Source: Bacteroidales bacterium (GTDB taxonomy: Bacteria; Bacteroidota; Bacteroidia; Bacteroidales; UBA932). From it: a DNA stretch of 34,192 nt. Location of the stretch: the NCBI GenBank assembly GCA_017443845.1, contig JAFSXX010000018.1:1-34192 (forward strand). The letters run 5' to 3'. The translations under genes and the position numbers were made by a program. The stretch's first letter is position 1. Each line of letters opens with the position of its first letter. The notes under the pieces were generated by a model. It had not been told where the DNA came from. It made no database searches and worked only from the letters and a program-made list of their open reading frames with translations. This document shows, in pieces, positions 1 through 34,192 of this stretch.

Positions 1-1
1 C

Positions 2-451
2 GAGCAGGTCAATAACCGTGAGTTCCGCTTCGTGAGCGACTCCGACCGCGACCGCTTCATGGCTTATGTCAACAAGGATTCTTACCTGAGCAAGCACAAG
101 GGACAGTATGCCGAGGCTTATTCGGTCTATTCTCCCTGGGTACACCGCTTCGATTTCGGCTACAAGCACGACTTCAAGGTCAATGTCGGCCAGAGCGTCA
201 ACACCCTGCAGCTTACCTTCGACATCAAGAACCTCGCTAACCTGTTCAACAGCAGCTGGGGCGTTTCCAAGACCATGAACTCCGACCTCAACTCCGGCCG
301 TATCCTCAAGTTCGAGGGCGCCGACGCTGAAGGTTACGCTACATTCTCCGCTCCGAAGGCAGTAAACGGCGACATCAGCATCTGGGCTCCCGTCTATTCC
401 ATCGGCCAGTGCTGGTATGCTTCGGTTGGTCTCAAATATATGTTCAACTAA
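2..451 (+). CDS. TonB-dependent receptor, C-terminal end (partial, cut by window edge)
   Basis: The reading frame is open from base 2, so the true start lies upstream of the window. The 149 residues seen are the last beta-strands of an outer-membrane TonB-dependent transporter: alternating strand pattern, an FDIKNLANLFNSSWG segment and a terminal aromatic strand ending GLKYMFN, the usual Bam-recognised C-terminus. It is clearly paralogous to the end of the complete receptor at 2645-5926: both carry KYL or SYL followed by S-x-HKGQYAEAY, then a P-x-x-HRFD segment, then an NLFNS/NMFNS-nWG block. The next gene starts 16 nt after its stop, so receptor and lipoprotein are probably co-transcribed. 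The substrate cannot be told from this fragment. Confidence 0.85.
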   Translation, partial: EQVNNREFRFVSDSDRDRFMAYVNKDSYLSKHKGQYAEAYSVYSPWVHRFDFGYKHDFKVNVGQSVNTLQLTFDIKNLANLFNSSWGVSKTMNSDLNSGRILKFEGADAEGYATFSAPKAVNGDISIWAPVYSIGQCWYASVGLKYMFN

Positions 452-467
452 TAAAAAGAAAGGCACT

Positions 468-2504
468 ATGAAACTCAGAAATATTTTCTTCGCAATCGTT
501 TCCGGTCTCCTTCTTTTTACAGGATGCCAGATAGAGGAGCCTTCTTCTCTTGAGAACATCAGTCTTGACAAGACTTATCTCTCCATTCCCGCCGCAGGCG
601 GCGACGCTGTCGTGACCGTTACCGCAACCGACAGCTGGGTCTTGAACAAAAGTGTCGTTACCGGTACCTACAAGGACGAGAACGGAAAGACCCAGAATAT
701 CTATGACCAGCTTCCCGCCTGGCTCACCGCATCCGTAGTTTCAGGAGGTGCAGGTGAGACCAAGGTTACTTTCCACGCAGACGCCTCCGAAGCCGGACGC
801 GAGCAGGAGATCCAGATTGCCTGCGGAACCCAGATCCAGTATCTGATCGTTCGCCAGGGCTCCTTCGACGTGGCTGAGGCCAAGATCGAAGAGGCTCTCA
901 AGGCTCCCGACGGAAAGAGCTTCAAACTGACAGGTACCATCGTTGAGTGGTATCAGAACGCTGAAAGGTACGGCAACTACTACATCGAGGACGAGACCGG
1001 CAGGATCCTTATCTACGGTACCGCAGACAAGGACGGCAAGTTCCAGAACTACCCCGTGGCTAGCTGGGGTCTCGAACTGGGTGACGTCGTCACCATCGAG
1101 GGTCCCCGCGGCAACTATCAGGGCTCGCCCCAGATGGTCAACGTGGTCATCACCGAACTCGTCAAGTCGCTCCTGAAGATAGACGGCGCTTCCAGCTTCA
1201 ACACTTCAAAGAACGGCGAGGAAATCATCGTAAGGGCAGCCTATAAGGGCAACGGCGTTTTCGTCAACGTTCCCGTCGACTGGGTGGTACTTTCCAATAT
1301 GGATTACGTTCCCGGTGTGCCCACCAAGCTCGAGCCCAACCCCGCTGACACTGCGGTGATTACCTTCACCGTGCTGCCCAATGACGCTGAAGAGCGTTCC
1401 GCTGCCATCGAACTGGTCAGCGCCAAGGGCGAATCCTCTTCGTCCCAGACGGTCACCGTCGCACAGGCTGCGGGCTTCAGCTCTATGCCTCTGCCTTATG
1501 AGGAGACCTTTATGGGCGGTATCGGCTCCTGGGTGGCAACCGACGTCGTTCCCGTAGAGGGCGTCGCTAGCATTTGGGCATATGACTCAAGGTATGGAAT
1601 GGTTGCCAAGGCTACTAAGGCTGTCGATTCACAGGCAGAGCTCATCAGCCCCAATATCGACCTCAGCGGCGTATCCTCCGCAGTTCTTACGTTCAAGCAC
1701 GTCCAGAAGTTTGCCGGCAACGTGTGGGAGGAACTCAAGCTCTTCGTCAGCACCGATGACGGCGCTACCTGGAACGAGCTTCTCATACCTCATTACACTG
1801 ACGGTTCGGGCTGGGGCTTCGAGAATTCAGGCGAAATCAGTCTTAAGAAGTTCGCGGGCAATCTGGTGAAGATCAAATTCCAGTATAACTCCAGCACCAA
1901 ACATTACGCTACCTGGGAAATCCAGAATCTCAAGGTGGTCGAGGGCGAGGCCAATATCGAGTCCATCGCCGCCATCACCAACGCTACCGTAGGCGCCGAG
2001 GCAGCCTGGAGCGGCACCTTCAAGGATGCAGTCGTTACCTATGTCAGCGGCGGCACCGCCTTCATCGAGGATGCTACGGGCGGCACCCAGCTCTATATGA
2101 GCGGCCATACCCTCAAGGCCGGTCAGGTAATCAACGGAGAGGTATCCGGAAAGGCCAAGCTCTATAACGGCTATTCAGAGCTCACCGCCCTGGATGTCAC
2201 CAAGGCTACCGTCACAGAAGGTACGGTTCCCGCTCCCACTGTGATGACCATTGCCGAACTCAAGGCGCGCTATCTGCGCTTCCAGAACTGCCAGGTATTG
2301 CTGAAAGGTGTCACTTTCGATACCGCCCTTACCGCCTCCAACCGCAAGGGAGTCATCTCCCAGGGCGAAGATAAAATCGACGCTTATTCGCAGGTCAACG
2401 GCAAGGTGATTATGGACGGTACAGGAGATCTCCTCTGCTGGCCTACACGCTACAATGCGACCCTTCAGGTGGGTTGCTGGCTCTCCGAGCACTTTGTTAA
2501 ATAG
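468..2504 (+). CDS. Multidomain surface lipoprotein: BACON, OB-fold and choice-of-anchor J-like domains
   Basis: Starts at the ATG at 468, not at the longer upstream frame, because MKLRNIFFAIVSGLLLFTGC is a clean lipoprotein signal with Cys20 as the lipidated residue. The mature protein of about 658 residues reads as a chain of domains: a BACON-like Ig domain (about 30-132), an OB-fold-like domain with YYIEDETGRILIYG (about 145-232), a second BACON-like domain (about 243-350), a choice-of-anchor J/jelly-roll-like domain beginning LPYEETF (about 360-510), and a second OB-like domain with AFIEDATGGTQLYM (about 515-600). OB-fold plus anchor domains of this style occur in Bacteroidetes surface lipoproteins beside TonB receptors, so it is likely the binding partner of the receptor upstream. 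No catalytic motif was recognised; the ligand is unknown. Confidence 0.8.
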   Translation: MKLRNIFFAIVSGLLLFTGCQIEEPSSLENISLDKTYLSIPAAGGDAVVTVTATDSWVLNKSVVTGTYKDENGKTQNIYDQLPAWLTASVVSGGAGETKVTFHADASEAGREQEIQIACGTQIQYLIVRQGSFDVAEAKIEEALKAPDGKSFKLTGTIVEWYQNAERYGNYYIEDETGRILIYGTADKDGKFQNYPVASWGLELGDVVTIEGPRGNYQGSPQMVNVVITELVKSLLKIDGASSFNTSKNGEEIIVRAAYKGNGVFVNVPVDWVVLSNMDYVPGVPTKLEPNPADTAVITFTVLPNDAEERSAAIELVSAKGESSSSQTVTVAQAAGFSSMPLPYEETFMGGIGSWVATDVVPVEGVASIWAYDSRYGMVAKATKAVDSQAELISPNIDLSGVSSAVLTFKHVQKFAGNVWEELKLFVSTDDGATWNELLIPHYTDGSGWGFENSGEISLKKFAGNLVKIKFQYNSSTKHYATWEIQNLKVVEGEANIESIAAITNATVGAEAAWSGTFKDAVVTYVSGGTAFIEDATGGTQLYMSGHTLKAGQVINGEVSGKAKLYNGYSELTALDVTKATVTEGTVPAPTVMTIAELKARYLRFQNCQVLLKGVTFDTALTASNRKGVISQGEDKIDAYSQVNGKVIMDGTGDLLCWPTRYNATLQVGCWLSEHFVK

Positions 2505-2525
2505 CGTTTAATCCTATGTTTCAGG

Positions 2526-2559
2526 GAGACCGGTCCGATTCGGGCCGGTCTCTTTTTTT
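2526..2559 (+). terminator. Rho-independent terminator after the surface lipoprotein gene
   Basis: Perfect 8-bp stem GAGACCGG (2526-2533) with CCGGTCTC (2545-2552), GC-rich, followed by seven T (2553-2559). It lies 21 nt after the stop codon and separates this operon from the next receptor gene. Confidence 0.85.
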
Positions 2560-2576
2560 AAAAAAGAGAGATAAAA

Positions 2577-2607
2577 GTTGAAAAAGTGCGCGGTTTGTTT
2601 AATTTTG
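2577..2607 (+). promoter_or_regulatory. Bacteroidetes-type promoter for the TonB receptor gene
   Basis: TTG at 2578-2580, a 19-nt gap, then TAATTTTG at 2600-2607, matching the TAnnTTTG -7 element. It lies about 37 nt upstream of the ATG at 2645 and just after a terminator, so the receptor has its own promoter. Confidence 0.65.
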
Positions 2608-2644
2608 CATCGGGAAAATCACTTTTCAACTTAATAAAATCTTT

Positions 2645-5600
2645 ATGAAAAAATCTTTCAAGCTTCTTGCCCTGACCGTTCTTGGTCTGTTCGCAAGCCT
2701 GAGCCTGAACGCCCAGCTTACGACCTCATCCATCAGCGGTAAGGTGACTGACGCTACCGGAGCCGTTCCCGGCGCTGCCATCGTGGCTACCCACACCCCT
2801 TCCGGTACACAGTACTACGCAATCTCCAACAACGAAGGTCTCTATTCCATTCCCGGTATGCGTCCGGGCGGACCTTACGAGGTTACCGTGCAGCTTCTCG
2901 GTTACAAGACCGTGAAGTTTGAGGACATCACCCTCCAGCTCTCCGAGGTGTACGGACAGAACGTCACCCTGGAGCCCGCTACCGAACTCCTCGAGGAGGT
3001 CGTAGTCGTAGCCCAGTCCTCCAAGTTCGCGAACGAGAAGACCGGTGCTTCCACCAACATCTCCAACCGCGAGATGATGAACCTGCCGAACTCCGGCCGC
3101 AGCCTCTCCGCACTGACCAAGCTCTCCCCCTATTCCAACGGAATGGGCTTCGCCGGCAGCGACGGCCGCAGCACCAACGTCACCATCGACGGTGCGAACT
3201 TCAACAATAACTTCGGTCTCCGCAGCGAGCTTCCCGGCGGCGGCACCCCTATCTCACTCGATGCTCTCGAGGAGATTCAGATCGTGGTCGCTCCCTTCGA
3301 CGTGCGCCAGTCCAACTTCCTCGGCGGCGGTATCAACGCTGTCACCAAGAGCGGTACCAACACCTTCAAGGGCACGGCTTACGGATATTATCATAACGAG
3401 AATATGCGTGGCAACAAGCTCGCAGGCGAGGATCTCGGCGAGCGCAAGTCCGAGCTGATCAAGACCGCAGGTTTCACCCTCGGCGGCCCCATCATCAAGA
3501 ACAAGCTCTTCTTCTTCGTCAACTTCGAGTACAACGACCAGCCCGGCCAGGCCATCACCCAGATCGGTACCACTCCCACTTCGGAACTTGACAGGGTGGC
3601 CAAGAGACTCAGGGACGACTACGGCTATGAGCCCGGTTCCTATGAGAACTATCCCGGAGGTATCCAGAATATGAAGATGCTGGCGCGCCTCGACTGGAAC
3701 ATCACCGACGCCCATCACCTTGCTTTCCGTTTCAACAAGACCAACCACAATTCGTGGAGCAAGCCCAACGACAACTCCTGCGACGACGGTATGCGTAACC
3801 GCTCCGACGCACGTGCCGGCAAGGTTTCCCGCACCTTCTCCAACAATATGTACTCCGAGGCCCGCAATGTGACCTCCTTCGCACTGGATCTCAACAGCCG
3901 TCTCTCCGACAATATGAGCAACCAGCTGCTCGCCACATATTCGTTCATCGACGAGATGCGCGGTTCCAACTCCTCTCTCTTCCCTCACCTCGATATCTGC
4001 AACGGTTACAATGATGACGGTTCGTTCACCAATACCTATGCAACTTCCGCAGGTTATGAGCTGTTCACCTACAAGAACGGTGTCACCAACAAGGTATGGA
4101 ACATTACCGACAACTTCACCTGGATCCTCGGTGCCCACAAACTCACCGCAGGTGCCAACTTCGAGTATATGTTCGCTGAGAACTCCTACATCCGCAACGG
4201 TACCGGTTACTATCGCTATGCAAGCATCGACGACTTCGTAAACGGTAACCTCCCCTTGAGCTTCCACCTCAAGTATGCGTGGGATTCGTCTCCCGAAACC
4301 GACCAGATCACATACTACCAGGCAGGTGCTTATGTGCAGGATGAGTGGAGCGTGAACGACCGCTTCAAACTCAACTTCGGTACCCGTTTCGACACCGTCA
4401 TTTACGACGACTCCGCTATAATGACCAACCCCGCCATCAAGAGCTATGTGATGGGCAGCAGGTCCGTCGATACCGGCAAGTGGCCCAAGACCACTCTCCA
4501 GATCAATCCCCGAGTAGGTTTCAACTGGGATGTCAACGGTGACAAGAGCCTCGTGGTCCGCGGCGGTACCGGTATGTTCCAGGGCCGTCTCCCGCTGGTG
4601 TTCTTCACCAATATGTCGAACTCCTCCGGTATGGTCCTCAACGAGGTCGGCTACAACGCTACCCTCGACAAGTCGAACAAAGTCACCTATAGCCCGGAAG
4701 CTCTCGCAGCTCTCACTGCCCTCAACGGCGGCAAGACCACCGGCGGCAAGATCGCTACCACCGTCGAGGATATGAAGAAGATCCTCAATCTTCCCAACGA
4801 CATCGATCCTTCCGCAGGTTCCCTGCCCAAGACCTTCAACGGCGTGGATCCCAACTTCAAGATGCCTCAGGTCTGGAAGACCTCTCTCGCAGTGGATTAC
4901 AGGGTTCCCGTAAACTTCCCTCTCAGTATTACCGCAGAGGCTATGTACACCAAGACCATCTACGGTGTGCGCCTCGTCGACTGGAACATCGATGAGAGCA
5001 AGATCAACGACGCCATCCGCTATTCCGGCGCCGACGACCGCTACGACTACTCCAAGGCAACTGACTGGAAGTATGGTAGCAGCACCGCATACGTGCTGAC
5101 CAATACCAACAAGGGTTACGGCTGGACCGGCAACCTCACCGTCAACGCATCGCCCGTGAAGAACCTCGACATTATGGCGGCTTACACCTACACTATGTTC
5201 AAGGAGGTCTCCGGTATGCCCGGTTCCGCAGCTTCCTCGGCTTACAGCAACCTCTTCACCGTAAACGGCCCGAATTTCACCGGCGTGCAGTTCTCGCAGT
5301 ACGTGATTCCTCACAAGTTCATGGCTAACGTCGGTTACTTCATTCCTTTCCACGCTTTGGGCGGCAACGGACTCCACCTGAACCTCTACTACACCGGTTA
5401 CTCGCCTCTCGGTTACAGCTATATCTACAACGGCGATATGAACAGCGACGGCCTTGCAGCCGACTTGATGTATATCCCCAAAGATGACAGCGAGATCAAC
5501 TTCAAGAGCGAAGCCGACAAGAAGGCATTCTGGGATTTCGTAGCTCAGGACAAGTACCTCAGCTCCCACAAGGGCCAGTATGCAGAGGCTTATGCAGGCC

Positions 5601-5926
5601 GTTCACCTATGCGTCATCGTTTCGATGCTCGTATAGCTTATGATTTCTACGGATCCGGCAAGTATGACCGCCACATTCAGTTCAGCGTCAGCATCGACAA
5701 CATCGGCAACATGTTCAACTCCAACTGGGGTATCACCAAGTGGGGATGCTACGGCAACTCCGATACGATGCCTCTGCTCAAGGTTGAGAGCGTAACTGGT
5801 GGAACTCCCGTTTACTCTGTCAACAAGATTGGTGACAAGTACCCTACCAAGAGCTTCGATACTTATTACAAGAGCCCTACCGAGTGCTGGCAGGTTCTTA
5901 TCGGTATGAAGTACTTCTTCAACTAG
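2645..5926 (+). CDS. TonB-dependent receptor, Oar/carboxypeptidase-regulatory type
   Basis: A full-length 1,093-residue outer-membrane active transporter. Residues 1-24 are a signal peptide ending LSLNAQ. Residues about 28-110 form a carboxypeptidase-regulatory-like domain (SGKVTDATG, GLYSIPG). A plug domain follows from about 118 to 245 (EEVVVVAQSS, NVTIDGANFN, DALEEIQIV, GGGINAVTKSGTN), and the remainder is a 22-strand-type barrel ending GMKYFFN. Long barrel, NLPNSGRSLSALTKLSP and the TKSGTN plug signature fit the Oar-like group rather than classic SusC. No SusD homologue is next to it; the lipoprotein upstream is the likely partner. It has its own promoter and terminator. Its C-terminal region is closely related to the truncated receptor at the window start, so this is a tandem paralogue pair. 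Confidence 0.92.
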   Translation: MKKSFKLLALTVLGLFASLSLNAQLTTSSISGKVTDATGAVPGAAIVATHTPSGTQYYAISNNEGLYSIPGMRPGGPYEVTVQLLGYKTVKFEDITLQLSEVYGQNVTLEPATELLEEVVVVAQSSKFANEKTGASTNISNREMMNLPNSGRSLSALTKLSPYSNGMGFAGSDGRSTNVTIDGANFNNNFGLRSELPGGGTPISLDALEEIQIVVAPFDVRQSNFLGGGINAVTKSGTNTFKGTAYGYYHNENMRGNKLAGEDLGERKSELIKTAGFTLGGPIIKNKLFFFVNFEYNDQPGQAITQIGTTPTSELDRVAKRLRDDYGYEPGSYENYPGGIQNMKMLARLDWNITDAHHLAFRFNKTNHNSWSKPNDNSCDDGMRNRSDARAGKVSRTFSNNMYSEARNVTSFALDLNSRLSDNMSNQLLATYSFIDEMRGSNSSLFPHLDICNGYNDDGSFTNTYATSAGYELFTYKNGVTNKVWNITDNFTWILGAHKLTAGANFEYMFAENSYIRNGTGYYRYASIDDFVNGNLPLSFHLKYAWDSSPETDQITYYQAGAYVQDEWSVNDRFKLNFGTRFDTVIYDDSAIMTNPAIKSYVMGSRSVDTGKWPKTTLQINPRVGFNWDVNGDKSLVVRGGTGMFQGRLPLVFFTNMSNSSGMVLNEVGYNATLDKSNKVTYSPEALAALTALNGGKTTGGKIATTVEDMKKILNLPNDIDPSAGSLPKTFNGVDPNFKMPQVWKTSLAVDYRVPVNFPLSITAEAMYTKTIYGVRLVDWNIDESKINDAIRYSGADDRYDYSKATDWKYGSSTAYVLTNTNKGYGWTGNLTVNASPVKNLDIMAAYTYTMFKEVSGMPGSAASSAYSNLFTVNGPNFTGVQFSQYVIPHKFMANVGYFIPFHALGGNGLHLNLYYTGYSPLGYSYIYNGDMNSDGLAADLMYIPKDDSEINFKSEADKKAFWDFVAQDKYLSSHKGQYAEAYAGRSPMRHRFDARIAYDFYGSGKYDRHIQFSVSIDNIGNMFNSNWGITKWGCYGNSDTMPLLKVESVTGGTPVYSVNKIGDKYPTKSFDTYYKSPTECWQVLIGMKYFFN

Positions 5927-5964
5927 AATTGACGCGGCCGCGCGCCGCAACCTCATAGCTTTGG

Positions 5965-5995
5965 GGGCCGTCTTTCGGGACGGCCCTCATTTTTT
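5965..5995 (+). terminator. Rho-independent terminator after the TonB receptor
   Basis: Stem GGGCCGTC (5965-5972) with GACGGCCC (5979-5986), 6-nt loop TTTCGG, then CTCA and a T-run at 5990-5995. It ends transcription 39 nt after the receptor stop. Confidence 0.85.
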
Positions 5996-6026
5996 GATGC
6001 TTGCATCATTCTTTTGACTATATTTG
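5993..6026 (+). promoter_or_regulatory. Putative promoter for the yraN-manC-pheS run
   Basis: TTTG at 5993-5996, a 22-nt gap, then TATATTTG at 6019-6026, which fits TAnnTTTG. It sits 17 nt upstream of the yraN start and overlaps the T-run of the preceding terminator. The gap is at the long end of the usual range. Confidence 0.55.
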
Positions 6027-6043
6027 CAGGATAACCGAACGGT

Positions 6044-6406
6044 ATGAGCAGAGAGATTTCGTTGGGACGCAGGGGAGAGGAGCTGGCGCTGAGGTGGCTG
6101 GAGGAGAGGGGTCTGGTGTTGCTGGAGAGCAACTGGCGCTGGAACCACAAGGAGATAGACCTGATAATGGAGGGGCCCGAGGCCATCCATTTCGTAGAGG
6201 TGAAGGCCCTCAGGGCGCCGGCAGTGCGCCACCCCTGGGAGGCCGTGACTCCCCAGAAGCAGCGCTTTCTCTCGCGTGCCGCAGAGCACTTCATATTCGA
6301 ACGGAAAATACGGAAAGAGGCGAGGTTCGACATAGTTTCGATACTCTTCGAGGGCGATGATGCCTCGCTGGAGTACATTCCCGGCGCCTTTTTCCCCATA
6401 TATTGA
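6044..6406 (+). CDS. yraN: YraN/UPF0102 family endonuclease-like protein
   Basis: A 120-residue cytoplasmic protein of the YraN (UPF0102) family, which adopts a Holliday-junction-resolvase-like restriction-endonuclease fold; its precise substrate is not established. Family features visible are LGRRGEELALRWLEERG near the start (Glu12), the NWRWNHKEIDLI segment with Asp39, and the FVEVKA core with Glu52 and Lys54, giving a PD-(D/E)xK-like set. The length is normal for the family. It begins at the ATG at 6044 and is separated by 13 nt from manC, so it probably heads a short housekeeping operon with manC and pheS. Confidence 0.88.
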   Translation: MSREISLGRRGEELALRWLEERGLVLLESNWRWNHKEIDLIMEGPEAIHFVEVKALRAPAVRHPWEAVTPQKQRFLSRAAEHFIFERKIRKEARFDIVSILFEGDDASLEYIPGAFFPIY

Positions 6407-6419
6407 AAAGTAGGCCTTT

Positions 6420-7517
6420 ATGAATAAGAACCACTATTGCATCATTATGGCGGGCGGCACCGGAACCCGTTTCTGGCCCGTGAGCCGTGCGGCGCGACCC
6501 AAGCAGTTCCTCGATATCCTCGGTCTCGGCAAGACCTTCCTGAGGATGACATTCTACCGTTATTCGCAGATCGTCCCCATCGAGAATATCATCGTGGTGA
6601 CCTCCGAACAGTATGCCGGCCTGGTCCGCAGCCAGATTCCGCAGCTGCTCGAGGAGAATCTCCTGCTGGAGCCCTCCAAGCGCAATACAGCCCCCTGCGT
6701 GGCTTATGCCACCTACAAGCTCCTGAAGCGCAATCCGGACGCGACGGTAATCATCGCCCCGTCGGACCACAACCTCTCGGGTATCGAGCACTTCCGCGAC
6801 ACTATGTCCTGCGCGCTCGACTACGCTTCGAAGAACGATGCGCTCCTTACCATCGGCGTGCAGCCCGACCATCCCGATACCAATTACGGCTATATCCAGG
6901 CCGATATGGCCCATAAACTCGATGCCGGCGGCCATTGCGTCTATCCCGTCAAGACCTTCACCGAGAAGCCCGACGAGGCCCTCGCCAAGGTCTTCCTCAA
7001 GACCGGCGAGTTCTTCTGGAATTCGGGTATGTTCATCTGGAGCCTCAAGAGCTTCAAGGCCGAACTCGAGGCGTGCCTGCCCGAGGTCGCGGAGGTTTTC
7101 AAGGCCGGGATGGAGGCGTACGACACTCCTGCGGAGGAGCAGTTCATCCGCCAGGCCTACACCGACTGTCCCTCCATCTCGATCGACTACGGCGTGATGG
7201 AGAAGACCCACAAGGCGATGGTCTTCATGGCCAACTTCGGCTGGTCCGACGTCGGCACCTGGACCTCGATCTTCGAGCATTCGGAGCGTACGGAGGATGG
7301 CAACAACCTCGTGAGCGCCACCGAATCGATGGTCAGCGGCGTGTCGGATTCGATAATCCGCGAGGACAACGAGGGCAAGCTGGTGGTGGTGCGCGGGCTG
7401 GAGAATTTCCTTGTCATCGACACCCCCGACGCCCTGATGATATGCCCCAAGGACGACGCGGCGGTCAAGGAGATAGTGGCCGACCTTTCAATCAACGACA
7501 AATCCAAGTATCTATAG
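6420..7517 (+). CDS. manC: Mannose-1-phosphate guanylyltransferase
   Basis: Makes GDP-mannose from mannose-1-phosphate and GTP in the cytoplasm, feeding GDP-mannose/GDP-fucose for glycans. The 365 residues carry the nucleotidyltransferase signature AGGTGTRFWPVSR..PKQF (11-30), EPSKRNTAP (84-92), APSDH (113-117) and FTEKPD (180-185) with the sugar-binding EKP. It is the short single-domain form without the C-terminal isomerase cupin found in bifunctional AlgA/ManC proteins. It is packed between yraN (13 nt) and pheS (9 nt) on the same strand. Confidence 0.93.
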   Translation: MNKNHYCIIMAGGTGTRFWPVSRAARPKQFLDILGLGKTFLRMTFYRYSQIVPIENIIVVTSEQYAGLVRSQIPQLLEENLLLEPSKRNTAPCVAYATYKLLKRNPDATVIIAPSDHNLSGIEHFRDTMSCALDYASKNDALLTIGVQPDHPDTNYGYIQADMAHKLDAGGHCVYPVKTFTEKPDEALAKVFLKTGEFFWNSGMFIWSLKSFKAELEACLPEVAEVFKAGMEAYDTPAEEQFIRQAYTDCPSISIDYGVMEKTHKAMVFMANFGWSDVGTWTSIFEHSERTEDGNNLVSATESMVSGVSDSIIREDNEGKLVVVRGLENFLVIDTPDALMICPKDDAAVKEIVADLSINDKSKYL

Positions 7518-7526
7518 AACAAGATT

Positions 7527-8561
7527 ATGATTAGCCAGGAAACGATAGAGCAGATGATGCAGTCCCTCAAGGAGATGAAGGCTGCAAAGGAACAGGAAAT
7601 CGAGGAACAGAGAGTCAAGTGGCTGGGCAAGAAGGGCGAGATTACCCGTCTCTTCGAGGAGTTCAGGACCGTTTCGCCCGAGCTCAAGAAGGAGTACGGA
7701 CAGAAGCTCAACGCGCTGAAAGTAGCGGCGCAGCAGCGTATCGACGCGATGCGCGAGGAACTCTCGCAGATAATCGAGGCCACCAAGCCGGCCAGCGACC
7801 TGACAATGCCGGGCGACGTGATGGAACTCGGCTCGCGCCATCCCATCTCCATCACCCGCGAGGAGATTATCTCCATTTTCCGCAAGTTCGGATACAGCGT
7901 GGCCGAAGGGCCCGAGATCGAGGACGACTGGCACGTCTTCAGCGCCCTGAACTTCCCGCCGGAGCACCCCGCACGCGATATGCAGGATACCTTCTTCGTC
8001 TCTCCGGGAGGGGATAATCCCATCCTGCTGCGTACCCATACATCTTCGGTGCAGGTGCGCACGATGGAGCGCTCCGATCTGCCCATCCGCGTCATCTGCC
8101 CGGGCCGCGTCTTCCGCAACGAGGCCATCAGCGCCCGCGCCCACTGCATCTTCCACCAGGTGGAGGGCCTCTACATCGACAAGAACGTCTCCTTCGCCGA
8201 CCTCAAGCAGGCCATCCTGCTCTTCGCGCGCGAGATGTTCGGACCTGATACCCAGATCCGAATGCGCCCCTCGTACTTCCCCTTCACCGAGCCTTCGGCC
8301 GAGGTTGACGTAAGCTGCAATATCTGCCACGGAAAGGGCTGCAATATCTGCAAGGGTACGGGCTGGCTCGAGATCCTGGGCTGCGGTATGGTCGATCCCA
8401 ACGTCCTGCGCGCCTCCGGAATCGATCCCGAGGTCTATAGCGGTTTCGCCTTCGGAATGGGTATCGAGCGCATCGCGATGCTCAAGTGGCAGGTCAAGGA
8501 CCTGCGCCACTACTTCGAGAACGACCTGCGCTTCCTGCGGGAGTTCGAGACTGTTGTTTAG
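7527..8561 (+). CDS. pheS: Phenylalanyl-tRNA synthetase alpha subunit
   Basis: Class II synthetase subunit that, with PheT, charges tRNA-Phe. The 344 residues show an N-terminal coiled-coil arm (about 1-85) for tRNA contact, motif 2 region GRVFRNEAISARAHCIFHQVEG (within 193-214), the substrate-pocket stretch FTEPSAEVDV (253-262) and motif 3 GFAFGMGIERIAML (306-319). A CxxC-x4-CxxC insertion (Cys264, 267, 272, 275) looks like a small zinc knuckle; it is absent in E. coli PheS but occurs in several phyla. pheT is not adjacent: the next gene is convergent and its stop lies 3 nt away, so the two subunits must be encoded apart. Confidence 0.96.
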   Translation: MISQETIEQMMQSLKEMKAAKEQEIEEQRVKWLGKKGEITRLFEEFRTVSPELKKEYGQKLNALKVAAQQRIDAMREELSQIIEATKPASDLTMPGDVMELGSRHPISITREEIISIFRKFGYSVAEGPEIEDDWHVFSALNFPPEHPARDMQDTFFVSPGGDNPILLRTHTSSVQVRTMERSDLPIRVICPGRVFRNEAISARAHCIFHQVEGLYIDKNVSFADLKQAILLFAREMFGPDTQIRMRPSYFPFTEPSAEVDVSCNICHGKGCNICKGTGWLEILGCGMVDPNVLRASGIDPEVYSGFAFGMGIERIAMLKWQVKDLRHYFENDLRFLREFETVV

Positions 8562-8564
8562 GAT

Positions 8565-9623
8565 TTATTTTCCGAGAGTTTTCGCATAATGGCACTGGAG
8601 CATCCGGCAGGATGGTCCGTGCCAGTTGTGCATTCCGCCGCCGAGGCAGTTGCGCCACTGCGCGCACTTGTCGCACTGCCCGCTCTGGGCCCATCTGCGG
8701 TCGCGGAAGGGCTTGAAGCGTTGCTCCCATACCTCGTAGAAGTTGTTCTCGTAGATGCTGCCCTGCGAGAAGCGGTCGCGGTCGATGTTGGGGCAGGCGC
8801 AGATGCGGCCGTCGATGAGCACCGAGGCTATGTTTATCCCGGCGTGGCAGAAGAATCTCGTATCGCGCACCTTCTCCTCATACCGGCCCAGATAGCCTTC
8901 GCAGCTGAAGGTGGTCTTCATGGGGCACGCCTCGTCGGCCCTTTTTTGGCAGATGAAATCCATCAGGGAGACGAATTCGCCATCGGTCAGGATCATTTCG
9001 GGATCGGATGCGGCCCGGCCTATCGGGATTATGGTGAAGAGGCGCCACTGCCTGACCCCGAGGGAGAGCAGGAGGTCGTGGATCTGCGGGAGCTCGCGAA
9101 TGTTGCGCCGGTTGACGCAGGTCACCACGTCGGCGTTGAGGCGCGGCTCGCGTGCCATTATTCCGATCGCCCTGACGGCGCGGCCGAAACTCCCGGGTAC
9201 GCCGCGCATCCAGTCGTGCGAGGCCTCCAGTCCGTCGAGGCTGACGGTCATCACCCCCATTCCGGAGCCCATCAGCTCCGAGTGCATCCGCTCGTCGTAG
9301 AACCAGCCGTTGGAGACTATTCCCCAGCCGAATCCGCGGCTCCTTATGGCCTTGCCGGCCTCGGCTATATCGGGCCTCATAAGGGGCTCGCCGCCGGTCA
9401 GGACAACAGTGAAGTTATCCGGCCGGTGCTCCTTCGGAATGGTATCCAGGGCGCCGAGGAAGTCCTCCAGTGGCATATCCTTCTCGCGGCTGTTGACGGA
9501 GCAGTCGCTTCCGCAGTGGCGGCAGTGGAAATTGCAGCGCGTGGTACACTCCCAGAACAGATAATTCAGTTCGTGTATCCTGGTCTCGTTGTCGCGGAAG
9601 AGCCGGAAGAGGAATGGATTCAT
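8565..9623 (-). CDS. SPASM radical SAM enzyme of the rSAM/lipoprotein system
   Basis: A 352-residue radical SAM enzyme. The CxxxCxxC cluster motif is at Cys30, Cys34, Cys37 (CNFHCRHC), with SAM-site GGEP at 77-80. The C-terminal SPASM-type auxiliary-cluster region contains Cys241, 259, 275, 277, 317, 320, 326, 339 and 344; the spacing C259-x12-G-x4-C277 and CDKC-x5-C fits SPASM, but the usual final CxxxC partner at position 330 is Gly, so the second cluster is a variant. The family resembles the Bacteroidetes 'radical SAM enzyme, rSAM/lipoprotein system' group, whose partner is a small CYGxP lipoprotein; exactly that gene lies divergently at 9778. A post-translational modification of the lipoprotein is plausible but unproven. 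The stop lies 3 nt from that of pheS. Confidence 0.88.
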   Translation of the reverse strand: MNPFLFRLFRDNETRIHELNYLFWECTTRCNFHCRHCGSDCSVNSREKDMPLEDFLGALDTIPKEHRPDNFTVVLTGGEPLMRPDIAEAGKAIRSRGFGWGIVSNGWFYDERMHSELMGSGMGVMTVSLDGLEASHDWMRGVPGSFGRAVRAIGIMAREPRLNADVVTCVNRRNIRELPQIHDLLLSLGVRQWRLFTIIPIGRAASDPEMILTDGEFVSLMDFICQKRADEACPMKTTFSCEGYLGRYEEKVRDTRFFCHAGINIASVLIDGRICACPNIDRDRFSQGSIYENNFYEVWEQRFKPFRDRRWAQSGQCDKCAQWRNCLGGGMHNWHGPSCRMLQCHYAKTLGK

Positions 9624-9643
9624 AACGTTTGGAATAATCTCTA

Positions 9644-9651
9644 CAAATATA
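9644..9651 (-). promoter_or_regulatory. -7 element for the radical SAM gene
   Basis: Minus-strand TATATTTG matches TAnnTTTG and lies 20 nt upstream of the start codon at 9623. No clear TTG was found at the expected -33 distance, so only the -7 part is supported. Confidence 0.45.
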
Positions 9652-9719
9652 ATGACGGGAATCCGGAATTATTGCATCGGATCGCGATTTTTAAAACAGT
9701 GTGCAATAATCGGCCTCCT

Positions 9720-9751
9720 TTTGCATTTATAAAGTGTAGATTGTATTTTTG
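9720..9751 (+). promoter_or_regulatory. Promoter for the CYGTP lipoprotein gene
   Basis: TTTG at 9720-9723, a 20-nt gap, then TATTTTTG at 9744-9751. It lies 26 nt upstream of the chosen ATG at 9778 and is divergent from the radical SAM promoter, so the two partners are transcribed away from a shared intergenic region. Confidence 0.6.
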
Positions 9752-9777
9752 TATTGATTCTCTAAATGTATAACGCT

Positions 9778-10158
9778 ATGAAATGGTTGCGGAATATATT
9801 AAAGGGTGCGTCGCTTACGACCGCGCTGTTCATCTTCCAGGCTTGCTACGGCACTCCGCAGGATGCCCTCTATGAGTATGGGGAGGCGAAGATGTCCTTC
9901 ACGCTGCTTTCGGGTTCCACGGGAAAGCCGCTCGAAGGTATCCATATCAAGAGCAAGATTACCGATGGTTCTGCCTACGGCGAGGATATCGGCGTCACCG
10001 ACAAGGACGGAAGCTGCGAGGTCAATATTCCCTATATGCGCAATGGGGTGGGACCCTTCGTCCGTTTCGAGGATCCTGAGAATATCTATACGGCCAAGGA
10101 TACGGTCTTTTCCGACCTTCGCGAGCGTAATATAGTTGTCTCCCTGGCCGACAATTGA
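9778..10158 (+). CDS. Small CYGTP lipoprotein of the rSAM/lipoprotein system
   Basis: A 126-residue lipoprotein. The start at 9778 gives MKWLRNILKG and a lipobox ending FQAC with Cys23 followed by YGTP; an in-frame ATG at 9766 would add only MYNA and is less likely. The mature protein begins CYGTPQDALYEYGEAKMSF and then forms one beta-rich domain with GKPLEGIHIKS, GVTDKDG and VRFEDPEN, like a small Ig/carboxypeptidase-regulatory fold. The CYGxP start next to a SPASM radical SAM enzyme is the recognised signature of the rSAM/lipoprotein pair in Bacteroidetes. What the enzyme does to it, if anything, is unknown. A barrel-type gene follows after 2 nt, so the two are co-transcribed. Confidence 0.85.
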   Translation: MKWLRNILKGASLTTALFIFQACYGTPQDALYEYGEAKMSFTLLSGSTGKPLEGIHIKSKITDGSAYGEDIGVTDKDGSCEVNIPYMRNGVGPFVRFEDPENIYTAKDTVFSDLRERNIVVSLADN

Positions 10159-10160
10159 TT

Positions 10161-10820
10161 ATGAAAAAGGGTCTCGTTTTGCTCGCGTTCCTGCTGCTGG
10201 CGGGAACTGCCGGTTTCGCTGCGGATCACGGGCGTTACGGGTCTTATAGGACTTATGATTCGCCCGGGCTCTCCGGGTATGACGGAACGAATTATTTTAC
10301 CCTCGAAGTGGGTACCGGTGTCAGACCTTTGTTTATGGCTCTGGTCGATCTCGGAGAAGGAAATCTTGCTGAGCAGGGGCTCAGGACCGATTTAAACAAT
10401 GCTTTCTATCCGGTGCTGACCCTTACGGAAGTATGGCGCGTGGGCCGCATTACGGAAGTGTGCCTTACAGAAGCGGCCTCGGCGGTTGTTTACGACCTCA
10501 TGCAGTATGAGTGGTTTGGATATGACCCCCAGGGAAAGCCCCGCTATGACCTCACCCAATCGTCATACGCCGGCAGGAAAATGTCCAAACCGTTTTTTTC
10601 GCTGACCGGACAGGTGCGTTTCCTATGGTTCCAGTCGCAGACGTTTACGGTTTATTCAGCCATCGGGGCCGGATTGTATATAATGGAGGATTTTTTTCCG
10701 TTACCGGAACTCGTTCCCGGCGCCGTCCGCTATGGAAGAAATCATTTCTACCTCTTCCTGGAGAACAATATCGGTCCCTATGCGACATTGCTCCACGGCG
10801 GTCTTGGCTGGAAGTTCTGA
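10161..10820 (+). CDS. Putative outer-membrane beta-barrel protein next to the rSAM lipoprotein
   Basis: A 219-residue protein starting at the ATG at 10161, 2 nt after the lipoprotein stop; a TTG 6 nt earlier also opens the frame but is a poor choice. Residues 1-21 (MKKGLVLLAFLLLAGTAGFA) form a signal peptide. The rest alternates short amphipathic strands rich in Tyr, Phe and Gly (YFTLEVGTGVRP, FFSLTGQVRFLW, FTVYSAIGAGLYI, FYLFLENNIGPYA) and ends in a strand with terminal Phe (HGGLGWKF), typical of small 8-10-stranded outer-membrane barrels. Its position behind the CYGTP lipoprotein suggests a third member of that locus. No known family was recognised. Confidence 0.75.
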   Translation: MKKGLVLLAFLLLAGTAGFAADHGRYGSYRTYDSPGLSGYDGTNYFTLEVGTGVRPLFMALVDLGEGNLAEQGLRTDLNNAFYPVLTLTEVWRVGRITEVCLTEAASAVVYDLMQYEWFGYDPQGKPRYDLTQSSYAGRKMSKPFFSLTGQVRFLWFQSQTFTVYSAIGAGLYIMEDFFPLPELVPGAVRYGRNHFYLFLENNIGPYATLLHGGLGWKF

Positions 10821-10848
10821 GCCTATTCCAAACTTTTTGGCCGAAAAA

Positions 10849-10879
10849 TTTGGGAGAAAGAAAAAAGTTAGTACCTTTG
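10849..10879 (+). promoter_or_regulatory. Promoter of tRNA-Gly
   Basis: TTTG at 10849-10852, a 19-nt gap, then TACCTTTG at 10872-10879: a near-perfect Bacteroidetes promoter. The tRNA begins 11 nt after the -7 element. Confidence 0.75.
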
Positions 10880-10889
10880 CAATCCCAAT

Positions 10890-10962
<73 letters not shown>

Positions 10963-10966
10963 CCGC

Positions 10967-10997
10967 GACGGCAGCCCTGCGGCTGTCGTCTTTTTTT
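10967..10997 (+). terminator. Terminator of tRNA-Gly
   Basis: Stem GACGGCAGCC (10967-10976) with GGCTGTCGTC (10981-10990, one G-U pair), tetraloop CTGC, followed by seven T (10991-10997). Confidence 0.85.
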
Positions 10998-11000
10998 ATG

Positions 11001-11115
11001 CTCGCGACTCGGACTCGCGACCCCTGTCCCCTGGGGGACCGACGCGGAGCGTCGAGGGGGTCAGATACGGATCGCGGCGGCCCGCGAAGCGGGCTCGAGT
11101 CTCGTTTTCCGCTCC
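11001..11115 (+). repeat. Structured segment with inverted and direct copies of the tRNA-Gly 3' region
   Basis: Directly after the tRNA terminator. Bases 11003-11023 are an inverted copy (19 of 21 positions) of the tRNA T-arm at 10933-10953. Bases 11095-11115 are an exact 21-nt direct copy of the tRNA 3' end plus two flanking bases (10944-10964). Between them are three short perfect hairpins: GTCCCC-TG-GGGGAC (11026-11039), CGACGC-GGA-GCGTCG (11040-11054) and GCCCGC-GAA-GCGGGC (11080-11094). No plausible gene lies here. It could be a remnant of a degraded second tRNA, a scar of integration at the tRNA 3' end, or a small mobile palindromic insert. Confidence 0.7.
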
Positions 11116-11124
11116 AAAGAAACG

Positions 11125-11154
11125 AAGACGGCAGCCTTTGCAGCTGCCGTCTTT
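11125..11154. terminator. Hairpin terminator, probably for the lipoprotein gene on the minus strand
   Basis: Stem AAGACGGCAGC (11125-11135) with GCTGCCGTCTT (11143-11153), loop CTTTGCA. The stem sequence echoes the tRNA terminator at 10967. On the minus strand it lies 21 nt beyond the stop of the gene ending at 11175 and is followed by a T-rich stretch; on the plus strand TTTATTTG follows, so it may act both ways. Confidence 0.7.
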
Positions 11155-11174
11155 ATTTGTTGAATGCCTGTCGG

Positions 11175-11699
11175 CTAGTTACCCTCTGTCTGGACTTTGT
11201 GGAACGAATATACGGTGACGGTCTTGGTTGTATAGTCGTTGAGTGTCATAGAATCGGTCTTCTGCAGGATGAGTTTCTCTTTGGTCAGTTGCAGTACGTC
11301 GTACTTGCCGTAGAGTTCCATCACTTTTGAATTCAGGAAACCCTTGTGAAGTACGATGGCTTTGTCGAAGGAAATCTGCTTGAGATCGGAGTTGTAAGAG
11401 TAGGGAGTGCCGTCGACATCGTCAATGTCAAAGGTCAGAACGGAACCCTCCTGGCCGAAGGCCATGAAGAAATCGGTAAGGCGGAGCATGAAATGGTCGC
11501 CGGTGAAGTCGGTGACAGTCTGGTTCGAGTCGGTCTTGCCGTTGGATGTCGTCTGGGTATCGACGGTCTTGGTGTCGAGCACCCAGGTTCCGTAAAGCGT
11601 GCCGGTAGGGTCGTTCGTGTTGGGAATGTTCTCTTTATCACACGCTACGGGCAGCAAGGCAATAGCCGCAACCATCAAAGAATAAAAGAATCTTTTCAT
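11175..11699 (-). CDS. Lipocalin-like lipoprotein, unknown function
   Basis: A 174-residue lipoprotein. The signal peptide MKRFFYSLMVAAIALLPVAC places the lipidated residue at Cys20. The mature part begins with a short polar linker (DKENIPNTNDPTG) and continues as a single beta-rich domain starting LYGTWVLDTKTV, the kind of G-x-W opening seen in lipocalin-like domains of Bacteroidetes lipoproteins. Later strands include FMLRLTDFFMAF, GSVLTFDIDD, YDVLQLTKEKLILQ and TVYSFHKV. No catalytic motif is visible. It is followed by a hairpin terminator and preceded by an intergenic gap, so it is probably a single-gene unit. A small-molecule binding role would fit the fold but is only a guess. Confidence 0.78.
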   Translation of the reverse strand: MKRFFYSLMVAAIALLPVACDKENIPNTNDPTGTLYGTWVLDTKTVDTQTTSNGKTDSNQTVTDFTGDHFMLRLTDFFMAFGQEGSVLTFDIDDVDGTPYSYNSDLKQISFDKAIVLHKGFLNSKVMELYGKYDVLQLTKEKLILQKTDSMTLNDYTTKTVTVYSFHKVQTEGN

Positions 11700-11791
11700 A
11701 GCAATAATAAAAAATTACAACGCATAATAGCGTGCAAAATCCATTCCAACCGCCCCTTGCGGCCGGAAAACTACAACCCTGAGGCTGCTTC

Positions 11792-12415
11792 TCAGCGTTT
11801 GTCCTCGATGGTTGCGTCCGGGTAGTCAGCCGGATTGAAAGTGACCTGCGCTTCGGTCACGCCGTAGGAGAGGTCGCGCATAGTCATCGTTATGCCTGAC
11901 ATCTTGGCACTGAGGCTGACCGGATAGAAAGTCCCTTTGGCCACGACCAGGTTCATTGTCTTGGGGTCGTCCTTCTCCTTGTTGTCCTTGGACTTCTTGC
12001 AGAGGATTTTCCAGACCTTGTCGGTTTCGCCCGAGATGGAGACATCATAACCCTCGGTGATGCCGCTGAACATTTCGGTGTCGCTGGACTTCTCGGCGGA
12101 TTTCTTCTCGTCCGCGCGGGTTATCGTGATCTTGTTCTCCTTGGGCGAATAGATCCAATTGGTCTTTCCGTCGGCCCAGGTCACGATGTCGGCCCCGGCG
12201 ACGGTCCCCTTCATCTTGACTTTGTCGCCAAGGATGTAAGTGGTTGTGGATGCCGTACCCAGAATAGGGATTTTGATATCCATTGTCATTATGATGCCGT
12301 CTTTCTCGTGCTCCGCCATCACTTGTTCCATGCGGGAGATGATCTCTTCCGGCGTCTGCGCAAACGCCATCACCGCCCAACCCAACGCAACGATAAAGCT
12401 GATGATCTTTTTCAT
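11792..12415 (-). CDS. LolA-like periplasmic lipoprotein carrier-like protein
   Basis: A 207-residue exported protein. The ATG at 12415 is preferred over an in-frame start 18 nt upstream because it gives MKKIISFIVALGWAVMAFAQ, a clean signal peptide cleaved near Ala19. The mature part reads as a LolA-like half-barrel: a helix TPEEIISRMEQVMAEHEKDG, then strands GIIMTMDIKIP, TTTYILGDKVKMKGTVAGADIVTWADGKTNWIYSPKENKITI, and later YDVSISGETDKVWKILCKK and MNLVVAKGTFYPVSLSAKMSGITMTM. LolA proteins carry lipoproteins between membranes; divergent relatives in Bacteroidetes have unassigned roles, and this one may not be the main LolA. A lysine/glutamate-rich stretch (KKSKDNKEKDDPK) interrupts the fold. 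Confidence 0.7.
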   Translation of the reverse strand: MKKIISFIVALGWAVMAFAQTPEEIISRMEQVMAEHEKDGIIMTMDIKIPILGTASTTTYILGDKVKMKGTVAGADIVTWADGKTNWIYSPKENKITITRADEKKSAEKSSDTEMFSGITEGYDVSISGETDKVWKILCKKSKDNKEKDDPKTMNLVVAKGTFYPVSLSAKMSGITMTMRDLSYGVTEAQVTFNPADYPDATIEDKR

Positions 12416-12474
12416 AATAGCATATTTTACCACGCAAGATAGAAAAAATCGGCGAAAGTGCTGAGGGGGCCGGA

Positions 12475-12586
12475 CACGAAATGAAAACTCTGGGGCTTTC
12501 TTTCATTTCGTGGCAGTAAAATGACTGAATCGGAGGAATATGTGGCCACGAAATGAAAGAATGGCAGCCCGCTTTCATTTCGTGGC
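12475..12586. repeat. Two tandem hairpins of one palindrome family (CCACGAAATGAAAG)
   Basis: First inverted repeat: CACGAAATGAAA (12475-12486) with TTTCATTTCGTG (12501-12512). Second: GCCACGAAATGAAAG (12545-12559) with CTTTCATTTCGTGGC (12572-12586), a perfect 15-bp stem with a 12-nt loop. The same half-site thus occurs four times in 112 bp. The hairpins lie between the ybaK-like stop and the LolA-like start on the minus strand and lack a T-run, so they are not ordinary terminators. They look like a REP-type repeat family distinct from that at 29.6-33.9 kb. Confidence 0.85.
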
Positions 12587-12596
12587 AGAAGCCGGA

Positions 12597-13067
12597 TTAC
12601 AACGGATATATCCCTGCCCCGACGAAGTCGATGAGGGTCTGGGGCGCGATCTTGAACTGGAGACCGCGGACTCCGGCGCTGACATATATGAAGTCGTAGA
12701 GCAGGGCGCTCTCGTGGATGAAGGTAGGCAGGGGCTTCTTCATTCCGATGGGGGAACATCCGCCGCGGATGTAGCCGGTCAAGGGGAGCAGCTCGCGGAC
12801 GTGGATCATCTCGCAGTTCTTGTTGCCGGAGATGCGGGCCGCCACCTTCAGGTCCACCTCGAAATTGCCGGGAATCACGCAGACGAAGAGTCCGTTGCGG
12901 TCGCCCCGCAGTACAAGCGTCTTGAAGACCTGTTCGATGTCCTCCCCGAGCTGCGCCGCGATATGCTCGGCTCCGAGATTATCCTCGTCCACCTCGTAGG
13001 GAATGAGGGTGTATTCTATGCCTGCCGCATCGAGCAGGCGGGCCGCATTTGTTTTCTGGATCTTCAT
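12597..13067 (-). CDS. ybaK: YbaK-type Cys-tRNA(Pro)/aminoacyl-tRNA deacylase
   Basis: A 156-residue cytoplasmic editing enzyme that hydrolyses mischarged tRNA (in the YbaK group, Cys-tRNA-Pro). The ATG at 13067 gives MKIQKTNAARLLDAAGIEYTL, the normal family start; the frame stays open far upstream but that extension has no family features. Characteristic segments are EQVFKTLVLRGD with the conserved Lys, LFVCVIPGNFEVDLK, and GYIRGGCSPIGMKK near the C-terminal third. The length is typical. It is transcribed alone or with the LolA-like gene 181 bp downstream, though the hairpin pair lies between them. A minus-strand -7 element is present 20 nt before the start. Confidence 0.92.
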   Translation of the reverse strand: MKIQKTNAARLLDAAGIEYTLIPYEVDEDNLGAEHIAAQLGEDIEQVFKTLVLRGDRNGLFVCVIPGNFEVDLKVAARISGNKNCEMIHVRELLPLTGYIRGGCSPIGMKKPLPTFIHESALLYDFIYVSAGVRGLQFKIAPQTLIDFVGAGIYPL

Positions 13068-13086
13068 AGTCTGCCTCTTTGGTCTG

Positions 13087-13094
13087 CAAAGATA
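13087..13094 (-). promoter_or_regulatory. -7 element for the ybaK-like gene
   Basis: Minus-strand TATCTTTG (followed by C) matches TAnnTTTG and lies 19 nt before the ATG at 13067. No convincing TTG was seen at the -33 position. Confidence 0.5.
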
Positions 13095-13161
13095 TGACAA
13101 AGAGCCGTAAAGCAGATATCTCTTTGCTTTTTCCGGCGGATTCTGTAATTTCGCATCCCTG

Positions 13162-13590
13162 ATGAAACAGATGCTGCTCATATTGGCGATTATCTTCTCG
13201 GAATTCTTTTTCGGGCAGGGAAGCGTGTCGAACAGGGCAGAAGCTGTTCCGATTCCCTCTGACGGGGAAAATCCGGCCCTGAGCACCACAGCGGCATCCT
13301 CATCGCCATCCGACCGGATTCCCAGCTGCGCAGGCCTCGGAATGTCGTTCTCGTCCGCAAGGGGCGCGAATGTGACAGGGGAGGAGAGCGGTTTCTCCCC
13401 GTCGGTACGCACCGTCGTGACAGGCCGTCGCGCGCAGCCTTCCGTCCGAGAGTCGCATCTCTATGTCAGGTGCGGGCGCCTTTTCGGCCGTTCAGAATCC
13501 CGCTGGTTCGCCAGCGACGCCAAGCTGTCCGATTCGGGCATTTTCTCCTCATCCAGATATATCTATTCCATTTGCAGGTTGCGTGATTAG
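13162..13590 (+). CDS. Doubtful small exported protein, unknown
   Basis: An open frame of 142 codons starting MKQMLLILAIIFSEFFFGQGS, which looks like a signal peptide. The remainder is Ser/Arg-rich and low in hydrophobic residues (for example SSSPSDRIPSC, RTVVTGRRAQPSVRESH, FGRSESRWFASD) and shows no recognisable domain. A weak -7-like element TAATTTCG at 13145-13152 sits only 9 nt before the ATG, so a transcript would be nearly leaderless. It could be a fast-evolving secreted protein, a decayed gene or chance. The strand opposite is also open as an extension of the ybaK frame, but that is less convincing. Function unknown. Confidence 0.35.
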   Translation: MKQMLLILAIIFSEFFFGQGSVSNRAEAVPIPSDGENPALSTTAASSSPSDRIPSCAGLGMSFSSARGANVTGEESGFSPSVRTVVTGRRAQPSVRESHLYVRCGRLFGRSESRWFASDAKLSDSGIFSSSRYIYSICRLRD

Positions 13591-13725
13591 CCGCCGGGAC
13601 GAATCCGTCCGGGCGATGCTGCGCGCCGTTTCCTTTCCGCACAAGGCGGGAAGGGGCGTCGATGCGTATGCGGCACCGTGCCCATACCTATCCTTTCACT
13701 CAACCAATAATTAACATTATCAGCA

Positions 13726-14163
13726 ATGGAAATAAAACTCAAAAAAGTCCATGCGGGCAAGGACCTGGCAGTCACTTGCTCGCTGGCAGCCGCAGGCGCA
13801 GCCTGCTTCTTCCTGAACAAGGCCCTCGGTATCTTCTTGATAGTTTGCGGCCTCATGACACTTCTTTTCTATAAATCGGGATATAAGCGCGAGGGGAGTG
13901 CCATCCTTCTCGAAAAGCAGTCCCTCAATCTATGCCGGAGCTGCCGGGATTCGATAGTGCGCTTCCTCGCCGGTGAGGATGTCACGCCGGAACTCAAAGA
14001 GGGCACCGAAGGCGGCAGCATCCTGCTGCAGGTCTATTTCAGCCGCAAGGCCGGAGTGGCCTACGCCCAGTTATTCGATTTCAGGGAGGTCTCCTTCGAG
14101 GAGGCCACGCCCCTTGTGGAACTCAGCCAGTCGTCATCCTCCAAACTTATAGCCCTGTTATGA
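13726..14163 (+). CDS. Small membrane protein, paralogue of the next gene, unknown
   Basis: A 145-residue protein with two predicted membrane helices near the N-terminus (about 14-31 VTCSLAAAGAACFFL and 34-49 LGIFLIVCGLMTLLFY) and a cytosolic or periplasmic domain of about 90 residues. That domain (LNLCRSCRDSIVRFLAG...GGSILLQVYFSRKAGVAYAQLFDF) is clearly similar to the whole of the next protein. I do not recognise the family. It overlaps the next gene by 4 nt (ATGA), so the two are translationally coupled, and they precede a GltS-type transporter by 20 nt; an operon with the transporter is likely. A role tied to transporter assembly or sensing is only inference from position. Confidence 0.72.
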   Translation: MEIKLKKVHAGKDLAVTCSLAAAGAACFFLNKALGIFLIVCGLMTLLFYKSGYKREGSAILLEKQSLNLCRSCRDSIVRFLAGEDVTPELKEGTEGGSILLQVYFSRKAGVAYAQLFDFREVSFEEATPLVELSQSSSSKLIALL

Positions 14164-14495
14164 ATATGAAAACGAAAAATCCGGCCCACTATATCCTCGG
14201 CCTCCCTCTCTGCACGATAGACGGCGAGAAGGGCATATTCAGCCTCAGGACCATGATCCTTCCCAGGGATTGCCAGTCCGCCATAATGGATTATCTGGAG
14301 GGACGCAGCGAAACCCTCGATGCGGTTCCCTATTACCGCGGAGGCCTGCTCCTGGAAGTCTTCACGAGCAAGGATAAATCCAGAATCCTGGCCCGCCTGT
14401 GCGAATTCCCGCCCGAAGGCTTCACCCCGATAAGCGGCCTGGAGGAGATCACCGCAGCTCAGCTGCAGCAGCTCGAAGCCCTTTCCCGCAAGTAA
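14160..14495 (+). CDS. Small soluble protein, paralogue of the preceding domain, unknown
   Basis: A 111-residue protein with no signal peptide or membrane helix. It repeats the domain of its upstream neighbour: ILPRDCQSAIMDYLEGRSETLD aligns with LCRSCRDSIVRFLAGEDVTPE, and GGLLLEVFTSKDKSRILARLCEFPPEGFTPISGLEEI aligns with GGSILLQVYFSRKAGVAYAQLFDFREVSFEEATPLVEL. The start ATG overlaps the preceding stop (ATGA at 14160-14163). Gene duplication and loss of the membrane anchor would explain the pair. It ends 20 nt before the gltS-like gene. I do not recognise a named family and no catalytic residues stand out. Confidence 0.72.
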   Translation: MNMKTKNPAHYILGLPLCTIDGEKGIFSLRTMILPRDCQSAIMDYLEGRSETLDAVPYYRGGLLLEVFTSKDKSRILARLCEFPPEGFTPISGLEEITAAQLQQLEALSRK

Positions 14496-14515
14496 CCATA
14501 TAAATACATCAAGAT

Positions 14516-15874
14516 ATGTTTGACTTTATCAAAGATTTCTCGCCTTGGGTTCTCTTTTCGGATGCGGGTATCATATTTCTCCTGCTTCTGTTGGGAAAAC
14601 TTTGCAGGGCGAAGGTAAAGGCTGTACAGAGCCTGTTTATCCCGCCTTCCCTGATTGCCGGAATCCTGGCGCTCGCCTTCGGCCCCAACGGCCTGGGATG
14701 GATTCCGCTTTCCAACAATCTCGGAACCTATTCAGCGATCCTCATCGCGGTGGTTTTCGCAGCGTTGCCGCTCAACTCCCCCTCTTTCAAGATAAAGGAG
14801 GTCGCGGGCAAAGTCGGCCCGATGTGGGCTTTCTCCCAGTTCGGAATGCTCGCCCAGTGGGCGGTGATGGGCCTTTTGGGAATCCTGCTTTTCACCCCTA
14901 TTTGGGGCGTTAAGGAGCCGTTCGGCATTATGCTGGCAGTCGGCTTCTACGGAGGCCACGGTACCGCCGCCGCTATGGGCGACACCTTCGGACAGATGGG
15001 CTGGCCCGATGCGCTGAGCCTTGGAATGACTACCGCCACGGTGGGCGTGGTACTCGGCGTGATAGGCGGAATCATCTTTATCAAACTGGCCACCAAAAAG
15101 CATCAGACTTCGTATGTGACCGATTTTGCAGAACTCCCTTCGGAATTGAGGAGCGGACTGCTGCCTTCGGAAAAGAGGGACAGCGTCAATACCGCGACAA
15201 CTTCGAGCATATCGATAGAGTCGCTGACCCTCCACCTCGGCTTCGTGTTCGTCGCAGCCTTCTGCGGCTTCCTTCTCAGCCGCGGGGTCAAGATCCTCAA
15301 TCCTAACCTGGATATTCCCGTATTCCTTTCGGCATATCTGCTCGGCCTGCTTTTCAAACTGATATACGACAAGACGGGAGTGAGCCGCTATATGGACAAG
15401 CCTACCATCGGTAGCATAAGCGGTACCGCCACCGACCTGCTGGTCGCCTGCGGAGTGGGAGCCATCAATCTGAAGGTCGTTGCGGCCAACTGGGTTCCGC
15501 TGGTTGTGCTGATCCTTGCCGGAACAGCCCTTACCATATTCATCGTCTTCTACTTTGCCCGTCATCTCTACTCATCCGACTGGTTCGAGAAAGCTATTTT
15601 CGCCTGGGGCTGGTGGACGGGAACGATGGCTATCGGAATCGCGCTGCTGAGAATCGTGGATCCCAAGAACGAAAGCCATGCGCTCGATAACTACGCCCTG
15701 GCCTTCCTGCCCTGCGCGCCGGTGGAGATCATATTGATCCTGTCGGTGCCGATAGCATACCAGGGCGGCTGGCTGCTGTGGCTCTGCGCCGGATATCTTT
15801 TGTTGGCGATCCTTATAATGCTGCTTGCCCGCAAACTCGGCTGGTGGATAAAAAAGCCAGCTTCAAGGTCCTGA
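14516..15874 (+). CDS. gltS: Sodium/glutamate symporter (GltS family)
   Basis: A 452-residue inner-membrane transporter of the GltS family, which takes up glutamate with sodium. It has about eleven hydrophobic segments in two similar halves; the first re-entrant loop motif GGHGTAAAMGD is at 146-156 and the matching second-half stretch WGWWTGTMAIGIALLRIVDP lies near 365-384. A hydrophilic loop (about 195-230, ELPSELRSGLLPSEKRDS) separates the halves. It is longer than E. coli GltS (about 400 residues) because of that loop and the C-terminal helix. It is downstream of two small paralogous proteins in one probable operon and is followed by a strong terminator. Substrate could be another dicarboxylate. 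Confidence 0.88.
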   Translation: MFDFIKDFSPWVLFSDAGIIFLLLLLGKLCRAKVKAVQSLFIPPSLIAGILALAFGPNGLGWIPLSNNLGTYSAILIAVVFAALPLNSPSFKIKEVAGKVGPMWAFSQFGMLAQWAVMGLLGILLFTPIWGVKEPFGIMLAVGFYGGHGTAAAMGDTFGQMGWPDALSLGMTTATVGVVLGVIGGIIFIKLATKKHQTSYVTDFAELPSELRSGLLPSEKRDSVNTATTSSISIESLTLHLGFVFVAAFCGFLLSRGVKILNPNLDIPVFLSAYLLGLLFKLIYDKTGVSRYMDKPTIGSISGTATDLLVACGVGAINLKVVAANWVPLVVLILAGTALTIFIVFYFARHLYSSDWFEKAIFAWGWWTGTMAIGIALLRIVDPKNESHALDNYALAFLPCAPVEIILILSVPIAYQGGWLLWLCAGYLLLAILIMLLARKLGWWIKKPASRS

Positions 15875-15904
15875 ACAGGCGGTTTTATCCGCTTCAATAT
15901 GCGA

Positions 15905-15942
15905 ACCCCGGTCTTGATGGAGATTAAGGCCGGGGTCTTTTA
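15905..15942 (+). terminator. Terminator after gltS
   Basis: Stem ACCCCGGTCTT (15905-15915) with AAGGCCGGGGT (15926-15936, one G-U pair), 10-nt loop, followed by CTTTTAT. It lies 31 nt after the stop. Confidence 0.85.
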
Positions 15943-15944
15943 TC

Positions 15945-15973
15945 TTGGAAAACGCCTGAAAAATGTATATTTG
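15945..15973 (+). promoter_or_regulatory. Promoter of the ligase-ACP operon
   Basis: TTG at 15945-15947, an 18-nt gap, then TATATTTG at 15966-15973, 28 nt upstream of the ATG at 16002. Confidence 0.7.
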
Positions 15974-16001
15974 CATTCGATTTGCTAAAACCTTATAACA
16001 A

Positions 16002-17492
16002 ATGTCCAATTATTTCTATGACATGATTCCCGCAGAGGAGTTCGCAAAACTGCCTTATCTCCCTACGGTGAGCGAATTCGTGGACTGGATGGCCGGCACT
16101 TATGCCGACAGCCCCGCGGTCTGCGACAAAGACAAAACCTATACATATAAAGAATTTGCAGAGCGCATCGCCCGCCGCCGCTCCTTTATTGAGGCGGCAG
16201 GCCTTCCGAAAGGCTCTCACATAGCTATTTTCGACCGCAACAGCCAGGATGCCATCGAGCTCTTCCTGGCGGTGACTTCCGCAGGATATGTGGCGATGAA
16301 TCTCCCCGCTTCGCTTCCCGCACCCGCGGTGGTCGGTTCCTGCCGCAAGTTCGACATCTCCGCCATCTTCGTGCGCGACGAGTTCGCACCCCTTTGCGCC
16401 GACCTGCAGGGAGTGAAGGTTTTCCCCGCCTCCTCGATGGGCGAAACCGGGGCCCCCGTCGCCAAGATCGACAAGGAACAGCCCGCCGCCATCTTCTTCA
16501 CCGGCGGTACCACAGGTGCTCCCAAGGGTGCCGTGCTGACCCACCGCGCCCTGATGCGTGGCTGCTATAACGCCATATTCAAGCCCGGCAAGGTGATCGG
16601 CGTACACCGCTACATCTGCCTGCTGCCGCTCAGCCACGTATTCGGCCTCATCGCCGGCACCATGGGCTGCTTCTATACCGGCAACCTCATCTATACCTGC
16701 GAGGATATGAAGGCCACCATCGGCCAGCTCCCCAGGATCAAGCCCACCATCCTGGTCATCGTGCCCGGTATCTGCGACATTCTCGCAGGCCTCTGCAAGA
16801 TGTACGGCCCCCAGTTCCTGGGCGGCAACCTGAGGCTCATCATCTCCGGAGCGGCGAATGTGCCTCCGCGCCTTGTCGAGACCTTCACCAAGCTGGGAGT
16901 TGTCTTTACGTTCGGATACGGCCTCACCGAGACCGCGAACCTCACCTCTGCCAATGCCGACGCCGTGACGCACCCCACCTCCATCGGAAAGGTCTATCCC
17001 GGACAGGAGGTCAAACTGGTGGACGGCGAGCTCTGGGTCAAGGGCGACAACCTCTTCAGCGGTTACTATCACGACCCTGAGAAGACCGCCGAGGCCCTCA
17101 CCGAGGACGGCTGGCTCCGTACCGGCGACCTCGTCCACATCGACGGGGATGGATTCCTCTATATCACGGGCCGCATCAAGAACCTCATCATCCTCTCCAA
17201 CGGCGAGAATGTGAGCCCCGAGAGCCTCGAGGAGCCTTTCTATGCAGATCCCTGCGTCCGCGACGCGATGGTCAAGGAAGACACTCTCAACGGCAATCCC
17301 TGCATCGCAGTGGAGATCCTGCCGCTGATGCCCGCTTTCGAAGGCAAGCCCTGGGAGGAGGTAGTGGCATATATGGAGGCCCTGGTGGCCAAGATCAACG
17401 CCACACTTCCCAGCACCCACCGTATCATGAAGACCACAGTGCGCACGGAGGACTTCAAGCGCACCGGAAGTATGAAAGTGGCACGCGTATGA
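16002..17492 (+). CDS. AMP-forming acyl-CoA/acyl-ACP ligase
   Basis: A 496-residue ANL-superfamily enzyme that activates a carboxylic acid with ATP and passes it to a thiol. Motifs seen: phosphate loop FFTGGTTGAPKG (165-176), FGYGLTETAN (304-313), the hinge block GWLRTGDLVHIDGDGFLYITGRIKNLIILSNGENVSPE (within about 368-408) and the catalytic C-terminal lysine in TGSMKVAR (Lys492). The gene for an acyl carrier protein overlaps its stop by 4 nt, which strongly suggests that the acceptor is that ACP. Together with the convergent N-acyltransferase this resembles the acyl-ACP synthetase of bacterial ceramide synthesis, but an aryl or other specialised acid cannot be excluded. Confidence 0.85.
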   Translation: MSNYFYDMIPAEEFAKLPYLPTVSEFVDWMAGTYADSPAVCDKDKTYTYKEFAERIARRRSFIEAAGLPKGSHIAIFDRNSQDAIELFLAVTSAGYVAMNLPASLPAPAVVGSCRKFDISAIFVRDEFAPLCADLQGVKVFPASSMGETGAPVAKIDKEQPAAIFFTGGTTGAPKGAVLTHRALMRGCYNAIFKPGKVIGVHRYICLLPLSHVFGLIAGTMGCFYTGNLIYTCEDMKATIGQLPRIKPTILVIVPGICDILAGLCKMYGPQFLGGNLRLIISGAANVPPRLVETFTKLGVVFTFGYGLTETANLTSANADAVTHPTSIGKVYPGQEVKLVDGELWVKGDNLFSGYYHDPEKTAEALTEDGWLRTGDLVHIDGDGFLYITGRIKNLIILSNGENVSPESLEEPFYADPCVRDAMVKEDTLNGNPCIAVEILPLMPAFEGKPWEEVVAYMEALVAKINATLPSTHRIMKTTVRTEDFKRTGSMKVARV

Positions 17493-17731
17493 CAAAGGAA
17501 CAAGTATTCGAAGGACTGAAAGAGATATTTTCAGTCCTTCTTCCTAAAACCGACCTTTCGGGCGTGGATTACGACACCGAACTGGTGCGCGGCCTCGGTA
17601 TAGATTCGCTTTCGATGATGCTCCTCTCGCTCGCAACGGAGGAGAAGTTCAAAATGCGCTTTCCCGACGGCGAGGCTATGCCCGTGACTGTCGGTGACGT
17701 GTGCGACAACGTGCTCAGGCAGCTTGCCTAA
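17489..17731 (+). CDS. Dedicated acyl carrier protein
   Basis: An 80-residue acyl carrier protein with the phosphopantetheine attachment motif GIDSLS, Ser40. The four-helix pattern is visible, with helix I MTKEQVFEGLKEIFSVLL and helix II after DSL. It differs from housekeeping AcpP in having basic residues around EEKFKMRFPDG and in its location away from fab genes. Its ATG overlaps the stop of the AMP ligase (ATGA at 17489-17492), indicating coupled translation and a shared pathway. Its own stop TAA overlaps the stop of the convergent acyltransferase gene by 4 bp, so there is no room for a terminator between them. Confidence 0.88.
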   Translation: MTKEQVFEGLKEIFSVLLPKTDLSGVDYDTELVRGLGIDSLSMMLLSLATEEKFKMRFPDGEAMPVTVGDVCDNVLRQLA

Positions 17732-18861
17732 GCTTCGATATTCTTGACGTAACTGCGGCGGCGCTGGTAGGGCTTGGGGTCGTATTCCCCGAACAGGGAC
17801 TGCACCTTATAGTTCTCCTCGAGCTGCGGATTGAGTAGCATCCGCTTGATTCCCAGGCGGATGCAATTTTCGTGCAGGTACTTGAACATAAGCACGTTCG
17901 CACCCTTGCCCTGATATTCGGGCAGGACTCCGATGAGCAGGGCCTCGATGGTGTCATTATGGCGCAGCGACCGGAGTATGGGGATGAATCCGAAGGGGAA
18001 GAGCCTGCCCTTGGCCTTGCGGACTGCCTTCGAGATGGAAGGCATCGTGATGGTGAAACCCACGAGCTTGTCCTCCTCGTTGACCACGAATGCCACCAGG
18101 TCCTTGTTCATTATCGGGACGTACTGCTTGACATATCCGTCGATCTGCTCCTCGGTGAGCTTGGAGTACTCGTAGAGGGGTGCGAATGCGTCGTTGAGGA
18201 CGTGGAACATCTCGCGGCCTCGCTTCGACATCTGGCGGATGTTGCGTCCGCGCCATATCCTGAGGCCGTAGCGTTTCTCCACCAGGTCGGCATACTTGAA
18301 CATCGGCGGCAGGGTGTCGGGCAGGTCGATGTAGCGCTGGGTCCAGTCCACATCCTTGGAGAAGCCCATCCGCTCGAGATATTCACCGTAATAGGGGTAA
18401 TTATAGATGACGGTGAACGGGCTGTCATTCTCGAAACCCTCCACCAGGAGCCCTTCGCGGTCCATATCGGTGAATCCGAGCGGGCCTTTGACCTTCTGTG
18501 CGCCCCGGCTGCGGCCCCACTCTATGACCGCGTCCACAAGCGCCTTCGCCACTTCGAAATCTTCGACGAAGTCCATCCATCCGAACCGGACGGTCTGTTC
18601 GCCCCATTTTTCGTTGGCCTTGCGGTTGATGATGGCCGCAATGCGGCCTACCACCTTTCCGCCACGGCGTGCGAGGTAGAGTTCGCGTTCACAGAATTCA
18701 AGGGAAGGGTTCTTGTCCGACAGCGACTTAAGCTCGTCGTCTTCGAATGCGGGCACCCACTGTGGGCACTTCCGGTAGAGTGCCAGGGGGAAGCGGATGA
18801 ACTGCAAAAGCATCCTGCGGCCCACTACAGGCACGATTTCGAGATTGGTTTGAGGTTTCAT
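17728..18861 (-). CDS. GNAT-superfamily N-acyltransferase, candidate bacterial ceramide synthase-like
   Basis: A 377-residue protein starting at the ATG at 18861 (MKPQTNLEIVPVVGRR); the open frame upstream of this has no family features. It belongs to the acyl-CoA N-acyltransferase/GNAT superfamily: ELYLARRGGKVVGRIAAIIN (about 77-96) in the first half, and AFVVNEEDKLVGFTITMPS with ALLIGVLPEYQGKGANVLMFKYLHENCIRLGIKRMLLNP in the second, where QGKGAN is the acyl-CoA/phosphopantetheine-binding turn. Family members of this size occur widely in Bacteroidetes. A GNAT-like acyltransferase is the ceramide synthase of Caulobacter, where an acyl-ACP synthetase and special ACP are also needed; the same trio lies here tail-to-tail. 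The role is inferred from that parallel. Confidence 0.8.
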   Translation of the reverse strand: MKPQTNLEIVPVVGRRMLLQFIRFPLALYRKCPQWVPAFEDDELKSLSDKNPSLEFCERELYLARRGGKVVGRIAAIINRKANEKWGEQTVRFGWMDFVEDFEVAKALVDAVIEWGRSRGAQKVKGPLGFTDMDREGLLVEGFENDSPFTVIYNYPYYGEYLERMGFSKDVDWTQRYIDLPDTLPPMFKYADLVEKRYGLRIWRGRNIRQMSKRGREMFHVLNDAFAPLYEYSKLTEEQIDGYVKQYVPIMNKDLVAFVVNEEDKLVGFTITMPSISKAVRKAKGRLFPFGFIPILRSLRHNDTIEALLIGVLPEYQGKGANVLMFKYLHENCIRLGIKRMLLNPQLEENYKVQSLFGEYDPKPYQRRRSYVKNIEA

Positions 18862-18879
18862 TTTCCAAATTTGCAATGG

Positions 18880-18887
18880 CAAAAATA
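18880..18887 (-). promoter_or_regulatory. -7 element for the acyltransferase gene
   Basis: Minus-strand TATTTTTG (followed by C) lies 18 nt before the start codon at 18861. No clear -33 TTG was seen. Confidence 0.45.
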
Positions 18888-18901
18888 AGAAATATAGTTC
18901 A

Positions 18902-18909
18902 TATCTTTG
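18902..18909 (+). promoter_or_regulatory. -7 element for the BtuB-like receptor gene
   Basis: TATCTTTG (followed by C) lies 25 nt before the ATG at 18935. It is divergent from, and within 15 nt of, the -7 element of the acyltransferase gene, so the two promoters face away from each other in very little space. No TTG was found at the ideal -33 distance. Confidence 0.5.
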
Positions 18910-18934
18910 CCGGCACTTTGAAACGATACGGATT

Positions 18935-20908
18935 ATGGGTAGAAAATTAATCGCAACTTTTATGGCGGCTGCGGCCCTGATGGCTTCCAGCCCCGTTTTC
19001 GCTTCCGCCCCGGCGGACGAAGATACAGTCAAAGTCTATGATCTCGAAGCCGTTGCCGTAACCGGCAGCCGCGCCCCCATGACCCTCGGCACCAGCGCCC
19101 GCATAGTGACGGTGCTCGACAGCCTTTCGATAGCCAATATCCCCGCCCAGACCATCAACGACCTGCTCAAATATGCGGTCGGAGTGGATGTGAGGCAGCG
19201 CGGCATTATGGGAATGCAGACCGACATAAGTGTCCGCGGCGGCACTTTCGACCAGATAGCGATCCTTCTCAACGGCATCAACATCAGCGACCCGCAGACC
19301 GGGCACAATGCCGCCGATTTCCCCGTAGGGACCGAGGATATCGACCATATAGAGATTCTGGAGGGGCCTGCGGCGAGGGTCTATGGCACTTCGTCGCTCG
19401 TGGGCGCCATCAATATCATAACCCGCAAGATTGAGGATAACGGAGTCAAGGTGCACTTCGGCGTCGGTTCCTATATGTCGCTCGACGGCGGCGCCTCGCT
19501 GAGCCTGCGCAAGGGGAACTTCTCCTCGATCCTGGCTGCCGACGCTCTTCGCACCGACGGCTACAGCCACAATGCCAAGGGCGGACTGAACAGCGATGCG
19601 GATGCCCTAAAGGCCTTCTGGCGCGGCTCCTGGGAGGGAAAAGGTGTGGATATCAACGCCCAGGCCGGCTTCTCGAACAAGAATTTCGGCTCCAACACCT
19701 TCTACAGCGCGCGCTTCGACGATCAGTTCGAGCATACCGCCAAGACCTTCGCCTCGGTGCAGGCCGAGAGCAAGGGGGCGTTCCGCTTCAAGCCGGCGGT
19801 TTACTGGAATTACGGCTTCGACCGCTTCGAACTCTTCAGGGCCAACGAGGCTGCCTATCCTTTCAACTATCATAAGACGAACGTTTTCGGCGCCAACCTC
19901 GGCGCTGCGCTGACCTCAGTGGCCGGAGAGACCTCGTTCGGAGCCGAATTCCGGCGTGAGGCGATCCGCAGCACCAACCTGGGTGAGCCGCTGGAGAACG
20001 GCACCGGGCACTATGTCAAGGGCCTGGGCAGGAATAATTACAACTTTTATCTGGAACACAGCCTGGTGCTCAGCCGCTTCACCCTTTCGGGCGGATTCTC
20101 CGTCATCGGCAACAGCGCTTCGAAGCGGCCCTGGGGCTTCTATCCAGGAATCGATGCCAGCGTGCGCATCTCCGATGCCTGGAAGGTCTATGCCTCGGCC
20201 AACACCTCGCTGCGCAATCCCACCTTCACCGACCTCTACTATTCGGTGGGAGGCCATTCGGCCGACAAGAACCTCAATCCGGAGAGGATGACCTCGTTTG
20301 AGGGCGGCCTCAAGTATATGAAATCGGGCTTCCGCGCCGTGTTGAGCCTCTACTATCATCACGGAACCGATATGATCGACTGGATAAAGGATCTCAACGA
20401 AGGGGAGGAGGCCGTCTGGCGCTCAGTCAACCATACCACCGTCAATACGCTGGGTGAGGAGCTTACCCTGACCCTCGATTTCCCCGTCATAACCGGCAAT
20501 CCCGACTTCTTCTTCCGCTCCCTGAGCCTCGGGTACAGCCATATCGACCAGGATAAGGCGCTGGAGCCCAATCTCCAGTCGGCCTATGCGCTGGAGTATC
20601 TCCGCAACAAGGTCTCGGCCCAGGCCGATTTCCACATCTGGAAGGGATTCATCCTCAATCTTTCCTGCAGATGGCAGGACCGTATGGGCAGCTACGAGGT
20701 TTTCGAAGGCGGGTCATCGACCGGCCGGACTGAGAACTACAAACCCTATACCCTTCTCGGCGCAAGGCTCAATTGGATTACGGGTCCTTTCCGTCTCTAT
20801 GCCGTAGGCGACAATCTTCTCAACAAGGTCTATTACGATCACGGCAACATTCCCCAGCCGGGACTGTGGCTGCGCGCCGGCCTCGTCGTAGATGTCAAGT
20901 TTGAATAA
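18935..20908 (+). CDS. TonB-dependent receptor, BtuB/siderophore-like
   Basis: A 657-residue outer-membrane transporter. Residues 1-24 are a signal peptide (MGRKLIATFMAAAALMASSPVFA). A TonB-box-like region DTVKVYDLEAVAVTGSRAP is at about 29-48. The plug (about 48-165) has DLLKYAVGVDVRQRG, DISVRGGTFDQIAILLNGI and the conserved IEILEGPAARVYGTSSLVGAINIIT. The barrel follows, with LRNPTFTDLYY and NPERMTSFEGGLKY typical of BtuB/FepA-type barrels and LYAVGDNLLNKVYYD near the end. It lacks the N-terminal carboxypeptidase-like domain of the Oar-type receptors in this window. Substrates of this type include cobalamin and iron chelates; no neighbouring cobalamin or haem genes narrow this down. The gene is probably monocistronic. 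Confidence 0.9.
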   Translation: MGRKLIATFMAAAALMASSPVFASAPADEDTVKVYDLEAVAVTGSRAPMTLGTSARIVTVLDSLSIANIPAQTINDLLKYAVGVDVRQRGIMGMQTDISVRGGTFDQIAILLNGINISDPQTGHNAADFPVGTEDIDHIEILEGPAARVYGTSSLVGAINIITRKIEDNGVKVHFGVGSYMSLDGGASLSLRKGNFSSILAADALRTDGYSHNAKGGLNSDADALKAFWRGSWEGKGVDINAQAGFSNKNFGSNTFYSARFDDQFEHTAKTFASVQAESKGAFRFKPAVYWNYGFDRFELFRANEAAYPFNYHKTNVFGANLGAALTSVAGETSFGAEFRREAIRSTNLGEPLENGTGHYVKGLGRNNYNFYLEHSLVLSRFTLSGGFSVIGNSASKRPWGFYPGIDASVRISDAWKVYASANTSLRNPTFTDLYYSVGGHSADKNLNPERMTSFEGGLKYMKSGFRAVLSLYYHHGTDMIDWIKDLNEGEEAVWRSVNHTTVNTLGEELTLTLDFPVITGNPDFFFRSLSLGYSHIDQDKALEPNLQSAYALEYLRNKVSAQADFHIWKGFILNLSCRWQDRMGSYEVFEGGSSTGRTENYKPYTLLGARLNWITGPFRLYAVGDNLLNKVYYDHGNIPQPGLWLRAGLVVDVKFE

Positions 20909-20934
20909 TCAGGGGTTGTTTTTTTCTGATTATT
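20904..20934 (+). other. Hairpin overlapping the receptor stop codon
   Basis: AATAATCAG (20904-20912) pairs perfectly with CTGATTATT (20926-20934); the TAA stop (20906-20908) is inside the left arm. The 13-nt loop is G-rich then T-rich (GGGTTG then a T-run). The segment AGGGGTTGTTTT resembles the right arm of the palindromes at 29.6-33.9 kb, so it may be a decayed copy, or a local terminator-like hairpin. Confidence 0.5.
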
Positions 20935-20951
20935 GCAGTTACCCATATGCT

Positions 20952-20978
20952 AATGAGTAATTTTACTCATTGTTTTTG
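20952..20978 (+). terminator. Weak AT-rich terminator-like hairpin
   Basis: AATGAGTA (20952-20959) pairs with TACTCATT (20964-20971), loop ATTT, followed by GTTTTTG. The stem is AT-rich, so termination would be weak. It overlaps the -33 region of the next promoter. Confidence 0.4.
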
Positions 20979-20999
20979 GGTTCTGTTTACTTATTTTTG
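20970..20999 (+). promoter_or_regulatory. Promoter of the small-protein/Big_2 lipoprotein operon
   Basis: TTG at 20970-20972, a 19-nt gap, then TATTTTTG at 20992-20999. It gives a 5' leader of about 60 nt before the ATG at 21067. Confidence 0.6.
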
Positions 21000-21066
21000 T
21001 AAGTGGAAAAGAATTTGGCAACCGGCTTTTCCCCAAATGATAATAACTCACTTATCTTTTTATATT

Positions 21067-21228
21067 ATGAAAAAACTTACAAAAGCCCCTTACGGCACTC
21101 CTTCGGTCGAGGTAATCGAAGGCAGTCCGGCAGGACTTCTGTGCGCCAGCAACACCAATGGCGGCAACACTGAAGACCTGTTCTTCGAGGATTGGCAGAA
21201 GCTGCTGGGAGGCGGCGGAGTATTATGA
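21067..21228 (+). CDS. 53-residue protein coupled to the Big_2 lipoprotein, unknown
   Basis: A small protein beginning MKKLTKAPYGTPSVEVIEG and ending WQKLLGGGGVL. The ATG at 21067 is the first good start after a recognisable promoter; the longer open frame from 20947 runs through the promoter and hairpin and is rejected. There is no membrane helix. The P-x-V-E-V-I-E pattern near the N-terminus is shared by many short Bacteroidales proteins found beside surface lipoproteins. A single Cys (Cys26, in GLLCASN), an acidic middle (NTEDLFFEDWQ) and a Gly-run near the C-terminus stand out. Its stop overlaps the ATG of the next gene (ATGA at 21225-21228), so translation is coupled. Function is unknown; a peptide precursor or a chaperone-like partner is possible. 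Confidence 0.7.
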   Translation: MKKLTKAPYGTPSVEVIEGSPAGLLCASNTNGGNTEDLFFEDWQKLLGGGGVL

Positions 21229-24200
21229 AAACCCGTACGCTTCTCTGGGCTATAGCAGCCCTATTCCTTGCATCCTGCAGTCAAGTGGATGTTGATCAGG
21301 TAAAACTGAAGGACGACCATGTCCTGACGGCCAATATTGAAAACGCCGGCCCTACCAAAACTGCCGTAGAGAACGGCGGAACAAAAGTTCTCTGGGGAGT
21401 CGGGGAGGAGATCTCCGTTTTCCTCGGCACTACCGCTTACAAATTCAAATCCCTGAATACATCCCCCGCTTCGTCGGCCGATTTCGAAGGCACACCCAGC
21501 CTGAAGGATGTAAGCGATAGCAACCCTATCCTGGCACTTTCGCCTTATAAGTCCGATTCCAAGGTTGCGAGCGGAATAATCTACTACAACCTTCCCGCTA
21601 CGCAGCAGGCGGTGGAGAATACTTACGACCCTGATGCTCACGCCCTTGTGGCATATTCTCCCACGGTGAACCTCTCGTTCTACAATGTTACGAGCGGTAT
21701 CCGCTTCACCCTCACGCGGTCGGACATTACCGAAATTACCCTCAAGAGCAATGACGCCATGTCTCTGGCGGGAGATCTCCAGATCAAGGCTTCCGGTTCG
21801 ACGCCTACGATCCAGAACATTACTTCCCCTTCCACTATAGTCAAGCTTCTGCCTCCTGCAGGCGGATTCAAGAAAGGAGTGTGGTACTATATCACCACCA
21901 TTCCCGCGAAACTCACCAAGGGCTTCACCATCGATTTCAAGGCCGGAGCGCTGGAGGCAAGTTTTACCACCAGCAGCGTCGTTACGATGAAGAGGGGCGG
22001 TTATGGTTCGATTTCTGAAATCGACAAGAATCTGACCTTCGCCGATCCCACCGTCCACGTGACCGGCGTGACTCTCGACAAGACCTCTCTGACAATGGCT
22101 CCGGGTGAAACCGCTACCCTTGTCGCTACGGTTGCTCCGGATAATGCCACCGACAAGAGCATCAATTGGAGTTCCAGCGACGATACAGTCGCCTCTGTCG
22201 ACCAGAACGGCAAGGTAACCGCAAAGAAGGCCGGTACGACAGTCATCGTTGCACTGACCAACGACGGCTACAAGACCGCTACCTGCAAGGTGACGGTCGC
22301 TCCGCCTGTAAGCGATTTGAGGACTCAGTATGCCGAGAGCGCCTCCGGTTACCAGACCTTCGGAAAGGTGATTCATTATAAGTATGGAACTAAATACGGT
22401 TCTACCGCAAATGAATTCTATGTAGTACCAATGGGCAATGACGGCAATGCTTTTGAGGATTCCGATGCTGCTCATTTCTCCGCTACTTCCTCGAAAACCG
22501 ACAATGTCTCAGTGAGCGTCGTGAAGGTCGGCAACGGTTGTGCGTTCCTCGTCAAACCGCTAAAGGATCCTACGAAGGGATCTGAAGCATGGAGCGACCT
22601 TACGTTTGAGTACACCCCTGCGAATGGCTCCAAGTTGACCAAGGCGGCCAGAATCGTAGTGGTTCCTTCTTCAGCATCCTCAGCATTCGCTTATAAGCTT
22701 AGGCTTTGGGACCAGCTTGTAGGTACTGTTGATGTCTCCGGAAACACATTCTCCACTACGATATCCAAGGCAAACGACACTCACTATTCGAACCTTAACG
22801 TCGCTTTCAACATGAGCGGTACCGATCCCGTCCAAGTTCCCGAGAAAGCAGATATGGCGACTTATTCCTTTACGAGTTCCAACAGCAGTATCGTCAATGT
22901 CAGTATGAAAACCTCCAACAGCGATTATGGCAGTTTCCCTAGCGCAGAACTTACCTACAAATCTCCAGGAAAGGCCAATGTCGTTGTAAAGTACACTGAC
23001 TACAAGGGCAACAAACTTGAAAAGACTCTTGCCATAACCGTCAAGAAGAACTTCATCGCGAGCGGAGACTATATCAGAAGTACCAACAGCAGTTATACCG
23101 GCAACAACTCGACAAGCAACAGGGATTATGTGGGAGTCGATTATTTTATCGAAGTGAAATTGTATAAGAGTAGTGGTCAGGAGTACACCGCAGACGAACT
23201 TACCGATATTACCTGGTCTTCGAGCAATACATCCGTCGCCACCGTCACTGTCGACGCTTCTGTCGCCACTGCGAGGGTAGTTGGCAAGGCTGCAGGAGAC
23301 GTAACCATTACGGCAACAGGAAAGGACGGCTCCAAGGCGGTGTACTATATGACCGTTTACAAGAGGATTACCAGTATCACTCCGAATTCCACTACATATA
23401 AGATCGGCCTGGGCTCTGCCCACACGATGAATTATACGGGCGAAGACTTTACAATTGTGCCGAGCAACGCTACCTATCAATCCAACTCCGACTTCAAGTG
23501 GCAGTCCTCCAATTCAAATGTCGTGAGTGTAGGAAATACCAACGGTATCATCAGCGGCGATGGAGTCGGTACCGCGACAATCAGCGCCGCTCCGAAACCT
23601 TGGTACGCTAATTATATGACTGTTCGTGAAGTCCAGGTCGTGGACTACAGGCTGAAGGTTACAAGTACAACTTCCAAGTTGGCGACATTGAATAAACTGT
23701 ATGCCAATAGCGACGACATTACGATTGAAGTTGGCAGCACCGTCAATGTATGCTATGCCTCTACTTCGGGTACCTCTTACACTTGGAACGGCACCTGCGG
23801 CTTCTCGACTGCCTCAACGAAACCTGGTGTTGTCATTGCATCCGGCGGAACCAAGCAGCAGTATGCAGTCTTACAAGGTATAGCAACCGGCGATGCCTAT
23901 ATAGATCTGGACTACACCGGCAGCAACGGCCGCATCCTCCAGCGCTATCACGTCAAGGTGGTTCCCAAGTTTACCTGGGCAAGCGGCGACATCGCAAGCA
24001 ACTCGAATATTGCCAGGACTCAGACATCTCCTTATTTCCTGAAGGTTGGAGAGAATGTCAGTATATATGGATTCCACGGATCGTCGCAGTACACAGCAAG
24101 CCAGGCTGACGCCATCGCCTGGAGCAGCGTCAGCCCTTCACTCGCAACCGTTTCCCCTGAGTCCGGCTACACGACTAAGGTGACAGGAAAGGCGAACGGC

Positions 24201-24908
24201 TATGCGGAGATCAAAGGAATGGACTCGAATGGAAACACAAGGTCGTTCTGGGCTTATGTCTATACACCGGTCACATCTGTCACCCCGGCGGCTAATTATG
24301 TCGTAGGAGTTACCTGCAATCCGCCGGCTAAGCAATTCTCTGCCGGAAACGACTTTACCATCTCTCCTTCCAATGCCAATCCCTTCAAGTATCTCTGGGA
24401 GTCCGGCAATACGGAGATTGCGACGGTTGATGAAGGCGGCAAGGTTACAGTCAATGCATCCAAAACCGGTTCTGCGGATATAAGGGTTCGCCCTTATCCG
24501 AATTCGTCTTTCTATAAAGCGCGGACCGTCAAGGTTGTTTATTGGAGAATGTATGCTTCTTATTCAGCCTGCACCTCCAGCGGTACCATTCAGCAGAGCG
24601 ACGGAACTAACGGCGATCATCCTTATGGTTACTCCGGCGGAAGTGATGTTATAAAGATTGATAAAGGAAAGCAGGTCAATCTCAAATTCTACAATATTTC
24701 CGACGGACATAAGGTTGGCGATGCAGCCTATTCAGTCGTCAATTCGAACACAAGCGTCGTAAAGATGACAACTATGAATTACGATTATGGCACAAATGGC
24801 AGCTATGTGATGGTCGAGGGTCTCAAATCAGGTACTTCTACTGTTACTCTGACAATCAGCGGCAATAATACCTATTTCTCCAAGACATTTACGATACAGG
24901 TGCTTTAG
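21225..24908 (+). CDS. Surface lipoprotein: fimbrillin-like N-terminus plus multiple Big_2 Ig-like domains
   Basis: A 1,227-residue lipoprotein. The ATG at 21225 gives MKTRTLLWAIAALFLASCSQ with lipobox LASC (Cys18). Residues about 20-275 resemble the fimbrillin/Mfa-like fold of Bacteroidales surface proteins (TKTAVENGGTKVLWGVGEEISVF, ALSPYKS, GVWYYITTIPAKLTKGF). A canonical Big_2 domain follows at about 276-360 (GVTLDKTSLTMAPGETATL, INWSSSDDTVASVD, GKVTAKKAGT). Further Big_2-like units are near 640-715, 735-805, 940-1012, 1030-1105 and the C-terminus, each with a W-x-S-S/S-x-x-x-x-A-T-V pattern. It is Ser/Thr/Asn/Gly-rich and looks like a cell-surface adhesin or stalk. It is translationally coupled to the 53-residue protein and followed by a terminator. 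Confidence 0.85.
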   Translation: MKTRTLLWAIAALFLASCSQVDVDQVKLKDDHVLTANIENAGPTKTAVENGGTKVLWGVGEEISVFLGTTAYKFKSLNTSPASSADFEGTPSLKDVSDSNPILALSPYKSDSKVASGIIYYNLPATQQAVENTYDPDAHALVAYSPTVNLSFYNVTSGIRFTLTRSDITEITLKSNDAMSLAGDLQIKASGSTPTIQNITSPSTIVKLLPPAGGFKKGVWYYITTIPAKLTKGFTIDFKAGALEASFTTSSVVTMKRGGYGSISEIDKNLTFADPTVHVTGVTLDKTSLTMAPGETATLVATVAPDNATDKSINWSSSDDTVASVDQNGKVTAKKAGTTVIVALTNDGYKTATCKVTVAPPVSDLRTQYAESASGYQTFGKVIHYKYGTKYGSTANEFYVVPMGNDGNAFEDSDAAHFSATSSKTDNVSVSVVKVGNGCAFLVKPLKDPTKGSEAWSDLTFEYTPANGSKLTKAARIVVVPSSASSAFAYKLRLWDQLVGTVDVSGNTFSTTISKANDTHYSNLNVAFNMSGTDPVQVPEKADMATYSFTSSNSSIVNVSMKTSNSDYGSFPSAELTYKSPGKANVVVKYTDYKGNKLEKTLAITVKKNFIASGDYIRSTNSSYTGNNSTSNRDYVGVDYFIEVKLYKSSGQEYTADELTDITWSSSNTSVATVTVDASVATARVVGKAAGDVTITATGKDGSKAVYYMTVYKRITSITPNSTTYKIGLGSAHTMNYTGEDFTIVPSNATYQSNSDFKWQSSNSNVVSVGNTNGIISGDGVGTATISAAPKPWYANYMTVREVQVVDYRLKVTSTTSKLATLNKLYANSDDITIEVGSTVNVCYASTSGTSYTWNGTCGFSTASTKPGVVIASGGTKQQYAVLQGIATGDAYIDLDYTGSNGRILQRYHVKVVPKFTWASGDIASNSNIARTQTSPYFLKVGENVSIYGFHGSSQYTASQADAIAWSSVSPSLATVSPESGYTTKVTGKANGYAEIKGMDSNGNTRSFWAYVYTPVTSVTPAANYVVGVTCNPPAKQFSAGNDFTISPSNANPFKYLWESGNTEIATVDEGGKVTVNASKTGSADIRVRPYPNSSFYKARTVKVVYWRMYASYSACTSSGTIQQSDGTNGDHPYGYSGGSDVIKIDKGKQVNLKFYNISDGHKVGDAAYSVVNSNTSVVKMTTMNYDYGTNGSYVMVEGLKSGTSTVTLTISGNNTYFSKTFTIQVL

Positions 24909-24930
24909 GTAATATCGACTATACACTTTT

Positions 24931-24968
24931 AAAGGCCGGTGGATTATTCCTCCGGCCTTTGTTCTTTT
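24931..24968 (+). terminator. Terminator between the Big_2 lipoprotein and murB
   Basis: AAAGGCCGG (24931-24939) pairs with CCGGCCTTT (24952-24960); an inner GGA/TCC pair extends the stem past one mismatch. The plus strand continues GTTCTTTTT. It lies between two convergent genes and may act on both. Confidence 0.8.
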
Positions 24969-24990
24969 TGACTCAGATTTGCGTGCCGCG

Positions 24991-25989
24991 TCAGATCCGG
25001 TTGACCTCCATCGAAAGCTCCACCCCGAACTTGTCGTAAACGTCGTTTATTATGGAGTTTGCGAGATTGAGAATCTCCTGCCCCGTGGCACCGCCGAGAT
25101 TGACCAGAACCAGCGGCTGATGCTCATATACGCCGGCCCTGCCCATTTGGAACCCTTTCCAGCCGGCCTTGTCGATCAGCCAGGCAGCAGAGAGCTTTAC
25201 CATCCCTTCGCCCGCGTCGAAACGGGGCATATCGGGATACAGGAACGAGAGGGTCCCGATCCGGGAGGCTGGAACGAGGGGATTGACAAAGAAACTGCCG
25301 GCATTTCCGAGAACCTTGGGATCGGGCAGTTTCCCCTCCCGCATCACCAGCACCGCCTGCCGCACCTCCTCTGCAGAAGGCTCGATACCCTCGAATTCGG
25401 ATGCGAGGGCCTTGTATTTGAGAATCGGCTTCCATTCTCGCGACAGGGCGAATACTACCGAGGTGATTATGTACCGCTTGTTTTCCGCCCTCTTGAAGAT
25501 GCTGTCGCGATATGAATACCCGCATTCAGCGGCGTCGAACACCCGGATCTCTCCGCTTTCGGCATCGACGGTCCTGACCTGGCGTATGATTTCGCAGGCC
25601 TCGGAGCCGTATGCGCCGATATTCTGCACAGCGGCGGCTCCCACCTCGCCGGGAATGCCGGAGAGGTTCTCGGCGCCGTAGAGCCCGTGCGAGATGCACC
25701 ACTCTACGAAGGAATCCCAGTTGGATCCGGCTCCGACTCTTACCAGTGCCGTCTCTGCGTCCGTCGATTCGATTTCGGCCCCGCGGATGGCGCAGTGCAG
25801 CACCGTCCCGCGGAAGTCTCCGCAGAAAAGCAGATTGCTCCCCTCGCCGATATTGAGCAGCGGCCGTTCGAGGCGCGGGAGGGCCTCAAGCAGTTCATCT
25901 TCCGATGAATATTCGAAAAACCACGAGGCGCGCACATCCATCCCGAACGTGTTATGCCCCAGAAGGGAATGATTCTGCCGGAGTTCCAT
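24991..25989 (-). CDS. murB: UDP-N-acetylenolpyruvoylglucosamine reductase
   Basis: FAD enzyme that reduces the MurA product to UDP-N-acetylmuramic acid, step two of peptidoglycan precursor synthesis. Motifs in the 332 residues: FAD-binding NIGEGSNLLF (46-55), SGIPGEVGAAAVQNIGAYG (110-128), YSYRDS with Arg161 (158-163), the proton-donor serine in NAGSFF (Ser232) and the catalytic Glu328 near the end (SMEVNRI). The YRxS loop and length mark it as a type I (E. coli-like) MurB. Its start overlaps the stop of murA by one base, so the two consecutive pathway steps are translationally coupled, away from the main division/cell-wall cluster. Confidence 0.96.
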   Translation of the reverse strand: MELRQNHSLLGHNTFGMDVRASWFFEYSSEDELLEALPRLERPLLNIGEGSNLLFCGDFRGTVLHCAIRGAEIESTDAETALVRVGAGSNWDSFVEWCISHGLYGAENLSGIPGEVGAAAVQNIGAYGSEACEIIRQVRTVDAESGEIRVFDAAECGYSYRDSIFKRAENKRYIITSVVFALSREWKPILKYKALASEFEGIEPSAEEVRQAVLVMREGKLPDPKVLGNAGSFFVNPLVPASRIGTLSFLYPDMPRFDAGEGMVKLSAAWLIDKAGWKGFQMGRAGVYEHQPLVLVNLGGATGQEILNLANSIINDVYDKFGVELSMEVNRI

Positions 25990-27296
25990 TACTCGACCCT
26001 CGTGATATGCGCCCCGAGCGCCCTGAGACGTCCTTCGATATTCTCGTATCCGCGGTCGATCTGCTGGATGTTGTTGATGCGGCTCGTCCCGGCTGCGCCG
26101 AGGGCAGCTATGAGCAGCGCGATGCCGGCGCGGATATCGGGCGAGGTCATCGTGCGGCCGCGCAGGTTGCGGGTGTGGTTATGGCCGATGACGACGGCCC
26201 TGTGGGGGTCGCAGAGGATTATCTGGGCTCCCATATCGATAAGGTTGTCCACAAAGAAGAGTCGGCTCTCGAACATCTTCTGGTGTATCAGCACGCTGCC
26301 GCGGGACTGGGTGGCGACCACCAGCATCACGCTCAGCAGGTCGGGGGTAAGGCCCGGCCAGGGGGCGTCGGCGATGGTCATAATTGAGCCGTCGAGGAAT
26401 GTGTCGATGCAATACTCCTCCTGCGAGGGGATATAGATGTCGTCGCCCCTCTGCTCCAGCCTTATGCCCAGGCGGCGGAAGGCTTCGGGAATGATGCCGA
26501 GATTGTCGTATGAGACATCCTTGATGGTGATCGAGCTCTGCGTCATAGCCGCCATTCCGATGAATGAACCCACCTCGATCATATCGGGCAGGATGCGGTG
26601 CGATGCGCCGTGGAGCTCGTTGACTCCCTCGATGGTGAGCAGGTTCGAACCGATGCCGCTGATGCGGGCCCCCATCGCGCAGAGCAGCTTGCAGAGCTGC
26701 TGCACGTAGGGTTCGCAGGCCGCGTTGTAGATGGTGGTGGTCCCTTCGGAGAGCACCGCCGCCATCACGATGTTGGCGGTACCGGTGACGGAGGCCTCAT
26801 CCAGCAGCATATAGGTTCCCTTGAGCTTGTGCGCCTTGAGGATATATGTGAAGTTCGTACGGTCGTATTCGAATTCGGCTCCGAGCTGTTTCATTCCCTC
26901 GAAGTGGGTGTCGAGCCTGCGGCGGCCTATCTTGTCGCCTCCGGGCTTGGAGGTGATGGCCCATCCGAAGCGGCCCAGCATCGGGCCCACGAGCATTATC
27001 GAGCCGCGCAGGGCCTCGGTCCGCTTGAGGTAATCGGTGCCGCGGATGTAGTCGAAATCGGGGTTCGCGGCGCAGAAAGAATACTTGCCTTTTCCGAGTT
27101 TGCGGACCTCGACTCCCATCTTTTCGAGCAGGGCGATGAGGTTGTTGACGTCCAGGATGTCCGGGACGTTTTCCACCGTCACCTCGTCTTTGGTCAGGAG
27201 GGTGGCGCAGATTATCTGCAGGGCCTCGTTCTTGGCGCCCTGCGGGGTTATTTCGCCGGAGAGAGGATGGCCTCCCTCTATGATGAATGATGCCAT
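25989..27296 (-). CDS. murA: UDP-N-acetylglucosamine 1-carboxyvinyltransferase, Cys-to-Asp variant
   Basis: First committed enzyme of peptidoglycan synthesis, adding enolpyruvate from PEP to UDP-GlcNAc. The 435 residues show the two-domain EPT fold: GAKNEALQIICATLL (20-34), LRGSIMLVGPMLGRFG (96-111), the mobile loop SKPGGDKIGRRRLDTH (116-131), DEASVTGTANIVMAA and the pseudo-repeat second domain. In most bacteria the loop reads PGGCAIG and the Cys (115 in E. coli) is alkylated by fosfomycin; here it is Asp121 (codon GAC, minus strand 26936-26934). It lies 33 nt downstream of the M3 peptidase gene and overlaps murB by 1 nt, giving a probable three-gene operon. Confidence 0.96.
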   Translation of the reverse strand: MASFIIEGGHPLSGEITPQGAKNEALQIICATLLTKDEVTVENVPDILDVNNLIALLEKMGVEVRKLGKGKYSFCAANPDFDYIRGTDYLKRTEALRGSIMLVGPMLGRFGWAITSKPGGDKIGRRRLDTHFEGMKQLGAEFEYDRTNFTYILKAHKLKGTYMLLDEASVTGTANIVMAAVLSEGTTTIYNAACEPYVQQLCKLLCAMGARISGIGSNLLTIEGVNELHGASHRILPDMIEVGSFIGMAAMTQSSITIKDVSYDNLGIIPEAFRRLGIRLEQRGDDIYIPSQEEYCIDTFLDGSIMTIADAPWPGLTPDLLSVMLVVATQSRGSVLIHQKMFESRLFFVDNLIDMGAQIILCDPHRAVVIGHNHTRNLRGRTMTSPDIRAGIALLIAALGAAGTSRINNIQQIDRGYENIEGRLRALGAHITRVE

Positions 27297-27329
27297 TTAT
27301 CCGTTTTTAAACGTTTATAAACGGCTTTC

Positions 27330-29348
27330 CTACTTCAAACCGCGTGCCCTCAGCAATGCGTCGGGGTCGGGTTCCGCGCCGCGGAAAGCCTTGTAAAGCA
27401 CCATAGGGTCCTCGCTGCCGCCCTTCTCGAGGATGTTCTCCTTGAAACTCTTCGCGGTGGCGGGATCGAAGATGCCCTTCTCCATGAAGAGTTCGAAAGC
27501 ATCCTTGTCGAGCACCTCGGCCCAGAGGTAGCTGTAGTAGCCGGCGCTGTAGCCGCTGTTGAAGATATGGTTGAAGTAGGTGGTCCGGTAGCGGGGGATT
27601 ATCTCGCCGATGAGGCCCATCTCTTCGCAGGCCTTCTTCTCGAACGCTTCAACGTCGATGCCTTCGACAGATGAGAGCTCGTGCCACTTCATATCGAGGA
27701 TCGAAGCCGCGCAGAGCTCGGTGGTCATGAAGCCCTGGTTGAAGTTGCCGGCTGCGATGATCTTCTCCACGAGTTCGTCGGGAATGACCTCGCCGGTCTC
27801 GTAGTGCTTGGCATAACCTGCGAGAACCTCCTTCTGGAATGCCCAGTTCTCATTGATCTGCGAGGGGAGCTCCACGAAGTCGCGGGCTACGGCGGTGCCG
27901 CTGACAGTGCGGTAATGGCACTGGGTGAGGAGTCCGTGGAGGGCGTGGCCGAATTCGTGGAACATTGTCTCCACGTTGTCGAGGCTCAGGAGCGAGGGCT
28001 TGTCGGCGGTGGGCTTGTTGAAGTTGCCCACATTGACTATGATCGGGCGGACCATCGTGCCGTCGGCGGTGACATATTCGTCGCGGATGTTGTTCATCCA
28101 GGCACCGCCCCTCTTGCTCTCGCGGGGGAAGTAGTCGGTGGTGAGGATTCCGATGAGCGAGCCGTCGGCTGCGTTGGTCACCTTGAAGGCCTCCACGTCG
28201 GGGTGATAGACGGGAGCGTTCTCAATCTTCTCGAATTTGAGTCCGTAAAGCTTGGCCGCAGTGTTGAATACGCCTTCGCGGACGTTTTCCATCTTGAAGT
28301 AGGGCTTCACCTGCTCCTCGTCGAGGTCATATTTGGCCTTGCGAACCTTCTCGGCATAGTAGAACCAGTCCCAGGGCTCGATCTTGCTGCCTGCGGGGAG
28401 TTTGCCGGCCTTGATGTCGTCGTCCATAACGAGCTGCATGTCGATGACCTCTTTCTTGGCCTGGGCGACCGCATATTTGAAGATATTCTCCAGGAATGCG
28501 TCCACAGCGGCGGGGGTCTTCGCCATCTTGTCGCTGAGGATCCAGGCTGCAGGGTTGTCATAGCCGAGCAGTTTGGCCTTCTCCTCCTTGAGGGTCAGGA
28601 TGCGGAGAAGGGTCTCCTTCGTGTCGTTCTCATTGCCGTTGTTGCCACGGTTGGAGTATGCGCGGAACATCTCCTCGCGTTTTGCGCGGTCCTCCTCGGT
28701 GGTCATCGCGCCGGTGTATTCGGAGATGGCGACGCCGAATTTCGCCTTGAAGGCGTTGTTCTCCTTGAGCAGCATATTGCCGAATTTGTTGGAGAGGGTG
28801 GAGAGTTCGGTGTTGATCTCCTTCATACGCGCCTGGCCGGCCTCGTCGAGGGCGATGCCGTTGTCGGCGAACGAGCGGTAAACCTTGTCGAGTACCATCT
28901 CCTGCTCGCGGGTGAGTCCGAGACCCTCCTTGGCGTTGTTGACGGCCTCGACCTTGGCGAAGAGGGCCTTGTTGAAGATTATCTCATTCTCGTGCTGCGA
29001 GAGCATCGTAGTGGCGTCGTCCACTATCTTCTCGAGGGTAGGGGTGATGTCGGTCTCTGCGAGGTTGAACAGGACGCCGGAGACTTTGGCCAGAAGGCCG
29101 CCCGAGAGGTCGTAGGCTCCGATGACGTTGTCGAATGTGGGAGCCTCGGGATTGTTGACGATAGCTTCGATTTCAGCGTTGTGCTGCTTGATTCCCTCCT
29201 CGATGGCAGGGATGTAATGCGCCTCCTTGATCTGATCGAAAGGAGGAATTCCGTAAGGGGTGTCCCATTCCGCGAGGAAGGGATTTGTCTTTGTACACGA
29301 TGTCATAAGCATGGCTGCGAATGCCAGGATTGCAAAAAGTCGTTTCAT
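27330..29348 (-). CDS. M3 family metallopeptidase lipoprotein (Dcp/oligopeptidase A-like)
   Basis: A 672-residue zinc metallopeptidase with a lipoprotein signal (MKRLFAILAFAAMLMTSC, Cys18), so it is exported and probably acts in the periplasm or at the inner face of the outer membrane. The M3 active site is HEFGHALH with zinc ligands His464 and His468, catalytic Glu465 and third ligand Glu493 (FVELPSQINENW). A long helical N-terminal half (about 30-400) forms the usual cover over the cleft. The family includes dipeptidyl carboxypeptidase and oligopeptidase A, which cut short peptides; lipidation is common in Bacteroidetes homologues. It heads the probable operon with murA and murB, which suggests but does not prove a link to peptide recycling from the cell wall. 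Confidence 0.93.
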   Translation of the reverse strand: MKRLFAILAFAAMLMTSCTKTNPFLAEWDTPYGIPPFDQIKEAHYIPAIEEGIKQHNAEIEAIVNNPEAPTFDNVIGAYDLSGGLLAKVSGVLFNLAETDITPTLEKIVDDATTMLSQHENEIIFNKALFAKVEAVNNAKEGLGLTREQEMVLDKVYRSFADNGIALDEAGQARMKEINTELSTLSNKFGNMLLKENNAFKAKFGVAISEYTGAMTTEEDRAKREEMFRAYSNRGNNGNENDTKETLLRILTLKEEKAKLLGYDNPAAWILSDKMAKTPAAVDAFLENIFKYAVAQAKKEVIDMQLVMDDDIKAGKLPAGSKIEPWDWFYYAEKVRKAKYDLDEEQVKPYFKMENVREGVFNTAAKLYGLKFEKIENAPVYHPDVEAFKVTNAADGSLIGILTTDYFPRESKRGGAWMNNIRDEYVTADGTMVRPIIVNVGNFNKPTADKPSLLSLDNVETMFHEFGHALHGLLTQCHYRTVSGTAVARDFVELPSQINENWAFQKEVLAGYAKHYETGEVIPDELVEKIIAAGNFNQGFMTTELCAASILDMKWHELSSVEGIDVEAFEKKACEEMGLIGEIIPRYRTTYFNHIFNSGYSAGYYSYLWAEVLDKDAFELFMEKGIFDPATAKSFKENILEKGGSEDPMVLYKAFRGAEPDPDALLRARGLK

Positions 29349-29388
29349 ATCTGATGATTGATTTGTTTCAAACTGGTATTGTAATTTA

Positions 29389-29422
29389 CAAATTTACAAC
29401 TTTTTTGCTTGCCTGCCCCAAA
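29389..29422 (-). promoter_or_regulatory. Promoter of the M3 peptidase-murA-murB operon
   Basis: On the minus strand TTTG (29422-29419), a 22-nt gap, then TAAATTTG (29396-29389), about 40 nt upstream of the start codon at 29348. Confidence 0.55.
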
Positions 29423-29470
29423 TAATCTGGTGCATCTGTTTCGGGGTGCTTTTTGGGGATGGTGGCCTTC

Positions 29471-29572
29471 TGGTTCGGGATACATTTCGTGGCTGATGAT
29501 CGTCTGGTTCGGGATGCTATTCTGGGCCGATGATCGTTTGGTTCGGGATACTTCTCAGCGCCTGTGAGCTTC
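29471..29572. repeat. 34-nt tandem repeat, three units
   Basis: TGGTTCGGGA recurs at 29471, 29505 and 29539, an exact 34-nt period; the second halves (for example GATGATCG) match between units one and two and diverge in the third. The period is not a multiple of three and no gene covers it. It is the first part of a 717-bp gene-free stretch (29401-30117). Confidence 0.8.
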
Positions 29573-29599
29573 TGCTTCTGCGTAAAAACTATTGGCAGC

Positions 29600-29710
29600 C
29601 CGTGGAGGTTGATCCGCTGAGACTTATCGATTTAGTAAAAACAACCTCTGTGTTTGGGTAGGGGTTGTTTTCAGCATCTCGCTGACAATTAGCCTTTTAG
29701 CTTCCACAGC
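29600..29710. repeat. RAYT-type palindrome, copy A
   Basis: Outer arms GTGGA (29602-29606) and TCCAC (29703-29707); inner stem AAAACAACC (29638-29646) with GGTTGTTTT (29663-29671). Its right half, 29661-29707, is identical over 47 nt to copy B. The overall plan matches copies B to E. Confidence 0.8.
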
Positions 29711-29713
29711 CTT

Positions 29714-29914
29714 CTGGCTTCGGTGCCTACTCTCCGCGCCTTCCCTCCGCGCCTGGGCTTTCGCGCTTATCTTTTGCGGCTGGACTTTGGTGTCTACCCT
29801 CGATGGCCGGGCTTTAACGCCTTCCCTTTGTGGCCGGATTTTGACGCTTATCCTCTGTGGTTAGCGGCCTATGCTGTATATTCTATTATCGGCCCGTGGA
29901 GGCTAACACCCTGA
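29714..29914 (+). repeat. 27-nt tandem repeat within a 63-codon open frame
   Basis: Four adjacent units start at 29753, 29780, 29807 and 29834 (CTGGGCTTT, CTGGACTTT, CCGGGCTTT, CCGGATTTT), exactly 27 nt apart, with a related fifth unit near 29714. An open frame from ATG 29723 to 29914 reads the units as nine-residue repeats: LGFRAYLLR, LDFGVYPRW, PGFNAFPLW, PDFDAYPLW. Phe at position 3 and an aromatic at position 6 are kept. There is no evident promoter or ribosome site, so coding is doubtful. Confidence 0.7.
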
Positions 29915-30005
29915 TGCTTAGCGAGTTTATGAAAACAACCCCTGCATCTGGTCAGGGGTTGTTTTCAGCATCTCGCTGACAATTAGCCTTTTAGCTTCCA
30001 CGGCC
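29891..30005. repeat. RAYT-type palindrome, copy B
   Basis: Outer arms CCGTGGA (29894-29900) and TCCACGG (29997-30003); inner perfect 14-bp stem GAAAACAACCCCTG (29931-29944) with CAGGGGTTGTTTTC (29953-29966), 8-nt loop. It lies 112 nt beyond the stop of the COG0523 gene. The remaining bases up to 30117 hold only degraded GC-rich repeat-like sequence and no gene. Confidence 0.85.
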
Positions 30006-30117
30006 TGGCTCTGAATCCCACTCTCAGCGCTTATGCTTCGGCGCATACCCACCGCGGCAGCGCTTTGATTCTCAGGGCTTAAGTTTTGTCACCTGCCCTC
30101 GATGGCTGACGTTATTA

Positions 30118-31389
30118 CTACTTCTCCAGGCAGAAGTCGAGGCCGGCGGTGATGGCCTCCTTGTCGAGATGCTGGCCGATGAAGACTATTTTCTGCATGC
30201 GGTCGCCATAGACGGGGTCCCAGTCTTTCTGGAGGCCCTTGTCCCAGGACATACGCTCACGGAGCTCCTCTTCGGGCATTGTGGCGTACCATAAGCCGGC
30301 GTCCTTGAGGGAGACCTGCTTGCCGGCCTGCTCGAAGATGAAGCAGGTGTCGGGCTCGTCCGTGAAGTAGCAGAGGCCTTTGGCGCGGATTACCTCGCGG
30401 GGCCATTTCTTGGCGATGAAGCTGTCGAATTTGTTCATATCGAAGGCTTCGCGGCGATAATATACGAATGTGCCGATGCCGTACTCCTCAGCCTCGCCTT
30501 CATCGTGATGATGGTGATGGTGGTGGCCGTCGTGCCCGTGCTCTTCGTGCTCATGCTCATGCTCATGCTCGTGGCCGTGATGCCCGTGCTCCCCGTCGTG
30601 ATCGTGATCATCGTCGTCATCATCATCTTCCTCTTCCGCCTCCTCATTTTCGTGCTTTTCGATCTCACCGAGCCAGGAGGCCGAGGTGATGACGTCGTCG
30701 AAGTCGAACATTCCGGTGCCCACGAGGCGGTCGAGGTCCACGTCGCAATAGTCGCATTCGATGATCTCGGCCTTGGAATTCAAAGCCCTGACGATCTCCC
30801 TGATGCGTGAAAGCTCCTCCGGGGAGACTCCCGAAGCCTTGTTGAGCAGCACGATGTTGCAGAACTCTATCTGCTGGATCACCAGCGATTTGATATCCTC
30901 CTCGTCGAAATGGCCGCCGAGCAGGTCGTTGCCGCAGGCGAACTCGTCCTGCATGCGGATGGCATCCACCACCGTCACTATGCAGTCCATCACCGGCACG
31001 TCGCCGCCGGAAAGCATCTGGGGATATACCGAGGGAATCGAGCAGATGGTCTGGGCGATAGGCTCGGGCTCGCAGATGCCGCTGGCCTCGATTACGATAT
31101 AATCGAACTTCTGCATCCTGGTGATGTCCGAAAGCTGCTGCACGAGATCCATCTTGAGGGTGCAGCAGATACACCCGTTCTGCAGGGCCACCAGGCTGTC
31201 GTCCTTCTGCCCCACGATACCGCCCTGCTGAATGAGGTCGGCGTCGATGTTTACTTCGCCTATATCGTTGACTATCACCGCAAAGCGGATACCTTTGCGG
31301 TTCGAGAGGATGCGGTTGAGCAGTGTGGTTTTGCCGCTGCCGAGGTAACCCGTAAGCAGCAATACGGGTATTTCATTGATTTCTTTCAT
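30118..31389 (-). CDS. COG0523/CobW-family metallochaperone GTPase with Asp/His-rich tract
   Basis: A 423-residue SIMIBI-class GTPase of the CobW/ZNG1/YeiR group, which delivers metals, usually zinc, to client proteins. Seen: Walker A GYLGSGKTT (14-22), the metal-binding CxCC in GCICC (Cys73, 75, 76), an EASGICEP switch (101-108), LLNKAS in place of NKxD (181-186) and a C-terminal CobW_C domain (about 304-423). Between the domains is a charged tract (246-302): a run of seven Asp, then 19 His within residues 262-295, including alternating HEHEHEHE and seven consecutive His. Such tracts bind zinc or other divalent metals. It lies 27 nt downstream of the CNNM-type gene on the same strand, so both may serve divalent-cation handling. 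Confidence 0.92.
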   Translation of the reverse strand: MKEINEIPVLLLTGYLGSGKTTLLNRILSNRKGIRFAVIVNDIGEVNIDADLIQQGGIVGQKDDSLVALQNGCICCTLKMDLVQQLSDITRMQKFDYIVIEASGICEPEPIAQTICSIPSVYPQMLSGGDVPVMDCIVTVVDAIRMQDEFACGNDLLGGHFDEEDIKSLVIQQIEFCNIVLLNKASGVSPEELSRIREIVRALNSKAEIIECDYCDVDLDRLVGTGMFDFDDVITSASWLGEIEKHENEEAEEEDDDDDDDHDHDGEHGHHGHEHEHEHEHEEHGHDGHHHHHHHDEGEAEEYGIGTFVYYRREAFDMNKFDSFIAKKWPREVIRAKGLCYFTDEPDTCFIFEQAGKQVSLKDAGLWYATMPEEELRERMSWDKGLQKDWDPVYGDRMQKIVFIGQHLDKEAITAGLDFCLEK

Positions 31390-31416
31390 CTTGGATAGAA
31401 TTATTAAAAGTCGCTG

Positions 31417-32448
31417 TCAGTCCTTCTTCTGCTTATTCCAGCGCTCGCGGGCCAGGGCCTGCATATCGGGGACTATGTCGTTCTCGTCAACGATTTCGGA
31501 GCCGAGAAGGGTTTCTATGATATCTTCCATCGTGAGGATGCCCTGGAAGGCGCCATACTCGTCGATGATGCAGGCGATCTGCTCGTTCTTGGAGAGCATC
31601 TCGTCCCATATCTTGCCAAGGGGGGTCTCCTCGTTATAGAGTTCCACGTCGCGGCGGATGGAGCCCAGCGTACGGTCGAACTTGTCGTCGGCCAGCAGCT
31701 GAAGCGCATCCATCCGGAGGATATATCCCGTGATATATTCGTCGCTCTCGCCATAGACCGGGATGCGGCTGTGGTGGCGGTACTCCTTGCTGCGGTAGAA
31801 CGACTTGACGGTCATCGACTCCGGCGCTATGGCGCACACCACGCGCGGGGTCATCGCCTGGTAGGCGGGGATGTCGTCCATCTTGAAGAGATTCTGGATT
31901 ACGGCGTTCTCGTCCTCGTCGATTTCCTCCTCTTCTTCGGCCACATTGGCCATCGCGCTCACCTCCTCGCGGGATACCGAGACTTCGTCCTCATCGGGAT
32001 GCGAGATCGACTTCGAGAGCCACTCAAAGACTATGACGAAGGGATAGAGCACCACCACGAGCACATTCAGACACCTGGTCGTGAAGCCCATAAGATGCTT
32101 CCACTGGGTGGTTCCGATGGTCTTGGGGATAATCTCCGAGAAGACGAGGATAAGGATGGTGGTGACGACGCTCACCAGGCCGAACCACTGACTGCCGAAG
32201 AGGAGCGTGGCCTGCCGGCCGACGCCCGCCGCTCCGATGGTGTTGGCGATGGTGTTGAGGCTCAGGATGGCCGCGATCGGCCTGCCGGACTCCTGCTTGA
32301 ACTGCCTGAAACGGGCCGCCGGTTTATACCCTTCCTCCTCCTTCATCGAGATGAAGGAGATCGGCGTGGACATCAGTGTGGCCTCCAGGATTGAACAGAG
32401 GAACGAGATGGACATCGCCCCGAGCAGGAATACGAGCAACAGAGTCAT
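31417..32448 (-). CDS. CNNM/CorC-type membrane protein with CBS pair
   Basis: A 343-residue inner-membrane protein. The N-terminal CNNM (DUF21) domain (about 1-145) has the expected membrane segments (MTLLLVFLLGAMSISFLCSILEA, GLVSVVTTILILVFSEIIPKTIG with the conserved SE-x-x-PK motif, CLNVLVVVLYPFVIVFEWL). After an acidic linker (EEEEEIDEDENAV) comes a CBS pair (about 195-320: MTPRVVCAIAPESMTV, HSRIPVYGES, IACIIDEYGAFQGILTMEDIIETLLGSEIVDE). It stops soon after and lacks the C-terminal CorC/HlyC domain of longer relatives. Family members export or sense magnesium and other divalent ions. The downstream COG0523 gene fits a shared metal theme. Its -7 promoter element lies only 8 nt from the ATG. 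Confidence 0.9.
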   Translation of the reverse strand: MTLLLVFLLGAMSISFLCSILEATLMSTPISFISMKEEEGYKPAARFRQFKQESGRPIAAILSLNTIANTIGAAGVGRQATLLFGSQWFGLVSVVTTILILVFSEIIPKTIGTTQWKHLMGFTTRCLNVLVVVLYPFVIVFEWLSKSISHPDEDEVSVSREEVSAMANVAEEEEEIDEDENAVIQNLFKMDDIPAYQAMTPRVVCAIAPESMTVKSFYRSKEYRHHSRIPVYGESDEYITGYILRMDALQLLADDKFDRTLGSIRRDVELYNEETPLGKIWDEMLSKNEQIACIIDEYGAFQGILTMEDIIETLLGSEIVDENDIVPDMQALARERWNKQKKD

Positions 32449-32456
32449 AGTCGGTG

Positions 32457-32464
32457 CAAAGGTA
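32457..32464 (-). promoter_or_regulatory. -7 element for the CNNM-COG0523 operon
   Basis: Minus-strand TACCTTTG (followed by C) ends 8 nt before the start codon at 32448. The family start is well fixed, so the transcript may be nearly leaderless. The expected -33 position abuts the palindrome that begins at 32489; no clear TTG was found. Confidence 0.5.
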
Positions 32465-32488
32465 GCATTTTTTTATATTAGTTGATGT

Positions 32489-32594
32489 GTGGAGGCTTAT
32501 CGCTTGGCGTTTAATGAATTACTGGAAACAACCTCCCCGAAATTCACGGGGTTGTTTTCAGGAAGTAGCTGTCAATCAATGGCCAAGCCTCCAC
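32489..32594. repeat. RAYT-type palindrome, copy C
   Basis: Outer 10-bp arms GTGGAGGCTT (32489-32498) and AAGCCTCCAC (32585-32594); inner stem AAACAACC (32526-32533) with GGTTGTTT (32550-32557), with further CCCCG/CGGGG pairing after a bulge. It sits between the CNNM promoter and copy D. Confidence 0.85.
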
Positions 32595-32650
32595 GCTCGC
32601 TGGCGGGTTCTGTCTGCTAAGATTGGAGAATGGTTTCACTGGATCTCGTC

Positions 32651-32758
32651 CGTGGAGGCCAACTCGCTTAAGGTTAGTTACTTTCTGAAAACAACCTCCT
32701 CGCAGAAAGGGAGGTTGTTTTCAGCAAAACGCAGAATATCAATCATTTCATCTCCACG
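32651..32758. repeat. RAYT-type palindrome, copy D
   Basis: Outer arms CGTGGAG (32651-32657) and CTCCACG (32752-32758); inner perfect 15-bp stem CTGAAAACAACCTCC (32685-32699) with GGAGGTTGTTTTCAG (32710-32724), 10-nt loop. It ends 8 nt from the stop codon of the transposase gene. Confidence 0.9.
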
Positions 32759-32766
32759 TAAACAGT

Positions 32767-33699
32767 CTATCTCCCGACGGGACTGTATTCGAGATGCAGA
32801 TATTTAGATACCTTCCTGTAGCCGGCACCAGTGTAGATGTCCAGGGGTTCCAGCAGTTCGATTCTTTTCTGAGGCGGCAGCCTCAGCATCTCCTCGACAC
32901 TGCCGGCCAGCTTTTTCTCTATCAGGAACTTTGTCATTTTTGCATAAATGAGGTCCGATCCCGAAACGAAATCCTCACGGATGTCGTACTCGCTGCCCTT
33001 GGCTGTATTGACTCCTGCAACCAAATCTGAATAATTGCCGAAATAACCCGCAGCAGTATCGTAATCGATACAGTTGTACTTAGATATGATGAAGTCGGTA
33101 AGCTGTTTCAATTCGCCCGGCCTCAGGTCTTTTGCCATCAGGGAAAGTTGGCTGTAACCGAGTGGCCTGTCCGCATCCCTCGTTATGGTTACTTCGCGGA
33201 CAGCCCTTCGCAACGGAGCGCTTGCCTCCCTCAATCTGAGGGGATCGGAGAACGGATGCCTGCTCTCCCCATAAGCCAGAAAATTCCATTGCGCCTCTTC
33301 CGGGCGCTTGCTCAACTGCTTCTCGACAGGATTATTCAGCAGATAGGCAATGGCGCTGCGGATATCCTTTGAGGAAACCTTTGATGCGAATCCGTATGTA
33401 GAGCGGAAGAATGGGCCCTTGCTTTCGTACCAGATGTTGTAAATCTGTGAAAACCAGGTAGTATAATGATGCACGAATCGGCTTAGTGCTGCCCGGTTGT
33501 CCGCCATCACCAATACATGGATATGGTCCGGCATAAGGCATAACCCGAGTATCTTTATCCCGTGAATCCGCGCAACAGTGGAAAACAGTGTAAAGAACAC
33601 AAGGTAATCCTTGATTGAATAAAAAATCAGAAAACCACAACAGGTGTTTTGATAAATGTGCTGAACAGCACCCGGCTTGAAAGAAATCCTTCCCTTCAT
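32767..33699 (-). CDS. REP-associated tyrosine transposase (RAYT), Y1/HUH type
   Basis: A 310-residue single-strand DNA transposase of the Y1_Tnp (IS200-like, TnpA-REP) group. The N-terminal domain (about 1-130) has LCLMPDHIHVLVMADN with the HUH pair His59 and His61, then a helix FVHHYTTWFSQIYN holding the candidate nucleophile Tyr79, and the family GPFFRSTYGFAS and RSAIAYLLNNPVE segments. A C-terminal extension (about 180-310) has helix-turn-helix character and probably binds DNA. The gene has no terminal repeats of an insertion sequence; instead it is bracketed by REP-like palindromes, copy D 8 nt past its stop and copy E 114 nt before its start. RAYTs are held to be domesticated transposases that act on such palindromes. 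It appears intact. Confidence 0.9.
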   Translation of the reverse strand: MKGRISFKPGAVQHIYQNTCCGFLIFYSIKDYLVFFTLFSTVARIHGIKILGLCLMPDHIHVLVMADNRAALSRFVHHYTTWFSQIYNIWYESKGPFFRSTYGFASKVSSKDIRSAIAYLLNNPVEKQLSKRPEEAQWNFLAYGESRHPFSDPLRLREASAPLRRAVREVTITRDADRPLGYSQLSLMAKDLRPGELKQLTDFIISKYNCIDYDTAAGYFGNYSDLVAGVNTAKGSEYDIREDFVSGSDLIYAKMTKFLIEKKLAGSVEEMLRLPPQKRIELLEPLDIYTGAGYRKVSKYLHLEYSPVGR

Positions 33700-33813
33700 A
33701 TCTCGTTCACTTTTTTGTCTGCTTCAAAGGAAGTAAATCTTAAGCAAAATAGCAAGAACTCTAATACCAAAAGTGACGAATCAGAAACAACAAGCGACGG
33801 AGCAGAAACGCCC

Positions 33814-33921
33814 CGTGGAGTGTAAATGTCGGATAATCAATTATTTGTTGAAAACAACCCCATTCAAATCCGAGGGGTTGTTTTCAGTAAACTACTTATA
33901 ATCAGACGATAAGCCTCCACG
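33814..33921. repeat. RAYT-type palindrome, copy E
   Basis: Outer arms CGTGGAG (33814-33820) and CTCCACG (33915-33921); inner perfect 12-bp stem GAAAACAACCCC (33850-33861) with GGGGTTGTTTTC (33874-33885), 12-nt loop. It lies upstream of the transposase start. The rest of 33700-34027 holds no gene. Confidence 0.9.
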
Positions 33922-34027
33922 CAAAAAACAATCAACGCCGCACCGTCGACTTTATGGGTGCCAAAAACTGTTTGTCAATAGTTTGACGTTGAAGGCTAAT
34001 CTCTTGATTATGAGCATCATAAACAAT

Positions 34028-34055
34028 AAAAGGTGCTCAAAATCGAGCACCTTTT
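34028..34055. terminator. Strong hairpin directly before the group II intron
   Basis: Perfect 11-bp stem AAAAGGTGCTC (34028-34038) with GAGCACCTTTT (34045-34055), 6-nt loop AAAATC. It has the form of a bidirectional intrinsic terminator. No gene in the window ends here; the relevant gene probably lies beyond the right edge. Confidence 0.75.
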
Positions 34056-34057
34056 AT

Positions 34058-34192
34058 GTTCGCCCAGCACGAACGTACTCTAACGGGTGCAAGTCCCCAA
34101 ACCGCCCTGATAGTGGGAAGGTTACAGCCAAAGGCAAGGGTGTCCATCGTGAGGTGGAATCTGAAGGAAGCCGGCGGCAAACGGTTGGCCCG
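34058..34192 (+). mobile_element. Group II intron, 5' part (cut by window edge)
   Basis: The last 135 bases have the look of the 5' end and domain I of a bacterial group II intron RNA: start GTTCGCCCAGCACG, the typical ACGGGTGCAAGTCCCC stretch, then AGCCAAAGGCAAGGGTG and CATCGTGAGGTGGAATCTGA, and AGGAAGCCGGCGGCAAAC. I recognise these from Bacteroidetes intron RNAs. The intron-encoded reverse transcriptase and domains V-VI would lie to the right of the window. The 5' boundary is placed at 34058 by similarity and is approximate. It begins 2 nt after a terminator-like hairpin. Confidence 0.72.

Follow-up and report, generated by a model that had tools for sequence, protein, structure and literature searches.

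A transposase gene and the long palindromes around it, in a window of 34,192 nt that is the whole stretch of DNA analysed, probably represent a REPtron-type unit: a RAYT-like HUH/Y1 transposase of single-stranded DNA and a dispersed family of non-autonomous palindromes that belongs to it. The observations comprise the gene and the predicted fold of its product, the palindromic unit with its structure and covariation, the copies of the unit, which lie between genes and have sharp edges, and the correspondence between enzyme and element. The system occurs in a Bacteroidales family, and its architecture differs from that of GTAG-tagged REPs.

The transposase and the palindromes around it

The transposase gene (32767-33699, minus strand) is an ORF of 310 residues with an ATG start. 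Pfam Y1_Tnp matches the protein at 35.4 bits (cut-off 23; E 1.3e-8) and matches all 29 of the homologues compared (E<=0.1). The HuH motif occupies residues 59-61 and the candidate catalytic tyrosine is Tyr119; H59, H61 and Y119 are kept without exception in the 29 aligned homologues. The protein thus has the HuH motif and single catalytic tyrosine of the Y1 HUH superfamily, and its predicted fold agrees with the IS200-like fold of that group. The best match of this prediction among solved structures is TnpAREP (4er8), and the protein lies nearer to TnpAREP than to IS200/IS605 transposases. Counting against the REPtron reading, the NCBIfam equivalog for REP-associated transposases, NF047646, scores the window protein at 37.1 bits, below its 80-bit cut-off. 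A search of PDB sequences gave no hits with the single window protein and weak hits with a homologue profile. When modelled alone, the C-terminal region gave a low-confidence structure (pTM 0.43) that matched nothing in the PDB at E<=0.001. The tyrosine motif of the homologues is mostly Y[LV]xNNP and the W and Q of the WQ motif are not conserved; in a single MAFFT alignment the position of W94 of TnpAREP is occupied by F and that of Q95 varies, the roles of these two residues being described in PMC6006769 and in the Discussion of PMC8266576.

Five palindromes of one family, all read on the plus strand, lie in the window. The transposase gene is followed, 8 nt after its stop, by palindrome D (32651-32758), with C (32488-32595) beyond it, and is preceded, 114 nt before its start, by E (33814-33921); A (29601-29708) and B (29895-30002) form an upstream cluster, about 2.6 kb left of C. 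The first-pass annotation had placed C, D and E in this way around an intact Y1/HUH gene and had proposed that they share one design, and both statements hold. The feet are CGTGGAG/CTCCACG and the inner stems AAAACAACC/GGTTGTTTT, with variants in C, which starts TGTGGAG and carries GAAACAACC. Its estimate of about 105-115 bp also stands, C to E each measuring 108 nt from foot end to foot end; its description of a two-level hairpin is an understatement, because more paired blocks sit between foot and core.

As single-stranded DNA, four of the five window copies fold better than dinucleotide shuffles (z -3.6 to -8.0), with values of -3.56 for C, -4.45 for D, -4.89 for E and -7.95 for B, and copy A folds weakly (z -1.45, equalled by 13 of 200 shuffles). 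The A and B stretches are 79% identical across about 150 nt. They form a tandem pair 294 nt apart (29582-30006) with an imperfect repeat stretch between them (29724-29860), and beside A, at 29432-29551, lie four 18-nt repeats of the TCGTCTGGTTCGGGATGC type at an exact spacing of 34 nt. An Rfam scan of 29000-34192 assigned the palindromes to no family above cut-off; two sub-threshold matches of the inner hairpin of B to microRNA families were read as chance and rejected.

Structure of the 108-nt unit

The anatomy of the unit was derived from 42 elements, 13 from the window's genome and 29 adjoining homologues elsewhere, from which a covariance model, R1, was built. The 29 were retained from 40 flanking elements found by script, after removal of three copies already in the first set, a near-duplicate (L025), two chance hairpins (L031 and L032) and five elements with misplaced feet (two each at L030 and L033 and one at L034). 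The 42 align almost without gaps at 107-109 nt, and the order within each arm, from the outside to the core, is foot, TAA, CTGA, TCAGC, TTA and core, the same half-site being present in both arms. The TG near the left end and the CA near the right end are unchanged in all 42. In this alignment the proportion of paired cells is 88.6% for the foot helix, 67-74% for the three middle helices and 91.3% for the core; every one of the 12 core pairs varies on both of its sides. Four of five whole-structure measures of covariation exceed every one of 500 shuffles. The fifth, a count of the pairs changed on both sides, is unexceptional and counts against the REPtron reading (28 compared with 25.0, reached by 43 of the 500 shuffles).

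Conservation of sequence ends at the feet, implying that the unit is discrete. In four sets of copies the information content falls from 1.05-1.56 bits at the last foot base to 0.37-0.92 at the first position outside and 0.05-0.34 at the second, although in the CTGCAA family an A-rich stretch persists at positions +3 to +6 (0.63 to 0.22); full flanks were available for 50 of the 51 copies from genome G067, and the CTGCAA set includes one copy whose left foot is a variant, placed there by the script. There is some preference for G immediately outside the unit. The foot is GTGG in the window's genome and CTGG, CTGC or GTGC in relatives, and units of 107-109 nt fall outside the definition of a GTAG-tagged REP, which is 20-40 bp long and has GT[AG]G at one of its ends.

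Distribution of unit and enzyme

In the window's genome (2,055,367 bases in 57 contigs) the inner-stem pattern AAACAACC..GGTTGTTT occurs at 14 places and its reversed control at none, and 13 of the 14 bear feet. R1 finds 20 places at E<1e-9, of which 15 lie outside the window and seven were not training rows; two weak matches (C36:20641 and C35:3385) were excluded from this count. The window copies, all of them members of the training set, score 4.5e-15 (A), 1.4e-17 (B), 2.3e-12 (C), 1.6e-16 (D) and 8.2e-17 (E). The further copies on which the first-pass annotation had staked its reading are therefore present beyond the window, and so is the intergenic bias that it proposed to look for: only one of the 20 copies lies at least half inside an ORF (another lies 49% inside), compared with 22,767 of 28,000 random 108-mers from the same stretches, with simple ORF calls. 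R1 scores are nearly equal for either strand. The foot of all 20 copies is CGTGGAG or a slight variant of it. Four core types occur (AAAACAACC-type in 15, AAAGC[TC]ATCCCC in two, AATCAACC in two and TTTCCATCCC in one) against one enzyme of the RAYT-like class, which counts against the REPtron reading.

The one inner-stem place without feet, C48:3852, was rejected as a unit; it is a different hairpin, next to a group II intron. The window itself ends in the 5' part of such an intron (34053-34192; Rfam RF02001 at 34143-34192, 40.8 bits), cut by the contig end, and contig C48 carries a 140-nt copy of this part (locus L104) that is 99% identical. Each of the two intron parts follows closely on a strong hairpin, as though it had inserted behind a terminator.

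Across the family, the presence of the element tracks that of the enzyme, with exceptions, and the proposal of a REP-like system tied to this transposase holds. A homologue at E<1e-30 was found in 46 of 249 genomes, some of these matches being partial, and the next best genome scored 4.9e-17. An R1 match (E<=0.01, presence being scored from up to 15 candidates per genome) occurs in 44 of these 46 and in 46 of the 203 others (p 4e-21). Elements from 20 of the 46 enzyme-bearing genomes had been used to train R1; with those genomes left out the proportions are 24 of 26 and 46 of 203, and a few more training rows are named records that may be species of the 249-genome set. Within the genus all 18 enzyme-bearing members have a match, compared with three of 13 enzyme-less members, and the other ten give no R1 match, even under laxer filters. 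In a sample of 295 genomes of the order, including the window's genome and at least three others of its family, R1 at 1e-6 under stricter filters found only the window's genome and one place in G408, of a different family (6.4e-9); the enzyme profile at 1e-20 found only the window's genome and half-length matches in G010, of the same family. The named relatives are chiefly rumen or gut assemblies.

Palindromes adjoin 27 of 35 homologue loci by script, three of these with misplaced feet, and four more by eye (L021, L036, L050 and L051), so that a gene flanked by palindromes with genome-wide copies, as is characteristic of RAYT/TnpAREP, is found here. The exceptions lie on both sides. Among the 46 enzyme-less genomes with an R1 match some matches are weak and others strong (G052, G153, G091); the strong ones imply that the enzyme may be lost while elements stay, or may sit in assembly gaps. 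G052, 95% complete, counts against the REPtron reading, with 17 places but only distant Y1 relatives (best 1.3e-13, by profile), and the 16 of its loci that were examined contain no enzyme pieces. So do G031 and G181, each with a full-length enzyme and one weak place (7.6e-4 and 1.0e-5).

Correspondence between element class and enzyme clade

Foot and core sequence go with enzyme clade, so that enzyme and element change together. Genome G067 has 51 units: 18 combine CTGCAA feet with TGA[TC]CCC cores, 16 combine GTGGC feet with ATCGTGTGCG cores, and 17 have CTGGAG-type feet, with TCGC[CT]C cores in 14 and others in three. No core of one class is paired with the feet of another in these 51 units, for which the core patterns were defined after inspection of the unit list. 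Its enzymes are distributed accordingly: the homologues at C2:60584 and C31:7025 are flanked on both sides by GTGGC- and CTGCAA-class units, respectively, the homologue at C1:53329 lies beside CTGGAG units, and the fourth, at C9:36584, is on a contig without any unit at E<1e-6. In G244 the 22 units comprise seven GTGGC, seven CTGCAA, five CTGGAG and three GTGCA-like, and each of four enzymes adjoins one foot type, the fourth being next to a single divergent unit.

On a tree of 36 homologues, 35 of them labelled by foot, foot class changes 10 times, where the minimum is eight and the shuffled mean 20.7, and none of 200 shuffles is as low. The tree was made quickly, has long branches in several places and includes some near-duplicates, and its feet were assigned partly by eye; L022, L024, L027, L042, L043 and L045, which have an unclear foot or an internal stop or are partial, were kept off it. 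The first-pass interpretation is partly supported: C, D and E are candidate substrates of the adjacent enzyme, by their association with the gene and by this correspondence.

Evidence bearing on movement

Direct evidence for movement is thin. Copies on C22 (L093, 35884-36201) and C56 (L096, 75204-75500) are homologous from the left foot to about 200 nt past the right foot, with 73% identity beyond the foot, and two copies on C52 are homologous from about 49 nt left of the unit to about 6 nt past it. Each of these homologies has one edge near a foot. Against the REPtron reading, no clean empty site was found: at the one alignable element site of G244, G067 has unrelated sequence, and at the C44 site homology to the four relatives examined stops at least 64 nt short of the unit. 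The two genes that neighbour the C44 site occur together in no other listed genome; G231 alone has matches to the pair, at a distance of about 4 kb. The identical G244 copies at C8:91134 and C9:24284 were set aside, because their flanks are shared too; they represent a duplication or an assembly repeat and are uninformative on movement. A block of 3.4 kb that contains one enzyme and two elements (L157, 6542-9902 in G067 C31; L156 in G244 C11) is 94% identical between these genomes, compared with 80-88% for the other five long aligned pieces, which suggests that it was transferred or converted.

Mechanism and alternative explanations

Binding, cleavage, strand choice and movement by the enzyme we infer. 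The enzyme would most likely recognise one strand of the 108-nt unit, folded on itself while single-stranded, for example on the lagging-strand template. It would cut at or beside the feet, where the conserved unit ends, and the cut unit would be joined elsewhere between genes, the unit spreading while the enzyme gene mostly stays in place. Known TnpAREPs act strand-specifically, according to the Discussion of PMC8266576, and the near-equal scores of the units on both strands therefore stand against the REPtron reading. We put forward only tentatively, as possible rather than probable, the stronger proposal of a largely family-restricted Bacteroidales RAYT class in which the fixed GTAG guide is replaced by a two-part code of foot and core, read separately by each enzyme clade, with several pairs coexisting unmixed in a genome and a unit of sufficient symmetry for either strand to serve as substrate.

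Could the palindromes instead be bidirectional terminators or mRNA-end hairpins, maintained by selection, with a transposase nearby by chance? They are intergenic, six of the 20 copies in the window's genome start 2-29 nt downstream of a called ORF, and the core is G+C-rich, with A before it and T after it; a scan for terminators picks out the cores of C and E. The same scan leaves those of A, B and D unflagged, however, and we consider the explanation very unlikely, since it does not account for the fixed 108-nt length, the feet, the middle blocks and the edges at the feet, the link of foot and core to enzyme clade, or the lack of matches in the ten enzyme-less genus members. A terminator role could coexist with cutting of the units by the enzyme.

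It is also unlikely that E, the gene and D together form a mobile transposon, IS200-like or a TIRtron, with the lone palindromes as solo ends or MITEs. Palindromes flank the homologues on both sides in several loci, and the greater identity of the 3.4-kb block would fit such an element. Against this, the window's genome has one copy of the gene and a distant Y1 gene of 24% identity, the homologues within G067 or G244, the only multi-enzyme genomes on the tree, belong to different clades and are not near-copies, and the lone units are complete two-footed elements rather than single ends. That the units are double-stranded, operator-like sites of a dimeric protein, their symmetry reflecting two-fold binding and not folded strands, we regard as highly improbable. 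The half-site (foot, TAA, CTGA..TCAGC, TTA) does occur in both arms, and inverted-repeat covariation cannot tell a hairpin from a dimer site, but the inner stem is retained despite quite different sequences between families, and the studied relatives of the enzyme use folded single strands, as described in the Discussion of PMC8266576.

Relation to known systems

The preferred REPtron-type reading invites comparison with the E. coli REPtron (TnpAREP/RayT, 4er8, with GTAG-tagged REPs), from which the present system differs in its unit (about 108 nt compared with 20-40), its enzyme (310 residues compared with 165), its variable foot (GTGGAG, CTGGAG, GTGGC or CTGCAA) and the residues aligned with W94 and Q95. 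Pseudomonas REPINs pair two inverted REPs in a symmetric arrangement some 100 nt long, have a cognate RAYT and carry one hairpin in each half. The present unit shares the symmetric doublet form, the approximate length and the cognate RAYT, but its strong hairpin is central and common to both halves. The contrast that the first-pass annotation drew with classic 20-40-nt REPs holds only in part, doublets of REPs being nearer, as are the long REPs with a 'double foot' that PMC6006769 describes for TnpAREP subclass 2.4. As in that subclass, a foot at one end has its reverse complement at the other, and the GTGG seen here fits GT[AG]G; the feet of relatives are, however, often CTGG, CTGC or GTGC, the WQ motif listed there is absent and the protein is longer. 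For subclass 2.6, or RAYT group 5 of Bacteroidetes, the same source already notes 'atypical secondary structures' that flank the gene and recur in the genome; this group shares with our system the phylum and a gene flanked by unusual structures copied elsewhere. By that description, with a table value of 179 (read as protein length), WQ and YIH[QN]NP, it differs from the 310 residues, F for W and mostly Y[LV]xNNP found here. Both subclass signatures were compared as published consensus strings. The TIRYT/TIRtron, as described in PMC3733652, also combines a Y1 gene with flanking repeats that have genomic copies, the repeats being terminal inverted repeats around the gene, whereas each flank here is a complete palindrome.

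Co-change of RAYT and repeat is hard to test where the guide tetranucleotide is nearly constant. Here several pairs of enzyme and element, with different feet and cores and the unit length kept, stand side by side in one genome, providing a natural swap series for recognition, cross-activity and strand choice. The architecture described can now be compared with the 'atypical' structures that PMC6006769 reports for Bacteroidetes RAYTs.

The window's genome, besides its single copy of the enzyme gene, has one distant Y1 gene (L016, C52:6305-6664; 24% identity). It is followed by a tandem array of hairpins, six of them at an exact spacing of 52 nt (TGGGACGACGGCGACAC...GTCGTCGTCCCA); array and gene may be a further repeat family and the enzyme that belongs to it.
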